A stretch of 64,000 nt of DNA from Mycolicibacterium moriokaense (lineage in GTDB: Bacteria > Actinomycetota > Actinomycetes > Mycobacteriales > Mycobacteriaceae), in assembly GCF_010726085.1 (NCBI RefSeq), contig NZ_AP022560.1:4154001-4218000 (forward strand). The letters run 5' to 3'. Position numbers and translations under genes: made by a program. This document shows positions 1 through 64,000 of this stretch, in pieces. How positions within the stretch are numbered: position 1 is the first letter of the stretch; the number at the start of each line of letters is the position of its first letter. The notes beneath the pieces were generated by a model, which saw only the letters and a program-made list of their open reading frames with translations, was not told the origin of the DNA and did not search any database.

Positions 1-1026
1 GCCGATGCCCGCGCGTAATGCGCTGTAGCCCATGATGTCCTGCACGTAGAGCCCGATCAGCACGGTCAGCGTGAACATCACGCCGCCGGCCAGGAACACC
101 GCAGCGAACGTGGCGACCCGGTTGCGGTCCTTGAACAGGTCCAGCGGCATCACGGGGTTCTCGGCGGTGCGCTCGACGTAGATGAACGTCAGCAGGAACG
201 CCCCTGCGGCCAGGCCGGCCCCAATGGTCACCGGCGAGATCCAGCCCTGCTCGGGCCCCATCGAGAACGCGAACACCGCGGCGGTGCAGCCCAGCGTGGC
301 GAGGATGGCACCCGCGGCGTCGAGCTTCAGGCGCTCGCGATGGGTTTCGCGCAGCGTCCTGCGGGCAAGGTGGATCATCAGCAACCCGATCGGGACGTTG
401 ATCAAAAACGCCCAGCGCCAGGACACCTCGGTCAGCGCACCACCGACGATCAGGCCCATCACCGACCCGACACCGGTCATCGCCGCGAAGATCGCGGTTG
501 CTGCGTTACGCGCGGGACCCTTCGGGAACGTGGTCGCGATCAGCGCCAAGGCGGTCGGGGACGCGATCGCCGCGCCGACACCCTGCAGCAGCCGAGCCGT
601 CACCAGCGTCACTTCGTTCCAGGCCAGACCGCACAGCACCGAGGCGATGGTGAACAGCGCGACGCCGACGATGAAGGTGCGTTTGCGGCCGATGACATCG
701 CCGAGGCGACCGCCCAGCAGCATCAGCCCGCCGAACGTCAGGACGTACGCGGTGATGACCCAGCTGCGACCAGCATCGGAGAGGCTCAGCTCGTCCTGAA
801 TCTTAGGAAGCGCGACGATGGCGACCGTGCTGTCCATGGTGGCGAGCAGCTGCATGCCGCCGATCGCGATCACTGCCGCAATGAACCGCCGCGACGGCAG
901 CCAATCCGGGTAGCTGCTGCTTCGCTCCCTCAGGGGGCTGCCCACGTGCACGGGTAACGACCGTTTTGCCCCGCCTTCGGCATCGCGGACCATCGCTGCC
1001 CGCTCTGCGTCATTGAGAGCCGTCAT
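1..1026 (-). CDS. efpA: EfpA-type MFS drug efflux transporter (C-terminus off the left edge)
   Basis: Inner-membrane major facilitator superfamily exporter, drug:H+ antiporter 14-helix type. I translated the reverse strand from the ATG at 1026; 342 codons are open to the window edge, so the C-terminal third or more is missing. A cytoplasmic N-terminus of about 50 residues is followed by hydrophobic helices. The MFS signature is visible between helices 2 and 3 (GGRLGDVIGRKR), and a motif-C-like stretch (TGVGSVMGLIVGGAL) around residues 165-180. It matches remembered mycobacterial EfpA (Rv2846c), which precedes cysG in M. tuberculosis as it does here. The start has no strong purine-rich site; an AT-rich TAAGAT or TAAGGT -10 element lies just upstream, so a short or absent leader is possible. 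Efflux of lipophilic drugs or lipids is family knowledge, not shown by the sequence. Confidence 0.9.
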   Translation of the reverse strand, partial: MTALNDAERAAMVRDAEGGAKRSLPVHVGSPLRERSSSYPDWLPSRRFIAAVIAIGGMQLLATMDSTVAIVALPKIQDELSLSDAGRSWVITAYVLTFGGLMLLGGRLGDVIGRKRTFIVGVALFTIASVLCGLAWNEVTLVTARLLQGVGAAIASPTALALIATTFPKGPARNAATAIFAAMTGVGSVMGLIVGGALTEVSWRWAFLINVPIGLLMIHLARRTLRETHRERLKLDAAGAILATLGCTAAVFAFSMGPEQGWISPVTIGAGLAAGAFLLTFIYVERTAENPVMPLDLFKDRNRVATFAAVFLAGGVMFTLTVLIGLYVQDIMGYSALRAGIG

Positions 1027-1032
1027 AGCGGG

Positions 1033-1046
1033 TTACCTTACAGTAA
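1033..1046. promoter_or_regulatory. efpA promoter region with TTAC-N6-GTAA inverted repeat
   Basis: The 33-base gap between the efpA start and the cysG stop is AT-rich against a GC-rich background. It holds TTAC/GTAA arms separated by six bases, and on the minus strand TAAGAT and TAAGGT, both plausible -10 hexamers. It is a candidate operator/promoter for efpA, based only on symmetry and position. Confidence 0.35.
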
Positions 1047-1059
1047 TCTTAAGAATCCT

Positions 1060-2256
1060 TTAACCGCCGAAGGCCGCCACAGGCCCGATCACGATGATCG
1101 CTGGGGGCCGAATGCCCTCTGCGCGGATGCGCACCGGGGCGTCGGCGAGGGTCGCCCGCAACGTTCGCTGCGCCGCAGTGCTGCCGTGCTGGACGACTAG
1201 CACCGGAGTATCCGCAGGTCGGCCACCGTCCAACAGCACCTTGGCGAATTGTTCGACGCGTTCGACCGCCATCAGCAAAACGATCGTGCCGGACATCGCG
1301 GCCAAAGCATCCCAATTCACTAACGATTCCGGATGGTCGGGTGCAACGTGCCCGCTGACCACCACGAACTCGTGCGTGACGGCCCGATGGGTGACCGGAA
1401 CGCCCGCCAGCGCAGGAACTGCTATGGCACTCGTCACACCCGGTACGACGGTCACCGGAATCCCGGCGTCGGCGCACGCGATCACCTCTTCATATCCGCG
1501 CGCGAAAACGAACGGATCGCCGCCTTTGAGCCGGACGACGAATTTGCCGGCCCTGGCCCGGTCGATGAGGACCTCGTTGATCGCGTCCTGGGCCATCGCG
1601 CGCCCGTACGGGATCTTCGCGGCGTCGATGACCTCGACGTGCGGCGGCAGCTCCGCGAGTAGTTCCGGCGGCGCCAGCCGGTCGGCGACGACGACGTCGG
1701 CGTGGGCCAGCAGGCGGCGTCCGCGCACAGTGATCAGTTCGGGGTCGCCGGGCCCTCCGCCGACGAGCGCCACCCCACCGGGCTGTACGCCGGGCGTCTC
1801 CGCCGCGATGAGTCCCTGCTGGAGTGCCTCGTGGATCGCCGAGCGCATCGCTGCGGACCGGCGGTGCTCCCCGCCGGCGAGCACGCCGACAGACAACCCC
1901 TCGTATTCGAACGACGCGGGCGTGACCGCGGTGCCCTCGCGCGCCACATCGGCGCGCACACAGAAGATCCGGCGTGCCTCGGCCTCGGCGACCACGGCGG
2001 CGTTGACGGCCGGATCGTCGGTGGCCGCGATCACATACCAGGCGCCTTCAAGGTCGCCGTCGCGAAACTCTCTGAGTTCCAACGTGATTCCGGCCATCGC
2101 CTCGACGGCCGGGGTGGCGCTGCGGGCGATGACGTGCACGTCGGCGCCATTGGCCACCAGCAGCGGTAGCCGACGCTGCGCCACTGTGCCGCCACCGACG
2201 ACGACGACCTTCCTGCCGGACAGGCGCAGGCCGACGAGGTAGGCGTTCTCACTCAC
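1060..2256 (-). CDS. cysG: Siroheme synthase / uroporphyrinogen-III C-methyltransferase with N-terminal precorrin-2 dehydrogenase
   Basis: Bifunctional tetrapyrrole enzyme of 398 residues (the M. tuberculosis Rv2847c protein is about 405). The first ~150 residues are the NAD-dependent precorrin-2 dehydrogenase/ferrochelatase-type domain, with the glycine-rich VVVGGGTVAQRR near residue 20. Residues ~160-395 are the SAM-dependent uroporphyrinogen-III methyltransferase domain, starting VALVGGGPGDPELITVRG and containing the VVRLKGGDPFVFARG stretch typical of this family. It feeds precorrin-2 into siroheme and cobalamin synthesis. The start is a GTG whose last two bases overlap the TGA stop of cobB (GTGA), so translation is probably coupled. 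It is the last gene of the cobO-cobB-cysG operon. Confidence 0.93.
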   Translation of the reverse strand: MSENAYLVGLRLSGRKVVVVGGGTVAQRRLPLLVANGADVHVIARSATPAVEAMAGITLELREFRDGDLEGAWYVIAATDDPAVNAAVVAEAEARRIFCVRADVAREGTAVTPASFEYEGLSVGVLAGGEHRRSAAMRSAIHEALQQGLIAAETPGVQPGGVALVGGGPGDPELITVRGRRLLAHADVVVADRLAPPELLAELPPHVEVIDAAKIPYGRAMAQDAINEVLIDRARAGKFVVRLKGGDPFVFARGYEEVIACADAGIPVTVVPGVTSAIAVPALAGVPVTHRAVTHEFVVVSGHVAPDHPESLVNWDALAAMSGTIVLLMAVERVEQFAKVLLDGGRPADTPVLVVQHGSTAAQRTLRATLADAPVRIRAEGIRPPAIIVIGPVAAFGG

Positions 2257-3626
2257 CCGGCGAGCTTAGAGGTTGCGGCCGCGGCGACGAAGCGGGCCAT
2301 GGCGTGTGGGTGTGCGGCCGGGTGGGTGTGCAGGTAGCTCGCGTGGACGCCGCCGGTCACCGCACCGTCCCTGACGGCGTCTATGTCGCGGCCGCTGTAC
2401 ACCCATGCGGGTTGGTAGCTGTCGGTGAATGTGACTGCGGTGCGGTGGAACTCGTGACCGACGGTACGGTCACCGACGGCGTGCAACGGCGACTCGGTGA
2501 CGGCGACGGCGTTGCGGTAGCCGAGCGTGAGGCGGTCGGTGAAGCGCGCCGAACCGGACAGCACGCCGCACATCGGGTACCCGTCGAGTTCGTCGACCAG
2601 ATAGGTCAGCCCGGCGCATTCGGCGTGTACGGGTGCGCCCGATGCGGCGAGGTTCCTGATCTGCCGGCGGGCAATCTCGTTGTCCGACAGTTCGGTACTG
2701 AACTGTTCCGGGAAGCCGCCGGGCAGCACCAGTGCGGCGGTCCGCGGCGGCAGCGGGTCGGTCAGGGGGTCGAACTCGACCACCTCTGCACCGGCCGCGT
2801 GCAGCAGTTCGCGGTGTTCGGCGTAGCCGAAGGTGAACGCCTTGCCCGCCGCGAGTGCGACGGTCACGGGCTCGCCCGCGATCGGCGTCACGCCCGGGTC
2901 CCAGGGTTCGTCGGCGACGCGGTTGGTCGCGATCGCGGCGATCGCCTCGAGGTCGACGCGATGATCGACCTGGCCGATCATCGCGTCCACCGCGAGGCGC
3001 GCCTGCTTACCATGCTCTGCGGCGGTGATCAGACCGAGATGCCGTGAGGGAACAGATAATTCGTCGACCCGCGGAATGACACCGAAGACCGGAACTCCGG
3101 CATGTTCGCACGCCTGCCTCAGCACTTCCTCGTGGCGCGGTGAGCCGACGCGATTGAGGATGACGCCGGCGATCCGGATCTTGGGGTCGAAGGTCGAGAA
3201 GCCGTGCAGCAGCGCGGCGACGCTGTGACTTTGGCCGCGGCCGTCGACCACGAGGAGCACCGGGGCGCCGAGCAGCGCGGCCACGTGTGCGGTGGACCCT
3301 TCGGCGAGGCCGGCGAAGCCGTCCGCGATCCGGCCGTCGAACAGCCCCATCACACCCTCGACGACCGCGATGTCGGCGCCAGCGCTGCCGTGCCGGTACA
3401 GCGGGCCGATGAGCTCGTCGCCGACCAGTACGGGGTCGAGGTTGCGGCCGGGCCGGTCCGCCGCCAAGGCGTGATATCCGGGGTCGATGAAGTCGGGCCC
3501 CACCTTGAACGGTGCGACGGTGCGGCCCGCGCGACGCAGCGCGCCCATCAAACCCGTTGCGACGGTGGTCTTTCCGCTGCCCGAGGCGGGCGCGGCGATG
3601 ACGACAGCGGGCGCCGACGCGCTCAC
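2253..3626 (-). CDS. cobB: Hydrogenobyrinic/cobyrinic acid a,c-diamide synthase CobB
   Basis: Glutamine-dependent amidase that converts carboxylates a and c of the corrin ring to amides, ATP-dependent, cytosolic. 457 residues, the family's usual length. The N-terminal P-loop NTPase domain begins with APASGSGKTTVATG near residue 10. The C-terminal glutamine amidotransferase domain shows VLPGGFPEQF and the nucleophile region HAECAGLTYL. The GTG start at 3626 overlaps the cobO stop as GTGA; a much longer open frame continues upstream but lies inside cobO, so it is not coding. The downstream end again overlaps cysG by four bases. Confidence 0.93.
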   Translation of the reverse strand: MSASAPAVVIAAPASGSGKTTVATGLMGALRRAGRTVAPFKVGPDFIDPGYHALAADRPGRNLDPVLVGDELIGPLYRHGSAGADIAVVEGVMGLFDGRIADGFAGLAEGSTAHVAALLGAPVLLVVDGRGQSHSVAALLHGFSTFDPKIRIAGVILNRVGSPRHEEVLRQACEHAGVPVFGVIPRVDELSVPSRHLGLITAAEHGKQARLAVDAMIGQVDHRVDLEAIAAIATNRVADEPWDPGVTPIAGEPVTVALAAGKAFTFGYAEHRELLHAAGAEVVEFDPLTDPLPPRTAALVLPGGFPEQFSTELSDNEIARRQIRNLAASGAPVHAECAGLTYLVDELDGYPMCGVLSGSARFTDRLTLGYRNAVAVTESPLHAVGDRTVGHEFHRTAVTFTDSYQPAWVYSGRDIDAVRDGAVTGGVHASYLHTHPAAHPHAMARFVAAAATSKLAG

Positions 3627-4237
3627 CACTCGATGCCCTTCTGGCCCTTGCGGCCGACATCCATCGGATGCTTGACCTTCGTCATCTCGGTGACGAGGTC
3701 GGCGGCGTCGATCAGCTGCTGCGGGGCGTCGCGGCCCGTGATGACGACGTGTTGGGTGCCCGGCCGCGACGTCAGCACCGCGATCACGTCGTCGACGTCG
3801 ACCCAGCCCCACTTCAGCGGATAGGTGAACTCGTCGAGCACGTAGAAGTCGTGGCGCTCCTCGGCCAGCCGGCGGGTGATCTCGGCCCAGCCGTCGGCCG
3901 TGGCCGCCGCATGATCGTCCTCGCTGCCGTGCTTGCGCGACCACGACCAGCCCGCACCCATCTTGTGCCATTCGACAGGGCCGCCGAGCCCCTGTTCGTC
4001 GTGCAGTCGACCCAACTGGGCGAAGGCGGCCTCCTCGCCGACCTTCCATTTGGCGCTCTTGACGAACTGGAACACCGCAATCGAGAAACCCTGGTTCCAC
4101 GCCCGCAACGCCATACCGAACGCCGCCGTCGACTTACCCTTGCCCGCGCCGGTGTGCACCGCCAGCAGCGGGGCGTTGCGGCGCGCGCGGGTGGTCAGCC
4201 CGTCGGCGGGGACCGTTGTCGGTTGACCCTGTGGCAT
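3623..4237 (-). CDS. cobO: Cob(I)yrinic acid a,c-diamide adenosyltransferase CobO
   Basis: ATP:corrinoid adenosyltransferase of the CobA/CobO/BtuR family, attaching the upper 5'-deoxyadenosyl ligand. 204 residues, close to the ~200 usual. The nucleotide-binding loop GAGKGKSTAAFG sits near residue 30 and the family signature VLDEFTYPLKWGW near residue 130. The ATG at 4237 is chosen because GAGGAG lies 6-10 bases upstream and because upstream residues in the same frame fall inside the chelatase gene. Only 16 bases separate it from the chelatase stop. It overlaps cobB by four bases. Confidence 0.94.
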   Translation of the reverse strand: MPQGQPTTVPADGLTTRARRNAPLLAVHTGAGKGKSTAAFGMALRAWNQGFSIAVFQFVKSAKWKVGEEAAFAQLGRLHDEQGLGGPVEWHKMGAGWSWSRKHGSEDDHAAATADGWAEITRRLAEERHDFYVLDEFTYPLKWGWVDVDDVIAVLTSRPGTQHVVITGRDAPQQLIDAADLVTEMTKVKHPMDVGRKGQKGIEW

Positions 4238-4253
4238 CGCGACTCCTCGAAGC

Positions 4254-6074
4254 TCAGGCGGCCGTGCGCACCACGTCGGTGAGACTGTCGGCGCGCAGTT
4301 GCGCCAGACGGACCGCGGGCGCACCCAGATGACCCGCCAGCTGCTCCGCCAAACCCAGTCGGACATAAGAGGTTTCGCAGTCCACCACCACGGCGGCCGC
4401 ACCCTCGGCCACCAGCCGGGCCGCCGCCTCCCTGGCCCGGCCCAGCGGGTCCGGCCCGCCCGTTGCGCGACCGTCGGTGAGCACGACAACCAGGCTGCGC
4501 CGGGCACGGTCTCGCGCCTTCTCCCTGACCACCACGTCGCGCGCGGCCAGCAGACCCTGCGCCAGTGGCGTTTTGCCTCCGGTGTCGAAGCGCGCCAGTC
4601 GGCGACCGGCGGTGTGCACCGACGAGGTCGGCGGCAGCAGCAGTTGCGCTTTCTCTTGACGGAAGGTGATCACGGCGACCTTGTCGCGGCGCTGATACGC
4701 ATCGCGCAGCAGCGACAGCGCGGCACCGCTCACCGCTGCCATCCGGTCGCGGGCGGCCATCGAACCCGATGCGTCGACCACGAAGATCACCAGATTGCCT
4801 TCGCGGCCTTCACGAACGGCATGGCGCACATCGTCGACCGTCGGCCGGGGGCGCCCCGGTACTCGCTGGTGCCCGGCCGCTGCCAGCAGCGTCCCGAACA
4901 CGTGCAACCCGTGACCGTCAGGTGCATTCGTCGTTGACGACACGACGGTTCCGGTGCGGTTGCGCGCACGCGACCTGCGCCCCGGCGCCCCGTCTCCCAC
5001 ACCGGGAACGACGAGCGTTCGGGTCCGGAACACCCCCGAAGGGGGTGCGCTGGGGCGGGTCGCTGAGCTCGAATTCCGCTGCAGTACGGGTCCTTCGCCA
5101 TTCGAGGACTCACCGCCGCCGGACGGGTCGGTATCGGGGTCCGGCTCAGGGTCGGCGGACTCCCCCGCCTGTTGCATCGCCTCGTCGAGTTGTTCGGGAT
5201 CCAGACCCGGATCATCGAACGGGTCGCGGCGCCGCCGGTGCGGCAGCGCGAGTTCGGCCGCCACCCGGATGTCCTCCTCGGCGACGGTGTCCGCTCCGCG
5301 CCAGGCGGCGTGCGCGACGGCCGCGCGGGCAACCACCAGATCGGCCCGCATACCGTCGACGTCGAACGCCGCGCAGAGGGCCGCGATCCGCCGTAATTCG
5401 CTGTCCGGCAACTGAACCGAGCTCACCCGGTCGCGGGCGGCGGCGATGCGTCGGACCAGCTCGGCGTCGGCCTCGGCGTAGCGTTCGGCGAATCCGGCCG
5501 GATCGGCCTCGAACGCCATCCGCTGCCGCACGACCTCGACTCGGACGTCGACGTCGCGGGAGGCGTGCACGTCGACCGTCAGCCCGAACCGGTCGAGTAG
5601 CTGCGGACGCAATTCGCCCTCTTCGGGATTCATCGTTCCGACGAGCACGAAACGGGCCTCGTGGCTGTGCGAGACGCCGTCACGCTCGACGTGCACCCGT
5701 CCCATCGCGGCGGCGTCGAGGAGCACGTCGACCAGATGGTCGTGCAGCAGGTTGACCTCGTCGACATAGAGCACGCCGCCGTGCGCGCGGGCCAGCAGGC
5801 CGGGTGAGAATGCGTGCTCGCCGTCCCGCAGCACCTTCTGCAGGTCAAGTGAGCCGACGACGCGGTCCTCCGTCGCACCGATCGGCAACTCGACCAGGGC
5901 GGCGCCGTCCACGGCGGCCAGCACCTTGGCGAGGCCGCGCACGGCGGTCGACTTCGCCGTGCCCTTCTCTCCGCGGATCAGCACGCCGCCGATCTCCGGA
6001 CGCACCGCGCACAGCAGCAGTGCCAGGCGCAGCCGGTCATGGCCGACGATCGCGCTGAACGGATAGGTGGTCAT
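4254..6074 (-). CDS. Magnesium/cobalt chelatase-type AAA+ plus VWA fusion protein (Rv2850c-like)
   Basis: 606-residue protein that fuses a ChlI/BchI-type AAA+ ATPase to a ChlD/BchD-type VWA domain. Residues ~1-320 carry Walker A ([13 protein letters not shown], near 36) and Walker B ([11 protein letters not shown]). A proline- and acid-rich linker around 300-400 follows. Residues ~420-600 hold a VWA domain with the MIDAS motif DASGSM. Mycobacteria make no chlorophyll, so the setting beside cobO-cobB-cysG argues for a role in cobalt insertion or metal loading for corrinoids. The large catalytic subunit (CobN/ChlH) is not in this window. The ATG start overlaps the GNAT gene stop (ATGA). Confidence 0.85.
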
Positions 6075-6517
6075 GATTTGACCATCGGAACGTGCGGGAT
6101 GCCGTCGTCCAGGAATTCCGCACCGTCACGGACGAAGCCGTGCCGCGCGTACATCTCCTCGAGATAAGTCTGCGCATTGATGCGGCACGGGTAGTCGCCG
6201 ACCTCGGCGAGCGCGGCCTGCATGAGCCGGGTGGCATGCCCCTGTCCACGCTGATCGCGTTTGGTGCACACCCGGCCGATACGAAACCCCTTCTGACCAC
6301 CGGGGTGCTCCTCCATCAGCCGCAGAGTGGAGACGACCTCACCGTCGGGTCCCTCGAGCCAGAAGTGGCGGGTCTCGGTGAGCAGGTCGCGTCCGTCCAG
6401 TTCTGGATAGGGGGTGGCCTGTTCGACGACGAACACCTCCACGCGCAGTTTGAGCAGTTCGTAGAGCGTCTCGGCCTCCAGGTCCTTGGCCCAGCTTCGA
6501 CGTAGTGCGACCGTCAT
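6071..6517 (-). CDS. ElaA-type GNAT N-acetyltransferase
   Basis: 148-residue single-domain acetyltransferase. The N-terminal [13 protein letters not shown] followed by a [12 protein letters not shown] segment is the ElaA subgroup hallmark. The acetyl-CoA binding region is [21 protein letters not shown] (positions ~76-96). The substrate is unknown. It is the first gene of the corrinoid operon on this strand and shares ATGA with the chelatase, as in M. tuberculosis (Rv2851c before Rv2850c). A direct link to cobalamin synthesis is not evident and may be incidental. Confidence 0.85.
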
Positions 6518-6698
6518 CCGGCGCTCACCGGCCGAACGCGGACCGCGACACCGGCGTCGTTGGCTACCTGGGGGTCTGACACCCGATCGATCACTCTCCG
6601 TGGTCGGTTTCTCTCGGCTTGGCGGGTTTCAGGTTAGCCCGCTGGCCTCCGGCGGCGTTGGCCCAGGTGGGCTGCGGGCCGCGACTAAGGTGGCTGTC

Positions 6699-7721
6699 GT
6701 GACCGAGTGGGAGCCAGACGTGCTGGCCGGTTACCGGCAGCAGACGTTTCACCTGGGGCCTGATCCCGACGGCGAAGGGAACCTCTTCGCCACCCTGGTG
6801 CGCCGCGGCGACACTATTGCCTCGGCCACCCACGCCGTCCTGGTGATCCACGGCTTCACCGACTACTTCTTCCACACTGAACTGGCCGATCACTTCGCCA
6901 GCCGCGGATTCGCCTTCTACGCGCTCGACCTGCACAAATGTGGTCGGTCGTGGCGGGATGGCCAGACTCCGCACTTCACCACCGACCTCGCCCGCTACGA
7001 CAACGAGCTGAACCGCGCCCTGGACGTCATCAACGCCGAATCGTCGGCCGACGTGCTGCTCTACGGTCACTCCGCAGGTGGACTCATCGTGTCGTTGTAC
7101 CTGGACCGCCTGCACCGCCGCGGCCTGACACAGCGCAAGCGCGTCAAAGGGCTGATCCTCAACAGTCCATGGCTCGACCTGCAGGGGCCGTCGGTCCTGC
7201 GCGCCAAACCCACCGGCGCCGCGATCGCCGCGCTCTCGCGGATGCGCAAGCTCTCCGTCGTGCGCTCGCCGACCCCCGGTGGCTACGGGACGACGCTGCA
7301 CCGCGACTACTACGGCGAATTCGAATACGACCTGCGGTGGAAGCCGATCGGCGGATTCCCCGTCACGTTCGGCTGGATCCATGCGATCCGGCGCGGACAG
7401 GCCAAGCTGCAGCGCGGGCTCGACGTCGGTGTCCCCAACCTGATCCTGCGCTCCGATCGCAGCGTGCGCGAAGTGAAGGATCCGGACGCGATCCAACGCG
7501 GCGACGCGGTGCTGGACGTCAAGCAGATCGCCCGCTGGGCCGGCTGCATCGGCAACCGCACCACCGTCGTACCGATCGTCGACGCCAAGCACGACGTGTT
7601 CCTGTCGGTGCCGGATGTGCGCAAGGCGGCCTACGCCGAACTGGACCGCTGGCTGGACTCCTATATCACCGAGAACACCTCCGAACCCGTAGCGCGCCAA
7701 GGCAACCCGACCGAAGGGTAA
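6699..7721 (+). CDS. Alpha/beta hydrolase, serine aminopeptidase S33 / monoacylglycerol-lipase type (Rv2854-like)
   Basis: 340-residue cytosolic alpha/beta hydrolase. The oxyanion region VLVIHGFTDYFF lies near residue 50. The nucleophile elbow GHSAGG is near residue 125, and the C-terminal acid/histidine region includes VDAKHDVFLS. The GTG at 6699 is preferred because AAGG lies about nine bases upstream and the conserved sequence starts there; an open frame continues to 6486 but its translation is low-complexity. It lies four bases before mtr in the same orientation, the order seen in M. tuberculosis (Rv2854-Rv2855). In M. tuberculosis mqo and a PE_PGRS gene separate it from the GNAT gene; here only ~180 bases do. 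Confidence 0.85.
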   Translation: MTEWEPDVLAGYRQQTFHLGPDPDGEGNLFATLVRRGDTIASATHAVLVIHGFTDYFFHTELADHFASRGFAFYALDLHKCGRSWRDGQTPHFTTDLARYDNELNRALDVINAESSADVLLYGHSAGGLIVSLYLDRLHRRGLTQRKRVKGLILNSPWLDLQGPSVLRAKPTGAAIAALSRMRKLSVVRSPTPGGYGTTLHRDYYGEFEYDLRWKPIGGFPVTFGWIHAIRRGQAKLQRGLDVGVPNLILRSDRSVREVKDPDAIQRGDAVLDVKQIARWAGCIGNRTTVVPIVDAKHDVFLSVPDVRKAAYAELDRWLDSYITENTSEPVARQGNPTEG

Positions 7722-7725
7722 CGAC

Positions 7726-9141
7726 ATGACCCACTTCGACATCGCCATCATCGGCACGGGTTCGGGCAATTCCATCCTCGACGAGCGGTACGAGGACAAG
7801 AAGGTGGCGATCTGCGAGCAGGGCGTGTTCGGCGGCACCTGCCTCAACGTCGGCTGCATCCCGACGAAGATGTTCGTCTACTCGGCAGGTGTGGCTCAAC
7901 AGATAAGGGACTCATCGCAATACGGCATCGATGCCCACATCGACGAGATCCGCTGGACCGACATCGTCTCCCGGGTGTTCGGCCGCATCGATCCGATCGC
8001 CGAGGGTGGGGAGAACTACCGCCGGTCGTCGCCCAATGTGACGGTGTTCGGCAGCCACACGCGCTTTGCGCCGACGAAACCCGATGGCCGCTACGCGTTT
8101 CGGACCGATGACGGCGACGAGTTCACCGCCGACCAGGTGGTCATCGCAGCCGGTTCCCGGGCCGTCGTGCCGGAGGCGGTCACCGCATGTGGGGTGAACT
8201 ACCACACCAGCGACACCATCATGCGCATCGCGGAGGTCCCCGAGCATCTGGTCATCATCGGCGGTGGTTTCATCGCCTGCGAGTTCGCTCATATCTTCTC
8301 GGCCCTCGGCAGCCATGTGACGCTGCTGATCCGCGGCAGCACCCTGCTCCGCGGCCATGACGATGACATCGCCATGCGCTTCACCGACATCGCGTCGAGG
8401 AAATGGGAGGTCCGCAACCACCATGAACTCGCCGACGCCCACAACATCGGCGACGGCATAGAGATCACGTGCGAGGACGGCACGAAGGTGCGCGGCGACG
8501 CACTGCTCGTCGCGACGGGCCGTACTCCCAACGGCGACCTGCTCGACGCCGAGAACGCCGGGGTGAAGGTCAACGCCAACGGCCAGGTCGTGGTCGACCA
8601 GTACCAGCGCACCACCGCCCGCGGCGTATTCGCCCTCGGCGACGTGTCGTCGAACTATCAGCTCAAGCACGTCGCCAACCATGAGGCCCGCCGGGTCAAG
8701 CACAACCTGCTGCAGGACTGGGACGACACCGACGCGCTGATGCCATCGGACCATCGCAACGTGCCATCGGCGGTTTTCACCGACCCGCAGATCGCCAGCG
8801 TCGGCCTGACGGAAAACGAAGCCCGCGCAAAGGGTTTCAGAATCAAGGTGAAGATTCAGGACTTCGGCGACGTCGCGTACGGCTGGGCGATGGAGGACAC
8901 GACGGGGATCGCGAAGATCATCGTCGACGACGACAGCGGCCTGATTCTCGGCGCGCACATCATGGGCCACCAGGCGTCGTCGCTCATTCAGCCGTTGATC
9001 CAGGCGATGAACTTCGACCTACCCGCGCAGGACATGGCGCGTGGCCAGTACTGGATTCACCCGGCGTTGCCCGAGGTGATCGAGAACGCGTTACTGGCGC
9101 TGTGTGGTGAACCGCCCTGGCCGCCGTCGAAGAGGCACTGA
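7726..9141 (+). CDS. mtr: Mycothione reductase
   Basis: FAD-dependent pyridine nucleotide-disulphide oxidoreductase that reduces mycothiol disulphide with NADPH, keeping the cytosolic thiol pool reduced. 471 residues (M. tuberculosis Mtr 459). The FAD-binding IIGTGSGN is at residues ~8-15 and the redox-active disulphide GGTCLNVGCIPTK near 36-48. The NAD(P)H fold includes IIGGGFIACEFAHI, and the second FAD motif is GVFALGDVS. The C-terminal HPALPEVIENAL provides the catalytic His-Glu pair. It is presumably co-transcribed with the upstream hydrolase, from which four bases separate it. Confidence 0.96.
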   Translation: MTHFDIAIIGTGSGNSILDERYEDKKVAICEQGVFGGTCLNVGCIPTKMFVYSAGVAQQIRDSSQYGIDAHIDEIRWTDIVSRVFGRIDPIAEGGENYRRSSPNVTVFGSHTRFAPTKPDGRYAFRTDDGDEFTADQVVIAAGSRAVVPEAVTACGVNYHTSDTIMRIAEVPEHLVIIGGGFIACEFAHIFSALGSHVTLLIRGSTLLRGHDDDIAMRFTDIASRKWEVRNHHELADAHNIGDGIEITCEDGTKVRGDALLVATGRTPNGDLLDAENAGVKVNANGQVVVDQYQRTTARGVFALGDVSSNYQLKHVANHEARRVKHNLLQDWDDTDALMPSDHRNVPSAVFTDPQIASVGLTENEARAKGFRIKVKIQDFGDVAYGWAMEDTTGIAKIIVDDDSGLILGAHIMGHQASSLIQPLIQAMNFDLPAQDMARGQYWIHPALPEVIENALLALCGEPPWPPSKRH

Positions 9142-9163
9142 CGCTCAGTCGGCAGCGGGACCA

Positions 9164-9202
9164 ATCCCGCCGGATCCCAAAATCGTTGGGCTCCGGCGGG
9201 AT
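9164..9202. terminator. Strong hairpin between convergent mtr and the small exported-protein gene
   Basis: An 11-bp perfect arm (ATCCCGCCGGA) plus a further three G-C pairs closes a nine-base loop. It lies 23 bases after the mtr stop and 35 before the opposing gene's stop. It lacks a clear T-tract in either direction, as is usual in mycobacteria, and could serve both strands. Confidence 0.7.
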
Positions 9203-9236
9203 CCCTCGTACGTCGATCACGACGAATGCGCCGCTG

Positions 9237-9593
9237 TCACTGCTGCGTGCTGGCTTCGCCCGGCAGCGGCACCACGACATCTCGCGGCCCCTGCGGTTCA
9301 CGGGTCGGCCCGGTGGCGGCAGCGTCCACGCATCCGCGGTTGCCGCCCTGCCACACTCCGCCGGCCCTGATGCAGCAGAACTTGTACTCGTCTATGTGTG
9401 TCGCATCGTTGGTCTGGCCCGCTACCCACCTCTTGTCTGCCGCGTCCGCGCACTTGTTGTATGAGCTCCTGTTGAGCTCTGCCTGCGCGATCGCGGGTCC
9501 TGCAAGCCCGCTGACGATAGTGGCGATTGCCGCCGCGCCTAAGGTGGCGGCCGCCATGTGCTTGCGCCGCATGGTCACCGGTGACTGATTCAT
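9237..9593 (-). CDS. Small exported cysteine-containing protein, function unknown
   Basis: 118 residues. The ATG at 9593 is set by AAGGAG eight bases upstream; an in-frame extension to 9749 is rejected because it runs through a conserved upstream block. A twin-basic N-region (RRK) and a hydrophobic core precede an AQA-type signal peptidase I site after about residue 38. The mature part is ~80 residues with four cysteines, including a CC pair followed by an AGGVWQGG segment and GC, then a Pro-rich tail. I do not recognise a family. It shares a C-x(2)-AGG-x-[WY]...GC pattern with the second small exported protein at 15574-15870. Confidence 0.7.
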   Translation of the reverse strand: MNQSPVTMRRKHMAAATLGAAAIATIVSGLAGPAIAQAELNRSSYNKCADAADKRWVAGQTNDATHIDEYKFCCIRAGGVWQGGNRGCVDAAATGPTREPQGPRDVVVPLPGEASTQQ

Positions 9594-9627
9594 GGTGATT
9601 CTCCTTGTGTTGTTCCTCCGCTCGGTC

Positions 9628-9701
9628 GAGCGGTTCGTTGACGGAACAACGGTGCAGCGACGGCTTTCGGCAAGCCTTGAGGAAATGTGAAATCTCCTGG
9701 T
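9628..9701 (-). repeat. 74-bp duplicated upstream block, copy 1
   Basis: Ungapped alignment by eye with 15340-15413 gives about 55 identities in 74 positions; the last 25 bases match at 21 positions. It starts 35 bases before the small exported-protein gene. Copy 2 starts 31 bases before the methyltransferase gene, in the same orientation. It likely holds a shared promoter and operator. Two TTTC units seven bases apart are kept in both copies. Confidence 0.65.
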
Positions 9702-9750
9702 CAGAGTTGGTGCGTCAGCACTGATGCAGCCGGCGAAGCGCGCTAGCACC

Positions 9751-10845
9751 TCAGTCGGCGGGCACCCAGCGTTCCTCGACCTGGCCGAAGCGCCAGACGG
9801 CGAGTGCGATCAACCAGGCGGCGACGAACAAGCCGACGATCATGAAGCCGACGGACTCGAGGTTCGCAGACCCGATCGCGGCGATCGGGCCTGATTCGAC
9901 ACCCAGGCGTTCGACCAGCAGGCCGGTCAGCACGATGACGCCGATTACCAGGGCAACGATCACCGAGAGCACCGTCACCGTCAGGTTGTAGTAGACCTTG
10001 CGGATCGGTTTGAGGAACGCCCAACCGTAGGCCCGCGCCATGAAGATGCCGTCCAGCGCGTCGAACAGACTCATCCCGGCTGCGAACAGCACCGGCAGGA
10101 CGAGGATGGCGTACCAGGGCAATGTGAAGGCCGCCGTACCCGCGGCCAGCACGAGGAGTGCCACCTGCGTGGCGGTATCAAATCCCAGGCCCATCAGAAG
10201 CCCGACCGGGTAGAGATGCCATGGCTTGCTTACGCGCCGCATGACCTTGCCGAGGAGTCTGGCGAGGAAGCCGCGCTGCTGAAGCTGCCGCTCGAGTTCG
10301 GCCTCGTCGAATTCGCCGGTCCGCATTTGGCGGAACACCTTGGCGATGCCCACCGCGGCGAACAGATTCGACAGTCCGATCAGGATCAGGAAAGTGCCGG
10401 CGACGAGCGAACCGATCAGGCCGAGCGTCTGCAACATGGGCGAGCCTTCGTCCTGCACGGGGCCGACCACCGCGCGAACACCGATCGCCAGCAGGAATGC
10501 CAGACCGAAGACGACGCTGGAATGACCGAGCGAGAACCAGAACCCGGTCGTCAACGAGCGGGTGCCTTCGCCGACCAGCTTGCGGGTGGTGTTGTCGATC
10601 ACGGCGATGTGGTCGGCGTCGAACGCGTGCCGAACCCCGAGCAGGTAGGCGGTCACGCCGAGCCCAACGCCGAAGACACCGGCCGACCCGAGCGTGATGT
10701 GCTGCGGGGCCACGCCGAAGACGAGCACCCCCCAGCCGAATACATGGAGCGCCAGGACGACACCGCCCATCGCGGCGATCGTCATCCAATCTGTTCTGTC
10801 GAGTCGGGGGGAAACTGTGGTTTCGGAGAGCTCGACGACAGTCAC
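9751..10845 (-). CDS. nicT: Nickel/cobalt permease, NiCoT family (HoxN/HupN/NixA)
   Basis: Inner-membrane secondary transporter for Ni2+ and/or Co2+, 364 residues with about eight predicted hydrophobic helices. The family signature in helix 2, HAFDADHIAVIDN (HX4DH), is at residues ~72-84, and the second motif FWFSLGHSSVVFG is near 103. The GTG at 10845 places a short acidic N-terminus before helix 1. Substrate preference cannot be read from the sequence. Cobalamin genes nearby make cobalt plausible; nickel for urease or hydrogenase is the alternative. An ArsR-type palindrome lies 37 bases upstream. It corresponds to Rv2856, which also follows mtr. Confidence 0.93.
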   Translation of the reverse strand: MTVVELSETTVSPRLDRTDWMTIAAMGGVVLALHVFGWGVLVFGVAPQHITLGSAGVFGVGLGVTAYLLGVRHAFDADHIAVIDNTTRKLVGEGTRSLTTGFWFSLGHSSVVFGLAFLLAIGVRAVVGPVQDEGSPMLQTLGLIGSLVAGTFLILIGLSNLFAAVGIAKVFRQMRTGEFDEAELERQLQQRGFLARLLGKVMRRVSKPWHLYPVGLLMGLGFDTATQVALLVLAAGTAAFTLPWYAILVLPVLFAAGMSLFDALDGIFMARAYGWAFLKPIRKVYYNLTVTVLSVIVALVIGVIVLTGLLVERLGVESGPIAAIGSANLESVGFMIVGLFVAAWLIALAVWRFGQVEERWVPAD

Positions 10846-10871
10846 GGCTCGACTCTAAGCGCGCATGCCAT

Positions 10872-10897
10872 ATCTGTCTAGATGAACAGATGTTCAT
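10872..10897. promoter_or_regulatory. ArsR/SmtB-type operator upstream of nicT
   Basis: ATGAACA-GA-TGTTCAT (10882-10897) is a perfect 7-bp-arm palindrome in the 2-base-spaced layout typical of ArsR/SmtB metal-sensor operators. It overlaps a second inverted repeat, ATCTGT-N8-ACAGAT (10872-10891). It sits 37-52 bases before the nicT start, where it would cover the -35 region. Metal-dependent repression of nicT is inferred. Confidence 0.6.
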
Positions 10898-10995
10898 GCG
10901 GGCGCGGACCCGAGTTGTGGGATGCGATCGGCAGCGACGGCGGGTAATCACCCGCGTGCTACGAAGTCGACGGGTTGCTTCGACGGCTTGGTCCC

Positions 10996-13869
10996 TCAGA
11001 TGGCGGCTGGCGCCCCGTCGCCGCCGGTGACGATCTCCATCAGCGCTGTGTGGGCGCGGCGCACAGCCTCGGCGCCACTCACCGCACGTCGCGTTTCGGG
11101 ATTACCAGCGAGTCGATTCTCGGCGAGCGGGGACTGTTTCCCGGCACCGACCAGGGCATGGTGCAGCGCCAGTGCCTCGTCGTCGGCGCCGATCCGCGCC
11201 AGGAAGCGGGTGACGTAGCGCAAGTTGAGCCACTGTTGGCTCCAATCGCCCATCCGGTCCCAGTGGTCGAGCACTTCGATGAGGGCCTGGGCTGCCATCC
11301 GAGGCTCACCGTGGACCGCGCGGGTGGCCGCCCCCTCCATCAGGGCGATGCCATGCCACCAGAGGTTCCGTACGGAGGCCGCTAGATCCGCAGCGTCGTC
11401 GAACAGCACCAACGCACGCTCCGGATCGGATTTCTTCAGCACAAGGCCGAGCGCGTAACGTCCCATCGACCGCGCGGTGGGGTTCGATGTGGCGTCCGCA
11501 ACCCTTACAGCCTCCTCCGCCGCCGGCGCGCCGTCCTCGGGATTGCGCAGCGCGGCGTGACAGATCGCGACGTAGAACAACGTCCACACCAACCGGATCG
11601 CATCGTCGTCGGCACGCGCGCGCGCCAGCTCGGCCTCGTAGTGTGCGAGTGCGGTGCGCGCGTCACCTTCATAGAGGGCGAGATCCGCGAGGACGTCGCC
11701 GGGGTAGGCGACGCGGCCGTTGCCGCGACTTGGTGTGCGGCCGGCGGCCAATTCGGCGAGGGCACGGGCATTTTCGGACTCGCCACGGTTCCATGCGCCC
11801 CGTGCCGCGAAGCCGACGACTGCGGCGTACAAGGGGTGCGCCGGATCGGCCAACTCGATGATCCGCTCCGCCCAACCGGAGGCCTCGTATCCGATTCGCA
11901 GATGCGCTACTTCGGACAACGAGGTGACCAGCCGCAGCGCCGTGTCGATGTCCCCATCCGCGACCGCGTGCTCGAATGCGGTGCGAATGTTGTCGTAATC
12001 GGGCAGCACGCGGTCCACCCAGTCGGCCTCGTCCGGGCCGTGCATACCTGCCGCCCCACGTTCCGCCAGTTGCGTGTAGTACCGCGCGTGGCGATTCGTG
12101 ATGTCATCGTGAAATCCCTGTTTCTGCAACAGGTCTCGACCATACGACCGCAGCGTCTCCAGCATCAGGTAGCGGGTGTGGCCGACATCGGCGCGGCGCG
12201 TCACCATCGACTTGTCGAGAAGTCCGGTGAGCAGGTCGAGGGTGTCGTCCTCATCGCCCTTTCCGCACACGCCGTGGGCAGCGGCCAAGTCGAAGCCGCC
12301 AGCGAATATAGACAGCTGTGTGAACAGCTCCTTTTCAGGTGCCGTCAGCAGTTGATAGGACCAGTCGATCGTCGAGGTGAGACTCTGTTGCCGAGGCAAC
12401 GCATCACGGCTGCCACCGCTGAGCAACCGCAGGCTGTCCAACCGGCGCGCGACCTCGAGACTGCTCATCACCCGCATCCGTGCGGCGGCCAGCTCGATCG
12501 CCAACGGCAGCCCATCGAGACGACGGCAGATCTCGGCGACAGCCCCGACCGGCTCGTTGTCGAGTTGGAAGTCGGGTCTACCGGAGCGCGCACGTTCGGC
12601 GAACAACCGGACGGCGGCGTCAACGGGCAAGGGCGGCACTGGAAACAGCTTCTCGCCCTCGACTCCAAGCGCTTCGCGACTGGTGGCCAACACCACCACA
12701 TCCGGGCAGTGGCGCACGATGCGGTCCGCCAACCGTGCGGCGGTTTCCAGCACATGCTCACAGTTGTCAAGCAGCAGAAGCAGTTTGCGAACACGCAGAT
12801 ACTCGATCACGGTGGCTTCGATGTCGAGGCCGTGCTGCTGACGCAAGTGCAGTGCCACCGCAATCGCATGCGCAACAGCGGATTCGTCCTCGACGGGTGC
12901 AAGCTCGCACACCCAAGCGCCGTCGGGAAAGTCCTGTTCGACTCGTGACGCCGCTTCGATCGCCAACCGGGTCTTGCCGACGCCACCGACCCCGACCAGC
13001 GTGATGAGCGGTCCGTCCGCGACAGCGTCGACGACGCGAACCAAATCGTCCTCGCGGCCGATCAGGCTGGCGGCCCGTCTGGGTACGGTGCCTCGAACCT
13101 CCGCATTCACGATGACGGGCGATACCGGCGGTGGAGGCTGCCCGGGTTCGCCATCGAGAATCGCTTGATGCACCTGCTGCAGGGCCGGACCCGGCTCGAC
13201 GCCCAGTTCGTCGATGAGGCGGCTGCGCATGGCCCGGAAGGTCTCGAGTGCATCCACTTGTCGGCCGCACCGGTACTGCGCGAGCATCACCTGGCCGGCC
13301 AGCCGCTCGTCGAGCGGGTGCTCACCGAACATGGTCGTCAGCAGCGGCAGCAGCTCGCCGTGCCTACCGACCCGCAGCCCGGTGTCGTTGTGATCCAATG
13401 CCGCGGCCAACCGCTCGGCTTCCAGTCCGCGTCGCACATCGTCCAGCCACGGCGTGCTGAGCGTCGCAAACGGCTCCCCGCGCCAGAGCGCCAGCGCCTC
13501 ACCGAACAGACTGTCGGCCCGGGCCGGATCGACCGCCACTCTTGCCTGGGCGACAAGCTCGCGAAACCGGTGCAGATCCACCGTTGAGGGATCCGCGTTG
13601 AGCACGTATCCGCTTGGGCCGCGGGTGATTTCGACGCTGTCGGCGAGAACCTGCCGAAGCCGCGAAACATAGGCTGCCAGCGCGTTGCGGGACCGGTGCG
13701 GGGGTTCGTCCGCCCAGACGCGATCGATCAGCTGGTCGGACGACACCGGACGGTTGACGTCGACCAGCAGCGCAGCCAGAACGCACCGTTGACGGGCGGG
13801 CCCTATCTCGACCCGCGCGCCGTCCACGCGGGCCTCGACGTCGCCGAGCAATCGGAACTCCACCGCCAC
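10996..13869 (-). CDS. Large AfsR/SARP-type regulator: OmpR-like wHTH, BTAD and NB-ARC ATPase
   Basis: About 957 residues. It opens with the SARP-typical VEFRLLGDVEARVDG and an OmpR-like winged helix (~1-95), then a bacterial transcriptional activator domain (~100-240). The NB-ARC/STAND ATPase follows: P-loop GVGGVGKTR (~292-300), Walker B LLLLDNCEH (~363-371) and the GLPLAIELAAARM motif (~453-465). The last ~350 residues are helical repeats of TPR type. The GTG at 13869 has GGAAG nine bases before it; a GTG at 13863 or ATG at 13905 are alternatives. Targets and inducing ligand are unknown. The nearby duplicated upstream blocks and small exported-protein genes are candidates. A degenerate second copy of its C-terminal part lies at 15936-16510. 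Confidence 0.85.
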   Translation of the reverse strand: MAVEFRLLGDVEARVDGARVEIGPARQRCVLAALLVDVNRPVSSDQLIDRVWADEPPHRSRNALAAYVSRLRQVLADSVEITRGPSGYVLNADPSTVDLHRFRELVAQARVAVDPARADSLFGEALALWRGEPFATLSTPWLDDVRRGLEAERLAAALDHNDTGLRVGRHGELLPLLTTMFGEHPLDERLAGQVMLAQYRCGRQVDALETFRAMRSRLIDELGVEPGPALQQVHQAILDGEPGQPPPPVSPVIVNAEVRGTVPRRAASLIGREDDLVRVVDAVADGPLITLVGVGGVGKTRLAIEAASRVEQDFPDGAWVCELAPVEDESAVAHAIAVALHLRQQHGLDIEATVIEYLRVRKLLLLLDNCEHVLETAARLADRIVRHCPDVVVLATSREALGVEGEKLFPVPPLPVDAAVRLFAERARSGRPDFQLDNEPVGAVAEICRRLDGLPLAIELAAARMRVMSSLEVARRLDSLRLLSGGSRDALPRQQSLTSTIDWSYQLLTAPEKELFTQLSIFAGGFDLAAAHGVCGKGDEDDTLDLLTGLLDKSMVTRRADVGHTRYLMLETLRSYGRDLLQKQGFHDDITNRHARYYTQLAERGAAGMHGPDEADWVDRVLPDYDNIRTAFEHAVADGDIDTALRLVTSLSEVAHLRIGYEASGWAERIIELADPAHPLYAAVVGFAARGAWNRGESENARALAELAAGRTPSRGNGRVAYPGDVLADLALYEGDARTALAHYEAELARARADDDAIRLVWTLFYVAICHAALRNPEDGAPAAEEAVRVADATSNPTARSMGRYALGLVLKKSDPERALVLFDDAADLAASVRNLWWHGIALMEGAATRAVHGEPRMAAQALIEVLDHWDRMGDWSQQWLNLRYVTRFLARIGADDEALALHHALVGAGKQSPLAENRLAGNPETRRAVSGAEAVRRAHTALMEIVTGGDGAPAAI

Positions 13870-13883
13870 GGCATACAGCTTCC

Positions 13884-14006
13884 ATGACGTTCTTCCTGTG
13901 TGCACGGAAAAGCAGCAGGTCAGGCCTCGCGGCTTACGCCGTTGTCGGATACATCCTGATCCTCGGACTGACGTTGTATTACGCCCGCCGCAACCGGGAT
14001 GACTGA
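13884..14006 (+). CDS. Possible 40-residue single-pass membrane peptide
   Basis: An ATG at 13884 opens a 40-codon frame ending in TGA at 14006. The peptide has a basic N-terminus (ARKSSRSG), one hydrophobic span of about 19 residues (YAVVGYILILGLTLYY) and a charged RRNRDD end, which is positive-inside topology in miniature. No clear ribosome-binding site precedes it, and the first bases overlap the possible upstream start of the SARP gene on the other strand. It may be a real small protein or chance in GC-rich DNA. Confidence 0.3.
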   Translation: MTFFLCARKSSRSGLAAYAVVGYILILGLTLYYARRNRDD

Positions 14007-14054
14007 TTCACCCGACCCACCGGCGCATTCCGATTCGTCGGTGGGATGTGCGCA

Positions 14055-14408
14055 TCAGCGATGCCGGGCACCGATCCAGTGCAACAGATCATGCACGGTC
14101 TCGTCCTCGAGGCGGTAGCTGACCGACCGACCTACGCGCGTCGATGACACCCAGCCCTGTTGGCGCAGCACCCGAAGTGCCTGTGAAACAGCGTTCTCGT
14201 TGCGCCCCAGGGCCGTCGCCAGATCGCCGACACAGATCCCCGGCGCCCGGTGCAGTGCCAACAGGATTTCCAGACGGTTCGGGTCGGACAACAGGTCGAA
14301 GCGCTGAGCCCAGCCCATCGTGTCGACGTCGGCGAGCGCCGACGTGGCTTGCCGCACGACTCCGTGGGTTTCAGCCCCCTCGCCGGCTTTCTCGCTGGTT
14401 CGCGCCAC
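14055..14408 (-). CDS. ArsR-family transcriptional regulator
   Basis: 117-residue winged-helix dimeric repressor. The core LLSDPNRLEILLALHRAPGI and recognition helix NENAVSQALRVLRQQG (~75-90) are typical of ArsR/SmtB proteins. The C-terminal helix reads DETVHDLLHWIGARHR. It has Asp and three His but not the canonical D-x-H...H-x2-E/H arrangement of SmtB/NmtR alpha-5 sites; a single Cys lies in the alpha-3 area (ICVGDL). It may sense a metal by a modified site, or something else. A 12-bp perfect palindrome sits 18 bases upstream. It is a candidate regulator of nicT, whose upstream region carries an ArsR-type operator, but the two sites differ in sequence. Confidence 0.85.
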   Translation of the reverse strand: MARTSEKAGEGAETHGVVRQATSALADVDTMGWAQRFDLLSDPNRLEILLALHRAPGICVGDLATALGRNENAVSQALRVLRQQGWVSSTRVGRSVSYRLEDETVHDLLHWIGARHR

Positions 14409-14425
14409 GCACCAAATCTAATCCC

Positions 14426-14437
14426 TCGGACGTCCGA
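14426..14437. promoter_or_regulatory. Perfect 12-bp palindrome upstream of arsR
   Basis: TCGGACGTCCGA lies in the 46-base gap between the methyltransferase stop and the ArsR start. Symmetry and position suggest an autoregulatory operator. It does not resemble the ATGAACA palindrome before nicT, so the same protein need not bind both. Confidence 0.4.
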
Positions 14438-14454
14438 AACCGCCCAGCAACGGG

Positions 14455-15309
14455 CTATCGCTTTATCGCAGTGATCAGCAGGTACTCCGCGTCCCAATGC
14501 GAGCGTCCTGCGACCCCCTGGTCCCAGGTGGCGATGAAATGCAGGAAATCCCTGTCGAGCGCGTCGATGCGGTCGGGCTTGTCGGCGTTGAACCGGTACG
14601 CAGCGATGGTCGGACCGTAGTTGCGCTTCCAGTACTCACGGAACTCGAACGGATTCGAGCAATGGGCCATCCGTACGTTCTGGCGCCGGAAGTTCAGCTC
14701 AGTGACCCGATCGCCGAACAATCCGCGGACATGGGTCTCATCACCCCAGAGCGGCGGCGGATTCGCACCGGGCGGAGGCGGCGGCGCATACGGCTTCATC
14801 GTGGCGAACAGGTTGCCGATGAAGCCCTCCGGCGTCCAGTTGATCATCCCGATCGTGCCGCCGGGCCGAACGACCCGTATCAGCTCATCGGCCGTCATCT
14901 GGTGGTGTGGCGCGAACATCGCGCCGACACAGGACATGACAACGTCAAAACTGTTGTCGGCGAATGGCAATGCCTCGGCGTCGGCCTCGACCCACTCCAG
15001 TTCGACATCGCGTTGCGCCGCGATGCGGTGCCCGACATCAAACAGTTCTGGTGTCAGATCGCTCGCAGTCACAAGGGCTCCCGCCGCCGCGGCCGGAATC
15101 GCCGCATTGCCCGAGCCGGCGCCGACATCGAGGACCCGCTGACCCGGACGCACGCCACAGGCGCGAACAAGTTCTGGGCCGAGCGAGGGGATCAGCTCGG
15201 CCGCGACGGCCGGATAATCGCCCGACGCCCACAGCGCCCGGTGCTTGGCTTTGAGCTCGCGGTCGGCTCCCGCCGATCCGAAAACGGCTACTTGTTCGGT
15301 CATATCCAT
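14455..15309 (-). CDS. Class I SAM-dependent methyltransferase (UbiE/SmtA-like)
   Basis: 284 residues. Motif I VLDVGAGSGNAAIPAA near residue 60 binds SAM, with an acidic end of strand beta-2 (ASDLTPEL), motif II/III region EWVEADAEALPFADNSFDVV and post-motif RVVRPGGTIGMINWTPEG. The second half contains a Pro-rich loop (PPPPPGANPPPLW) and a substrate-side helical cap. The substrate is unknown. ATG at 15309 is chosen with GAAAG just upstream; ATG at 15303 is equally possible. Its upstream region is the second copy of the 74-bp block that also precedes the small exported protein gene at 9593, suggesting co-regulation. The gene lies 46 bases before arsR on the same strand and may share its transcript. 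Confidence 0.85.
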   Translation of the reverse strand: MDMTEQVAVFGSAGADRELKAKHRALWASGDYPAVAAELIPSLGPELVRACGVRPGQRVLDVGAGSGNAAIPAAAAGALVTASDLTPELFDVGHRIAAQRDVELEWVEADAEALPFADNSFDVVMSCVGAMFAPHHQMTADELIRVVRPGGTIGMINWTPEGFIGNLFATMKPYAPPPPPGANPPPLWGDETHVRGLFGDRVTELNFRRQNVRMAHCSNPFEFREYWKRNYGPTIAAYRFNADKPDRIDALDRDFLHFIATWDQGVAGRSHWDAEYLLITAIKR

Positions 15310-15339
15310 CCCCAACTTTCTGACGTGTACCGCCCCGGT

Positions 15340-15413
15340 GAGCGGTCCGGTGATGAACCCACGGTGCAGGGCGGGGCTTCGACGATCGTTGACGAAACGT
15401 GAAATCCGCTGGT
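15340..15413 (-). repeat. 74-bp duplicated upstream block, copy 2
   Basis: Homologous without gaps to 9628-9701 (about 74 percent identity by eye). The most conserved part is at 15389-15413, which on the minus strand contains GATTTCACGTTTCGTCAA. It begins 31 bases before the methyltransferase start. Confidence 0.65.
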
Positions 15414-15466
15414 AGCCGCTCCCGGGTCATGACGCAGACGGCGGCCCCAGCGGCACATAAACACGG

Positions 15467-15486
15467 CGTGAACTGTGTATTTCACG
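15467..15486. promoter_or_regulatory. CGTGAA-N8-TTCACG inverted repeat upstream of the second exported-protein gene
   Basis: Perfect six-base arms in the 264-base gap between the divergent methyltransferase and the small exported-protein gene, 88 bases before the latter's start. It may be an operator for either gene. The rest of the gap holds block copy 2 and no further gene. Confidence 0.4.
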
Positions 15487-15573
15487 AACAGGTCAGGTTG
15501 TGTCAAACGCTGACGGACAAGGTTGCGCTGTCAATTCAACGGGTCACCACGGCCCACCGAACAAAGGAAAACA

Positions 15574-15870
15574 ATGAACACCTCGAAGAAGCGGGCCCGT
15601 CTCGTGTCCTTCGTCGCCGCGGGCACCATGGCGACAAGCGCCATGTTGGGGGTTTTGGCTTCAGCAGTCGCCCACGCCAAGCCGCTGTCGGAGACCACGA
15701 TCAAAAACGAGTGCAACCAGGCCGGCGGTTCCTACAGCACCGCCAACCTTGGCGGCGGGATGCGGTGGTCGGGTTGCACGTACAAGGCGGCCGACGGCAA
15801 CACCTACACCGACAACTACAACAACGGCACCTACACGACCACCAACCAGGTCGGGCCTCGCCCGCAGTGA
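15574..15870 (+). CDS. Small exported protein, function unknown
   Basis: 98 residues; ATG at 15574 preceded by AAAGGAAAA. Basic N-region KKRAR, hydrophobic core and an AHA cleavage site near residue 35 indicate Sec export. The mature ~63 residues contain two cysteines (CNQAGG and SGCTY), and the tail is rich in Thr, Tyr and Asn (TYTDNYNNGTYTTTN), unusual for a mycobacterial protein. I do not recognise the family. It sits immediately beside a decayed SARP-family gene and a copy of the 74-bp block, mirroring the setting of the exported protein at 9237-9593. Confidence 0.75.
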   Translation: MNTSKKRARLVSFVAAGTMATSAMLGVLASAVAHAKPLSETTIKNECNQAGGSYSTANLGGGMRWSGCTYKAADGNTYTDNYNNGTYTTTNQVGPRPQ

Positions 15871-15935
15871 TCCTGCAGGGGAAGCGAGCGGGCGGTGGTG
15901 GGTGTCGGGGCCCATCACCGTGCGCCGACACCCAA

Positions 15936-16510
15936 TCAGCAGTAGCGGCTCAGCGCCGTGCGCGCTCGGAGCACTGCCTCGACTCCGGTCGGCGCTGCGC
16001 CGAGATCGGATTCGGAGTCCGTCGGCTCCGATGTCAGCGGTGATGCTCTACCCGCTCTGAGAAGTGCGCGATGAAGTGCGGCGGCGTCATCGTGGGCACC
16101 CACTCGCTTGAGGAACCGGGTGATACCTCAAGTTGAGCCACTGCTGGTGGCTCCAGTCCCCCGCCCTGTCCCAGTGGTCGAGCACCGTGATGAGTTCGGC
16201 TGCAGCAGTTGGTGGTTCACCGTGAACCGCACGGGTCGCAGCAGCCTCCATCAGCGCGACGCCTTCCCGCCAGAAATTCTGTACGGACGATACGAGTTCG
16301 GCTGCCTCGTCGAAAAGCGCCAACGCGCGATCCGGCTCCGACTTCTTGAGCACCAAACCGAGCGCGTAGCACGCCATCGAACGCGCTGTGGGGTTGCCGG
16401 TTCCCGCTGCGACCCGCATCGACCCTTCTGCCGCGGCCACCCCCTTTTCCGGAGTGCACAGGGCGGATTGGCATACTGCGATGTAGAAGTGAATGAGGCC
16501 ACAGCCCGAA
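15936..16510 (-). pseudogene. Remnant of a second SARP/NB-ARC regulator (C-terminal part, frameshifted)
   Basis: From about 16500 to 16128 the minus strand encodes a segment collinear with the last part of the 10996-13869 regulator: FYIAVCQSAL, NPTARSMACYALGLVLKK, EPDRALALFDEAAEL and TRAVHGEP all have near-identical counterparts there. After QQWLNLRY the frame breaks: two bases are missing relative to the intact gene. Homology continues in another frame (TRFLKRVGAHDDAAALHRAL) to a TGA at 15936-15938. The N-terminal wHTH, BTAD and NB-ARC domains are absent, cut off at the 3' end of the GntR gene. It is a decayed paralogue, not a gene. Confidence 0.8.
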
Positions 16511-16517
16511 CCCCAGG

Positions 16518-17240
16518 TCAGTCCAGGAATCCGTGCAGCAGCGTGGCCGAACCTTCGACGTGGGCCCGCATCGCGGTCGCCGCCCCCTCACAGTCGCCCG
16601 CGAGGATCGCCATCACGACGGCCTCGTGCTGTTCGTCGGAGTGCGCGATGTTGCGCGGCAGCAACGGAATCTGGTCCAGCAGACCGTTGAGCCGCATCCG
16701 GTTCTCCGCGACCAGCGGCACCAGCGACGGCGACCCGGCCGCCTCGGCGATCGCCAGGTGCAACCGCGAATCCAGGCGCCGATAGTCGTCAGGCGCCGCA
16801 CCACGAACATCGGACAGCCGTGCCCACAACTCTTCCCGCTCCGCGGCGGTCAGTGTCCGGCTGGCCGCCATCCGTGCCGCGCCCACCTCCAGAATCTCGC
16901 GCAGACGCAGCGCGTCGTCGATGTCCGCGCGCGACACCCCGGCAGTGCCACCGGTCTGGCGCGGCAGTTCCTCGGCGAGGAAGGTCCCGCCGTAACGGCC
17001 CCGACGCGACACGAGATAGCCCGCGTCGGCCAGCGACTTGATGGCCTCCCGCACGGTGTCGCGGCTGACGCCGAGCCGAGCGGCGAGTTCGCGTTCAGGA
17101 GGCAGCGATTCACCGGGCTGGAGCACGCCGAGCCGGATGGTCTGCAGCAGGCGCCCAACGGTGTCCTCGAACGCATTACCCGGCCGCACCGGGCGCAGCA
17201 GCGCCTCGCTTGCGAGTGGTACGTCGGGATCCGCGGCCAT
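16518..17240 (-). CDS. GntR-family regulator, FadR/FCD subgroup
   Basis: 240 residues. The N-terminal winged helix (~20-90) contains ESLPPERELAARLGVSRDTV and the wing SRRGRYGGTFL. The C-terminal FCD domain (~105-235) carries the metal/ligand ligands: D and H in DSRLHLAIAEAAG, H in SDEQHEAVV and H in MRAHVEG. It follows the SDR by 14 bases at the end of the glnA4-amidotransferase-aldC-SDR operon, so it most likely controls that operon and the divergent permease, with a small amine-derived or organic acid as effector (inference). The candidate binding sites are the ACCTTTG boxes at 21676-21757. Confidence 0.87.
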   Translation of the reverse strand: MAADPDVPLASEALLRPVRPGNAFEDTVGRLLQTIRLGVLQPGESLPPERELAARLGVSRDTVREAIKSLADAGYLVSRRGRYGGTFLAEELPRQTGGTAGVSRADIDDALRLREILEVGAARMAASRTLTAAEREELWARLSDVRGAAPDDYRRLDSRLHLAIAEAAGSPSLVPLVAENRMRLNGLLDQIPLLPRNIAHSDEQHEAVVMAILAGDCEGAATAMRAHVEGSATLLHGFLD

Positions 17241-17254
17241 GGTCTAGGACACGA

Positions 17255-18028
17255 TCAGAGGGGGGTCACATAATGGCCACTGATGCCACCGTCGACGAGG
17301 AACGACGAGGCGGTGATGAACGACGCGTCGTCGCTCGCTAGAAACGCCACCGCGGCGGCGAGTTCCTCCGGTTCGGCGAACCGTCCGACCGGGACGTGCA
17401 CCAGCCGTCGCGCCGCCCGCTCCGGGTCCTTGGCGAACAACTCCTGCAGCAGCGGCGTGTTCACCGGTCCGGGGCACAGCGCGTTCACCCGGATGCCCTG
17501 GCGTGCGTACTGCACCCCGAGCTCGCGGGACATGGCTAAAACGCCACCCTTGGAAGCGGTGTAGGAGATCTGCGACGTCGCCGAACCCATCACCGCCACG
17601 AACGACGCGGTGTTGATGATGGAGCCCTTCTGGTTCGGCACCATGTGCCGCAGCGCCGCCTTGCAGCACAGGAACACCGACTTCAGGTTCACGTCCTGCA
17701 CCCGCTGCCACGCGTCCAGACCGGTGACCTCGATCAGGTCGTCCTCGGGCGGCGAGATACCCGCGTTGTTGAAGGCGATGTCGACCGATCCGTGCGTCTT
17801 GGCCGCGGTGTCGAACAACGTGTCGACGGCCACCTCGTCCGAGACATCAACCGGCACAAAGGTTCCGCCGAGTTCATCGGCGACCTCCTTGCCCGTGATC
17901 GGGTCGATGTCGCCGATCACGACGGTCGCGCCCTCGGCGTGCATGCGTCGTGCGGACGCGAGCCCGATTCCGCTGGCGCCGCCGGTGATGACGGCGACCT
18001 TGCCGGCCAACCGCTGTGTCAGATCCAT
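17255..18028 (-). CDS. Short-chain dehydrogenase/reductase in the glnA4 cluster (Rv2857c-like)
   Basis: 257-residue classical SDR. NAD(P) binding TGGASGIGLASA at ~15-26, an acidic GDIDP after beta-2 (favouring NAD), NNAG (~88-91), catalytic Ser (~140) and the S-Y-T-A-S-K active site (~155-160). Its ATG shares one base with the aldehyde dehydrogenase stop (TGATG), so it is translationally coupled. In the ethanolamine reading of this operon it would oxidise the hydroxyl of gamma-glutamylethanolamide to the aldehyde handled by the next enzyme. This is inference; the family does not reveal the substrate. Confidence 0.9.
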   Translation of the reverse strand: MDLTQRLAGKVAVITGGASGIGLASARRMHAEGATVVIGDIDPITGKEVADELGGTFVPVDVSDEVAVDTLFDTAAKTHGSVDIAFNNAGISPPEDDLIEVTGLDAWQRVQDVNLKSVFLCCKAALRHMVPNQKGSIINTASFVAVMGSATSQISYTASKGGVLAMSRELGVQYARQGIRVNALCPGPVNTPLLQELFAKDPERAARRLVHVPVGRFAEPEELAAAVAFLASDDASFITASSFLVDGGISGHYVTPL

Positions 18029-19392
18029 CAGGCCTCCTGGATTGCGTAGAAAACGTTCTTGGTTTCGGTGAAGGACAGCGGTGCGTCCGGCCCGAGCTCG
18101 CGGCCAAGACCCGACTGTTTGAATCCGCCGAACGGGGTGTTGTAGCGCACCGAGGAGTGCGAATTCACCGACAAATTACCGGATTCCACTGCACGCGACA
18201 CCCGCAGCGCCCTGGAGAGGTTGTCGGTCCAGATCGACCCCGACAAGCCGTACGGGGTGTCGTTCGCGAGAGCAATGCCATCGGCCTCGTCGTCGAACGG
18301 CAGCACCACCACGACCGGTCCGAAGATCTCCTCACGGACGGTGCGGTCGTCCCGCTGCGGCGTCAGCACGGTGGGCGGGAACCAGTACCCAGGCCCCGAA
18401 GGCGCATCGCCGCGGAATGCAACGGGCGCGTCGTCGGGCACGAACGAGGCGACGCTGTTCCAGTGGGCCTTCGACACCAGCGGGCCCATCTCGGTGCCCT
18501 CGGAGCGCGGATCGCCGACGACGACACCCTTGACCGCGGGCTCGAGCAGCTCCATGAACCGGTCGTATACGGTGCGCTGCACCAGGATTCGACTGCGCGC
18601 ACAGCAGTCCTGGCCGGCATTGTCGAACACCCCGTACGGGGCGGTCGCGGCCGCCTTCTCCAGATCGCAGTCGTCGAACACGATGTTGGCGCTCTTGCCA
18701 CCCAACTCCAGCGTGACGCGCTTGACCTGGGCGGCCGCACCGGCCATCACCCGGGTGCCGACTTCGGTCGAACCGGTGAACACGATCTTGCGCACATCGG
18801 GATGGGTGACGAATCGCTCGCCGACGACCGAACCCTTACCGGGCAGTACCTGGAAGAGACCGGCGGGCAGTCCCGCGTCGGCCGCGAGCTCCCCCAACCG
18901 GATCGTCGTCAACGGGGTCCATTCGGCGGGCTTGAGCACGACGGCGTTACCGGCGGCCAGGGCGGGTGCGAAACCCCACGACGCGATGGTCATCGGGAAG
19001 TTCCACGGAGTGATGACGCCGACGACGCCGAGCGGTTCGTTGAATGTGACGTCGAGCCCGCCGGCTACCGGAATCTGCTTGCCCGACAGTCGCTCCGGGG
19101 TCGCCGAGTAGTACTGCAGGACGTCACGGACGTGACCCGCTTCCCACTTGGCGTTGCCGATCGGGTGCCCCGAGTTGGCGACTTCGAGCTCAGCCAGCTC
19201 GTCGACGTGCGCGTCCACCGCCGCGGCGAAGGCCCGCAGCGCCGCCGCTCGTTCGGCCGGTGCCAACCGCGCCCATTGCTTCTGTGCCGCCTTGGCGCGC
19301 GCGACGGCGTCGTCGACGCCCGCCTCATCGGTCTGCTCTACCTTGCGCAGCAGATCCTCGGTCGCGGGATTGATGACGTCGGAGGTGCTCAA
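18028..19392 (-). CDS. aldC: NAD-dependent aldehyde dehydrogenase (AldC)
   Basis: 454 residues, as the Rv2858c protein (455). TTG start at 19392, sharing TTGA with the amidotransferase stop and preceded by AAAGGGT. A start in the longer upstream frame would lie inside the neighbour. Rossmann region FTGSTEVGTRVMAGAA, catalytic Glu in LELGGKSANIVF, and catalytic Cys in GQDCCARSRI, where a second adjacent Cys is noteworthy. The C-terminal EIFGPVVVV is conserved. In context it would oxidise a gamma-glutamyl aldehyde to the acid, as PuuC does in polyamine breakdown. Co-transcribed with its neighbours. Confidence 0.93.
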   Translation of the reverse strand: MSTSDVINPATEDLLRKVEQTDEAGVDDAVARAKAAQKQWARLAPAERAAALRAFAAAVDAHVDELAELEVANSGHPIGNAKWEAGHVRDVLQYYSATPERLSGKQIPVAGGLDVTFNEPLGVVGVITPWNFPMTIASWGFAPALAAGNAVVLKPAEWTPLTTIRLGELAADAGLPAGLFQVLPGKGSVVGERFVTHPDVRKIVFTGSTEVGTRVMAGAAAQVKRVTLELGGKSANIVFDDCDLEKAAATAPYGVFDNAGQDCCARSRILVQRTVYDRFMELLEPAVKGVVVGDPRSEGTEMGPLVSKAHWNSVASFVPDDAPVAFRGDAPSGPGYWFPPTVLTPQRDDRTVREEIFGPVVVVLPFDDEADGIALANDTPYGLSGSIWTDNLSRALRVSRAVESGNLSVNSHSSVRYNTPFGGFKQSGLGRELGPDAPLSFTETKNVFYAIQEA

Positions 19393-20126
19393 GCACTTAC
19401 CCTTTCGTTTGCATACGTCGCTGCGGCCTGGACGGCAGCCGCGAACAGTCTCAGGTCGTCCAACCGCTCCTCTGGATGCCACTGGACGGCCAATACGAAG
19501 TTGTCGCCAGGAATCTCCACCGCCTCGATGACGCCGTCGCCGTCCTGTGCGCTGACGATCAGGCCCTGGCCCAACCTGTCGATGGCCTGATGGTGGTAGC
19601 ACTGCGCGTCCGACGACTCGCCGATGATCGATGCCAGTCGCGTGCCCGGCACGGTGCGCACCGACGACGTCGAGAACACCGCGTTGCCCTGCTGGTGGTG
19701 GGTGTGGCCGATGACGTCGGGCAGATGCTGGTGCAATGTACCGCCGAGCGCGACGTTGAGCACCTGGGCGCCGCGGCAGATGCCCAGCACCGGCATACCG
19801 CGCCGAATCGCACCGCGGACCAACGCGAATTCGAAGGCGTCACGCATCCGGTTGTCTTCCACCGGCTCGTCGGTGGCGGGGTGCCGGTCCTGGCCGTAAC
19901 TGGCGGGCCCCACGTCGCGTCCGCCGGTGATGATCAACCCGTCGAGCCCGTCGAGCACCCTCTCGGCGATGTCATCGTCGACCGGCTGCGGGGGCAACAG
20001 CACGGAGATGCCCCCGGCGAGCCCGACACCCTCGAAGTAGATCGCGGGCAGGAAGCTCGCACGAACGTCCCACACACTGGTCTGCGCCTGCTGCAGGTAG
20101 GTGGTCAACCCGATAACGGGCCGCAC
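19389..20126 (-). CDS. Class I glutamine amidotransferase-like gamma-glutamyl hydrolase (peptidase C26, PuuD-like)
   Basis: 245 residues from the GTG at 20126. The catalytic Cys is in GICRGAQVLNVALGG (~105) and the His/Glu pair in VQWHPEERL near the C-terminus; the glycine loop GLIITGGRDVGP (~70) forms the oxyanion hole. PuuD relatives cleave gamma-glutamyl amides to glutamate and the free amine or amino acid. The open frame extends upstream through a long palindrome, but those residues are not conserved, so the GTG just inside is preferred. M. tuberculosis Rv2859c is annotated longer, so the N-terminus is uncertain. It is the second gene of the glnA4 operon. Confidence 0.87.
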   Translation of the reverse strand: MRPVIGLTTYLQQAQTSVWDVRASFLPAIYFEGVGLAGGISVLLPPQPVDDDIAERVLDGLDGLIITGGRDVGPASYGQDRHPATDEPVEDNRMRDAFEFALVRGAIRRGMPVLGICRGAQVLNVALGGTLHQHLPDVIGHTHHQQGNAVFSTSSVRTVPGTRLASIIGESSDAQCYHHQAIDRLGQGLIVSAQDGDGVIEAVEIPGDNFVLAVQWHPEERLDDLRLFAAAVQAAATYANERVSA

Positions 20127-20135
20127 CCCTTCACC

Positions 20136-20195
20136 GCGAGCAGACGCCAAACGCCCCTTTTTGGCCCCATTTTGGGGGTGTTCACGTCTGCTCGC
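20136..20195. repeat. GCGAGCAGACG palindrome, copy A
   Basis: Perfect 11-bp terminal inverted repeats GCGAGCAGACG / CGTCTGCTCGC enclose an imperfect inner stem of C-rich and G-rich runs. It fills the 88-base gap between glnA4 and the amidotransferase gene, both on the minus strand. Related copies lie at 29802-29867 and 42327-42389. Confidence 0.8.
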
Positions 20196-20214
20196 CGGGG
20201 AACTGGCCGCAGAA

Positions 20215-21582
20215 CTAGAGCCGCTCAAAGCCCCGCACCCTTTCCCAATCCGTGACCGCGGCGTTGAACGCGGTCAGCTCGACACGGGCATTGTTGAGGT
20301 AGTGCTCGACGACGTCGTCGCCGAACGCCGCCCGCGCCACCTCGGACTTCTCGAACAGCGCCGCAGACTCAGCCAGAGTCGTCGGAAGCCGTTCGGCGCC
20401 ACTGGTATACGCGTTTCCCTCCATCGGGTCGGGCAGCTCGAGTTCGCGCTCGATCCCGTACAGGCCACCGGCGATCAGTGCCGACACCGCGAGGTACTGG
20501 TTGACGTCTCCGCCCGGCGCCCGGTTCTCCATCCGCATGCCATGGCCGTGCCCGACGACCCGCAGCGCGCAGGTCCGGTTGTCCAGACCCCACGCGATCG
20601 CGGTCGGAGCGAAACTGCCGTCGACGAATCGCTTGTAGGAGTTGATGTTCGGCGCATAGAACAGCGACAGCTCACGCAGCGTCGCAAGCTGGCCGGCGAT
20701 GAAACTGCGGAACATCGGCGACATACCCAACGGATCGGACTCGTCGGCGAACACCGCGGAACCGTCGTCGCCGCGGAACGAGATGTGGATATGACAGCTG
20801 TTGCCTTCGCGCTCATCGAATTTCGCCATGAACGTCAGGCTCTTGCCGTGCTGATCGGCGATCTCTTTGGCGCCGTTCTTGTAGATCGTGTGGTTGTCGC
20901 AGGTGACCCGGGCGTGGTCATAGCGGAACGCGATCTCCTGCTGGCCGAGGTTGCACTCCCCCTTGACGCCTTCGCAGTACATGCCCGCGCCGGCCATACC
21001 CAGCCGGATATCGCGCAGCAGCGGCTCCATCCGCGTCGAGGCCAGCATCGCGTAGTCGACGTTGTAGTCCGTCGCCGGAGTCAGCCCGCGGTATCCCTTC
21101 GCCCAGGCGTCGCGATAGCCGTCGTCGAACACCATGAACTCCAGTTCGGTGCCGACGTACGGCACGAGGCCCTGCTCGGCCAGCCGGTCGATCTGCCGGT
21201 TGAGGATGCTGCGCGGCGCCTGGGTGACGGGGTTTCCGTCGATCCACGACAGATCGGCCATCACCAGCGCGGTACCGGGCAGCCAGGGCAGCAGCCGAAG
21301 GGTCGAGAAGTCGGGCGTCATCACCATGTCGCCGTAGCCGGTCTCCCAACTCGAGATCGCATAACCGTCGACGGTGTTCATGTCGACATCGACGGCCAGT
21401 AGGTAGTTGCAGCACTCCGCGCCGTGCGCGGCGACGTCCTCGACGAAGAGCCGCGCCGACACCCGCTTACCGGTCAGCCTGCCCTGCATATCGCAGAACG
21501 CGACGATGACGGTGTCGATATCGCCCGCGTCCACGAGACCTTCGAGGTCGGCCTGCGACAACATGCCCGATGCGGCGCTCAT
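20215..21582 (-). CDS. glnA4: GlnA4: glutamine-synthetase-family gamma-glutamylamide synthetase
   Basis: 455 residues, GS-fold ligase (M. tuberculosis GlnA4 457). The conserved GS beta-grasp and catalytic motifs are recognisable: GTELEFMVFDD (metal-binding Glu), CNLGQQEIAFRYD, NSCHIHISFRG (ATP/metal His), and the NRTCALRVVGHG arginine-bearing loop. The N-terminal DMQGRLTGKRVSARLF replaces the usual GlnA1 sequence, and no GlnA1-type Tyr adenylylation loop was seen. In Streptomyces the GlnA4 type is a gamma-glutamylethanolamide synthetase and GlnA2/3 types act on polyamines. The neighbouring ethanolamine-type permease, SDR, AldC and hydrolase support ethanolamine here. First gene of its operon; divergent promoter region upstream. 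Confidence 0.92.
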   Translation of the reverse strand: MSAASGMLSQADLEGLVDAGDIDTVIVAFCDMQGRLTGKRVSARLFVEDVAAHGAECCNYLLAVDVDMNTVDGYAISSWETGYGDMVMTPDFSTLRLLPWLPGTALVMADLSWIDGNPVTQAPRSILNRQIDRLAEQGLVPYVGTELEFMVFDDGYRDAWAKGYRGLTPATDYNVDYAMLASTRMEPLLRDIRLGMAGAGMYCEGVKGECNLGQQEIAFRYDHARVTCDNHTIYKNGAKEIADQHGKSLTFMAKFDEREGNSCHIHISFRGDDGSAVFADESDPLGMSPMFRSFIAGQLATLRELSLFYAPNINSYKRFVDGSFAPTAIAWGLDNRTCALRVVGHGHGMRMENRAPGGDVNQYLAVSALIAGGLYGIERELELPDPMEGNAYTSGAERLPTTLAESAALFEKSEVARAAFGDDVVEHYLNNARVELTAFNAAVTDWERVRGFERL

Positions 21583-21675
21583 TACCAGCGACCCTGCCCT
21601 TCATCAGTGTTCACGTGCATGGATCGACCCTCAGCGGTCGAACGACGGGAAGACGAATAGTCAACCATTGAATCA

Positions 21676-21757
21676 ACCTTTGAAGCTGTCCCACCCGGTT
21701 GTTCGTCACGGCCTTTTACGCAATTGTCACGTTCAAAGGTATGACACCAGACCTTTG
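21676..21757. promoter_or_regulatory. Divergent glnA4/permease control region with three ACCTTTG boxes
   Basis: In the 222-base gap: ACCTTTGAA at 21676-21684, its inverse TTCAAAGGT at 21732-21740, and ACCTTTG at 21751-21757. The last two form a perfect CAAAGGT-N10-ACCTTTG inverted repeat. A permease promoter candidate is ATGACA (21741-21746) with 18 bases to TATTCT (21765-21770), so the inverted repeat brackets the -35. The GntR or a nitrogen regulator could bind here. Confidence 0.55.
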
Positions 21758-21804
21758 GCGAGTCTATTCTCCGTATGCCCCCAACCCCAAGAAGGAGCAC
21801 CCGC

Positions 21805-23337
21805 ATGGCCGACGAAAAGATGAAGAGCTCGGGCGGCGTCACCTACAGCCAAGCCGGCGAGGGCTACTTCGAGAAGCGGCAGCTCAAACGGACCGCCGGC
21901 TTCTGGGGCCTGTGGGGCATCGGCATCGCGGCCGTCATCTCCGGCGACTTCTCCGGGTGGAACTTCGGCATCGGCGCGGCCGGGTGGGGCGGCCTGGCGA
22001 TCGCCTCGATCCTCATCGTCATCATGTATTTCGGCATGCTGTTCTCGATCGGCGAGATGTCGGCGGCCATGCCGCACACCGGCGGCGCCTACTCGTTCGC
22101 CCGCGCGGCGATGGGGCCGTGGGGCGGGTTCGTCACCGGCTTCGCCGAGACGATCGAGTACGTGTTCACCACCGCCGTCGTCGTGTTCTTCTCGGCGGCC
22201 TACGCGAACGCCGTCACCACCGACCTGTTCAACCTGTCGCTGCCGATGTGGCTGTGGTGGATCATCCTCTACGCGATCTTCGTGGGGCTGAACTCCTGGG
22301 GCGCAGAGATCTCCTTCAAGTTCGCGCTCGTGGTGGCGGTCATCTCCATCGGCATCCTGGTCCTGTTCGGTGTCCTCGCCGTCGCCAACGGTGCGGTCGA
22401 CTTCAGCAAGCTCTTCGACATCGCCCCCGACCCGGCCGCGGCGGGTTCGTCGACGTTCCTTCCGTTCGGCTGGGTGGCGATCCTGTACGCGCTCCCCTTC
22501 GCCATGTGGTTCTTCCTCGGCATCGAGGAACTCCCCCTGGCGGCCGAGGAAGCCCACGATCCCGCGCGCGACATTCCGAGGGCGGGCATCTGGGGTCTGA
22601 TCTCGCTCGTGGGCTGCGGCGCGATCGTGTTCTTCCTCAATCCCGCGGTCACCGGTTCCGAGGCGCTGGGCGGGTCCGACGAACCGCTGCTCGACGGTTT
22701 CCGGGCGTTCCTGCCCGCCAACCTGGCCGCAGTTCTCTCGGCGTTCGCGCTGATCGGCCTGCTGGCCAGCCTGCAGGGCATCATGTACGCCTACGGCCGC
22801 AACATGTACTCGTTGAGCCGCGCCGGCTACTACCCGAAGACGTTGTCGCTCACCGGATCCCGGCAGACGCCGTATGTGGCCTTGCTGGCGGGTGCGGTGA
22901 TCGGATACATCGCGTTGCTCATCGTCAACTACAACGAGGGTGCGGGTGCGGTCGTCCTGAACATCGCCGTCTGGGGCGCGGTCCTCGCGTATGGCCTGCA
23001 GATGATCTCGTTCGTGCTGCTGCGCCGTAAGTTCCCGAACGCGAAGCGTCCATGGATCAGTCCCACCGGAAACTGGGGCGCGATCGTGGCGCTCATCATC
23101 GCCGCGATCACGTTCGTCGGCGTGCTCGTCAATCCGAGCTACCGTCCCGCCGTCATCGCGATCGTCATCTTCTACGTGTTCGGTCTGCTGGTGTTCGGGT
23201 TCTACGGCAGGCACCGCCTGGTGCTCTCCCCCGAGGAGGAGTACGCGGTCACCGGCGGCCTGCACGGGTACGACCCGGCGTCCGAGGGGCTTGGCGGCAC
23301 CATCGAGGACGAGATCCTGAAGGGCCATACCGAGTAG
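21805..23337 (+). CDS. APC-superfamily ethanolamine permease (Eat-like)
   Basis: 510 residues, about 12 hydrophobic helices, plasma membrane. The start of helix 1 shows the Eat-type GDFSGWNFGIGAAGWGG, and helix 2-3 GEMSAAMPHTGGAYSFARAA is an APC hallmark. The IEELPLAAEEAHDPARDIPRA loop matches remembered Eat/amino-acid permeases. ATG at 21805 follows AAGAAGGAG at ideal spacing. The C-terminal ~40 residues are cytosolic and acidic. Ethanolamine is the likely substrate by subfamily resemblance. Amino acids or polyamines are alternatives. It is divergent from glnA4 with a shared control region, which fits an uptake-plus-catabolism regulon. Confidence 0.85.
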   Translation: MADEKMKSSGGVTYSQAGEGYFEKRQLKRTAGFWGLWGIGIAAVISGDFSGWNFGIGAAGWGGLAIASILIVIMYFGMLFSIGEMSAAMPHTGGAYSFARAAMGPWGGFVTGFAETIEYVFTTAVVVFFSAAYANAVTTDLFNLSLPMWLWWIILYAIFVGLNSWGAEISFKFALVVAVISIGILVLFGVLAVANGAVDFSKLFDIAPDPAAAGSSTFLPFGWVAILYALPFAMWFFLGIEELPLAAEEAHDPARDIPRAGIWGLISLVGCGAIVFFLNPAVTGSEALGGSDEPLLDGFRAFLPANLAAVLSAFALIGLLASLQGIMYAYGRNMYSLSRAGYYPKTLSLTGSRQTPYVALLAGAVIGYIALLIVNYNEGAGAVVLNIAVWGAVLAYGLQMISFVLLRRKFPNAKRPWISPTGNWGAIVALIIAAITFVGVLVNPSYRPAVIAIVIFYVFGLLVFGFYGRHRLVLSPEEEYAVTGGLHGYDPASEGLGGTIEDEILKGHTE

Positions 23338-23418
23338 GAGTCGCAGGTCGGCTCCGCAGTAGACGCACGTCACATCCGCCCAGGTTTCAACATTGGCACC
23401 GTGGGTAATGTCCCTGGC

Positions 23419-25218
23419 GTGTGCGGAGCCGCCGGAGAGGTGCGTCTCGACGACCAAAAACCTGATGTCACCGCGGTGTCGGCGATGGCGGAAGCCATGT
23501 CCCCCCGAGGTCCCGACGGTGCCGGAGTGTGGTCACAGGGCAGGGTCGCGTTAGGCCATCGACGCCTCAAGATCATCGACCTGACCGAAGCCGGGGCACA
23601 GCCCATGGTCGACTCGGAGCTCGGGCTGTCCATCGCCTGGAACGGCTGCATCTACAACTACAAGGAGCTGCGCCAGGACCTCATCGACCGCGGTTACCGG
23701 TTCTTCTCCACCAGCGACACCGAGGTGCTTCTCAAGGCCTACCACCATTGGGGCGACCGGTTCGTCGATCAGCTGAAGGGCATGTTCGCCTTCGCAATCG
23801 TGGAGCGTGACAGCGGCCGGGTGCTGCTCGGCCGCGACCGGCTCGGCATCAAGCCGCTGTATCTCACCGAGAACTCCGCGCGCATCCGCTTCGCATCGTC
23901 ACTTCCCGCACTGCTCGCGGGCGGCGGGGTCGACACCCGCATCGACCCGATCGCGCTGAACCATTACCTGTCCTTCCACTCCGTCGTGCCGCCGCCGCGC
24001 ACGATCCTGCGCGGTGTGACGAAGGTGCCGCCCGCCTCGACCGTCGCGATCGAGCCCGACGGCCGCAGGACCACCACGACCTACTGGGAACCCGACTTCA
24101 CCAGGCGCGCAGACACCGCCGACTGGTCCGAACGCGACTGGGAGGACGCCGTTCTCGAGTCGCTGCGGCTGGCCGTCAAGCGCCGGCTGGTCGCCGACGT
24201 GCCGGTGGGCTGCCTGCTCTCGGGCGGTGTCGACTCCAGCCTGATCGTCGGGTTGCTTGCGGAGGCGGGCCAAACCGGGCTGTCCACGTTCTCGATCGGC
24301 TTCGAATCCGTCGGTGACGTCAAGGGCGACGAGTTCAAGTACTCCGACATCGTCGCCGAGCGGTTCGGCACCGACCACCACCAGATCCGGATCGACACCG
24401 ACCGGATGCTGCCCGCCCTGGACGGCGCGATCGGCGCCATGAGCGAGCCGATGGTCAGCCACGACTGCGTCGCCTTCTATCTGCTCAGCCAGGAAGTGGC
24501 CAAGCACGTCAAGGTGGTGCAGTCCGGCCAGGGTGCCGACGAGGTGTTCGCGGGCTACCACTGGTATCCGCCGATGGCGGACGCGACATCGCTTGACGAC
24601 GCCGTCGCCAAATACCGCACCGCGTTCTTCGACCGCGACAAGACCGGCATCGCCGAGCTCGTCACGCCGGACTATCTCGCCGAGGGCGATCCGAGCGCGG
24701 GGTTCGTCACCGAGCGCTTCGCCCGTCCCGGCGCCGAAACCGGCATCGACCGCGCACTGCGGCTGGACACCACGGTGATGCTGGTCGACGATCCGGTCAA
24801 ACGCGTCGACAACATGACGATGGCCTGGGGCCTGGAGGGTCGGGTCCCGTTCCTCGACCACGAGCTCGTCGAGCTGGCTGCGACCTGTCCCCCCGAACTG
24901 AAGATCGCGCACGACGGCAAGGGTGTGCTGAAAGAGGCTGCCAGGAGGGTGATTCCAGACGCGGTCATCGATCGCCCCAAGGGGTACTTCCCCGTCCCCG
25001 CCCTGACTCACCTCGAGGGTCCGTACCTGGACATGGTCCGCGACGCCCTGTACGCACCGGCCGCCAAGGAGCGCGGGCTCTTCCGGCCGGAGGCGGTCGA
25101 CCGGCTGCTGGCCGATCCGAACGGGCGACTGACCCCGCTGCGGGGCAACGAACTCTGGCAGCTGGCGCTGCTCGAGCTCTGGTTGCAACGGCACGGCATC
25201 AACGGGACGGCGGCGTGA
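23419..25218 (+). CDS. N-acetylglutaminylglutamine amidotransferase (asparagine-synthase family)
   Basis: 599 residues. The GTG at 23419 is chosen because it puts Cys at position 2 (MCGAAGEV), the obligatory nucleophile of class II glutaminases; six further upstream codons are open but would bury that Cys. The glutaminase domain (~1-215) includes SPRGPDGAG and HRRLKIIDL. The synthetase domain has the PP-loop CLLSGGVDSSLIVGLL (~270) and QSGQGADEVFAGYHWYP. The family member paired with a GNAT/ATP-grasp ligase makes the osmoprotectant N-acetylglutaminylglutamine amide. The four-base overlap (GTGA) with that ligase supports the assignment. No strong ribosome site was seen. Confidence 0.92.
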   Translation: MCGAAGEVRLDDQKPDVTAVSAMAEAMSPRGPDGAGVWSQGRVALGHRRLKIIDLTEAGAQPMVDSELGLSIAWNGCIYNYKELRQDLIDRGYRFFSTSDTEVLLKAYHHWGDRFVDQLKGMFAFAIVERDSGRVLLGRDRLGIKPLYLTENSARIRFASSLPALLAGGGVDTRIDPIALNHYLSFHSVVPPPRTILRGVTKVPPASTVAIEPDGRRTTTTYWEPDFTRRADTADWSERDWEDAVLESLRLAVKRRLVADVPVGCLLSGGVDSSLIVGLLAEAGQTGLSTFSIGFESVGDVKGDEFKYSDIVAERFGTDHHQIRIDTDRMLPALDGAIGAMSEPMVSHDCVAFYLLSQEVAKHVKVVQSGQGADEVFAGYHWYPPMADATSLDDAVAKYRTAFFDRDKTGIAELVTPDYLAEGDPSAGFVTERFARPGAETGIDRALRLDTTVMLVDDPVKRVDNMTMAWGLEGRVPFLDHELVELAATCPPELKIAHDGKGVLKEAARRVIPDAVIDRPKGYFPVPALTHLEGPYLDMVRDALYAPAAKERGLFRPEAVDRLLADPNGRLTPLRGNELWQLALLELWLQRHGINGTAA

Positions 25219-27011
25219 CTGTCGGAGCCGGAAGGCCGGCGACATCCAGCGCCGTGGGCTCCGACCACACCGAGGCGATCACGCTCGGTCTGCACGACGC
25301 GTCCCCGCAGCATCTGGTCGACGCGATGGCCGACGATGTGGTCATCGAAATGGGCTGGGGCCGACTGATTTTCGGGCAGACTTTCGCAGATCCGGCCAAG
25401 CTCGCCGAAGTGCTGCGGCACGAAGGCCCGGGTCGCCGGGACATCTGCATGTACGCCCGCGAACCGCACGTCCTGGTCTCGATGGCGCCCGCCGAGTTGT
25501 TCATCGACCCCAGTCACACCTACCGGCTCAGGTTCTCCGAGAACGACGAACCGCCACCGGCCCCCACCGGATTCACCGTTCGCTCACTCGAACGACCCGA
25601 AGAGGCCGACGAGATCAACCGGGTCTACATGCGCTGCGGCATGGTGCCGGCACCCGTGGAGGTGCTGTGGGAAAACAGCGAAAAACGAGACGCGCTGGAC
25701 TATCTCGTGGCCGTGCGTGACGACGACGGATCGCTGGTGGGCACCGTGACCGGCGTCGACCATAAGCGGTTGTTCGACGACCCCGAGAACGGTTCGAGCC
25801 TGTGGACGCTGGCCGTCGACCCCACGACCAGCCTGCCCGGCGTCGGTGCTGCGCTCACCCGGGCACTCGCCGCGCTCTACCGCGAACGCGGCCGGGCCTA
25901 CATGGATCTGTCGGTGGCCCACAACAACACCGCCGCCATCAGGCTGTACGAGAAGCTGGGCTTCGAGCGCGTTCCGGTGATGGCCGTCAAGCGCAAGAAC
26001 GCCATCAACGAACCGCTGTTCACCCATCCGCCCGAGACCGTCGACGACCTGAACCCGTACGCGCGGATCATCGCCGACGAGGCGATGCGTCGCGGGATCT
26101 GGGTCGAGGTCCTCGACGCCGAGGCCGGCGAGATGCGGCTGTCCCACGGCGGGCGCAGCGTCATCACCCGAGAATCGTTGTCGGAGTACACCTCCGCGGT
26201 GGCGATGGCACGATGCGACGACAAGAGGCTGACCCGACGACTGGTGGCGGAGGCCGGAATCCAGGTGCCGAAGGGTCGGCTCGCCACGTTCGACGAGCAG
26301 GACCACGCGTTCCTGGAAGAGGTCGGCGACGTCGTCGTCAAGCCCACCCGCGGCGAACAGGGCAAGGGCATCACCGTCGGCGTCGACGGCCCCGAGGAAC
26401 TGGATGCCGCATTGCGGCGGGCCCGTGAGGAGCATCCCGCGGTGCTGATCGAGCAGCGCGCTCCCGGCGACGACCTGCGGCTGGTGGTGATCGACGGCAA
26501 GGTGGTGGCGGCGGCGATACGCCGGCCCGCCGAGATCCTCGGCACCGGCCACCACACCATCCGCGAACTCATCGAGGCGCAGAGCAGGCGCAGGGCGGCC
26601 GCCACCGGCGGCGAGTCCCGAATCCCCATCGACGCCGTGACCGAGGCGACGGTCGCCGAGGCCGGGTACTCCTACGACGACGTGCTGCCCGAGGGCGAGA
26701 GCCTGCGGGTGCGCCGGACGGCGAACCTGCATCAGGGCGGCACGATCCACGATGTGACCGCGACGGTGAACCCGCACCTGTGCGAGGTCGCGGTCCGCGC
26801 CGCCGAGGCCATCGGCATACCCGTGACGGGTATCGACCTGTTGGTGCCCGACGTCACCGCGCCTGAGTACGTGTTCATCGAGGCGAACGAACGCCCCGGG
26901 CTGGCCAACCACGAGCCGCAGCCCACCGCAAAGGCTTTCGTCGACTTCCTCTTCCCGGGCAGCCCGGCACTACCGCAGGCATGGACGCCCGACGAGGCAC
27001 CCACCCCGTAG
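25215..27011 (+). CDS. ngg: N-acetylglutaminylglutamine synthetase (GNAT + ATP-grasp)
   Basis: 598 residues. A GNAT domain (~115-265; AVDPTTSLPGVGAALTRALA and SVAHNNTAAIRLYEKLGF) is fused to an ATP-grasp ligase (~300-590; VVKPTRGEQGKGITVGV, VLIEQRAPGDDLRLVVIDG and the metal site VFIEANERPGL). The GNAT part would acetylate glutamine and the ligase part join a second glutamine; the upstream amidotransferase then amidates the dipeptide. GTG start overlapping the previous stop. The pair is a compatible-solute operon known from rhizobia and pseudomonads. It is placed directly behind the permease with an 81-base gap, so its own promoter is possible. It ends two bases short of a convergent hydrolase gene. 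Confidence 0.92.
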   Translation: MTVGAGRPATSSAVGSDHTEAITLGLHDASPQHLVDAMADDVVIEMGWGRLIFGQTFADPAKLAEVLRHEGPGRRDICMYAREPHVLVSMAPAELFIDPSHTYRLRFSENDEPPPAPTGFTVRSLERPEEADEINRVYMRCGMVPAPVEVLWENSEKRDALDYLVAVRDDDGSLVGTVTGVDHKRLFDDPENGSSLWTLAVDPTTSLPGVGAALTRALAALYRERGRAYMDLSVAHNNTAAIRLYEKLGFERVPVMAVKRKNAINEPLFTHPPETVDDLNPYARIIADEAMRRGIWVEVLDAEAGEMRLSHGGRSVITRESLSEYTSAVAMARCDDKRLTRRLVAEAGIQVPKGRLATFDEQDHAFLEEVGDVVVKPTRGEQGKGITVGVDGPEELDAALRRAREEHPAVLIEQRAPGDDLRLVVIDGKVVAAAIRRPAEILGTGHHTIRELIEAQSRRRAAATGGESRIPIDAVTEATVAEAGYSYDDVLPEGESLRVRRTANLHQGGTIHDVTATVNPHLCEVAVRAAEAIGIPVTGIDLLVPDVTAPEYVFIEANERPGLANHEPQPTAKAFVDFLFPGSPALPQAWTPDEAPTP

Positions 27012-27013
27012 CG

Positions 27014-27577
27014 CTACCAGGTGCTGGTGCGCATCACGATCTCGGCTGCCAGTTGCGCCGTCGACTCCTGGGCGTTGCGCCGCCCCAGCAACTCGACCAT
27101 CCGATAGTCGCCGTACACGTAGCGCTGGCTGGCTTTGGCGACGGCACGCGCCGCCGCGGTGCTGACGAGCGCGGTGGTGTTCATCTCCACGGGCGGGCAG
27201 TCGCTGTCGCGTATCACCCCGGCCTGGTCCGCGACGCGCGGGTGGCCGCGGTCGATGACCACCAGACCGATGAACCGGTCCAGCCGCGTGGCGGCAAGCT
27301 CCCACGCAATTTCGCCGCCGACGCGGTCACCGACGAGCAGCGCCCACTTCACGTCGAGCGCATCGAGGATGCTGATCACCTTTTTCGCCGTCAGCCGTGG
27401 GGCCGGTGCGATGACGATGGTCCGGAGTGACGCGGTGTGCAGTCGTTGACATAGCGCGTCGTATGCGGCTGGCGGGCTGTTTGCGGCACCAAGCATCACG
27501 ACGACGGACCCCTTCTCGGGGCCGGCGACATCGACGGGAATACCAATGCCGTCGACGGTGACCGTGGTGGGCGGCAT
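27014..27577 (-). CDS. Short alpha/beta-hydrolase-like protein
   Basis: 187 residues from ATG 27577 (ATG 27604 is an alternative). An early VVMLGAANSPPAAYDALCQRL stretch corresponds to the oxyanion loop. The nucleophile-elbow position reads ALLVGDRVGGEIAWELA, with Asp where Ser normally stands (GDRVGG), so it may be a haloalkane-dehalogenase-like Asp nucleophile or an inactive protein. Strand RFIGLVVIDRGHPRVAD follows. It is shorter than the usual 250-300 and lacks an obvious cap domain. Convergent with the osmolyte operon; 60 bases after the lipoprotein gene on the same strand. Function unknown. Confidence 0.7.
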   Translation of the reverse strand: MPPTTVTVDGIGIPVDVAGPEKGSVVVMLGAANSPPAAYDALCQRLHTASLRTIVIAPAPRLTAKKVISILDALDVKWALLVGDRVGGEIAWELAATRLDRFIGLVVIDRGHPRVADQAGVIRDSDCPPVEMNTTALVSTAAARAVAKASQRYVYGDYRMVELLGRRNAQESTAQLAAEIVMRTSTW

Positions 27578-27636
27578 TTGGGCCACGCTACCGCCGGTCA
27601 CCATGGAGCGGGCCGATTTCGCCCCGAGCGGACGGC

Positions 27637-28299
27637 TCAGCTCGACTGTGCGCGCTCGGCCTGCTTCGCCGTGACATCCAGAAACGTCTGCGGCAGCGAA
27701 CCTTTGACGGGAATCGACGGATTGGGTGTTGGAAACGCAATCCCGAACACCGCGGCGTGACCTACGTTCTCGAACGAGAAGTAGACAGATTCCGTTGCGT
27801 TGTTTAGTCGCATCGTCTGCTCGTACACCAGCGCGTCGGGCCGCGGTGTCTGCAGTCTGGTGGTGGTCATCGGAATGCCGGGTGCCGACGGATCGAAGTA
27901 CGTCTCGTACTTGGCGCACCGTTCGGCGACGGCGGCCAACTTGTCGAGGTCCAGCCGCCACGTCAACACCGTGATGACCATCCGTGCGCCGTCGAAGGCG
28001 ACGAGATACTCCGCCGCACTACCCGGACCGCGTTCGGCCGAGTCGGCGATCGCCCGGGTCAGTCCGTCCGAGCACCCTTCGGGTCGGGACAGCATCGCCG
28101 GCGGCGCCCCGACGCCGTCGGCCTGGCCGGGTTCGCGGTGGATGCGTTCGTACTGCACGCCCGCGGGGAAGTCGTCGGGGGTCAGCACCATCTTTTCGAG
28201 TCGCGCGCCGGGCCAGGTCGGGGTGCCTTGAATCGGCTGGGCGCAGCCTCCCGCAATGAGTGCCGCGGCGACGAGGACGAACACCTTGCGCCAGGTCAT
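27637..28299 (-). CDS. Lipoprotein of unknown function (LprH/DUF5642-like?)
   Basis: 220 residues. The first 18 residues form a lipoprotein signal (RK, then hydrophobic [13 protein letters not shown]) with lipobox IAGGC, Cys at 19, so it should be acylated and anchored on the outer face of the plasma membrane. The mature part begins with a low-complexity linker, then [15 protein letters not shown], and contains two Cys likely to pair (EGCSDG and ERCAKY). The overall look recalls mycobacterial sensor-like lipoproteins such as LprH, but that assignment is weak. ATGA overlap with the cobQ stop means it is translated from the cobQ message. Confidence 0.75.
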
Positions 28300-29795
28300 G
28301 GGGTCAGCCTAGTGGCGATCGTCGGCAGGCCCGGTGGGCCGTGCTCCAGCAGGCCCAGCAGGGCGTCGACGTCCACGTGGCTGGCGATCAGGTCGGCCAT
28401 CACGTCCAGTTGGGCGTCCCGGCGCGCGCTGACGTCGACGTCGTCGGCGACGACGAACCCGTTGCGTCCTGACGCGTCCGCGGCATCGGTGAGCCAGCGC
28501 CGCCGCACGTCGTCGTTGTCGAGCAGACCGTGCCAGTGCGTGCCGTCGACGGCGCCGCGGCGAATTCCCACCGCTATCCCGGATTCGACCCAGTCGTCCT
28601 CGGTCGATCGGCTCACTCGGCCGTGGTGAATTTCGTAGCCGTGCAGCGGAGCGTCGTGATGGCGCAGTGTCTTGTCGGCGTCGAACTCGATGTCGGCGTC
28701 GAGCACCGCGAGTCCGTCGACGCCGCCGGTGCGCGATTCCACGGTGTCGTCGATGCGCCGACAGAGCATCTGGAATCCCCCGCAGACGCCGAGCACGGAC
28801 TTTCCGGCCTGCGCGTGGGCCACGATGGCGTCGGCCAGCCCGCGCTCCCGCAACCAGGCCAGGTCCGTCACGGTCGACTTGCTGCCGGGCAGCACGACGG
28901 CGTCGGCGTCCGCCAGATCGGCGGGATCGCTCACCCAGCGCACCAGCACACCGGGCTCACAGGCCAGGGCCTCGACGTCCGTCGAGTTGGAGATGCGTGG
29001 CAGCCGGACCGCAGCCACCCGCAGCCATTGCCGCCCGCGCGGAGTCTGCGGGTCGCCGACGACGCGATGCGCGAGCACCGAGACTGAATCCTCGGTGTCG
29101 AGCCACAACCCGTCGCAGTACGGGATCACGCCGTAGGTGGGCCTGCCGGCGAGGTCGCGCAGCTGCGTCAGCCCCGGCTCCAGTAGTGGGGGATCGCCGC
29201 GGAACTTGTTGACGACGAACCCGCAGACGAGTCGCTGGTCCTCCGGTTCGAGCACGGCGACCGTTCCGTACAGATGCGCCAACAACCCGCCGCGGTCGAT
29301 GTCGCCGACAATGACGACGGGCAGATTCGCGGCACGGGCCAGCCCCATGTTCGCGATATCGGTTGCCCGCAGGTTGATCTCGGCGGGCGAGCCCGCGCCC
29401 TCGACGATCACGGCGTCGAATTCGTCTCGCAGCGCGCGTAATTCGTCCTGTACGACGGTGGCGAGACGCTCGCGGTGAGTGAAGTAGTCGCGGGCGCCGA
29501 CGGTGTCGACCACACGTCCGCGCACCACGAGTTGCGAGGTGCGGTCGCTGCCCGGTTTGAGGAGCACCGGGTTGAAGCGCACACTCGGCGCCAGTCCCGC
29601 GGCCCTGGCCTGCATCGCTTGCGCTCGGCCGATCTCGCCGCCCTCGACCGTGACCGCCGAGTTGTTGGACATGTTCTGCGCCTTGAACGGCGCAACGCGA
29701 ATTCCTTTGCGCGCCAGTAGCCGGCACAGTCCGGCGACGACCATGGACTTGCCGGCGTCCGAGGTGGTGCCGGCGACCAGCAGCGCGCCGCTCAC
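28296..29795 (-). CDS. cobQ: Cobyric acid synthase CobQ
   Basis: Glutamine-dependent amidation of the b, d, e and g carboxylates of adenosylcobyrinic a,c-diamide. 499 residues (usual ~490). N-terminal ATPase domain with [19 protein letters not shown] (P-loop variant, ~5-23) and [15 protein letters not shown]-terminal amidotransferase domain with [11 protein letters not shown] (Cys nucleophile ~340) and [13 protein letters not shown] at 29795 has GGGAGAAAA directly upstream. That ribosome site abuts the outer arm of the 29802-29867 palindrome, so hairpin formation in the mRNA could affect initiation. The same organism keeps cobO-cobB-cysG 25 kb away; together with these it makes amidated adenosyl-corrinoids. 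Confidence 0.94.
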
Positions 29796-29801
29796 TTTTC
29801 T

Positions 29802-29867
29802 CCCGCGAGCAGACGTGAAAACCCCCATTTCGGGGGCAAATAGGGGGTTTTCACGTCTGCTCGCGGG
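29802..29867. repeat. GCGAGCAGACG palindrome, copy B (25-bp perfect arms)
   Basis: Arms at 29802-29826 and 29843-29867 are perfectly complementary over 25 bases around a 16-base loop. The left arm runs from CCCGCGAGCAGACG through a GTGAAAA segment to CCCCC. It fills the gap between mapB and cobQ, both minus strand. It is the most perfect of the three copies and a potential terminator or RNA structural element. Confidence 0.85.
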
Positions 29868-29875
29868 GGGAAGTC

Positions 29876-30733
29876 TCAGAGCTGGGTCAGGATTTCGGCG
29901 CCGTCTTCGGTGACCACCAGCGTGTGCTCGAACTGGGCTGTCCACTTCTTGTCCTTGGTGGCGACCGTCCAGTCGTCGTCCCAGATCTCGTAATCCAGCG
30001 AGCCGAGGTTGATCATCGGCTCGATCGTGAACGTCATGCCCGGCTCGATCACCGTCTCCACGGCGGGCTGGTCGTAGTGCAGCACCACCAACCCGTTGTG
30101 GAAGGTGGTCCCGATGCCGTGACCGGTGAAATCGCGAACGACGTTGTAGCCGAACCGGTTCGCGTAAGACTCGATGACCCGTCCGATCACCGACAACGCG
30201 CGGCCGGGCTTGACGGCCTTGATCGCGCGCATGGTGGCCTCGTGAGTGCGCTCGACCAGCAGCCGGTGCTCCTCGGACACGTTGCCCGCCAGGAAGGTGG
30301 CGTTGGTGTCGCCGTGCACGCCGTCGATGTAGGCGGTGACGTCGATGTTGACGATGTCGCCGTCCTCGATGACCGTCGAGTCGGGGATGCCGTGGCAGAT
30401 GATCTCGTTCAGCGACGTGCAGCACGACTTCGGATAGCCCTTGTAGCCCAGCGTCGACGGGTATGCACCGTGGTCGATCATGTACTCGTGGGCTATGCGG
30501 TCCAGTTCGTCGGTGGTGACGCCCGGCGCGACGGCCTTACCCGCCTCGGCCAGCGCACCCGCCGCGATCCGGCCTGCGACGCGCATCTTCTCGATCACCT
30601 CGGGCGTCTGGACCCACGGCTCGCTGCCCTCTTTGACCGTCGGCTTCCACGCGTACTCGGGCCGGGGAATCGAGTTGGGCACCGGCAGCGTCGGGGACAC
30701 CACGCCCGGGCGGAGGGCGGTACGAACAGGCAT
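29876..30733 (-). CDS. mapB: Methionine aminopeptidase MapB
   Basis: Removes N-terminal methionine from new proteins; cytosolic, dinuclear metal enzyme. 285 residues, identical in length to remembered Rv2861c. All five metal ligands are in place: Asp in [11 protein letters not shown], Asp in HGDTNATFL, His in [12 protein letters not shown], Glu in TIEPMI and Glu in QFEHTLVV; the substrate His is in ICHGIPD. An N-terminal extension of about 40 residues with [15 protein letters not shown] is the type Ic feature of mycobacteria that contacts the ribosome. ATG at 30733. Confidence 0.96.
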
Positions 30734-30763
30734 GACGCCAGGATAGACGGCCGCGGCGGCTGG

Positions 30764-31366
30764 CTATTCGACGTGTAGCGACGACACCGCCGACCGCACG
30801 CGCGCGGGCAGTGAGCCGCCGTGCACCAGCCAGTCGTCCAGAGCGATCCGCACCGACGCCATCGCCAGCGCCCCGATCAGCCGCGGGCGCGGATCGTCCG
30901 GCAACAGATCGTCGAGCCGCGGGGCCACCAGCTCGGCGATCGCCGCCTCATACCGGAGGTAGCTCTGCAGCGTCCACGCACTCAACACGGGCGAGGACCG
31001 AGTCAGCAGGGCCAGCTCGCGGACCTGCCCGCTGACCGCCTCGAACCCTTCGCCGAGATCGCCGAACGCCGCCAGCACCGCCCCGTGGGCCGACAGCTCG
31101 GCAGGCTGCCGCGCGATGGCCGCAGTGATCGTGGCCAGCCACCGGTTCGTCATCCCCTCCGCGACCGCATCTTCCTTGGAGCTGAAGTACCGGAAGAACG
31201 TCGCGCGACCGACCTCCGCCGCCTGCGCGATCTGTTCGACCGTCGTCCCCGCCAGGCCGATCTCGGCGACCAGTTGCGCCGCCGCCGTGGCGATACGCAC
31301 GCGGGTGGCCCGCTGCCGGCGGACCGTCAAACTTTCCCGCGATTTCTCTGGTGAGACGACGTCCAT
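30764..31366 (-). CDS. TetR-family repressor of the divergent DUF1214/sulfotransferase genes
   Basis: 200 residues from ATG 31366; upstream in-frame residues would cross the operator and the divergent gene. The N-terminal HTH (~20-65) reads ATRVRIATAAAQLVAEIG then TTVEQIAQAAEVGRATFFRYFSSKEDAV, a textbook TetR domain. The C-terminal ligand domain is ~130 residues with no recognised subgroup. A perfect palindrome lies three bases before its start and overlaps the start region of the divergent gene, so it should repress both and itself. The short intergenic space implies leaderless mRNAs. Confidence 0.9.
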   Translation of the reverse strand: MDVVSPEKSRESLTVRRQRATRVRIATAAAQLVAEIGLAGTTVEQIAQAAEVGRATFFRYFSSKEDAVAEGMTNRWLATITAAIARQPAELSAHGAVLAAFGDLGEGFEAVSGQVRELALLTRSSPVLSAWTLQSYLRYEAAIAELVAPRLDDLLPDDPRPRLIGALAMASVRIALDDWLVHGGSLPARVRSAVSSLHVE

Positions 31367-31368
31367 GA

Positions 31369-31383
31369 TGAGACTATGTCTCA
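31369..31383. promoter_or_regulatory. TetR operator TGAGAC-TAT-GTCTCA
   Basis: Perfect palindrome between ATG 31366 (TetR, minus) and ATG 31385 (DUF1214, plus). On each strand the same bases supply a TAnnnT-like -10 (TATGTC on plus, TAGTCT on minus) at the spacing expected for transcripts beginning at the ATG. A bound TetR dimer would therefore sit directly on both promoters. Confidence 0.7.
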
Positions 31384-31384
31384 C

Positions 31385-32470
31385 ATGGTTACCGATGGCA
31401 ACGCAGCCGCGCCTAAAACCCTGGAATCCTGGCGATTCGTCCAAAAAGTACTGGCCGACCTCACCGAGACGGTCACCGAGGACGCCATCGACGAGCGAGA
31501 GCTGATCGAGGGCCTCCAGGTCGTGGCCAAGGTGACCGGACTTTGCGCTGAGCTGTCAGTTCAGGCCGATTCCGAACGTCCGCAGTTCTTCGACATGTGC
31601 TCCGACACCCGGATGATCGGCGGCCCCAACCCCGACGGCAGGTACCTGCTGGCGATGATCCGGGGCGATCGCGCCTATCGGGTGACCGGAACGCGCGGCA
31701 CCACCGCATACCTCGGACTGCAGGTCCTTGCGGGCACCGGTCTGACGCCGCGCCGCATGGCCGGCTACGTTAGCGACACCGATCTGGCGCTCGATTCCGG
31801 GTCGTTCGCGTTGGTGTTCTCCGCCGTCGAACCGCCGCCCGCCGTCCTCGGCGCGGCGCAGTGGGTCCCGATCCCCGAGGACGCCTCGTCGATCGTCGTG
31901 CGCGAGTATGTCGGCGATCCGGCCACCGAACACCCGGCGACACTGCACATCGAGCCCCTCGACCCCGCTCCCCTGCGCCCGATCACCGACGACGATGCCG
32001 CCGAACAGTTCACCGCGATGGCGTGGACCATCGTCAAGCTGACGACAATGCACCGCACCATCAAGCCGGAGCTGCTGACCCAACCCAACACTCTTCTCAC
32101 CGCGGAGGCCGCCGAGCTCGGCAGCGCCGACACCACACCCGACAACCTCTACATGATCGGCACTTTCGGACTCGAACCCGACGAGTCGTTGGTGCTCGAG
32201 TTCCGTACGCCCGACACCCGGTACTGGAACGTCACGTTGGAGAGCATCTGGCACGAGTGCCTGGAGCCCAGGCATCGCCACAGCTCCGTCACCAACAAAG
32301 GGTTGGTTCCCGACGAGGACGGTGTCGCGCGAATCGCCATCGGCGCCAAGGACTTCGGTCATGGACATTGGTTGGACACCGGCGGCCGACGCCGTGGCTT
32401 CATCGTCCTGCGATGGCTCGACAACCCCGAACCGCCGGATGTGAAGACCAGCGTGCGGAGGGCATCATGA
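31385..32470 (+). CDS. DUF1214-domain protein
   Basis: 361 residues from ATG 31385; ATG 31376 lies inside the operator and is less likely. The C-terminal ~120 residues carry the DUF1214 pattern (FRTPDTRYWNVTLESIWHEC, a Tyr/Trp-rich beta motif). The N-terminal half is helical and then beta-rich (PDGRYLLAMIRGDRAYRVTG). No signal peptide. Such proteins often neighbour lipid or sterol genes, but no enzymatic role is established in my knowledge. It shares ATGA with the sulfotransferase downstream, suggesting the two work together. Controlled by the divergent TetR. Confidence 0.75.
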   Translation: MVTDGNAAAPKTLESWRFVQKVLADLTETVTEDAIDERELIEGLQVVAKVTGLCAELSVQADSERPQFFDMCSDTRMIGGPNPDGRYLLAMIRGDRAYRVTGTRGTTAYLGLQVLAGTGLTPRRMAGYVSDTDLALDSGSFALVFSAVEPPPAVLGAAQWVPIPEDASSIVVREYVGDPATEHPATLHIEPLDPAPLRPITDDDAAEQFTAMAWTIVKLTTMHRTIKPELLTQPNTLLTAEAAELGSADTTPDNLYMIGTFGLEPDESLVLEFRTPDTRYWNVTLESIWHECLEPRHRHSSVTNKGLVPDEDGVARIAIGAKDFGHGHWLDTGGRRRGFIVLRWLDNPEPPDVKTSVRRAS

Positions 32471-33651
32471 GCGCCGCCGAACGCTTCCAGCCCGACTTGC
32501 TGATCGAGCGGGCATGCGAACAGGCGGACAGCGACGACTTCGGCGACAACGACGGCTGGCGTGAAGGGCTGGCCTTGCTCTGCGACGGGCTGGTCTCCGA
32601 GGCCCGCCTGAATGATCTGGGCATCGAGATCGCCACGCTGGACGTGGTCAACCCGATGGTCAACCGGTTGCAGATCATGAAGTGGCGCAAGGAGAATCCT
32701 GAAGTCGCGACGCAGCCGATCAGCAGGCCGGTCTTCATCGTGGGGCAGCCCCGCACCGGCACCACGATCCTGTTCGACCTCCTCGCCCAGGATCCCGGCT
32801 TCCGGCCTCCGCTGACCTGGGAGGTGGACCACCCTCATCCCCTGCCTCGGCCGGAGACCTACGACTCCGACCCGCGCATCGCCGAAACCCAGGCGAGCAT
32901 CGAGATGTCGGAGCAGATCGTCCCCGGACTGCTGGCGTTCCATCCGATGGGCGCACTGGTGGGCCAGGAGTGCGTGCGGATCACCGCCGGACAGTTCTGC
33001 AGCATGATCTTCTCCGTGCAGTACCGGCTGCCGACCTATTACAAATGGCTGCTCTACAAAGCCGACCACCACCCGGCCTACAGCTATCACCGAAAGTTCC
33101 TGCAGCACTTGCAGTCCGGCGTGCCGGGCGGGGCGTGTTCGTGGCTGTTGAAGTCACCGGCGCACCTGTGGCAGCTCGACGCGCTGGTCGCCGAGTATCC
33201 CGATGCGGTCATTGTGCAGACCCACCGCGACCCGCTCAACGTCATATCGTCGATCAGTGCCCTGACGCATCACCTGCGCCGGCTGGCGTCTGACGACAGT
33301 TCGATCACCGACTGCGCCGGCCAGTCGTGCGAGGAAATCGTGGTGGGGCTCGAACGCGGTATGCGACTGCGTGATTCGGAGGCGCTGGCCAGCCAGAAGT
33401 TCGTCGACGTGCAATTCGCCGACTTCATCCGCGATCCGTTCGCCACCATCCGCGCGCTGTATGCCGAGCTCGGACGTGAGCTGACACCCGTCGCCGAGGC
33501 CAGGATGCGCGACTTCCTGGCAGCACACCCGGGCGACGGTGGCGGGAGCCGGTATACGTGGGCCGACACGGGTCTGGACGCCGGTGTGGTGCGTGAACGG
33601 GTACGCGAATATCAGGAGCGGTTCGGTGTGCCCGACGAACCGCTCAAATGA
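32467..33651 (+). CDS. Sulfotransferase family protein (mycobacterial Stf-like)
   Basis: 394 residues. The 5'-phosphosulfate-binding loop FIVGQPRTGTTILFDLLA is at ~92-109 and the 3'-phosphate motif VIVQTHRDPLNVISSISAL at ~255. LLKSPAHLW is a third conserved motif, and the C-terminal RYTWADTGLD region is typical of actinobacterial sulfotransferases. It would move sulfate from PAPS to a hydroxylated acceptor, probably a lipid or glycolipid; the acceptor is unknown. Translationally coupled to the DUF1214 gene. It overlaps the convergent DUF1707 gene by eight bases. Confidence 0.9.
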   Translation: MSAAERFQPDLLIERACEQADSDDFGDNDGWREGLALLCDGLVSEARLNDLGIEIATLDVVNPMVNRLQIMKWRKENPEVATQPISRPVFIVGQPRTGTTILFDLLAQDPGFRPPLTWEVDHPHPLPRPETYDSDPRIAETQASIEMSEQIVPGLLAFHPMGALVGQECVRITAGQFCSMIFSVQYRLPTYYKWLLYKADHHPAYSYHRKFLQHLQSGVPGGACSWLLKSPAHLWQLDALVAEYPDAVIVQTHRDPLNVISSISALTHHLRRLASDDSSITDCAGQSCEEIVVGLERGMRLRDSEALASQKFVDVQFADFIRDPFATIRALYAELGRELTPVAEARMRDFLAAHPGDGGGSRYTWADTGLDAGVVRERVREYQERFGVPDEPLK

Positions 33652-34252
33652 AACGGTTGAACCGTAAACCCTTGCGCGGACCGCGGATGTCGACGGAGCC
33701 GCAGACCACCTTGCCGGTCAGGATCACGTGCGGTGAGCCCTCCGCGGGTGCATCCTTGCGGTGATCGTGGGCGCTGCCGACGATCACCTCGACGTCGTCG
33801 ATCGAGGCGCTGGCACCCTCGGGCAGACGCATGTCCAGCCCGCCGAACTTCAGGTCCAGCTCGACGACGACGATCGAGCCGGCGAAGCGTGCCTTGGTCA
33901 GGTCCAGGTCGACCGAGCCCATCCGCCGGTGTAGCGCCAGCCGCGTCGGCACGATCCACTCCCCCTGGCGCTTGAGCGAGCCGAGCACGCCGCGCAGTTC
34001 CACCCGATCGGTGGCGGTGGTGACGATCGCGCCCGGTCCGGGCAGGTCGTCGACCAGGGTGTCGAGGTCGGAATGCAGCCGTGCGCGCGATACCAGCGCG
34101 GAACGCTCCTCGAACTCGCCGATGTCGATCAGACCGAGGGCGACGGCGCTGTGCAGCCTGCGTAGCGTTCCGTTGCGATCGGCATCGGAAACGCGCATCG
34201 CGGCGTGCGTGTCGGAGATGCGCATCCCTGCCTGGTCATCGAGCCCAGTCAT
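33644..34252 (-). CDS. DUF1707 protein with LiaF-like C-terminal domain
   Basis: 202 residues. The N-terminal DUF1707 module is clear: MRVSDADRNGTLRRL, then GLIDIGEFEERSALVSRAR and TLVDDLPGP. The second half is a beta-rich domain (RVELRGVLGSLKRQGEWIVP, LDLKFGGLDMRLPEGASASI and HVILTGKVVCGSVDIRGP), which resembles the cell-wall-active antibiotic response/LiaF fold. There is no transmembrane helix. The start could instead be one of the internal ATGs before ISDTH or VSDAD. Role unknown, possibly envelope-stress related by analogy. Convergent with the sulfotransferase. Confidence 0.8.
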   Translation of the reverse strand: MTGLDDQAGMRISDTHAAMRVSDADRNGTLRRLHSAVALGLIDIGEFEERSALVSRARLHSDLDTLVDDLPGPGAIVTTATDRVELRGVLGSLKRQGEWIVPTRLALHRRMGSVDLDLTKARFAGSIVVVELDLKFGGLDMRLPEGASASIDDVEVIVGSAHDHRKDAPAEGSPHVILTGKVVCGSVDIRGPRKGLRFNRFI

Positions 34253-34300
34253 AACGGTTCAACGGTACCGCCCGATCGAACGGCACACTGCCGCACCGGC

Positions 34301-36115
34301 TCAGGCCAGGTAGTTGTCGGGCAGCGAGTCGAACATCGTCTTGAGCATCCGCACCGCGTACTCGGAGGATCCACCGCCGACGATCAGCGCGGCGAACGCC
34401 ATGTCACCGCGGTAGCCGGCGAACCACGAATGCGAGCCGCCGGCGAACTCGGCCTCACCGGTCTTACCGCGTACGTCGCCCACGCCCTGCAGATCCTTCG
34501 CGGTGCCGTTGGTGACGACCAGGCGCATCATCGGCCGCAGGCCGTCCAGGATCTTCGGACTGATCGGCGTCTGGTCACCCGCGATCTCTGTCGGGCGGCC
34601 TTCGATCAGTTGTGGCACAGGCGTTTTCCCGGCGGCCACGGTCGCCGCGGCCAGCGCCATCCCGAACGGGCTGACCACGACCTTGCCCTGCCCGAAACCG
34701 TCCTCCGTCCGCTCGGCCAGGTCCACCGTCGGCGGCACCGACCCCGTCACCGTGGTGAGACCCTCGATCTTGTAGTCGGTCCCGATGCCGTACTTGGCGG
34801 CCGCCTGCGTCAGCCCCCGCGGTGGCATCCGGCTGGCGAGCTCGGCGAACGTGGTGTTGCACGAACTGGCGAAGGCCCTCGACATGGGGACGGTGCCCAG
34901 GTCGAAGCCGCCGTAGTTGGGCACCGTGCGGTGGCCGATGTCCATGGTGCCCGGGCAGGGCAGCAGCGTGTTGGGGGTGGCCATGTCACGTTCGATCGCA
35001 GCGCCCGCCGTGACCATCTTGAACGTCGACCCCGGCGGGTAGAGACCCGTCGTGGCCAGCGGTCCCTGCGCGTCGGCGGCGGCGTTCTGCGCGACGGCGA
35101 GTATCTCGCCGGTGGACGGTTTGATCGCGACGATCATCGCCTGTTTGCCGGTGATGTTGACGGCATTCTGGGCGGCGTTCTGCACGGACCGGTCCAGGCT
35201 GATCGTGATCGACGGCGCGGGTTGGGCGGGCACCTCGTTGAGCACGTCGACGTCGACGCCGTTCTGGTTGACGCTCACGACGCGCCACCCCGCCTCACCG
35301 TCGAGATCGTCGACAACCGCCTTCTTGACCTCATTGATGATCGCCGGCGCGAAAGTCTCATCGGTGGGCAGCAATTCGGCCTGCGGTGTGATCACCACGC
35401 CCGGCAGTTGTCCGATCGCCCCGGCCACCCGGTCGTGATCGGACTGGCGGAGTGTGATCAGGTACATCGGCTCCTTCATCGAACTGGCCTGCTCGGCGAG
35501 GCGCTGCGGGTCCAGGGTGTTGTCGAAGGGGCGCAGCGCGTCGACGACGGCGCGTGACGTCGTCATCAGCGACTCGCCCGCAGCCTTGGCGTCCAGCGAG
35601 AAGGCGTACAGATAGCCGGGCACCAGCACGTCGGTGCCGCTGCGTTCGTTCACCGAGGCGCGCCGGGGCGGATCCGCGCGCAGCGCCAGCGTCTGATTCT
35701 CACCGAGCTTCGGGTGGACGCCCGTCGCGCTCCAGCGGACCTCCCAGCGGCCCTCGTTGCGCACCATGTTGAGTTGCCCGTCATAGGTCCAGGTGCGGTC
35801 CTTGGGCAGGTGCCAGGTGTAGCGGTAGGTGACGCTGCCGGTGTCCTCGGCATACTTCGAGCTCAGGATCTGGGCGTCGAGGCTCGTCGCCTGCAGCCCC
35901 GCCCACGCGTTGTTGAGCGCCTGGCGCGCATCCGCGGGCCGGTCACTGAGCTCGGCCGCGGCCGCGGTATCGCCTTTGACCAGCGCGGCGAGGAACTGCT
36001 GCGCCGTCGGCTCGGGTCCGTTGGGCTTGGGGGTACAAGCTGTGAGCGCCCCGAGAGTGACTCCGACCGCCGCGACCATCAACAGCGCCGATATACGTGA
36101 TACTGAAGTTGCCAT
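34301..36115 (-). CDS. Penicillin-binding lipoprotein (Rv2864c-like, NTF2 + transpeptidase)
   Basis: 604 residues (M. tuberculosis Rv2864c 603). Lipoprotein signal with Cys 27 (LTAC), so anchored outside the plasma membrane. An NTF2/MecA-N-like domain (~35-150) is followed by a dimerisation region and the D,D-transpeptidase domain (~310-600). Its motifs are SxxK in PPGSTFKMV, SxN in ASSCNTTF and KTG in RGKTGEAEF. It cross-links peptidoglycan and is a beta-lactam target. Reverse-strand gene separated from the upstream GNAT by 130 bases; position in the ispG-rip1-dxr neighbourhood is conserved in mycobacteria. Confidence 0.95.
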   Translation of the reverse strand: MATSVSRISALLMVAAVGVTLGALTACTPKPNGPEPTAQQFLAALVKGDTAAAAELSDRPADARQALNNAWAGLQATSLDAQILSSKYAEDTGSVTYRYTWHLPKDRTWTYDGQLNMVRNEGRWEVRWSATGVHPKLGENQTLALRADPPRRASVNERSGTDVLVPGYLYAFSLDAKAAGESLMTTSRAVVDALRPFDNTLDPQRLAEQASSMKEPMYLITLRQSDHDRVAGAIGQLPGVVITPQAELLPTDETFAPAIINEVKKAVVDDLDGEAGWRVVSVNQNGVDVDVLNEVPAQPAPSITISLDRSVQNAAQNAVNITGKQAMIVAIKPSTGEILAVAQNAAADAQGPLATTGLYPPGSTFKMVTAGAAIERDMATPNTLLPCPGTMDIGHRTVPNYGGFDLGTVPMSRAFASSCNTTFAELASRMPPRGLTQAAAKYGIGTDYKIEGLTTVTGSVPPTVDLAERTEDGFGQGKVVVSPFGMALAAATVAAGKTPVPQLIEGRPTEIAGDQTPISPKILDGLRPMMRLVVTNGTAKDLQGVGDVRGKTGEAEFAGGSHSWFAGYRGDMAFAALIVGGGSSEYAVRMLKTMFDSLPDNYLA

Positions 36116-36149
36116 TGGGGCAGATGTTACGAATTCGAGACCCCAATAT

Positions 36150-36175
36150 CGTGGAGGCGCGCAACGCTATCCACG
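36150..36175. promoter_or_regulatory. CGTGGA-N14-TCCACG inverted repeat upstream of the PBP gene
   Basis: The 130-base gap 36116-36245 is less GC-rich than its surroundings and must hold the PBP promoter. It contains this six-base-arm inverted repeat 35 to 60 bases before the start and TAACAT (minus strand, about 12 bases before the ATG), a possible -10. Function is inferred from position only. Confidence 0.35.
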
Positions 36176-36245
36176 AATTACCGACAAAGTTCGAGAGCAG
36201 CCCTGCAAATCGTGGTTAGCGATGCGGTTAGGATCCCCGGCGCTA

Positions 36246-36902
36246 TTACCCCGCCGCCGGCGCGCGCACCACCAACGGCACAGCCGGGAAGTAGGCGGCC
36301 ATCTCCGAGCGCGACTTCCGAAGCACCGCAGTCCCGTAGCCCTGCTTGCGATGGTCGGGGTGGATCCAGATCCGGACGTTGACCTCACCGGAGATCAGAT
36401 CGCCGAACGCCATGCCCACCTTTTGCGAACCGTGGACCGCGACCAACCACGCCGCCTCTTCGGCATCCACCCTCGCGAGGCCGGCGCGAATCTCGTCATC
36501 CAGATCCCCGGCCGGTGCGCGCGAGCCGTCGCCGGCCTCCCGCATGTCCGCAGTGCGTGCGGCGAAGATGTCGCGATCGGTTTCCGGCGAGAACGGGCGC
36601 AGCTCGATGCTGTCCACCGAACTCGCGGGCTCGCCAAGGGTGAAGCTCAGCTGGTTGTTCAGATCCTCGAGCTCGGCGGCGATCCTGCGCCGCCCCACCT
36701 TGGTGAGCCGATCGAACGACAGGCGCAACGCAGCTTCGGCGGCGGTGGCCGACGTGCCGAGATGGCTTGCGATGGCCTCGATTGCGGCGTCGTAGTCCTC
36801 GGACTCGACCACGACGTCGAGGAGTTCGTGGCGCCGCTCGAGCGCACGTACCAAAGCGTCGGCGATCTCGCGACGCGCAACTCTTGGATCCTCGAAGTTC
36901 AT
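36246..36902 (-). CDS. GNAT acetyltransferase with GyrA-like helical N-terminus
   Basis: 218 residues from ATG 36902, which has AAGG and a G-rich stretch upstream. The C-terminal ~110 residues are a GNAT domain (WLVAVHGSQKVGMAFGDLI, then IWIHPDHRKQGYGTAVLRKS). The first ~90 residues are helical and line up with the coiled-coil/C-gate part of gyrase subunit A: ALVRALERRHELLDVVVES, AAIEAIASHLGTSATAAEAAL, LSFDRLTKVGRRRIAAELE. This resemblance is by remembered GyrA sequence. It could be a borrowed dimerisation element. 27 bases separate it from the next GNAT gene on the same strand. Substrate unknown. Confidence 0.8.
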   Translation of the reverse strand: MNFEDPRVARREIADALVRALERRHELLDVVVESEDYDAAIEAIASHLGTSATAAEAALRLSFDRLTKVGRRRIAAELEDLNNQLSFTLGEPASSVDSIELRPFSPETDRDIFAARTADMREAGDGSRAPAGDLDDEIRAGLARVDAEEAAWLVAVHGSQKVGMAFGDLISGEVNVRIWIHPDHRKQGYGTAVLRKSRSEMAAYFPAVPLVVRAPAAG

Positions 36903-36929
36903 GCCCCCGACCTTAGAGGCACTCGTCAA

Positions 36930-37784
36930 TCAGTCGAGCAGAACGGTCGCGAACGTGCCGACTTGAGTGAAGCCGATGCGGTCGTAGGTGGCACGTGCGA
37001 CGGTGTTGAAGCTGTTGACGTACAGGCTCGCGGTGCGTCCGCTGCGCACCACCGCCGCCGCGAGCGTCGCCGTCCCCGCTGTGCCGATCCCGCGACCCCG
37101 CCAGTCGGGATGCACCCACACGCCCTGGATCTGACCAACCGACGGCGACTGCGATCCCACCTCCGCCTTGAAGATCACCTCTCCGCGTTCGAAGCGCGCC
37201 CACGCCCGGCCCGCGGCGATCAACCCGGCAACCCGGCGCCGATAACCGCGGCCGCCGTCACCGATCCGCGGGTCGATGCCGACCTCGCCGATGAACATGT
37301 CGATCGCCGCGACGAGGTAGGCGTCGAGTTCGTCGGCCCTCACCCGCCGCACGGCCGGATCGATCGCGCAGACCGGCGGTGTGCTCAGCGCCATCAACGG
37401 TTGGTGTTCACGCACGTCGCGCGCCGCACCCCAGGCGGGCTCGAGCCGCTGCCACATCGGCAGCACCATCTCGGCGCGGCCGACCAAGGACGAACACCGC
37501 CGCGGTGTGCTCATCGCCTTGTCGGCGAACGCATACATGGCGTCGGTCCCGCCTCGCAGCGGAATCAGATTCGGCCCTGCGTAACAGAGGGATTCGGTCG
37601 GACGCTGCCGGGTCCAGAGCTCGCCGCCGATCGCCGCGGGCTCAACGCCGTGCTCGAGCACTCGCGACGCGACCATGCAACTGCCGACCGGATCCTCGTC
37701 GAGGACGCGATACACCTCGCGCGCTTCGCGGACCACAGAGACCCGTCGCTCATCGATGCGGCGAAACAGCGGAGGAGCCGACAT
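36930..37784 (-). CDS. GNAT acetyltransferase with DUF4081-type N-terminal domain (Rv2867c-like)
   Basis: 284 residues, equal to Rv2867c. The N-terminal half (VYRVLDEDPVGSCMVASRVLE, MYAFADKAMSTPRRCSSLVG) is the DUF4081 segment. The C-terminal half is GNAT, with QIQGVWVHPDWRGRGIGTAG as the acetyl-CoA loop and LYVNSFNTVARATYDRIGF following. It lies 57 bases downstream of ispG, in the conserved order dxr-rip1-ispG-GNAT. Target unknown; conservation next to ispG suggests co-expression rather than a known MEP role. Confidence 0.9.
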   Translation of the reverse strand: MSAPPLFRRIDERRVSVVREAREVYRVLDEDPVGSCMVASRVLEHGVEPAAIGGELWTRQRPTESLCYAGPNLIPLRGGTDAMYAFADKAMSTPRRCSSLVGRAEMVLPMWQRLEPAWGAARDVREHQPLMALSTPPVCAIDPAVRRVRADELDAYLVAAIDMFIGEVGIDPRIGDGGRGYRRRVAGLIAAGRAWARFERGEVIFKAEVGSQSPSVGQIQGVWVHPDWRGRGIGTAGTATLAAAVVRSGRTASLYVNSFNTVARATYDRIGFTQVGTFATVLLD

Positions 37785-37841
37785 GGAGACTCTTTCTAAC
37801 CGGTCCCGGCAGGTGCGGTGACCCTGCTCACAGGGTCACCA

Positions 37842-39005
37842 TCAGCTTACGGTCACGACAGGCGAACCGCTGCCGTCTGACCCGGACGCGGGGCCCATTT
37901 CTTCGGCGAGCCGCAACGCCTCCTCGATCAGCGTCTCGACGATCTGCGCTTCGGGCACCGTCTTGATGACCTCGCCCTTGACGAAGATCTGACCCTTGCC
38001 GTTGCCGGACGCGACGCCGAGGTCGGCCTCCCGCGCCTCACCGGGCCCGTTCACCACGCAGCCCATGACGGCAACGCGCAGCGGAACTTCCATGCCCTCT
38101 AACCCGGCGGTCACCTCGTTGGCCAAGGTGTACACGTCGACCTGTGCACGTCCGCACGACGGGCACGACACGATCTCCAAGCCCCGCGGCCGCAGGTTCA
38201 ACGATTCGAGGATCTGGTTGCCGACCTTGACCTCTTCGGCGGGCGGCGCGGACAGCGAGACGCGGATGGTGTCGCCGATGCCCTTGGAGAGCAGCGCGCC
38301 GAAGGCGACGGCCGACTTGATGGTGCCCTGAAAAGCGGGCCCGGCCTCGGTGACCCCGAGGTGCAGCGGGTAGTCGGTCTTGGAGGCCAGCAGTTCGTAG
38401 GCGGCGACCATTACGACGGGGTCGTTGTGCTTGACGCTGATCTTGATGTCGCCGAAGCCGTGCTCCTCGAACAGCGAGGCCTCCCACAGCGCGGACTCGA
38501 CCAACGCCTCCGGCGTCGCCTTGCCGTACTTCTCCATGAAGCGCTTGTCCAGGGAGCCGGCGTTGACCCCGATCCTGATCGGAATGCCTGCTGCCCCAGC
38601 CGCTTTCGCGACCTCCTTGACCCGGCCGTCGAACTCCTTGATGTTGCCGGGGTTGACGCGGACGGCCGCGCAGCCGGCGTCGATCGCGGCGAAGATGTAC
38701 TTGGGCTGGAAGTGGATGTCGGCGATGACGGGGATCTTCGACTTCTTGGCGATCGCGGGCAGCGCGTCGGCGTCTTCCTGACGCGGGCACGCGACGCGGA
38801 CGATGTCGCAGCCCGATGCGGTCAGCTCGGCGATCTGCTGAAGGGTCGCGTTGATGTCGTGCGTCTTGGTGGTGCACATCGACTGCACCGCGATCGGATA
38901 GTCGCTGCCCACACCGACGTCGCGCACCATGAGCTGGCGCGTCTTGCGGCGGGGAGCCAGGGTCGGCGCGGGCGGCGCCGGAATCCCCAGACCAACAGAG
39001 GTCAA
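37842..39005 (-). CDS. ispG: 4-hydroxy-3-methylbut-2-enyl diphosphate synthase IspG/GcpE
   Basis: Converts methylerythritol cyclodiphosphate to HMBPP in the MEP isoprenoid pathway; 387 residues as in M. tuberculosis. TIM barrel with [32 protein letters not shown] and VKHNDP; the [4Fe-4S] cysteines are in [13 protein letters not shown] and [10 protein letters not shown]. The start is TTG at 39005: GGAG lies six bases upstream and the remembered homologues begin at the equivalent residue; no ATG or GTG fits. Nine bases separate it from the rip1 stop, so dxr-rip1-ispG is one transcript. Confidence 0.96.
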
Positions 39006-39014
39006 AAGCTTCTC

Positions 39015-40229
39015 CTACTGGAACAACCTGATCGGGTTGACCAGGTCAGCGGTGACGGTGAGCAGCATGTAACCCACCACCACGAACAAGATTACGTACG
39101 TGGCGGGCATCAGCTTGAGGTAGTTGACGGGGGCCGCGGCCACCCTGCCGCGCGCCGACCGGATCATATTGCGGATCTTCTCGAACACGGCGATCGCGAT
39201 GTGCCCACCGTCGAACGGCAGCAGCGGCACCAGGTTGATCGCCCCGAGCACGAAGTTCAGCTGGGCCAGGAAGAACCAGAACGCCACCCACAGCCCGGCG
39301 TCGACGGTGTCGCCACCGATGATGCTGGCGCCGACGACGCTGATCGGAGTCTCGGGATCGCGTTCCCCGCCTCCTATGGAGTGCACAAGCGCGCCGACCT
39401 TGGTCGGGATCTTGGCCAGCGATTTGGCCAGTTCGACGGACAGATCGCCGGTGAACGCGAACGTGGCGGGGACCGCCGACAGCGGGTTGTACTGCGTCGG
39501 CCCGAACTCCGCCGCTGCGATGCCGATGGCGCCGACGGTCGTCGGCTGGTCGCTGTCGCCGAGGAACCGCTGCGTCTGGGCGACGTTGACGACCGTGCTG
39601 GCCGGCTGGCCGTCACGCTCGTAGACGACGGTGGTCTGGCCGGATGCGGCCTGCAGGGCGGTGCGCGCTTCGTCGAAGGTTGCGACGGGCGTGTCGCCGA
39701 CCTTGACGATCACGTCGCCGGCACGGATACCGGCTTCGGCCGCCGGGCCGGGACCGGTGCAGTCGGCCACCTTGTCCTTGGCTATCTGCGATGCGACACA
39801 ACCGGTTTCGCCGACGATCGCCTGTGTGGGTGGGTGCAGGTTGGGCAGCCCCCAGATGACGGCGATGGCGTAGATCAGGACCAGTCCGACGATGAAGTTC
39901 ATCGCGGGGCCCGCGGCCAGCACGGCGACGCGCTTCCACGTCTTCTGCAGGTACATCGCGTAGCGGCGGTCCTCGGGTGCGATCTCGTCGATCGACGTCA
40001 TACCCGCGATATCGCAGAAGCCACCGAGCGGGACAGCCTTGACTCCGTACTCGGTCTCCCCCAGCTTGTTGGGCCGACGGGTCGACCACACCGTGGGCCC
40101 GAAGCCCACGAAGTAACGGCGCACCTTCATCCCGGTGGCGCGCGCCACCCACATGTGGCCGCATTCGTGCAGTGCAACCGACACGAGGATGCACAACGCG
40201 AACGCGATGATGCCGAGCACGAACATCAT
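39015..40229 (-). CDS. rip1: Site-2 intramembrane zinc protease Rip1
   Basis: 404 residues, identical in length to Rv2869c. The N-terminal helix carries HECGH at 21-25 (HExxH, zinc and catalytic Glu). A PDZ domain follows (~120-210; [22 protein letters not shown]), then C-terminal helices with [14 protein letters not shown] providing the third zinc ligand. It cleaves anti-sigma factors in the membrane; in M. tuberculosis these include those of SigK, SigL and SigM, relevant because SigK-type promoters lie 1.3-4 kb away. The fourth base of its start codon region overlaps the dxr stop (ATGA). A double ATG start is present. Confidence 0.95.
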
Positions 40230-41446
40230 GAGGTGAGCAGTCCTTTTCTTGAAATCTCCCGCTCGACTTCGCGCTTTGCCCGGTCGCGGGCCCAGCGCTG
40301 GGCGTCGAGTACGTCTTCCACGGTAGCGGGTTCGGCGGCCCACTGGTCGGCAGCGCGCAGCACCTCGGCGATTGTTCGCACAATCGCCGGAAATCGGATG
40401 CTTCCGTCGAGGAACGCCGCCGCGGCTTCCTCGTTCGCTGCGTTGTACACCGCGGTCAGGCAGCCGCCGCGGGCACCGGCGTGCCGGGCGAGGTCGACGG
40501 CCGGGAACACGTCCGCGTCCAGCGGCAGGAACTCCCAGGTCGAGGCCTGTGAGAAGTCGCAGGCCAGGGCCGCGCCGGACACGCGGGCAGGCCAGCCCAA
40601 CGCCAACGCGATCGGCAGCTTCATATCGGGAGGGCTGGCCTGGGCCAGGGTCGAGCCGTCGGTGAACGTCACCATCGAGTGCACGATCGACTGGGGGTGG
40701 ACCACGACCTCGATGCGGTCGTAGTCGATGCCGAACAGCAGGTGGGTCTCAATGAGCTCGAGGCCCTTGTTGACCAGCGTCGCCGAGTTGAGCGTGTTCA
40801 TCGGACCCATCGACCAGGTCGGATGCTTACCCGCCTGTTCCGGGGTGACGGCGTCGAGATCGTCGGCCGACCAGCCGAGGAACGGGCCTCCCGACGCCGT
40901 GAGCACGATCTTCGCGACCTCGTCGGGCGCGCCGCCGCGCAGGCACTGCGCCATGGCCGAGTGTTCGGAGTCGACCGGGACGATTTGGCCTGGTTTTGCG
41001 GCCTTGAGTACCAGCGGACCGCCCGCGACCAGCGATTCCTTGTTGGCCAGCGCAAGCCGTGCACCGCCGGCCAGGGCCGCCAGCGTGGGTTCGAGGCCCA
41101 GTGCGCCGACGAGCGCGTTCAGAACGACGTCGACGCCGGTCGTCCCGTAGGTGTGCTCGATCAGGCGGGTGACGGCGTCAGGCCCGGCGAAGGTGACGTC
41201 ACCGACCTGCGCGGCGGCCGCGGTGTCGGCGACGGCGACGTTGGTCACTCCGGTTTCGGCGCGCTGCTTGGCGAGCAGATCCGGGTTGCCGCCACCGGCG
41301 GCCAGCCCCACCACTTCGAAACGGTCCTGGTTGGCGGCGATGACCTCCAGCGCCTGGGTGCCGATGGAGCCCGTGCTGCCGAGAATCAGCACCCGCACTC
41401 GGTCGTTCCCCGAGTCGCGGCGCTCCTGCCCACCGGACCTACTCAC
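40226..41446 (-). CDS. dxr: 1-deoxy-D-xylulose-5-phosphate reductoisomerase
   Basis: NADPH-dependent first committed MEP-pathway enzyme, target of fosmidomycin. 406 residues (M. tuberculosis 413). NADPH loop [17 protein letters not shown] (~20-36), metal/substrate region [22 protein letters not shown], the flexible loop [19 protein letters not shown], and [16 protein letters not shown] at 41446; a GTG at the VRVLILG position is an alternative that would remove ~16 residues. First gene of dxr-rip1-ispG, divergent from mpt83. Confidence 0.96.
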
Positions 41447-41513
41447 CGATCTATTGTGACGCCCCCGCTGGAAAGCGACCCCATCCGCTCGGACCCCTCT
41501 CGATCAGAGGCGA

Positions 41514-41534
41514 CAAATGTGACGCAAATGTGAC
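41514..41534. repeat. Tandem CAAATGTGAC repeat between dxr and mpt83
   Basis: CAAATGTGAC occurs twice, separated by one G (41514-41523 and 41525-41534), giving an 11-base period. It lies 16 bases upstream of the SigK-type -35 and 68 bases from the dxr start, so it could be an activator site for mpt83 or part of the dxr promoter. Confidence 0.5.
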
Positions 41535-41549
41535 CGAGCGGCCCGGCGT

Positions 41550-41577
41550 CCATCCGTGCGCGACGTCACATCGAATC
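41550..41577 (+). promoter_or_regulatory. SigK-type promoter of mpt83
   Basis: CCATCC (41550-41555), 16-base spacer, CGAATC (41572-41577). It matches the SigK consensus I know from M. tuberculosis/M. bovis antigen genes. It lies 57 bases before the mpt83 start. The identical -35 and spacer recur before mpt70. Confidence 0.75.
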
Positions 41578-41633
41578 CCCGTCGTCAACGACAGGATGGC
41601 GGCCCGCGCCATCCAAGACAGATGGGGATAGCA

Positions 41634-42308
41634 ATGAGAACAGTCCACAAGGCAATCGTCGCCGCTGGTCTGGGCGCAGTCGCGATGTTCGGCGCAGTGT
41701 CGTGCTCCAGCGACAGTTCAACTGAGGCCGGCTCCACCACGTCGGCAGTGACGGAGCCGGCATCGCCCATCGCCGCAACGCCCAACGCGACTCCGATGGC
41801 CGGTCCCGGCGCGAACCTCGTCGGGACCGGGTGTGCCGCGTACGCCGAGCAGGTGCCGACGGGGCCGGGGTCGGTGACCGGCATGGCCGCCGACCCGGTG
41901 GCGATCGCGGCGTCGAACAACCCGATGCTCAAGACGCTGACGCAGGCGCTCTCGGGTCAACTGAATCCGAATGTGAATCTCGTCGACACCCTCAACAGCA
42001 GCCCGGGGCTGACGGTGTTCGCGCCGACCGATGCCGCTTTCGCCAAGATCGATCCGGCGACCATCGAAACCCTCAAGACCGATTCGGACCTGCTGACCAG
42101 CATCCTGACCTATCACGTGGTCGAAGGTCAGGCCAGCCCGTCGGCGGTCGCCGGTGAGCACAAGACGCTCGAAGGCGGTGCCGTGACGGTGACCGGAGCC
42201 GGCCCCGATCTGAAGGTCAACGACGCCGGACTGGTGTGTGGCGGTGTCCAGACCGCCAACGCGACGGTCTACATGATCGACACGGTTCTGATGCCCCCGG
42301 CCAACTAG
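41634..42308 (+). CDS. mpt83: Lipoprotein antigen MPT83 homologue (fasciclin domain)
   Basis: 224 residues (M. tuberculosis 220). Lipoprotein signal ending AVSC at Cys 24, a Ser/Thr/Pro/Ala linker to ~60, then a FAS1 (fasciclin) domain with its H1 box [15 protein letters not shown] and H2 box region TYHVVEGQ; two Cys (GTGCAAY, LVCGGV) can form a disulphide. Surface-exposed and cell-wall associated in relatives. ATG at 41634 after GGGGATA. First gene of mpt83-dipZ-mpt70, with its own SigK-type promoter. The mature domain is close in sequence to the protein at 44225, showing an internal gene duplication around dipZ. Confidence 0.94.
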
Positions 42309-42326
42309 GCCACTCCACTTCTCCTC

Positions 42327-42389
42327 GCGAGCAGCAGACGCAAAAGTCCCCGACACGCCAGGCTTTTCGGGCCTTTTGCGTCTGCTCGC
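42327..42389. repeat. GCGAGCAGACG palindrome, copy C
   Basis: CAGACGCAAAAG (42335-42346) pairs with CTTTTGCGTCTG (42373-42384), and the outer GCGAG pairs with CTCGC (42385-42389). A three-base CAG insertion in the left arm distinguishes it from copies A and B. It sits 18 bases after the mpt83 stop and 17 before the dipZ start, and could attenuate read-through into dipZ. Confidence 0.8.
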
Positions 42390-42406
42390 CCAATCCAGGG
42401 ACACCC

Positions 42407-44137
42407 ATGTTCACGCTTGCACTGATCGGCTTTCTCGGCGGACTGATCACCGGCATCTCGCCGTGCATCCTTCCCGTCCTGCCGGTGATCTTCTTCTCCG
42501 GCACACAGAGCGTCCGCGCCGACGCCTCCCCCGGCGGTGTCGCGCTCGAGACGAAACCGACGCTGTCGGACAGGCTGCGTCCCTATCGCGTGATCGCAGG
42601 CCTGGTCCTGAGTTTCAGCGTCGTGACGCTCGCGGGCTCCGCACTGCTGTCGCTGCTGCACCTGCCACAGGACGCGATCCGGTGGGTTGCGCTGATCGCC
42701 CTGGTGTTGATCGGCGTCGGGTTGATCTTCCCGAAGTTCGAAGCCCTCCTGGAGAAGCCGTTTTCCAAGCTGCCGCAGAAGCAGTTCGGCTCCGGCAGTA
42801 GCGGTTTCGGTCTCGGGCTCGCGCTGGGCGTGCTCTATGTGCCCTGTGCGGGACCGGTGTTGGCGGCCATCGTCATCGCGGGAGCAACCGGCACCATCGG
42901 TGTTCCCACGATCGTGTTGACCCTGGCGTTCGCCGTCGGCGCGGCCCTGCCGCTGCTGTTCTTCGCCCTCGCCGGACGTCGCGTCGCCGAGCGAGTGGCG
43001 GCATTCCGGAGCCGTCAACGCCAGATCCGCGTCACCGCAGGCGTGGTGACGATCCTGCTGGCGGTCGCGTTGGCGTTCAACGTGCCCGCCGCGCTACAGC
43101 GCGCGATCCCCGACTACACCAGTACGCTTCAGGAGCGGGTGGGCGGCGACGAGCAGATCCGCGAGAAGCTCAACCTGGCGGGTCTGGTCAACGATCAGAA
43201 CCGGGAACTCGAGAAGTGCACCAACGGCGCACCCGAGCTGGAAAGCTGCGGCACCGCACCGGACATCAAGAACATCACCGCATGGTTGAACACCCCGGAC
43301 GGCGCGGCGGTCGACCTGAAGTCGTTGCGCGGCAAGGTCGTTCTCATCGACTTCTGGGCGTACTCGTGCATCAACTGCCAGCGCGCCAATCCACACCTCG
43401 TCGACTGGTATGACACCTACCGCGGTCTCGGGTTCGAGGTCATCGGCGTGCACACCCCGGAGTACGCGTTCGAACGTGTCGAGAGCAACGTCGCCGCCGG
43501 CGCCCGCGATCTTGGCATCACGTATCCCGTCGCACTCGATAACGGCTACTCGACATGGACGAACTACCGCAACCGGTACTGGCCGGCCGAGTACCTCGTC
43601 GACGCCCGCGGCACCGTGCGCCACATCAAGTTCGGCGAAGGCGACTACGACACCACCGAGCGCCTCATCCGTCAGTTGCTCGCCAATGCCAACCCCGGTG
43701 TACAGCTGCCGCCTCCGGTCGACGCCGAAGACACCACGCCTCAAATCGAGACGACGCCCGAGACCTACCTCAGTGTCGGCAAGGTCATCAACTACGGCGG
43801 CGACAGCAGCTACGACGAGGGCACGTCGAATTTCCGCTACCCGCGACAGCTTCAGCCAGACAGCTTCGCACTCCAAGGCGACTGGACGCTCGACTATCAA
43901 GGCGCCACATCACGCGGTGAGTCGGCCATCGCGCTGAACTTCCGCGCCAAGGACGTCTATATCGTCGCCGGAGGTGAAGGCATCCTGACGGTGTCCCGCA
44001 ACGGCAAGACCACCGAAGTGCCCATCAGCGGCCCGCCGACCCTGCACCAGATCGTCGACGATCCCGAGGTTGCCCAGAGTGAGCTCGAGGTCACCGTAGC
44101 CCCTGGCCTACAAGTCTTTTCGTTCACCTACGGCTGA
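42407..44137 (+). CDS. dipZ: DipZ: CcdA-type membrane domain fused to thioredoxin-like and C-terminal beta domains
   Basis: 576 residues. Six or so helices (1-230) form a CcdA/DsbD electron-transfer domain with the paired cysteines in GISPC (20) and VPCAGP (147). Residues ~285-420 form an extracytoplasmic thioredoxin-like domain with active site WAYSCINC (C321-C324). The last ~130 residues are a beta-sandwich, carbohydrate-binding-like domain ([19 protein letters not shown]) as in the solved C-terminal part of Rv2874. It carries reducing equivalents across the membrane for exported-protein disulphides, plausibly those of MPT70/MPT83. ATG 42407; the frame upstream overlaps mpt83 and is not coding. 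Confidence 0.94.
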
Positions 44138-44140
44138 CAC

Positions 44141-44168
44141 CCATCCGGATCACCACCGGCTCCGAATA
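44141..44168 (+). promoter_or_regulatory. SigK-type promoter of mpt70
   Basis: CCATCC (44141-44146), 16-base spacer, CGAATA (44163-44168), starting four bases after the dipZ stop. It has the same -35, spacer length and -10 core as the mpt83 promoter. It lies 57 bases before the mpt70 start, the same distance as at mpt83. Confidence 0.75.
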
Positions 44169-44224
44169 TCCAACGAAGAGAAAACGAGGCGGCATCCGCC
44201 GCCCCAACGAAAGGAAGAGATTCC

Positions 44225-44803
44225 ATGCACGCAAAGATGGCTCTGGGGGCCGGCTTCGCAGCAATTGCGGCGGTCGGATTGTCCCTCGGCACCGCATCGA
44301 TCGCCCAAGCCGAGTTGGTGGGCACCGGTTGCTCGGCCTACGCGCAGCAGGTGCCGACGGGTCCGGGTTCCGTCCAGGGCATGGCGATGGATCCCGTCGC
44401 GGTGGCCGCGTCGAACAATCCGATGCTGACCACCCTGACCAAAGCGGTGTCAGGACAATTGAATCCGCAGGTTAACCTCGTCGATACGCTCAATGGCGGC
44501 GAGTTCACTGTCTTCGCACCCACCGATGCCGCGTTCGCCAAGATCGACGCCGCGACCATCGAGAAGTTGAAGACCGACGCCCCGCTGCTGACGAGCATCC
44601 TCACCTACCACGTGGTGCCCGGACAGGCCGCGCCCGCGCAGATCGCCGGCACGCACACCACGGTGCAGGGCGCCGACGTGACGGTCAGCGGTCAGGGCAA
44701 CAACCTGAAGGTCAACAACGCGTCCGTGGTCTGCGGCGGCGTGCAGACCGCCAACGCGACGGTCTACATGATCGACACCGTGCTGATACCGCCGATGAAC
44801 TGA
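44225..44803 (+). CDS. mpt70: Secreted antigen MPT70 homologue (fasciclin domain)
   Basis: 192 residues (M. tuberculosis 193). Sec signal with AQA cleavage after residue 29 and no lipobox Cys, so it is secreted rather than anchored. The single FAS1 domain has [15 protein letters not shown] and [10 protein letters not shown] and a conserved disulphide pair (GTGCSAY, VVCGGV). AAAGGAAGAG lies before the ATG. Very similar to the mature part of the upstream lipoprotein. It is the last gene of the SigK-type module and is followed by a strong hairpin. Confidence 0.94.
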
Positions 44804-44830
44804 CCTGCGGCACAACCCGAACCGGACGGC

Positions 44831-44857
44831 GGCCCGCGCTAACCCCCAGCGCGGGCC
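44831..44857. terminator. Hairpin between convergent mpt70 and sigI
   Basis: GGCCCGCGCT and AGCGCGGGCC form a perfect 10-bp stem with a seven-base loop, 27 bases after the mpt70 stop, followed on the plus strand by a short pyrimidine run. It is likely a bidirectional terminator. Confidence 0.75.
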
Positions 44858-44876
44858 GTCTTCCCTGCCGTAGTGA

Positions 44877-45734
44877 TCAGCGCGACGTCGCGGCGGACGG
44901 ATCGACGGTCGCCTCGATCTTGCGGACCAGACCGTCGCGCAGCGTCAGTACCAAGACCGCGAACAGCCGGCGGTCCCTGAACGCCAGCAGTACCGGCTGT
45001 CCCGCCGGACCGGTGACCAATGTGGAGCCCCGCCCGACGTATCGCAACAGATTGACCGCGACGTCGTGCGTCCCGTGGTTGACCTGCGGCGGCGGAGTGC
45101 CCTCGCCGAGGAGGGTGCCGACGCCCCACACCCTCGGATCCAGCACCGCCGTCAACGCCTGCAGATCACCGTTTGCGCATGCGGTGATGAACTTCTCGGC
45201 GACCGCCTGATGTTCGACGTCGCTGACGTCAACGACGCGCGGTGACGCATCGGAGAACTTCGCTCGCGCGCGCCTGGCCAGCTGGCGACACGTACCCACC
45301 GGTCGCCCAACTGTTTCCGCGATTTCGGCGAACGGCATCTGGAACACGTCGTGCAGCACGAACGCCACCCGCTCGCCGGGACTCAGTCGGCGCAACATCT
45401 CCCACAGCGCGGTGCGCACCTCGTCGTCGAGCGTGACCCGATCGGCGGGATTCGGATCGACTGAGGCGGCGGTCTCGAGTTGGTCGGTCTCGTCGGTGCT
45501 TTCGTGTCGGACGCGGGCGGAGCGCAACTGGTCCAGACACAGTCGTCCGGCGACGACGGTCAACCAGGCGCGAACGTCGTCGATCTGCGCAACATCCGTG
45601 CGCGCCAACCGCAGGAACGCCTCCTGGGCGACGTCCTCGGCGTCACCGACGTCGCCCAGCATCTGGTAGGCGAGATTCACCAGGTAGGGACGATGGCTGC
45701 GCCATGCGACGTCGACATCGTCGGAACTAGTCAT
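44877..45734 (-). CDS. sigI: ECF sigma factor with SnoaL-like C-terminal domain (SigI/ECF41 type)
   Basis: 285 residues. Sigma-2 region (~5-75; LVNLAYQMLGDVGDAEDVAQEAFLRL), linker, sigma-4 (~110-165; LSPGERVAFVLHDVFQMPFAEIAETVGR), then a ~120-residue SnoaL/NTF2-like domain (AVAEKFITACANGDLQALTAVLDPRVWG). ECF41 sigma factors use this fused domain instead of an anti-sigma factor, and usually sit beside a COE gene (carboxymuconolactone decarboxylase, oxidoreductase or epimerase); the divergent gene here is an epimerase. The ATG is eight bases from the promoter's CGTC, so the transcript is almost leaderless. SigI is the nearest M. tuberculosis name by recall. SigJ and SigG share the same architecture. 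Confidence 0.88.
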   Translation of the reverse strand: MTSSDDVDVAWRSHRPYLVNLAYQMLGDVGDAEDVAQEAFLRLARTDVAQIDDVRAWLTVVAGRLCLDQLRSARVRHESTDETDQLETAASVDPNPADRVTLDDEVRTALWEMLRRLSPGERVAFVLHDVFQMPFAEIAETVGRPVGTCRQLARRARAKFSDASPRVVDVSDVEHQAVAEKFITACANGDLQALTAVLDPRVWGVGTLLGEGTPPPQVNHGTHDVAVNLLRYVGRGSTLVTGPAGQPVLLAFRDRRLFAVLVLTLRDGLVRKIEATVDPSAATSR

Positions 45735-45742
45735 GATTCATA

Positions 45743-45769
45743 GACGAGGCCGGACGACGAAAAGTTACC
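45743..45769 (-). promoter_or_regulatory. ECF41-type autoregulatory promoter of sigI
   Basis: On the minus strand GGTAACT (45763-45769), a 16-base spacer and CGTC (45743-45746), then eight bases to the ATG. It mirrors the divergent promoter at 45780-45806 and fits the known ECF41 consensus TGTCACA-N16-CGTC. Confidence 0.65.
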
Positions 45770-45779
45770 AGGGGCGGCG

Positions 45780-45806
45780 TGTAACTTTCCGCGATGCGGC
45801 GCCGTC
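45780..45806 (+). promoter_or_regulatory. ECF41-type promoter of the epimerase operon
   Basis: TGTAACT (45780-45786), 16-base spacer, CGTC (45803-45806), then nine bases to the ATG. With the opposing promoter it creates a perfect AAAGTTAC-N12-GTAACTTT inverted repeat (45761-45788). Confidence 0.68.
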
Positions 45807-45815
45807 CTTGGTGTC

Positions 45816-46676
45816 ATGAACGCAATTCTTGTCACGGGCGCAACCGGCAACATCGGCCGCCCTCTGGTTTCACATCTCGTCGATGCGGGGGCCGACGTCC
45901 GCGCGGTCACCCGCGATCCGAATTCGGCGGATCTTCCGGACGCGGTTGAGGTGATGACCTCGGCCGCCGCCGGTCTCGACGGGGCATCCGCGGTCTTTCT
46001 GAACTCCCGCGCGCTCGGCGAGGAACTCACGCCGGTGGTGCGGGCCGCCCGGCGCGCAGGCGTCACCCGCCTCGTCGCGCTGTCCGCGATCAACGCCGAC
46101 GACGACTTCTCGCGGCAGCCGTCGAGATTCCGTGGCGACCGCAACAAGGAGGTCGAACAGCTGGCGGTCGACTCCGGCCTCGAGTGGGTGAGCCTGCGGC
46201 CGACGGTGTTCGTCACCAACTTCATCGGCATGTGGGCACCTCAGATCGCAGCCGGCGATGTCGTTGCGGGTCCTTACGCGACAGCATCGACCGCCCCCAT
46301 CGCAGAAGGCGATATCGCCGCGGTCGCCGCGCGCGCTCTGCTCACCGACGAGCTTGTCGGCCAGAAGATTCCGCTGACCGGCCCGCAGAGCCTGACGAAC
46401 ACCGAGCTCGTCGAAGTCATCGGCGATGTTCTCGGGCGTCGGCTGGCCTACCGCGAGATTCCGGCAGCACAGGTGCGGGAACGCTTCGTCGCCGCCAACT
46501 TCGGACCCGAATTCGCCGACGCCTACATCGCCCTGCTTGCGGCGACGGTCGACACACCTGCATTGGTTACCCACGAGGTCGAGAAGATCCTCGGCCGCCC
46601 GGCTCAGTCATTCGCCGAGGCGGTGTCGTCATACCGACAACAGCTCACGAATCACCAAGGGAGAGAAAATGTCTGA
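45816..46676 (+). CDS. NmrA/NAD(P)-dependent epimerase-like SDR (ECF41 target)
   Basis: 286 residues, atypical SDR. The N-terminal VTGATGNIGRPLVSHLVDAG (~7-26) binds NAD(P). The classical YxxxK is not evident, as in NmrA-like proteins, and the middle segment VSLRPTVFVTNFIGMWAPQI matches that family. Likely a redox sensor or ketone/quinone reductase; substrate unknown. It occupies the position of the COE gene next to an ECF41 sigma factor. The leader is about nine bases or less, and the gene overlaps the next by eight bases. Confidence 0.85.
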   Translation: MNAILVTGATGNIGRPLVSHLVDAGADVRAVTRDPNSADLPDAVEVMTSAAAGLDGASAVFLNSRALGEELTPVVRAARRAGVTRLVALSAINADDDFSRQPSRFRGDRNKEVEQLAVDSGLEWVSLRPTVFVTNFIGMWAPQIAAGDVVAGPYATASTAPIAEGDIAAVAARALLTDELVGQKIPLTGPQSLTNTELVEVIGDVLGRRLAYREIPAAQVRERFVAANFGPEFADAYIALLAATVDTPALVTHEVEKILGRPAQSFAEAVSSYRQQLTNHQGRENV

Positions 46677-47112
46677 CCTTCGTCCACCGTGGTATCTGAA
46701 GCCGATGAACCGCCTCGTCAAGGCGATTCAGAAAGCAGGCATCCCCGCGGGGCCGTCCCAAATCCTGACGGTGCCGGGACGGAAGTCGGGGAAGCTACGC
46801 GGCACTCCGATGACGCCGTTCGAACACGACGGTGGCCTCTATACCGTCGCGGGTTATCCCGGTGCGGACTGGGCGGCCAACGCCCGCGCGGCGGGTACGG
46901 GAACCCTGACCCGTGGCCGTAAATCGCGGCCCGTGAAGATCGTGGAGCTCAGCCCACAGGACGCCAGGCCGGTGTTGCGCAGCTTCGCGGTGAAGGTTCC
47001 GGTCGGGGTCGGCTTCGCCAAGCGGTCGGGTCTGGTGCAGGACGGCACGCCTGACGAATTCGAAGCGCTCGCCGGTGAGCTGGCGGTTTTCCGATTCGAC
47101 CCCGTCAGCTAG
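46669..47112 (+). CDS. Ddn-like deazaflavin (F420)-dependent nitroreductase family protein
   Basis: 147 residues, the family's usual length. The split beta-barrel signature is LTVPGRKSGKLRGTPMTPFEHDG, followed by YTVAGYPGADWAANARAAGTGTLTRGR and the C-terminal PVGVGFAKRSG. Members bind F420H2 and reduce quinones, nitro compounds or enones. ATG at 46669 has GGGAGAG in front. It is co-transcribed with the epimerase under the ECF41-type promoter and overlaps the convergent SnoaL gene by four bases. Confidence 0.88.
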   Translation: MSDLRPPWYLKPMNRLVKAIQKAGIPAGPSQILTVPGRKSGKLRGTPMTPFEHDGGLYTVAGYPGADWAANARAAGTGTLTRGRKSRPVKIVELSPQDARPVLRSFAVKVPVGVGFAKRSGLVQDGTPDEFEALAGELAVFRFDPVS

Positions 47113-47522
47113 GGGTTCGCCTGCAGCTGCTGGAAAAGCGCGTGCATGTCGAGCTGGCCGCGATGCGTGACGAGCATGTCGCCCTGGAAGCGGTCGATAT
47201 GGATCCCGGATATCGACACCTTGGCGCCGGTCGGAGCGATGCCCCGGAACTCGCCGGTGTGCGTGCCGGTGAATCGGCAGCGGGACACCCCGTGCGATCC
47301 GTCGACGAGAACCTCCTCGAGGTCATGACGGGCGTCGGGAAAGCCGATGGCGAACTCCTCCAGGCGGCCGAACCACTGGTCGAATCCGACGGGTCCGGCA
47401 CCGCCGATGTCGACGACCACCCGCGGTGACACGAGCGCCCGAAGCGTCGACCAATCGTGTCGATCGATCGCGCCGTACAGGCTGTGCACGAGGTCGCAGA
47501 CCTCGTCGCGCTCAAAGCTCAT
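47109..47522 (-). CDS. SnoaL-like NTF2-fold protein
   Basis: 137 residues. The cone-shaped NTF2/SnoaL fold is recognised from SLYGAIDRHDWSTLRALVSPRVVVDI, then FDQWFGRLEEFAIGFPDARHDLEEVLVDG and the C-terminal beta hairpins. No catalytic residues can be assigned; relatives include polyketide cyclases, limonene-epoxide hydrolases and steroid isomerases. It is coupled by ATGA overlap to the LLM oxidoreductase gene downstream, so the two may act on one substrate. Confidence 0.8.
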   Translation of the reverse strand: MSFERDEVCDLVHSLYGAIDRHDWSTLRALVSPRVVVDIGGAGPVGFDQWFGRLEEFAIGFPDARHDLEEVLVDGSHGVSRCRFTGTHTGEFRGIAPTGAKVSISGIHIDRFQGDMLVTHRGQLDMHALFQQLQANP

Positions 47523-48394
47523 GTACGCACCTTCTCGATGATGTTCTCGGCGAACCGCTCGATGGGCTCACGGTAGCGCTCGACGTCGGTTCCCGAGGTG
47601 TCGGCTTCACCCCACCACGGGCTGCACATCACCGCGGTGACGCCGATCTCCTCGGCGCGCTTGTACAGATCCGGTGTCGGTGGCTCCATCAACGCCAGCA
47701 TGATGTCGAACGGTTCGCCGTCCCTTCCGTATTCGCGCCGAAGTTCGGTGAGCCGTCGCGCGTAGGACGCCGCCTCGTCCCATCCGTACGCATAGCCCAC
47801 CCACCCGTCGCAGAGTCTGGCCGCCCGTCGCAGCGCTGCATCCGACTCACCTCCGCACAGAATCGGCACGGGCGCTTCCGGATGAGGTTCGATCATCATC
47901 TCGGGCACCTGGTAGTGCTCGCCGCTCCACGACACCCAGCCGCCGGCCCACATCGCGCGCAGTGCCGGGATCATCTCGTTGAGCCGCTTGCCGCGGGTGG
48001 CGAAGTCCTGGCCCAACTGTTCGTACTCCTCCCGCATCCATCCGACACCCACCGCGAGGGAGACGCGGTCGCCTGACAGCACCGCGGCGGTGGCGACCTG
48101 TTTGGCCACCTCCAGCAGTGGCCGCGCGGGCGCGATGTAGACGGCGTTGGAGAAGCGCAGCCGACTCGTGACGGCGGCCATCGCGCCGATCTGCACCCAG
48201 CAGTCCGGCCACGCCGTCTCGGGCGGCCACGGCGGCCTACCGCTGGGGTGGTCCGGATACGGCGACGCCAGGTTGCGGGGATAGATGAGGTGGTCGGCGC
48301 ACACCATGCCGTCATAGCCCGCCTCGTCGAGCATCCTCGCCACGGGCAGTATTTCTGACGTTTTCATGAACAGGGTGCCAGACCAGAACTGCAT
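47519..48394 (-). CDS. LLM-class F420-dependent oxidoreductase
   Basis: 291 residues, luciferase-like TIM barrel. Start GTLFMKTSEILPVARMLDEAGYDGMVCADHL, then RLRFSNAVYIAPARPLLEVAKQVATAAVLS, VSLAVGVGWMREEYEQLG and PHPEAPVPILCGGESDAALRRAA are standard for the group. The cofactor is probably F420; the substrate is unknown. Upstream lies a CCTGT-N6-ACAGG inverted repeat shared with the divergent photolyase gene. It is the first gene of a two-gene unit with the SnoaL-like protein. Confidence 0.9.
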   Translation of the reverse strand: MQFWSGTLFMKTSEILPVARMLDEAGYDGMVCADHLIYPRNLASPYPDHPSGRPPWPPETAWPDCWVQIGAMAAVTSRLRFSNAVYIAPARPLLEVAKQVATAAVLSGDRVSLAVGVGWMREEYEQLGQDFATRGKRLNEMIPALRAMWAGGWVSWSGEHYQVPEMMIEPHPEAPVPILCGGESDAALRRAARLCDGWVGYAYGWDEAASYARRLTELRREYGRDGEPFDIMLALMEPPTPDLYKRAEEIGVTAVMCSPWWGEADTSGTDVERYREPIERFAENIIEKVRT

Positions 48395-48410
48395 CCTGTT
48401 TCTTTACAGG
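48395..48410. promoter_or_regulatory. CCTGT-N6-ACAGG inverted repeat between LLM oxidoreductase and photolyase genes
   Basis: Perfect five-base arms in the 39-base gap between two divergent starts. The left arm begins directly before the LLM ATG. It may be an operator serving both genes, but arms of this length can occur by chance. Confidence 0.3.
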
Positions 48411-48433
48411 CAAATACGGGCAGCATCAATGGC

Positions 48434-49726
48434 ATGCCCACACTGTTGTGGTTCCGGCGCGATCTGCGGCTGAGCGATCTGCCCGCCCTGTTGGACGCGG
48501 CCGCCCCCGACGGTGAGGTCCTCGCCTGCTACGTCCTGGACCCGCGTCTGGAGGCGTCGTCGGGGCAACGCCGGCTGCAATACCTCTACGACACGCTGCG
48601 GGATCTGCGTGACAGCCTCGACGGGCGGTTGCACGTGAGCCGCGGCCGTCCGGAGAAACGAATTCCGGCGCTGGCCAAGGCGATCGGTGCGGCGTCGGTA
48701 CACGTATCGGGCGACTATGCCCCGTTCGGACGACGGCGCGACGACGCGGTTCGCGAGGCGCTGGGCGACACACCGCTGGAGGCCACCGGGTCGCCCTATC
48801 TCGTGTCGCCGGGCAGGGCGACCAAGGACGACGGCACACCCTACAAGGTGTTCACCCCGTACTTCTCCGCGTGGCGCAGACACGGTTGGCGCAAACCGGC
48901 GTCGTCCGGCCCGAAATCCGCGCAGTGGATCGACCCCGAGGATGTGCCCGGCGCGGTGGCGATCCCCGACCTCGGGATCGAGTTGGAGCTGCCCGCCGGA
49001 GAGACCGCCGCGCGGCGTCAATGGAAGTCGTTCGTGCAGAAGCAACTCGACGGCTACGCCGACAACCGCAACCGTCCGGACCTGCCCGCCACCAGCCGCA
49101 TGTCGGCGCACCTGAAGTTCGGCACCATCCATCCGCGGACCATGGCGGCCGACCTCGGCACTGGCGCGGGCGCGCAGGCATATCTGCGTGAGTTGGCCTT
49201 CCGAGACTTCTACGCCGCCGTGCTCAACGAATGGCCCAACAGTGCATGGTGGAACTGGAACTCGTCGTTCGACAAGATTGCGGTCGACACCGACAAGGAC
49301 GCTCAGGCATTGTTCGACGCCTGGAAGGCCGGCCGTACCGGGTTCCCCATCGTCGACGCCGGCATGCGACAGCTGGCGCAGACCGGCTTCATGCACAACC
49401 GGGTACGCATGATCGTGGCGTCGTTTCTGGTCAAGGATCTACACCTGCCGTGGCAGTGGGGCGCGCGCTGGTTCCTCGACCAACTGGTGGACGGCGATAT
49501 GGCGAACAATCAGCACGGATGGCAATGGGCCGCGGGCTGCGGCACCGACGCGGCGCCGTACTTCCGGGTGTTCAACCCGACGACGCAGGGTGAGAAGTTC
49601 GACCCCAACGGTGATTACGTGCGCCGGTGGGTCCCCGACGTCGACGACGACGATTACCCGGAGCCGATCGTCGACCACAAAGCCGAACGCGCCGAGGCGC
49701 TGCGCCGCTACGGCGAGATCACTTGA
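48434..49726 (+). CDS. phr: Deoxyribodipyrimidine photolyase (class I CPD photolyase/cryptochrome)
   Basis: 430 residues. N-terminal Rossmann antenna domain (LLWFRRDLRLSDLPALL) and C-terminal FAD domain with the conserved TSRMSAHLKFGTIHPR, WAAGCGTDAAPYFRVFNP, MRQLAQTGFMHNRVRMIVASFL and LVDGDMANNQHGWQW. Light-driven repair of cyclobutane pyrimidine dimers is the family role. ATG at 48434, divergent from an F420 oxidoreductase gene, which is suggestive because some photolyases use a deazaflavin antenna (speculative). It ends eight bases inside the convergent SDR gene. A nearby ECF41 sigma locus may or may not be connected. Confidence 0.93.
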   Translation: MPTLLWFRRDLRLSDLPALLDAAAPDGEVLACYVLDPRLEASSGQRRLQYLYDTLRDLRDSLDGRLHVSRGRPEKRIPALAKAIGAASVHVSGDYAPFGRRRDDAVREALGDTPLEATGSPYLVSPGRATKDDGTPYKVFTPYFSAWRRHGWRKPASSGPKSAQWIDPEDVPGAVAIPDLGIELELPAGETAARRQWKSFVQKQLDGYADNRNRPDLPATSRMSAHLKFGTIHPRTMAADLGTGAGAQAYLRELAFRDFYAAVLNEWPNSAWWNWNSSFDKIAVDTDKDAQALFDAWKAGRTGFPIVDAGMRQLAQTGFMHNRVRMIVASFLVKDLHLPWQWGARWFLDQLVDGDMANNQHGWQWAAGCGTDAAPYFRVFNPTTQGEKFDPNGDYVRRWVPDVDDDDYPEPIVDHKAERAEALRRYGEIT

Positions 49727-50552
49727 CGATCTGTCCGCCGTCCACCGGCAACGCCACCCCGGTCACATACCTGCCGGATTGGCCGCACAGGTAGACCATG
49801 GTGTCGCTGATGACCTCGGGCTCGACGGGCGGATTGGCCAGCAGCGGTTGCTGCGACGGACTGAAGTTCGGATGCTCGACGGACCACTCCGCCATCGCCT
49901 CGTTGTAGATCATCGGTGTGGCCACGCCACCCGGATGCACCGAGTTCACGCGGATGTTCTTCTCGGCCAACGCTATTGCGAAATGGCGCATGATTCCGAT
50001 CACGCCGTGCTTGGCGGCGGTGTATCCGGCCGCACCGTGGCTGGCGGTGCCGAAATCGACGGTCACCGGCTTGAAACCCGCAGCGGAGCTGGTGATCACG
50101 ACCGCCCCGCCCTCGCCGTGCGTCAACATCGCGGGCAGCGCGGCGACGATCGTGTAATACACACCGTTGAGCATCACGTTCACCGCGTCGACGAACGCTC
50201 CGATCTGGGTGCCCTGCTCCCCTGCGGCCGGCAGGATGCCCGCGTTGGCGAGCACGAAGTCGATCCGTCCGAACTCGGCTACCCCGTTGGCGACGACGGC
50301 CTTGAGCCGCTCGAGGTCACGGACGTCGGCGCGTTCGGCGACGATTCGCCGGCCGGTCTTCTCGACCAGCTTGACCGTTTCCTCGAGATCCTCCGCGGTC
50401 GCCATCGGATAGGCGACGCTGTCGAGCTGGTCGCACAGGTCCAACGCGATGATGTCGGCGCCCTCTTCGGCGAACCGGACGGCGTGTGCCCGTCCCTGCC
50501 CCCGCGCAGCGCCGGTGATGAACGCGACTTTGCCTTCGAACTGGTCAGCCAT
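49719..50552 (-). CDS. Mycofactocin-coupled SDR family oxidoreductase
   Basis: 277 residues. NAD loop FITGAARGQGRAHAVRFAEEG (~11-31), acidic LDLCDQ after beta-2, an insertion YPMATAEDLEETVKLVEKTGRR that marks mycofactocin-associated SDRs, NAGI, catalytic Ser (VITSS) and GYTAAKHG. Such enzymes hold NAD tightly and pass electrons to mycofactocin; they act on alcohols such as carveol-like substrates. No other mycofactocin genes are in the window. ATG at 50552; overlaps the photolyase 3' end. Confidence 0.9.
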   Translation of the reverse strand: MADQFEGKVAFITGAARGQGRAHAVRFAEEGADIIALDLCDQLDSVAYPMATAEDLEETVKLVEKTGRRIVAERADVRDLERLKAVVANGVAEFGRIDFVLANAGILPAAGEQGTQIGAFVDAVNVMLNGVYYTIVAALPAMLTHGEGGAVVITSSAAGFKPVTVDFGTASHGAAGYTAAKHGVIGIMRHFAIALAEKNIRVNSVHPGGVATPMIYNEAMAEWSVEHPNFSPSQQPLLANPPVEPEVISDTMVYLCGQSGRYVTGVALPVDGGQIVK

Positions 50553-50641
50553 GGCGCATCACCCTACGCACGTGTGTAGTACCTCCCGAACACAGGTATG
50601 CCAGAATGTCGGCAGTTGTCAGCCCACCATGAGGAGCAAGC

Positions 50642-50899
50642 GTGGCCACCACCGAGGTCGTACGACGCACCGACACCGTTGACGTCGAGGATGTGCCGTC
50701 TGCCGAATGGGGCTGGTCGAAGGAGAACCACAAGCTCATCCACATCGGCGGCCTGATTGCGGCGGCGTTCCTGCTGGCCATGTTGCGTGGCAACCACGTG
50801 GGACACGTCGAAGACGGATTCCTCATCGGCTTCGCCGCCCTGATCCTGCTCGCGGTCGGCCGCGACTGGTGGCTGCGTCGTCGCGGCTGGATCCGCTAG
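50642..50899 (+). CDS. DUF2631 small membrane protein (Rv2876-like)
   Basis: 85 residues. GTG at 50642 with TGAGGAG upstream. An acidic N-terminus ([21 protein letters not shown]) precedes two hydrophobic helices ([16 protein letters not shown] and [14 protein letters not shown]) and a basic RRRGWIR end. The Trp-rich SAEWGWS and [10 protein letters not shown] are characteristic. In M. tuberculosis Rv2876 follows the mpt83-dipZ-mpt70 module, so this resumes the ancestral order after an accessory insertion of ~5.8 kb. Function unknown. Confidence 0.82.
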
Positions 50900-50912
50900 A
50901 CATCCGCTAGAC
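50891..50912. repeat. Perfect 11-bp tandem duplication spanning two convergent stops
   Basis: ATCCGCTAGAC occurs twice in immediate succession (50891-50901, 50902-50912). The first unit contains the TAG stop of the DUF2631 gene; the second contains, on the other strand, the TAG stop of the 50907-51440 gene. Confidence 0.85.
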
Positions 50913-51440
50913 GGAGTACAGCGGGCGCAGTGCGTCCGGACCAAGGCTGAACAGGGTCTCGGTACCCGCCACCGGACCGTTTGACGCCTTCGCCGCACCG
51001 AGGGCATGAGCCTTGAAGGCCCTGGCCGCCGCACTCAGCTGATGCTGGACCGGGTCTGTCGGACGACCGAAGTCGGTCGGCCAATCCTCGCCCCACACGG
51101 TCACGTGGGTCGTGCCGCGCTTCACGATTCCGACCACGCTCGCGCGGATCCGATCGTCGGCCAGGGCAGCCGTGCTGACCGCGAGCGCGCCGTCGCGTGA
51201 CGCCGCCTTGATCACGTCCAGCAACTCTGCGTCGGCCTCCAGCGGAGACGCACCCAGGATCGCGAGGGGCCGTGTGTCGTGGTCGTCGGTGAGCACCACC
51301 TTGACGTCCCATCCGGCTCTCGCCCTGTCACACATCCACCCACCGGCCGATCCGACCAGATCGACGACGTTCGACGCGACCACTGTCAGCTGGTACCGAC
51401 GGCTCCCGATGGAGTTCAGCTCGTTGAGCGGCAAAGGCAC
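50907..51440 (-). CDS. Conserved hypothetical protein
   Basis: 177 residues from GTG 51440. Alternating hydrophobic strands and helices (YQLTVVASNVVDLVGSAGGWM, DVKVVLTDDHDTRPLAILG, DAELLDVIKAASRDGALAVS) suggest a soluble alpha/beta fold; no signal peptide or membrane span. The HVTVWGEDWPTDFGRPTDPV segment is distinctive. Homologues appear limited to mycobacteria and relatives as far as I recall. The seven-base gap to the convergent DUF2631 gene includes a tandem duplication. Function unknown. Confidence 0.7.
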   Translation of the reverse strand: MPLPLNELNSIGSRRYQLTVVASNVVDLVGSAGGWMCDRARAGWDVKVVLTDDHDTRPLAILGASPLEADAELLDVIKAASRDGALAVSTAALADDRIRASVVGIVKRGTTHVTVWGEDWPTDFGRPTDPVQHQLSAAARAFKAHALGAAKASNGPVAGTETLFSLGPDALRPLYSV

Positions 51441-51554
51441 CTAAGCAGCGTGACAGTTTCCCAGTGATCTGTAAAGGACGAGTTTTCCTGCCGACCTGAC
51501 GAATTCGAAAAATCTGTAAGGCTTCGGCAGAGAAGTGAGCAGGTGGAGGTGATG

Positions 51555-52982
51555 TCAGCTTGCCGCGGCCAACGGTAGGACGGCACCCACCGCCGTCAGC
51601 TCGCCGGACAGGCCGGACGCCCGCCGCATCTCGACGAACGCGTCGATCATCGCGTCGGTCGCCTCGTGCGGGTCGGCGAGCGTGACGTCATCGGTCAGCA
51701 CGGAGATCGCGAGTTGGTCGACATAGCTCCACACCGTGATGTTCATCCCGCTGCCCGCGACCACGGGCCCCACCGAGTAGATCTCGGTGACCATGCCGCC
51801 CTCGATGGCGCCCCGATCGCGGGGCCCAGCGACGTTCGACACCGTCAGGTTGAACACGCTCGCGGACTCCACCCGCCGCGCCTGGCGGCGGAAGATCGCG
51901 GGCGCCATCGCCGGCGGAAGGTAGGACATCCACGCGGGCAACAGGGCGGGTCCGAGCAGTTGGTGATTCTCCTTGGCGATGCCAGAGGACAACGCGGTCA
52001 GCCGCACCCGCTCCAGCGGGTCGTCGACGTGCACCGGCAGTGAGGGGGTGATGTAGCTGAACTCGTTGCCCGCCAATCGTTCTCGTGAGGGGTTGGTGCT
52101 CACCGGCACCCCTGCCAGCAGTGGCGCGTCGGCGCAGCCGTCGTAGCGCAACTGCAAGCGCCGCAGCGCACCCGCGACCGACGCCAGCACGACGTCGTTC
52201 AGCGTCACCCCGAGGTGCTTGCTGGTCTCTTTGACGTCGAACAACGCCAGCGGTGCCGTGGCGAACCGCCGCCCCGGTGTCACGACGTGGTTGATGAAGC
52301 ATGGCGGCGGCGCGAAATTGCGGGCGAGTTCCGGGTGGGCCCCACGCTCCTTGGACCGCCGTCGGACACGAGAGACGCCTGCGGCGGTCTCGCTCATCAA
52401 CCTGGGCAGCTTCCGGATCAGCCCGGCGTGATCGCGGCCTGCGGCGGCCAGCAGCCGCGCCGTGGTGCGCGGCATGCCGTCCAGCCGCGGCGGCATCGCG
52501 TGCGCGACGTCCTGCGATTCCAGCGCCTTCGCCATCTGGTTGGCCGACGCAACCCCGTCGGCGAGGACATGATGCACCTTGTGCACGATCGCGATCCGGT
52601 TGTCGGCCAGGCCCTCGACGAAGTACATCTCCCACAGCGGACGGCTGCGGTCCAGCGGCGTGCTGGCGATCTCGCCGATCAGCTCGTCGAGTTCGCGCCT
52701 ACCGCCGGGCGCGGCCACACGGGTCCGGCGCAGGTGGTAGTCGAGGTCGATGTGGCCGTTTTCCACCCACATGGGGTGGTGCAGCTTGAGCGGGATGTCG
52801 ACCAGCTGGTAGCGCAGCGGCGACAACGCCATCAAGCGCGGATAGGCGACCCGACGAAACATCTCGAAATTGAAGTCGTCGACACCCGAGACATCGAGAA
52901 TCCCGATCTTCAGCGTGTGCATGTGCACTTCGGGCGTTTCGCTGTACAACACCAAGGCGTCGACGCCGTTGAGTCGTTTCAT
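51555..52982 (-). CDS. Wax ester synthase/diacylglycerol acyltransferase (WS/DGAT, Tgs-like)
   Basis: 475 residues from ATG 52982, preceded by GGGGGGAT; the frame further upstream is not conserved. N-terminal MKRLNGVDALVLYSETPEVHMHTL opens the family. The catalytic HHxxxDG is VHHVLADGVA (~140), and the second conserved block is FNLTVSNVAGPRD. It esterifies acyl-CoA with diacylglycerol or fatty alcohol to make storage lipid, at the membrane or lipid droplet. One of many mycobacterial paralogues; which M. tuberculosis Tgs it matches cannot be decided here. Confidence 0.9.
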   Translation of the reverse strand: MKRLNGVDALVLYSETPEVHMHTLKIGILDVSGVDDFNFEMFRRVAYPRLMALSPLRYQLVDIPLKLHHPMWVENGHIDLDYHLRRTRVAAPGGRRELDELIGEIASTPLDRSRPLWEMYFVEGLADNRIAIVHKVHHVLADGVASANQMAKALESQDVAHAMPPRLDGMPRTTARLLAAAGRDHAGLIRKLPRLMSETAAGVSRVRRRSKERGAHPELARNFAPPPCFINHVVTPGRRFATAPLALFDVKETSKHLGVTLNDVVLASVAGALRRLQLRYDGCADAPLLAGVPVSTNPSRERLAGNEFSYITPSLPVHVDDPLERVRLTALSSGIAKENHQLLGPALLPAWMSYLPPAMAPAIFRRQARRVESASVFNLTVSNVAGPRDRGAIEGGMVTEIYSVGPVVAGSGMNITVWSYVDQLAISVLTDDVTLADPHEATDAMIDAFVEMRRASGLSGELTAVGAVLPLAAAS

Positions 52983-53093
52983 ATCCCCCCGCTTCGGCTT
53001 TAACCGGTTCCCCCGGTCGGACCCGCTCGGTGGCGTCCTCACTTGCTTCGGCAAAGAAATGACACTCGTTCAAGACTTTGTAAAGCTGATTCC

Positions 53094-53771
53094 ATGAGTC
53101 TCGTCACCGGGCGTGGTCCGCTGAGTACCCATCCTGCCGGATGGTTTACTCCACCGCTGGCCGCAGGCAGCGTCTTCGTCGAACCTCATCCTCGGCGGGT
53201 ACAGGCGTTGCGCGACGGTCGCGCGGTGATCGACACCGAACGGGTACTGCTGGTGCATCGGCCCGACCGACCCCTGAGTTATGCATTCATTCCTGAGGAC
53301 ATCGGGGATCTGCCGGGTGAACCGGTGGCCGAGGCGCCGGGGTTCGTCCAGGTGCCATGGGATGCGGTCGACACCTGGCTGGAGGAAGGCCGCCGGCTCG
53401 TGCACTACCCGCCGAATCCGTATCACCGCGTCGATTGCCGACCGACCGATCGCGCACTGCGCGTCACCCTCGGTGACGAGGTCCTGGTGGACACGTCGGA
53501 CACGGTCATCGTCTTCGAGACGGCGCTCGAACCGCGCCTCTACGTTGCACCGTCGCATGTGCGCACCGAACTGCTAAGGCGCTCGACGACTAGTAGCTAC
53601 TGCAATTACAAGGGTTATGCGACGTACTGGTCGGCGGCCCACGGGGACGACGTCGTCGCCGATGTCGCGTGGAGTTATGAGGAACCGCTGCCCGAAACCC
53701 TGCCCATCAAGGGCTATTTCAGCTTCGATCCCGATCGGGTCGAGGTGGTGGCGCAACTGCCGCAACCGTGA
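53094..53771 (+). CDS. DUF427 double-domain protein
   Basis: 225 residues. Two DUF427 repeats: GSVFVEPHPRRVQALRDGRAVIDTERVLLV (first) and RALRVTLGDEVLVDTSDTVIVFET with the characteristic YCNYKGYATYWS (second). Such beta-tent-like proteins are small, soluble and functionally undefined. ATG at 53094; upstream is a CTTTGTAAAG near-palindrome in the 111-base gap shared with the divergent WS/DGAT gene. It ends 94 bases before the fadE gene. Confidence 0.82.
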   Translation: MSLVTGRGPLSTHPAGWFTPPLAAGSVFVEPHPRRVQALRDGRAVIDTERVLLVHRPDRPLSYAFIPEDIGDLPGEPVAEAPGFVQVPWDAVDTWLEEGRRLVHYPPNPYHRVDCRPTDRALRVTLGDEVLVDTSDTVIVFETALEPRLYVAPSHVRTELLRRSTTSSYCNYKGYATYWSAAHGDDVVADVAWSYEEPLPETLPIKGYFSFDPDRVEVVAQLPQP

Positions 53772-53792
53772 CGTGGCGCCGCTCCCTACGGC

Positions 53793-53807
53793 ACCGTAAG
53801 TTACGGT
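53793..53807. promoter_or_regulatory. ACCGTAA-G-TTACGGT palindrome upstream of fadE
   Basis: A perfect 15-bp palindrome lies 58 bases before the fadE GTG. The form is typical of TetR-family operators controlling fatty-acid genes. The regulator is unknown; the TetR at 56189-56875 is near but has a different palindrome of its own. Confidence 0.55.
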
Positions 53808-53865
53808 TGCGTACATTTCCCCTGCTCAGCCACACTTCCATCGGCTAGAGCGAAGGGAAACAGCT

Positions 53866-55698
53866 GTGGGGCACTACATCAGCAATGTGCGCGATATCGA
53901 GTTCAACCTCTTCGAGGTGCTCGGACTGGGCAGCGTTTTGAATTCCGGCGGTTACGGCGATCTCGACAGCGACACCGTGCGCACCATGCTCGATGAGGTC
54001 GCGAGGCTGGCCGAGGGGCCTGTCGCGGAGTCGTTCGCCAGCGCCGACCGTAATCCGCCGGTGTTCGACCCGAAGACCCATTCCATCAGTGTCCCCGGCG
54101 AATTGGCCAAGTCGGTCCAGGCGATCAAGGACTCCGACTGGTGGCGCATCGGCCTCGCCGAGGAGATCGGCGGAGTGCCTGCGCCGGCGCCTCTGGTGTG
54201 GGCCGTCAACGAACTGCTGTTGGTCGCCAACTCGTCGGCTGCCTTTTGGTGGGCACTGGGACCGACCATGGCCAACGCGCTGTACATCGAAGGCAATGAC
54301 GAGCAGAAGCGCTGGGCCGCAGTGGGTGTCGAACGCGGATGGGCGGCGACCATGGTGCTGACCGAACCCGACGCCGGTTCGGATGTCGGGGCGGGGCGCA
54401 CCAAGGCCATCGCTCAGCCGGACGGCACCTGGCACATCGAGGGCGTCAAACGCTTCATCTCCGGCGGCGACGTCGGCGACACCGCGGAAAACATCTTCCA
54501 TCTCGTGCTCGCGCGACCAGAGGGCGCGGGACCGGGCACCAAGGGGCTGAGCCTGTTCTACGTCCCCAAGTTCCTCTTCGACCCCGAGACTTTCGAACTC
54601 GGCGCTCGCAACGGCGTTTTCGTGACCGGCCTGGAACACAAGATGGGCATCAAGTCATCGCCGACATGCGAGTTGACGTTCGGTGCGGATGGTATTCCGG
54701 CCGTCGGGTATTTGGTCGGCGATGTGCACAACGGCATCGCGCAGATGTTCACGGTGATCGAAAACGCCAGGATGACAATCGGTGTCAAGTCGGCGGGCAC
54801 GCTGTCGACGGGGTATCTCAACGCGCTGGCGTACGCCAAGGAGCGTATCCAAGGCGCGGATATGACCCAGATGACCGACAAGACCGCACCTCGGGTAGCG
54901 ATCATCGCCCATCCCGACGTGCGGCGCAGCCTGATGACCCAGAAGGCGTACGCCGAAGGTCTGCGAGCGCTCTACATGTACGCCGCGGCGCATCAGAACA
55001 ACGATGTCGCCCAACATGTCTCGGGAGCGGATCCGGATCTGGCGCACCGTGTGGACGACCTGCTGCTGCCGATCGTCAAGGGCGTCGGTTCGGAACGAGC
55101 CTACGAGATTCTGACCGAATCGCTGCAGACGCTCGGTGGTTCCGGCTTCCTGCAGGACTACCCGATCGAGCAGTACATCCGCGACGCGAAGATCGACTCG
55201 CTGTACGAGGGCACGACCGCGATCCAGGCGCTGGATCTGATCTTCCGCAAGATCTTCCGCGACAACGGCGCCGCACTGGCGCATGTCGCAGCGCAGATCA
55301 GCAAGACCATCGAAAGTTGTGACGCCGCACTGAAACCGCAGGCGGAACTGCTTCGGGTTGCACTCGCCGGTGTGCAGGCGATGACTGCCGCACTGACCGG
55401 TTACCTGATGGCCGCTTCGGAGACCCCTTCGGAAATCTACAAGATCGGGCTCTCGTCGGTGCGTTACCTGATGGCCGTCGGCGACCTCATCATCGGGTGG
55501 CGGCTGCTGGCGCAGGCAGACGTCGCGCATGCGGCGCTGGCGGCCGGAGCGTCGGGTAGTGACGAGGCGTTCTATCAGGGCAAGATCGCGACGGCCGCGT
55601 TCTTCGCGTCGAACATGCTGCCCAGGATCAGCACCGTTCGCACGATCGTCGAGACCGTCGACGACGACATCATGCGACTGCCGGAGGCCTCGTTCTAA
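53866..55698 (+). CDS. FadE5-type acyl-CoA dehydrogenase
   Basis: 610 residues, matching FadE5 (Rv0244c, 611), larger than ordinary ~390-residue acyl-CoA dehydrogenases. It shares long identical stretches with remembered FadE5: [76 protein letters not shown] and [17 protein letters not shown]-dependent oxidation of acyl-CoA in beta-oxidation; FadE5 accepts a broad chain-length range. GTG at 53866 with AAGGGAAA upstream. The region around Glu in LYEGTTAIQ holds the catalytic base. Probably a second FadE5 paralogue, because the classical fadE5 locus neighbours other genes. Confidence 0.93.
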
Positions 55699-55742
55699 CT
55701 AGCGCTCGTCGCCAAAACTGTCTCTGCGCTGGCGCGGTGGCG

Positions 55743-56167
55743 TCAACCCAGCCGTGGGAACAATGCGAGCGCGTTAGTGCGCTCGATCGCCGTACGTGTC
55801 GCGACGGCCATTGGATACGCCTCTAGCCCGGCGGCGAAGTACTGGCTGGCCTCCACCGGCGCGAAGGGCCAGTCGGAGCCGAACGTGATGTGTCCGGGTT
55901 TGGCGAACGCGAGCAGCGTGGGCAACGCCGCAGCAGTCGACGACAGCGCAGTGTCGAAGTAGAAGCCCGAGAATTCATCGAGGAGGTCGGCGGGGTCGCG
56001 GCCGCGACGTCGAGTTGAGCCATGGCGTGCAGTGCGTCGTCGACGTTCCACGCGGGGATCGCTCGACCACCGGCATCCTCGACTCCCGCCTTCTGCAGAG
56101 CTTTTCGATAGTCGGGCGGGATGTGATGTTGGTGTGTGTCGATTCTCTGCACCGTCGCTCCTCTCAT
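55743..56167 (-). pseudogene. Amidohydrolase (PF04909-type) pseudogene with internal deletion
   Basis: The minus strand from 56167 encodes a good amidohydrolase N-terminus (RIDTHQHHIPPDYRKAL with the HxH metal motif), up to about MAQLDVAAA at ~56010. From about 55985 a different frame encodes the C-terminus (DLLDEFSGFYFDTALS, then FGSDWPFAPVEASQYF) to TGA at 55743. The central ~170-200 residues of the barrel are missing and the frame changes at the joint. It cannot make an active enzyme. TetR gene lies just downstream on the map, upstream in transcription. Confidence 0.85.
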
Positions 56168-56188
56168 AGAGCTGGTTCGAACCTGAAC

Positions 56189-56875
56189 CTATGCAGGCGA
56201 TTTGCGCGAAATATCCTGCGTATCTTCAGTTTCGGCGAGGGCATCCAGGTCAGGCAGTGGACGGCGGCTGATTTCGCGGGCCTCGTCGGCAGGCAGGCCG
56301 AACAACCGCAGGATGTCTTCAGTCACCTTGTCTGTCGCCTCGGCGTCGTCACGGTCGGCTTGATGCCGCAGCAGATTGCCCAACCCCAGCAAGGCGCCAC
56401 CCGCCATCGCCAACGCGAGCTCGGGATCATCGACGGTGAATCGCCCCGCCCGGGTGGCCTCTTGGATGTCACGCAGGCCACGCGGCGCCAGCCCCTTCTT
56501 CGAAGCCAACAGAGTCATTCCGTTGGCCAGCAGGATCTGGCTTTCCTGCGGGCGACGGCGGAACAACCGGCCGGTCAACCGGTAGCTGCACGCGAACGTT
56601 TCCGCGGGATCCTCGATCGACGAGGTGAGCTCATCTAGCAACGCACCGTGGGCGTCGAGGACGTCGGCGACCGCGGCCTCGAACAGCTGCTCCTTGCTGT
56701 CGAAGTGGTTGTAGAACGAACCCATCCCGACATCGGCCGCCTGGGTGATCTCCAGGACCGGGACGTTGACCTTGCCGGCGGCGATGAACGTCTGCGCCGC
56801 CTTGATCAACGCTGCGCGCGTGCGTTGTTTGCGCCGCTCGAGACGGTTGACCGACGCCTCTGGTTGATCGCTCAC
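56189..56875 (-). CDS. TetR-family regulator of the aromatic-cleavage operon
   Basis: 228 residues, GTG at 56875. HTH domain: RRKQRTRAALIKAAQTFIAAG, then ITQAADVGMGSFYNHFDSKEQLF (~45-67). The C-terminal part is a generic ligand-binding bundle with PQESQILLANGMTLLASKKGLAPRGL. It is divergent from the extradiol dioxygenase operon with a palindrome between them, so repression of that operon, relieved by an aromatic metabolite, is the natural inference. Confidence 0.9.
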   Translation of the reverse strand: MSDQPEASVNRLERRKQRTRAALIKAAQTFIAAGKVNVPVLEITQAADVGMGSFYNHFDSKEQLFEAAVADVLDAHGALLDELTSSIEDPAETFACSYRLTGRLFRRRPQESQILLANGMTLLASKKGLAPRGLRDIQEATRAGRFTVDDPELALAMAGGALLGLGNLLRHQADRDDAEATDKVTEDILRLFGLPADEAREISRRPLPDLDALAETEDTQDISRKSPA

Positions 56876-56894
56876 CCGCTCACCGTAGCAGAAA

Positions 56895-56910
56895 TCCTCA
56901 CTTTTGAGGA
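56895..56910. promoter_or_regulatory. TetR operator TCCTCA-CTTT-TGAGGA
   Basis: Perfect six-base arms (eight of nine when extended outward by three bases) 20 bases before the TetR GTG and 70 before the dioxygenase ATG. A second weaker TCAG-N10-CTGA repeat follows at about 56916-56933. Confidence 0.6.
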
Positions 56911-56979
56911 ATTCGTCAGAAACTATTGACTGAGTGTACGTCGCATGTGACGATTTCGTCAGTTAGCGAGGAGGCGGGG

Positions 56980-58110
56980 ATGAGCGACATCATCGGCACC
57001 CACAGTGACCTGCACAGCGAGCAAGGCGCTCGCGCGGGCGAGCATCCCGGGCGGTCACGAAACCCGGTGATCAAGGTCGCCGATATCGCCTGGCTGGAGT
57101 TCGAAAAGCCGGACCTCGCGGCCGCCGAAGCCTTCGCGTCGGCATTCGGCTTCGCCACCGAGTGGCACTCTCCCGACGAGGTGCGGTTGCGTGGCACCGA
57201 CCCCGGCGCACCGTGCGTGATCCTGCGTCGAGGCCCGCGCTCACGGTTCGTCGGGACCGCGTTCGCGGCCCAGGACGAGGTCGACGTGTTGCGCCTCGCC
57301 GACGCGACGGGCACGACAGTGCAGGCGCTCCCCGACTCCATCGGGGGCGTGTCGGCGCGGCTGATCGACCCAAGCGGAATCCCGGTCAAGGTGGTCGCCG
57401 GAATGCACCGCCTCCCCGCACTGCCGGCGCAGGACGTCCACACCTTCAATTTCGGTGATCGCCCCGCGCGCGTCAACACGACCCAACGCCCGCCCAGGGC
57501 GCCGGCGAAGGTTCAGCGACTCGGGCACGTCGTCCTGTCATCCACCCGATACTCCGAGGCGTTGAACTGGTACCTCGACAAACTCGGGATGATCGTCAGC
57601 GACTTTCTCTACTACCCCGGCCAACGCGACCGCGGCCCGGTCATGAGCTTCATGCGCTGCGACCATGGTTCGGTTCCCACCGACCATCACACGTTGGCGT
57701 TGACGCTGGGTCCAGTCAATCGCTACGTGCACTCGGCGTACCAGGTGTGTGATCTCGATGCGCTCGCCGCCGGCGGCGAATACCTGCGTGAGCGTGGCTA
57801 TTTCCGGTCCTGGGGTATCGGCCGCCATATCCAGGGCAGCCAGCTGTTCGACTATTGGCGCGATCCCGACGGATTTCTCGTCGAGCATTTCGCCGACGGC
57901 GACATATTCGACAATACGCTGGAGCCCGGGTGGGCACCGTTCACCGCGTCGGGCCTGTCCCAGTGGGGCCCCGCCGTCACCAAGGACTTCCTCGGCGTCA
58001 ACCCCAAAGCACTTCCCCACGAAGCGCTCTCGATGGTGGCCGCGCTTCGCGACAAGAACGAGTTCACCCTCACCCGCCTTCGCGGCCTGATGAAAGCAGC
58101 CACCTCATGA
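56980..58110 (+). CDS. Type I extradiol ring-cleavage dioxygenase (VOC superfamily)
   Basis: 376 residues from ATG 56980 behind the strong site GAGGAGGCGGGG; an earlier in-frame ATG at 56926 lacks one. Two VOC modules: N-terminal (~25-165) and catalytic C-terminal (~185-320). The 2-His-1-Glu iron ligands are visible: His in RLGHVVLSS, His in DHHTLALTL and Glu in FLVEHFADG. It would open a catechol-type ring next to the hydroxyls. Bulkier bicyclic or side-chain catechols are likely given the two-module size. First gene of a three-gene operon with four-base overlaps. Confidence 0.9.
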   Translation: MSDIIGTHSDLHSEQGARAGEHPGRSRNPVIKVADIAWLEFEKPDLAAAEAFASAFGFATEWHSPDEVRLRGTDPGAPCVILRRGPRSRFVGTAFAAQDEVDVLRLADATGTTVQALPDSIGGVSARLIDPSGIPVKVVAGMHRLPALPAQDVHTFNFGDRPARVNTTQRPPRAPAKVQRLGHVVLSSTRYSEALNWYLDKLGMIVSDFLYYPGQRDRGPVMSFMRCDHGSVPTDHHTLALTLGPVNRYVHSAYQVCDLDALAAGGEYLRERGYFRSWGIGRHIQGSQLFDYWRDPDGFLVEHFADGDIFDNTLEPGWAPFTASGLSQWGPAVTKDFLGVNPKALPHEALSMVAALRDKNEFTLTRLRGLMKAATS

Positions 58111-59045
58111 CGATCTCCGTTCTTCGCACCGCCGACGCCTGGTGGGTCCAAACCCCCACCGGCGCATCGAAGATCGCCACGACGGCCACCACCACCGGCG
58201 ATCTGATCGCTGACTACGAGGCGGTCGAATGGGCCGCCTACGGCACCGACACCGTGCCGGTCGAGTCACTCTCGCTAATCTCCCCCGTGACACGGCCCTG
58301 CCGGGTCGTGGCCCAGATGACGAACTTCGCCTCGCACGTCAAGGACGCCGGGATGGATCCCGCCTCTATCCCGCTGACGTTCTTCCGCAAGTCGTCGGCG
58401 TCGATCAGCGGCCCGTTCGACGACATCGTCAAGCCGAGCCACGTGAAGTTCCTGGATTACGAAGTCGAGATCGGCCTGGTGATCCGAAAGGACATTCTCG
58501 TCGGTACGGCGATCTCAGAGTCCTCGCTGTCCGACTACATCGCCGGACTCGTTGTCACCAACGATGTTTCGGCACGCGACGTCCAGCTGCCGCAGACTCA
58601 GTTCTACGAGGCCAAGTCGTATCCGACGTTCACCCCCGTCGGACCCGCACTGGTGCTGCTCGACGCGGACGAACTGAAGCGCTTCACTGATCTGCGTCTG
58701 CGGCTGCAGGTCAACGGCGAGGTGCGCCAGGACATGGTCGTCGGTGGCGACATGATCTACCCGCCGCTGCAGGCACTGCAATCGCTGGCCCGCTTCCAGG
58801 ATCTGGCCGCCGGCGACCTCGTGATGACGGGTACGCCGGTCGGCACCGCGTTGAGCGCACCACCGAAGCCGATTGAGATCATCGGGTCTCTGCTTCCGCC
58901 TGCGGTCAAGTGGAGGGCGTTCTTCAAGCGTCAAGCCAAGAACACGAAGTACCTGAAGAACGGCGACGTGGTGGAGCTCGGTGTCGCGACCGACGACGGC
59001 TTGATCGACCTCGGTGTGCAGCGCACCGTCGTGAGATACGCGTGA
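58107..59045 (+). CDS. Fumarylacetoacetate hydrolase-family protein
   Basis: 312 residues; ATG shares ATGA with the dioxygenase stop. FAH fold with VVAQMTNFASHVKDAG, LDYEVEIGLVIRKD (metal Glu pair), GLVVTNDVSARDVQ, FTPVGPALVLL and the mobile PVGTAL. In meta-cleavage pathways this family acts on the ring-opened product as a C-C hydrolase, hydratase or decarboxylase. Metal-dependent, cytosolic. Its last four bases overlap the FAD hydroxylase gene. Confidence 0.9.
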   Translation: MTISVLRTADAWWVQTPTGASKIATTATTTGDLIADYEAVEWAAYGTDTVPVESLSLISPVTRPCRVVAQMTNFASHVKDAGMDPASIPLTFFRKSSASISGPFDDIVKPSHVKFLDYEVEIGLVIRKDILVGTAISESSLSDYIAGLVVTNDVSARDVQLPQTQFYEAKSYPTFTPVGPALVLLDADELKRFTDLRLRLQVNGEVRQDMVVGGDMIYPPLQALQSLARFQDLAAGDLVMTGTPVGTALSAPPKPIEIIGSLLPPAVKWRAFFKRQAKNTKYLKNGDVVELGVATDDGLIDLGVQRTVVRYA

Positions 59046-60640
59046 CGGTGGAGGACGCGCCCGCCGTGGTCGTCGTTGGCGCGGGACCCACGGGCACCAC
59101 CGTCGCAACCCTGTTGGCGCAGTACGGCATTCACTGTCTGTTGCTGGACCGGTGGGCCGGCGTCTACCGTCAGCCCCGCGCGGTGCATCTCGACGACGAG
59201 ATCTACCGTGTCATCGCGCGACTCGGAATCGCCGGCGAGTTCGCCGCGATCTCACGACCCGCCCAAGGCCTTCGTCTCCTCGATCCCACGATGAAAGTTT
59301 TGGCTGAGTTTCGCCGCGACACCTCGTTGTCGGTCAACGGCTTCCCGCAGGCCAACATGTTCGACCAGCCGGAACTCGAAACCTTGTTACGCGCCAACCT
59401 CGAGCGCTACGCCTGCGTCGAACTGCGGGGCGACGCCGAGGTCACCGGCGTCACCGAGCAACGCGACGGCCGGATTCGGGTCACCTACGTCGACCGCACC
59501 GACGGTTCCACTCATGTCGTCGACACCGACTACCTGCTCGGCTGCGACGGCGCCAACAGCATCGTGCGCACCCACATCGGCTCTCATATGCACGATATGA
59601 AGTTCGACCAACGGTGGCTCGTCATCGACGCGGCCACCCCCGCCGACCTGGACCAGTGGGACGGCGTGCACCAGGTGTGCGATCCCGTACGCGCAGGCAC
59701 CTACATGCGGATCGGAGAATCGCGGTACCGCTGGGAATTCCGGCTCCTGCCCGGCGAATCCGCCGACGACTTCCGAACCATCGAGGCGCTTCGACCGCTC
59801 ATCGCACCGTGGACGCAGGGCGTCACCGACACCGAGATCGCGTTGATCCGCGTGGCGGAGTACACCTTCCGGGCGCGGATCGCCGACCGGTGGCGACGCG
59901 GAAACATCTTCCTGCTCGGCGACGCCGCGCACCTCACCCCGCCGTTCATCGGCCAGGGTCTCGGTGCCGGTCTGCGCGACGCGGTGAACCTGGCCTGGAA
60001 GCTTGCTGGCGTCATCAAAGGCGAACTGCCGCCCACCGCACTGGACAGCTACGAGCAGGAACGGAAACCCCACGCCCACCACATGATTCGGCTGGCACTC
60101 GTCGTCGGCTGGGCAATGACGGCCGGAGGCGAATTCGGCAACCTCGCCAGACGGCTGCTCGTCACACGCTTACAGCTCATTCCCGGTATGCGCACCAAGG
60201 TCGTCGACAGTCGCACACCCGCCCTGCACCGCTCGGCCTTCGTGCGACCCACCCGGGGACGACTCGCTGGCACCCTCTGCCCCAACCCGCCCTACCCCGA
60301 CGGCAAGTCACTCGACGACCTCCTCGGCGACGGGTTTGCGATGATTACCGCCGTGGCGCCCACCGCTGGTCAGCGCCGGGTACTCGACAACCGCGGCGTC
60401 ACCATCCATATCGCGCCGCCGGACTCCGAAATCGCCGAGTGGCTGCGCCACGGACGCGCCACGGCGGCGCTCGTGCGACCAGACCGCACCGTCATGTACG
60501 CCGGGCACGACGTTGAAAGGATCTGCCAGGTCACGCCGCACTTCAGGTGGGATCGGGTGTCAGGCCGCCAATCCTCCGGCGCGGACGGCCACCGCCGACG
60601 AGCCGCACGTCGCCGAAACTGCGGGGAGATCGCTATTTAG
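59042..60640 (+). CDS. FAD-dependent aromatic hydroxylase (MhpA/PheA-like)
   Basis: 532 residues, GTG at 59042 within a GTGA overlap. Class A flavoprotein monooxygenase: VVVVGAGPTGTTVATLLAQYG (~9-29), the DG motif LLGCDGANSIVR (~158-169), and GDAAHLTPPFIGQGLGAGLRDAVNLAWKLAG (~300). MhpA-type enzymes hydroxylate 3-(3-hydroxyphenyl)propionate-like phenols to catechols, the substrate of the preceding dioxygenase. The C-terminal last ten residues (RRNCGEIAI) are coded by one arm of a 22-bp palindrome and look non-native, so the end may have been altered by that element. Confidence 0.9.
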   Translation: MTVEDAPAVVVVGAGPTGTTVATLLAQYGIHCLLLDRWAGVYRQPRAVHLDDEIYRVIARLGIAGEFAAISRPAQGLRLLDPTMKVLAEFRRDTSLSVNGFPQANMFDQPELETLLRANLERYACVELRGDAEVTGVTEQRDGRIRVTYVDRTDGSTHVVDTDYLLGCDGANSIVRTHIGSHMHDMKFDQRWLVIDAATPADLDQWDGVHQVCDPVRAGTYMRIGESRYRWEFRLLPGESADDFRTIEALRPLIAPWTQGVTDTEIALIRVAEYTFRARIADRWRRGNIFLLGDAAHLTPPFIGQGLGAGLRDAVNLAWKLAGVIKGELPPTALDSYEQERKPHAHHMIRLALVVGWAMTAGGEFGNLARRLLVTRLQLIPGMRTKVVDSRTPALHRSAFVRPTRGRLAGTLCPNPPYPDGKSLDDLLGDGFAMITAVAPTAGQRRVLDNRGVTIHIAPPDSEIAEWLRHGRATAALVRPDRTVMYAGHDVERICQVTPHFRWDRVSGRQSSGADGHRRRAARRRNCGEIAI

Positions 60641-60672
60641 CGAAAAATCACGATCTCCCCGCAGTTTCGGCG
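60611..60672. repeat. 22-bp perfect palindrome closing two convergent genes
   Basis: Arms 60611-60632 and 60651-60672 are perfectly complementary over 22 bases with an 18-base AT-rich loop. Key bases of the arm are CGAAACTGCGGGGAG. The loop and left arm carry the TAG stop of the FAD hydroxylase, and the right arm and loop carry the TGA stop of the opposing membrane-protein gene. It is a likely bidirectional terminator and possibly a mobile palindromic element. Confidence 0.85.
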
Positions 60673-61088
60673 GTGACGCCTCGGCGCTCGTGCGTCCCGA
60701 CCGAGGCGGCTGCGCCGACACCCAGCGCCGCCACCACGAAGCTCAGCGCGGTGTGCAGCAGGCTTCCCGTCGGGGTGCCATCGCTCGTCATACCGTCGGC
60801 GGCCGCGAAATACGCAGGCATCGCGCTGATCCACAGCACGGCGAGCACGCCGAGATACACGGGACCGTAGATTCGCACGAACGGGCTCACCGCCGTACTG
60901 CCGTCGGCCCGCACGCGCCGCCACTGCCTGACCAGTACCGGCACGGCGATGGCCGCGACAATGACGAGCTCGATCGAGAACACAATCGCCTGCGCGGTGA
61001 CCTTCCCGCTGAACAGCGAGGACGGGATGCTCAGGATCGCAATACCGATCGGCGTCAGCACTCCCGCGACCCCGACGATGTCGCACAC
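60648..61088 (-). CDS. Putative four-helix membrane protein
   Basis: 146 residues from a GTG at 61088. Four hydrophobic spans: GVAGVLTPIGIAILSIP, IVFSIELVIVAAIAVPVLV, YLGVLAVLWISAMPAYFA and TALSFVVAALGVGAAASVG, with a basic RQWRRVRADG loop. No family recognised. The frame stays open upstream but there it is antisense to the TetR remnant, so the gene may have lost its native start; the GTG lies right at the junction. The end is set by the 22-bp palindrome. Confidence 0.55.
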   Translation of the reverse strand: MCDIVGVAGVLTPIGIAILSIPSSLFSGKVTAQAIVFSIELVIVAAIAVPVLVRQWRRVRADGSTAVSPFVRIYGPVYLGVLAVLWISAMPAYFAAADGMTSDGTPTGSLLHTALSFVVAALGVGAAASVGTHERRGVTAETAGRS

Positions 61089-61418
61089 CAGCTGGTTGAC
61101 GTCGTCGCCTACATCATCGAGCAGCTGCCGGAACAACCGCTGCTGACGCTCTTGCTCGAGAACGACCGGGCCAACCAGTTCAGCCGCCGCATGTTGGAGC
61201 CCGTCGTGATCGCACGGTGCCGGGTCATCCTGCAGCACACCCGAATTAACTGGGCCGCGCTGGGCTATTCCGAAGCCGACATCGACGAGCTGGTCGAGTT
61301 CCTGTTGCGCATCATCCAATCGATGGTCATCGCACCCGCCGAACCCCCGCGCACCGGCGCAGAACTGCGGGCTTACCTTCGCCGGTGGATCGCGCCCGCG
61401 CTCACCGCGCGGCCTTGA
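61089..61418 (+). pseudogene. TetR-family regulator remnant (C-terminal domain only)
   Basis: The plus strand encodes YIIEQLPEQPLLTLLLEND, FSRRMLEPVVIARCRVIL, LVEFLLRIIQSMVIAP and AYLRRWIAPAL to a TGA at 61416-61418, which is the ligand-binding C-terminal part of a mycobacterial TetR protein. Upstream of ~61089 the same frame becomes antisense to the membrane protein and contains no HTH domain. The regulator has been truncated by a rearrangement. It overlaps the convergent LLM gene by 17 bases. Confidence 0.7.
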
Positions 61419-62322
61419 TCACCGAACTGCCGAAGCGGTCGATGGTCTCCAGCACATGCGACAGACTGTCGCCCGGCAACCCGACCTGGACCCACGTAAC
61501 ACCCGCGGCCGCAAGCTTTTCCAGACCGGTGAGATAGGCGTCGGCATTGAAGTCGTCGTCGCCCGGGCTGCCACCCTCGGCGTTGGTGAACGTGATATCG
61601 ATGCCCGTAAAGTCCCGGCCGGCGGCGTCGAACCTGCGGCGCAGGTCCTCGATCCCCTCAACCAACGTCTCGGCATCCATGACCGCCGTCCGCGCGGTCT
61701 GCGCGAGCATCGCCGGTGCGGGGAACGGACACCAGCCGTCACCGTGTTCGACGACACGTTTGCGCGCGGCCGTGGTGTTGCCGCCGATCCAGATGGGCGG
61801 ATGCGGTGTGCTCACCGGCCTGGGGTGCGCGGTTATTCCCTTGGCGCTGAAATGCCGCCCCTCATAAGAGAAGTCGTCGGTGGTCCAGATCCCCCGGATC
61901 ACTTCGAGTGCCTCCTCGAACAGCGCGGCGCGTTCGTCGAAGTCCACCCCCAGCGCGGTGAACTCCCGCTTCAGGTAACCGACGCCGACCCCGAGCGTGA
62001 ACCGCCCGTCGGACAGCAGGTCGAGCGTCGCCCCCGCCTTGGCCACCACGAACGGATTGCGGTACGGCAGCACGACGATGTTCGGGATCAGCCGCAGCGT
62101 CGTGGTCCGCGCGGCGGCGTAGCCCATTGCGACGAACGGATCCACCGCGTCATGGCCGCCGGACTCCAGCCATCGCTGTGACGGCGCCGGATGATCGGTG
62201 AACCCGAAGCCGTGAAAGCCGGCCGCCTCGGCCGCCGCCGCGACGGTCGCGATACCCGAGCCGGTCACCAGCTCCGGGTTGTACGGATGGCTGTGCATCG
62301 GGTGGGTGAACGTGAACCGCAT
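61402..62322 (-). CDS. LLM-class F420-dependent oxidoreductase (TIGR03619-like)
   Basis: 306 residues from ATG 62322. Typical series: MRFTFTHPMHSHPYNPEL, GFGFTDHPAPSQRW, LRLIPNIVVLPYRNPFVVAKAG, FTLGVGVGYLKREFTALGVDFDERAALFEE and PPIWIGGNTTAARKRVVEHGDGWCPFP. Likely binds F420; substrate unknown, in keeping with a catabolic cluster. Upstream it faces a MaoC-type hydratase gene across 128 bases that contain a palindromic operator. Its 3' end overlaps the TetR remnant. Confidence 0.9.
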   Translation of the reverse strand: MRFTFTHPMHSHPYNPELVTGSGIATVAAAAEAAGFHGFGFTDHPAPSQRWLESGGHDAVDPFVAMGYAAARTTTLRLIPNIVVLPYRNPFVVAKAGATLDLLSDGRFTLGVGVGYLKREFTALGVDFDERAALFEEALEVIRGIWTTDDFSYEGRHFSAKGITAHPRPVSTPHPPIWIGGNTTAARKRVVEHGDGWCPFPAPAMLAQTARTAVMDAETLVEGIEDLRRRFDAAGRDFTGIDITFTNAEGGSPGDDDFNADAYLTGLEKLAAAGVTWVQVGLPGDSLSHVLETIDRFGSSVIKAAR

Positions 62323-62373
62323 ACCTGCTCCGCTTCCGCGCGGCCGAGCCGCGCATTCAACGCTAGAACAATC

Positions 62374-62390
62374 TTCTCGATTTCCGAGAA
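62374..62390. promoter_or_regulatory. TTCTCG-N5-CGAGAA inverted repeat between divergent LLM and MaoC genes
   Basis: Perfect six-base arms around a five-base AT-rich centre, 52 bases from the LLM start and 61 from the hydratase start. A TetR-type operator shape; the regulator may be the truncated TetR at 61089-61418, which would leave these genes constitutive. Confidence 0.5.
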
Positions 62391-62450
62391 TGTCGTTACC
62401 ATGCGAACCACGGAAAGTACAGGGTTCACGCCGCAGAAGGGTCACCGGGG

Positions 62451-63287
62451 ATGAGCGAGTTGAGCGTGGCCGCATTCAGGCACGGCCCGTTCGCCGGCTT
62501 CCTCGACCCCGAGACCATCACCCGATACGCCGCGGTGACCGGTGATCGCACAGCCGCGGTGCTCGATGGGAACGCCGTGCCGGTGGTCTTCCCGGTGCTT
62601 CTGGTCTTCGCCCCGAATGAAGTCGCGCGGGCGGATCTGCCCGATGCGGCGTACCGGGGTGCCCGAGGCGGTGTGCACGGCGAGCACGACATCGTGCTGC
62701 ACCGGCCATTGCTCCCCGGGGAGCCACTGGAGACCTGGTCACAGATTTCAGCGATTCGGACGACGACGGCCGGCACCCAGGTGGTGATGCACTTCGACCA
62801 GGTGGACCGCGACGGGGTCGTCGTCGCCGAACAATGGTGGACGATGATGCTGCTCGGCGTGCGGGGCATGGCGGACCTCGGCGTGATGCCGGCCGAGCAC
62901 CGCTTCCCTGATGCCGCGAGGGCCTACCCGCTCGGCACGGCCAACCATCACATCGATGCCGACATCACGCACCGCTACGCCGAGCTGTCCGGCGACTGGG
63001 CCGCACATCATTTCGACCTCGAGGTGGCCCGCGCCGCCGGCTTCGACTTCGTGTTTACCCACGGCCTGTGCACGATGGCGATCTGCACCCACCGCGTGCT
63101 CGGCCTGCTGGGTGTCGACGACCCGGCACGAGTGCGACGCGTCGCCGTGCGGTTCGCCGCGCCCACCCCGCTGAACTGCGATCTGGCGGTGAATGCCTTT
63201 CGCATCTCGGAGCATTCGTTCGCTTTCGAGGCCGAAGCCGACGGCACGAAGACCATCGCCCACGGAAGATTGGAGCTGCGCCGATGA
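62451..63287 (+). CDS. Double-hotdog MaoC-like acyl-CoA hydratase
   Basis: 278 residues. The N-terminal hotdog (~1-140; FAGFLDPETITRYAAVTGD, then LLPGEPLETWSQI) is of the FAS1-like dehydratase type. The C-terminal hotdog (~150-278) has the hydratase-2 motif HRYAELSGDWAAHHFDLEVARAAGF and THGLCTMAICTHRVLG, with Asp/His catalytic pair. It adds water to an enoyl-CoA, consistent with side-chain or ring-fragment degradation. ATG at 62451; ATGA overlap with the following LLM gene. Confidence 0.88.
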   Translation: MSELSVAAFRHGPFAGFLDPETITRYAAVTGDRTAAVLDGNAVPVVFPVLLVFAPNEVARADLPDAAYRGARGGVHGEHDIVLHRPLLPGEPLETWSQISAIRTTTAGTQVVMHFDQVDRDGVVVAEQWWTMMLLGVRGMADLGVMPAEHRFPDAARAYPLGTANHHIDADITHRYAELSGDWAAHHFDLEVARAAGFDFVFTHGLCTMAICTHRVLGLLGVDDPARVRRVAVRFAAPTPLNCDLAVNAFRISEHSFAFEAEADGTKTIAHGRLELRR

Positions 63288-64000
63288 CCAGGCCCGAGAT
63301 CGGAGTCTATCTGCCTCAGATGGGCTTCACCTACGAACAGGTCCTGCATCGCACGCAGCGCTGCGAACTGCTCGGCATCGACTCGATCTGGCTCTATGAC
63401 CATCTCTATGCGCCCGGCATGCCGGACTACCCGTCGATGGAGGCGTGGACCCTGGCGACGGCGCTGCTGAGCCGCACCGAAAGCATTCGGGTCGGACATA
63501 TGGTGCTGTGCAACCAGTTTCGCCATCCCGCAGTGCTGGCCAAGATGGCGACGACGCTGGACCAGATCTCTGCGGGCAGGCTCGCGCTCGGCATCGGCAG
63601 CGGCTCCATCGAGGACGAGCACTCCCGCATAGGGCTGCCGTGGGGCACGTTCGCCGAACGGTCCGAACGCCTCGGTGAGACGCTGCAGATCCTGTATCAA
63701 GCGTTCGCCGACGAGGTGATCGACTTCGCCGGAAAGCATTTCACCGTCCGAGACATGCCGATCAAACCACCGGCGGTGCAGCAACCTCGTCCGCCGATCG
63801 TCGTGGGCGGTGTCGGCGAGAAGTACACACTGCCACTGGTCGCGCGCTACGCCGACGTGTGGAACGTCCCGACGTATGCGCTGGGCGAGCTCGAACAGAA
63901 GATCTCCGTGCTGCAGTCGATATGCGACGAGGTCGGCCGCGACCCGTCGACCATCGTGATGTCGATTGAGGCGGTGATGGCGTTGGCGGCCGACGACGCG
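63284..64000 (+). CDS. LLM-class F420-dependent oxidoreductase (3' end off the right edge)
   Basis: 239 codons are visible before the window ends; usual length ~300-330. GVYLPQMGFTYEQVLHRTQRCELLGIDSIWLYDHL, then ESIRVGHMVLCNQFRHPAVLAKMATTLDQIS and RLALGIGSGSIEDEHSRIG are class-typical. A substrate-side segment reads FAGKHFTVRDMPIKPPAVQQ. Coupled to the hydratase by ATGA. Substrate unknown. Confidence 0.9.
   Translation, partial: MTRPEIGVYLPQMGFTYEQVLHRTQRCELLGIDSIWLYDHLYAPGMPDYPSMEAWTLATALLSRTESIRVGHMVLCNQFRHPAVLAKMATTLDQISAGRLALGIGSGSIEDEHSRIGLPWGTFAERSERLGETLQILYQAFADEVIDFAGKHFTVRDMPIKPPAVQQPRPPIVVGGVGEKYTLPLVARYADVWNVPTYALGELEQKISVLQSICDEVGRDPSTIVMSIEAVMALAADDA

What the first reader, a model, noticed from the sequence alone, without database searches (positions are those of the whole stretch)
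16518..23337. Complete gamma-glutamylation pathway for ethanolamine (or a related amino alcohol)
Seen: glnA4, a PuuD-like hydrolase, aldC, an SDR and a GntR regulator in one overlapping operon, divergent from an Eat-like ethanolamine permease. Known: Streptomyces GlnA4 ligates glutamate to ethanolamine, and the classic polyamine Puu route needs an FAD amine oxidase (PuuB). Here no amine oxidase is present; instead an SDR, suited to oxidising an alcohol, precedes the aldehyde dehydrogenase. Inference: ethanolamine is taken up, gamma-glutamylated, oxidised to the aldehyde by the SDR and to gamma-glutamylglycine by AldC, then hydrolysed to glutamate and glycine. That would be a cobalamin-independent way to use phospholipid-derived ethanolamine, with all steps in one locus. 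M. tuberculosis keeps glnA4, Rv2859c, aldC and Rv2857c but, as far as I recall, not the adjacent permease.
Basis: partly seen in the sequence, partly recalled or inferred. Interest (0 to 1): 0.72.

Follow-up and report, generated by a model that had tools for sequence, protein, structure and literature searches.

The report
Ethanolamine-degrading operon in a mycobacterium
A mycobacterium carries a gene cluster that probably takes up ethanolamine, tags it with glutamate and turns it into glycine; the pathway was already proposed for Streptomyces, but the comparison adds a predicted DNA switch and shows that the uptake gene is often swapped or missing in relatives.

Summary
The genes are there as described: GntR, SDR, aldehyde dehydrogenase, C26 hydrolase and GlnA4 in one array, divergent from an Eat-like permease. 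The pathway idea is sound but not new: PMC6529630 describes the same gene set in Streptomyces, shows that GlnA4 makes gamma-glutamylethanolamide, and proposes the same later steps. The window is the mycobacterial counterpart: a Streptomycetaceae locus holds homologues of all six genes, and GlnA4 has the published ligand and pocket residues. EutB is absent.

New, within my searches:
(1) A predicted operator at 21733-21758, present before glnA4 in 66 of 70 loci with the GntR gene and 4 of 18 without, with one site in the genome. A degenerate form lies in 13 of 23 non-mycobacterial loci with a GntR and 0 of 30 without.
(2) The permease varies between Eat-type, another APC subfamily and none (at least 18 changes on a quick tree). 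Close sisters L072 and L085 differ by a clean swap.
(3) Ten more distant congeners have no permease beside glnA4.

Verdict: known pathway, useful regulatory prediction.

The parts
20215..21582 (-). glnA4, predicted gamma-glutamylethanolamide synthetase (455 aa)
   Evidence: Gln-synt_C 332.9 bits; all 12 distinct published ligand residues of S. coelicolor GlnA4 plus the pocket Phe present. Most of the 12 are shared with paralogues; Glu259, Asp176 and in part Phe324 are the discriminating ones
19389..20126 (-). gamma-glutamyl amide hydrolase, peptidase C26 (PuuD-like); predicted gamma-glutamylglycine hydrolase. The longest ORF starts at 20228; the likely start is GTG 20126
   Evidence: Peptidase_C26 231.1 bits; below the PuuD equivalog cut-off; GICRG and WHPE motifs
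18028..19392 (-). aldehyde dehydrogenase (aldC); predicted gamma-glutamylaminoacetaldehyde dehydrogenase
   Evidence: Aldedh 523.5 bits; LELGGK and QDC motifs
17255..18028 (-). SDR dehydrogenase; predicted gamma-glutamylethanolamide dehydrogenase (NCBI model PRK06057 calls it 3-oxoacyl-ACP reductase)
   Evidence: 509.6 bits against cut-off 404; TGGASGIG, NNAG and YTASK motifs; solved chain 4wec E=1.5e-143
16518..17240 (-). GntR/FCD regulator; predicted repressor of the locus, probable counterpart of EpuRI
   Evidence: GntR and FCD domains; 50% identical to the GntR divergent from glnA4 in Embleya; Asp157, His161, His205 and His227 present, read as an FCD metal site from recalled knowledge
21805..23337 (+). 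Eat-like APC permease; predicted ethanolamine uptake
   Evidence: TIGR00908 345.6 bits, below cut-off 381.75; best of 9 matches in the genome
21733..21758 (.). predicted operator of the GntR regulator in the divergent promoter, inverted repeat with 7-bp perfect arms and a 10-bp spacer
20136..20195 (.). 60-bp palindromic interspersed repeat between glnA4 and puuD; predicted stem-loop in the transcript

Best explanation
This is the mycobacterial form of the GlnA4-type ethanolamine utilisation cluster. Ethanolamine enters through the Eat-like permease. GlnA4 uses ATP to join it to the gamma-carboxyl of glutamate. The SDR oxidises the alcohol of gamma-glutamylethanolamide to the aldehyde, AldC oxidises that to gamma-glutamylglycine, and the C26 hydrolase releases glycine and regenerates glutamate. 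No cobalamin enzyme or microcompartment is needed. The GntR protein represses both divergent transcripts from the operator at 21733-21758 and is released when the substrate or a glutamylated intermediate is present. Shown by others, for S. coelicolor: GlnA4 activity and its need for growth on ethanolamine, repression by EpuRI, EpuRI binding to the glnA4 promoter. Inferred: every step in this organism, the SDR, AldC and hydrolase reactions, the permease substrate, the operator and the inducer.
For: Gene content. The Embleya locus has homologues of all six genes: 65% GlnA4, 67% AldC, 75% SDR, 50% GntR, 46% hydrolase and 39% permease identity. GlnA4: all listed metal, glutamate and ADP residues and Phe331 are matched at two constant offsets. 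Glu259 and Asp176 are shared with the Actinomycetota GlnA4s L118, L119, L120 and L126 and with none of five paralogues. Solved relative 5dm3 (E=7.4e-116) is recalled, not looked up, as Csal_0679 of C. salexigens, a species whose predicted glutamylation route PMC6529630 cites. Paracoccus L121, with a 51% GlnA4, has the gene order (RpiR-type regulator, FGase, TRAP transporter, GS, ALDH, alcohol dehydrogenase) of the Phaeobacter locus whose proteins rise on phosphoethanolamine (PMC10132767). In Paracoccus the alcohol dehydrogenase is of the iron type, not an SDR, which supports an alcohol-oxidation step. EutB absent from the genome. M. smegmatis grows on ethanolamine as N source (PMC4222082).
Against: Permease and hydrolase fall below the curated cut-offs of their namesake models, and the SDR meets the cut-off of a model with another name. 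Eleven of the 12 ligand residues are also kept in at least four of the five paralogues, so they say little about ethanolamine. Ethanolamine growth of M. smegmatis was GlnR-dependent, while PMC6529630 states that the glnA4 homologue is not GlnR-regulated, so another route could contribute. PMC2667176 cites work giving glutamine synthetase activity to all four M. tuberculosis glnA products; PMC9397018 says the opposite for glnA2-4. About half of the related loci have a permease of another subfamily here, substrate unknown. EpuRI bound eight promoter regions of S. coelicolor in EMSA (PMC8998196), which does not fit a one-site local regulator. PMC6529630 does not name the family of EpuRI (no GntR in its text).
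Confidence: 0.85

Rival explanations
1. Same enzymes, but the natural substrate is another small amino alcohol (for example 1-amino-2-propanol, alaninol or 3-aminopropanol), with ethanolamine a side substrate.
For: The gene set fits small amino alcohols in general. The permease scores below the ethanolamine-permease cut-off, and many relatives have a permease of another APC subfamily.
Against: S. coelicolor GlnA4 was specific for ethanolamine among the amines tested (PMC6529630). The distant Phaeobacter cluster responds to phosphoethanolamine. Ethanolamine is the abundant natural member of the class (general knowledge).
Confidence: 0.1
2. Puu-like polyamine or alkyl monoamine catabolism.
For: GlnA4, C26 hydrolase and aldehyde dehydrogenase resemble PuuA, PuuD and PuuC.
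Against: No amine oxidase among the six proteins. The PuuC (341.8 against 850 bits), PuuD (90.1 against 266) and gamma-glutamylputrescine synthetase (199.5 against 650) cut-offs are all missed. An SDR lies near glnA4 in 35 of 36 other Actinomycetota loci. The S. coelicolor glnA4 mutant grows on polyamines (PMC6529630).
Confidence: 0.03
3. GlnA4 is a spare glutamine synthetase, and the neighbours are an unrelated detoxification operon.
For: Work cited in PMC2667176 gives GS activity to GlnA4 of M. tuberculosis.
Against: The flap Glu of glutamine synthetases is Phe324 here, while paralogues L001 and L002 keep Glu. Linkage to SDR, ALDH and hydrolase persists across Actinomycetota.
Confidence: 0.02

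Closest known systems
GlnA4 ethanolamine utilisation cluster of Streptomyces (SCO1610-SCO1615; putative permease in S. venezuelae, S. pristinaespiralis and others), PMC6529630
   Same: GlnA4, SDR, aldehyde dehydrogenase, glutamine-amidotransferase-type hydrolase, local regulator, permease; same proposed chemistry
   Different: Gene order: in the window GntR ends the array and the permease is divergent from glnA4; in Embleya (Streptomycetaceae) GntR is divergent from glnA4, with permease and hydrolase behind it (L118)
Phaeobacter sp. MED193 ethanolamine locus (GGAH, EtoVWX, ETAGA, GAADDH, GETADH), PMC10132767
   Same: Predicted gamma-glutamylation, two oxidations and a gamma-glutamylglycine amidohydrolase
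   Different: TRAP transporter; in the like-ordered Paracoccus locus the hydrolase is an FGase and the alcohol dehydrogenase iron-containing
Csal_0679 of Chromohalobacter salexigens (the glutamylation route is cited in PMC6529630; that PDB 5dm3 is this protein is recalled)
   Same: GlnA4-like ligase in a predicted glutamylation route for ethanolamine
   Different: Ethanolamine-binding TRAP protein Csal_0678 (PMC10132767); a gammaproteobacterium (recalled)
E. coli Puu putrescine pathway
   Same: Ligase, aldehyde dehydrogenase and C26 hydrolase logic
   Different: FAD amine oxidase PuuB instead of an alcohol dehydrogenase; Puu model cut-offs missed
Eut ethanolamine ammonia-lyase pathway
   Same: Substrate
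   Different: Cobalamin-dependent; EutB absent from this genome

Membership tests
gamma-glutamylethanolamide synthetase (GlnA4) | Metal, glutamate and ADP residues listed for S. coelicolor GlnA4 | tested here: met
   All 12 distinct listed residues present at offset -10 (up to residue 276) or -7 (from 325). Weak as a discriminator: of the 12, only Glu259 differs in all five paralogues compared
gamma-glutamylethanolamide synthetase (GlnA4) | Ammonium-site residues replaced (Phe in place of Glu327; Asp186 in one of the published models) | tested here: met
   Phe324 and Asp176 in the window and in L118, L119, L120, L121, L126. Of five paralogues (of six other GS-family matches; the partial L007 was left out) two have Glu at 324, two Trp, one (L004) Phe; none has Asp at 176
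gamma-glutamylethanolamide synthetase (GlnA4) | Ligates glutamate to ethanolamine | not testable with these tools
   Among the papers read, shown by assay only for S. coelicolor (PMC6529630)
Streptomyces-type GlnA4 cluster | glnA4, SDR, ALDH, amidotransferase/C26 hydrolase, regulator and permease together | tested here: met
   six homologues in Embleya L118. S. coelicolor's own genes were not at hand
Eat ethanolamine permease (TIGR00908) | Score above the curated cut-off of 381.75 bits | tested here: not met
   345.6 bits. May work like an Eat permease, but not filed as a certified member
PuuD (NF008471) | Score above 266 bits | tested here: not met
   90.1 bits; filed only as peptidase C26
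Puu putrescine pathway | FAD amine oxidase PuuB in the operon | tested here: not met
   None among the six proteins
EpuRI-type regulator | Orthologue of SCO1614 | tested here: inconclusive
   50% identity to the Embleya GntR that sits where EpuRI sits, divergent from glnA4, and a shared operator form; SCO1614 itself was not compared and PMC6529630 does not state its family
EpuRI-type regulator | Represses glnA4 | not testable with these tools
   Shown for S. coelicolor (PMC6529630; EMSA in PMC8998196)
Eut pathway | Ethanolamine ammonia-lyase EutB in the genome | tested here: not met
   No match to PF06751; of 14 control genomes E. coli rings

The most novel reading that the evidence does not exclude
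The locus is a modular nutrient system. A fixed four-enzyme core is joined to an exchangeable uptake gene (Eat-type or TIGR00907-like APC) through one divergent operator, AWWGGT-N10-ACCWWT, read by an EpuRI-like GntR protein conserved from mycobacteria to streptomycetes. In the more distant congeners uptake and repressor have gone while the core is mostly kept, which would make it a constitutive recycler of ethanolamine from the cell's own phosphatidylethanolamine.
Probability: 0.45. Interest if true: 0.5.

Novelty: new member of a known kind. Interest (0 to 1): 0.36.

Why it matters
It supplies a testable operator for an EpuRI-like regulator: PMC8998196 shows EpuRI binding to promoters by EMSA, but the passages I saw name no EpuRI site. 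It gives mycobacteria a concrete B12-independent route for the phospholipid head group ethanolamine, with a genomic reason to suspect that some lineages use external and others only internal ethanolamine. The permease swap warns against inferring the substrate from one species' transporter.

Tried and rejected
Considered and rejected: polyamine (Puu) catabolism, Eut, spare glutamine synthetase (see rivals).

A first operator candidate, CAATAG-N4-CTATTG, matched many APC2-type loci but few Eat-type loci, and partly overlaps the left arm of the better element found.

Co-loss of permease and GntR looks strong in raw counts (L126 left out: permease intact, GntR present 50, absent 1; permease none or remnant, GntR present 14, absent 15). 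The tree-based test has too few independent events (7 pairs on supported branches, sign test median p 0.5), so I claim it only as a pattern. Operator against GntR presence likewise: 4 pairs, median p 0.25.

A paper search with the arm of the 60-bp repeat listed two papers that hold the 11-mer once each; I did not read them, so whether the repeat is described is open.

No structure was predicted and no protein-database search (search for homologous proteins) was run: the named and unnamed loci answered the question.

Limits. The 80 named loci are the best 80 of 484, so near relatives dominate. Of the 83 places listed I read 40 regions, picked by hand, plus 20; L118-L121 came from plasmid records. 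The tree is a quick one with 27 of 89 inner branches drawn open (support under 80), so the counts of 18 and 12 changes rest partly on weak branches. The operator pattern was drawn from 21 aligned upstream regions and its degenerate form was set, so searches are not fully independent tests. L126 is counted among the 70 and the 23, and lacks the element in both. In one search L126 is scored 'none' only because its Eat (65%) fell under my threshold; I corrected this.
Full report
WHAT IS THERE. The window lies in a 6.2 Mb single-contig genome whose GlnA4 is 97% identical to that of Mycobacterium barrassiae (L038). Catalytic motifs of the SDR, aldehyde dehydrogenase and hydrolase are visible in the sequence. 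AldC starts inside the puuD stop (4-nt overlap) and the SDR starts on the last base of aldC. glnA4 and the likely puuD start (GTG 20126) are about 88 nt apart. The N-acetylglutaminylglutamine genes follow at 23401-27011 (TIGR03104 and TIGR03103 above cut-off).

IS IT KNOWN. Yes, in outline. PMC6529630 (abstract, the sections on the GlnA4 model, EpuRI and biochemistry, part 1 of 2 of the discussion, and passages elsewhere) describes a conserved Streptomyces cluster of SDR, aldehyde dehydrogenase, glnA4, regulator, putative ethanolamine permease and glutamine amidotransferase. It shows GlnA4 to be a gamma-glutamylethanolamide synthetase (Km for ethanolamine 0.47 mM) required for growth in liquid ethanolamine medium, shows repression by EpuRI, and proposes dehydrogenase SCO1611, aldehyde dehydrogenase SCO1612 and amidohydrolase SCO1615 for the later steps. 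A permease from S. pristinaespiralis almost doubled biomass on ethanolamine. PMC9397018 (passages and one section) repeats the steps. PMC10132767 (passages) gives a Phaeobacter locus with the same predicted chemistry, whose proteins rise on phosphoethanolamine. PMC4222082 (passages) reports GlnR-dependent growth of M. smegmatis on ethanolamine. PMC11841054 (passages) says the function of GlnA4 of M. tuberculosis remains unclear.

IS THE WINDOW THE SAME SYSTEM. The twelve distinct metal, glutamate and ADP residues listed for S. coelicolor GlnA4, and Phe331, are all matched in the window protein at offset -10 up to residue 276 and -7 from 325. This alone is weak: most of the twelve are common to the glutamine synthetase family, and of the twelve only Glu259 differs in all five paralogues compared (Paracoccus L121 has Ala there). 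More telling are Asp176, in none of the five paralogues but in all five GlnA4s from other records (L118-L121, L126), and Phe324, which is Glu, Glu, Phe, Trp and Trp in the paralogues and Phe in those five GlnA4s. Embleya L118 has homologues of all six genes. Of 36 non-mycobacterial Actinomycetota loci with GlnA4 identity of at least 58% and both flanks of 6.5 kb (of 40 in that band), 35 have the SDR, 35 the aldehyde dehydrogenase, 31 the hydrolase, 31 all three, 22 a permease of one of two types (15 Eat, 7 APC2, none both), 21 the GntR, and none an iron alcohol dehydrogenase of the Paracoccus type. In the 45-58% band (10 of 13) SDR, aldehyde dehydrogenase, hydrolase and all three are found in 9, 6, 7 and 5. 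In Paracoccus (GlnA4 51%) an iron-containing alcohol dehydrogenase takes the SDR's place, an FGase the hydrolase's and a TRAP transporter the permease's, in the order of the Phaeobacter ethanolamine locus. This one swap between unrelated alcohol dehydrogenases is the best comparative argument that the step oxidises an alcohol. EutB is absent from the genome.

PERMEASE. Among 90 Mycobacterium-type loci (80 named, 10 unnamed congeners) the DNA upstream of glnA4 holds an intact Eat-type permease in 7, Eat cut by the contig end in 2, an Eat remnant in 1 (L048), a permease of a different APC subfamily (best model TIGR00907, 293 bits, below its cut-off) in 41, that APC plus a second Eat in 4, the second Eat alone in 1, none in 30, and is not observable in 4 (L126 left out). 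On a quick GlnA4 tree of 92 rows this needs at least 18 changes of type and 12 of presence; 7 independent pairs differing in presence lie on well-supported branches. L072 (Eat) and L085 (APC2) are sisters: their DNA is 94-95% identical on both sides (6110 and 5637 bp) and between these only the permease segment fails to align; the two proteins share only a weak local match (32% over 99 residues). In one further relative (G018) the Eat reading frame holds a stop, which could be a sequencing error. Ten more distant congeners (L166-L175, GlnA4 70-77%) have no permease at the locus. Eight of them show the full four-enzyme core, one contig ends inside puuD (L169), and L175 lacks the aldehyde dehydrogenase. 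GntR is absent in the eight where it could be seen. Two (L167, L171) have what look to me like PPE genes next door (by eye). Neither permease type was found elsewhere in eight of these ten genomes at E up to 1e-60; the other two have an Eat of 41% identity.

OPERATOR. Aligned upstream regions show an inverted repeat, CCAAAGGTCTGGTGTCCTACCTTTGG, between glnA4 and the permease. The core GGTNTGNTGTCNTACC, with at most 2 mismatches in 13 fixed positions, occurs in 66 of 70 loci that have the GntR gene. The four others are L043, L050 and L084 (3 mismatches) and L126 (5; not Mycobacterium-type). It occurs in 4 of 18 loci without GntR, the four forming one clade, and in 3 of 700 and 0 of 180 dinucleotide shuffles. 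It is found with either permease type and in most permease-less loci that keep GntR. The window's 20-bp version has one match at up to 3 mismatches in the whole genome, as expected of a local regulator. A degenerate form, AWWGGT-N10-ACCWWT with at most 2 of 12 mismatches, occurs in 13 of 23 non-mycobacterial loci that have a GntR of at least 100 bits within 6.5 kb, and in 0 of 30 without; shuffles give about 1%. PMC8998196 (passages) reports EpuRI binding by EMSA to eight promoter regions, glnA4's and its own among them; this wider reach speaks against a strictly local regulator in Streptomyces. No operator sequence for EpuRI appeared in the passages shown there or in PMC6529630, nor in the titles listed by a search for EpuRI (20 of 70 papers listed, most unrelated). 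I therefore take the operator to be a new prediction, within those searches.

WHAT IS SHOWN AND WHAT IS INFERRED. Shown here: gene content, relation to the Streptomycetaceae cluster, absence of EutB, conservation of the operator and its association with GntR (not significant when tested on the tree), exchange and absence of the permease. Inferred: substrate, each reaction in this organism, repression, inducer, and the idea that permease-less lineages recycle internal ethanolamine (proposed for S. coelicolor in PMC6529630). GntR keeps Asp157, His161, His205 and His227, which from recalled knowledge of FCD proteins suggests a metal-bound carboxylate ligand such as a gamma-glutamyl intermediate rather than ethanolamine itself; this is a guess.

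Noticed in passing
window 20136-20195, also 29805-29864: A 60-bp palindromic interspersed repeat (arms GCGAGCAGACG...CGTCTGCTCGC). 89 matches of a 22-base half at up to 3 mismatches genome-wide, 0 for the reversed-pattern control. In the window it sits between glnA4 and puuD and folds stably as RNA (-37.6 kcal/mol, z -3.6). Single-arm matches lie at the same junction in L040, L056 and L075, 3 of the 80 named loci.
   Followed up: partly
L039, L043, L059, L064, L073 upstream of glnA4: An inserted cassette of a second Eat permease, FGGY sugar-type kinase, glycerol-1-phosphate-dehydrogenase-like protein and a UTRA-type GntR beside the glnA4 array (families determined for L039 only): possibly another pathway sharing the site.
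   Followed up: partly
L126 (genome G308, another family of the same class): Same gene order as the window with GlnA4 76%, SDR 81%, Eat 65% identity although outside the order: possible horizontal transfer.
   Followed up: no
L119 (Arthrobacter sp. U41 plasmid, typed conjugative): glnA4-puuD-aldC-SDR array on a plasmid, near a choline-kinase-like gene, an amidase and a sodium:solute symporter: the pathway can be plasmid-borne.
   Followed up: no
window 23401-27011: N-acetylglutaminylglutamine amidotransferase and synthetase genes (osmolyte synthesis) directly behind the permease, near glnA4 in many relatives.
   Followed up: no
genomes G001, G012, G031, G036: Congeners whose best GlnA4 matches are only about 35% identical, so no orthologue was found; G007 has it in two pieces.
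   Followed up: no
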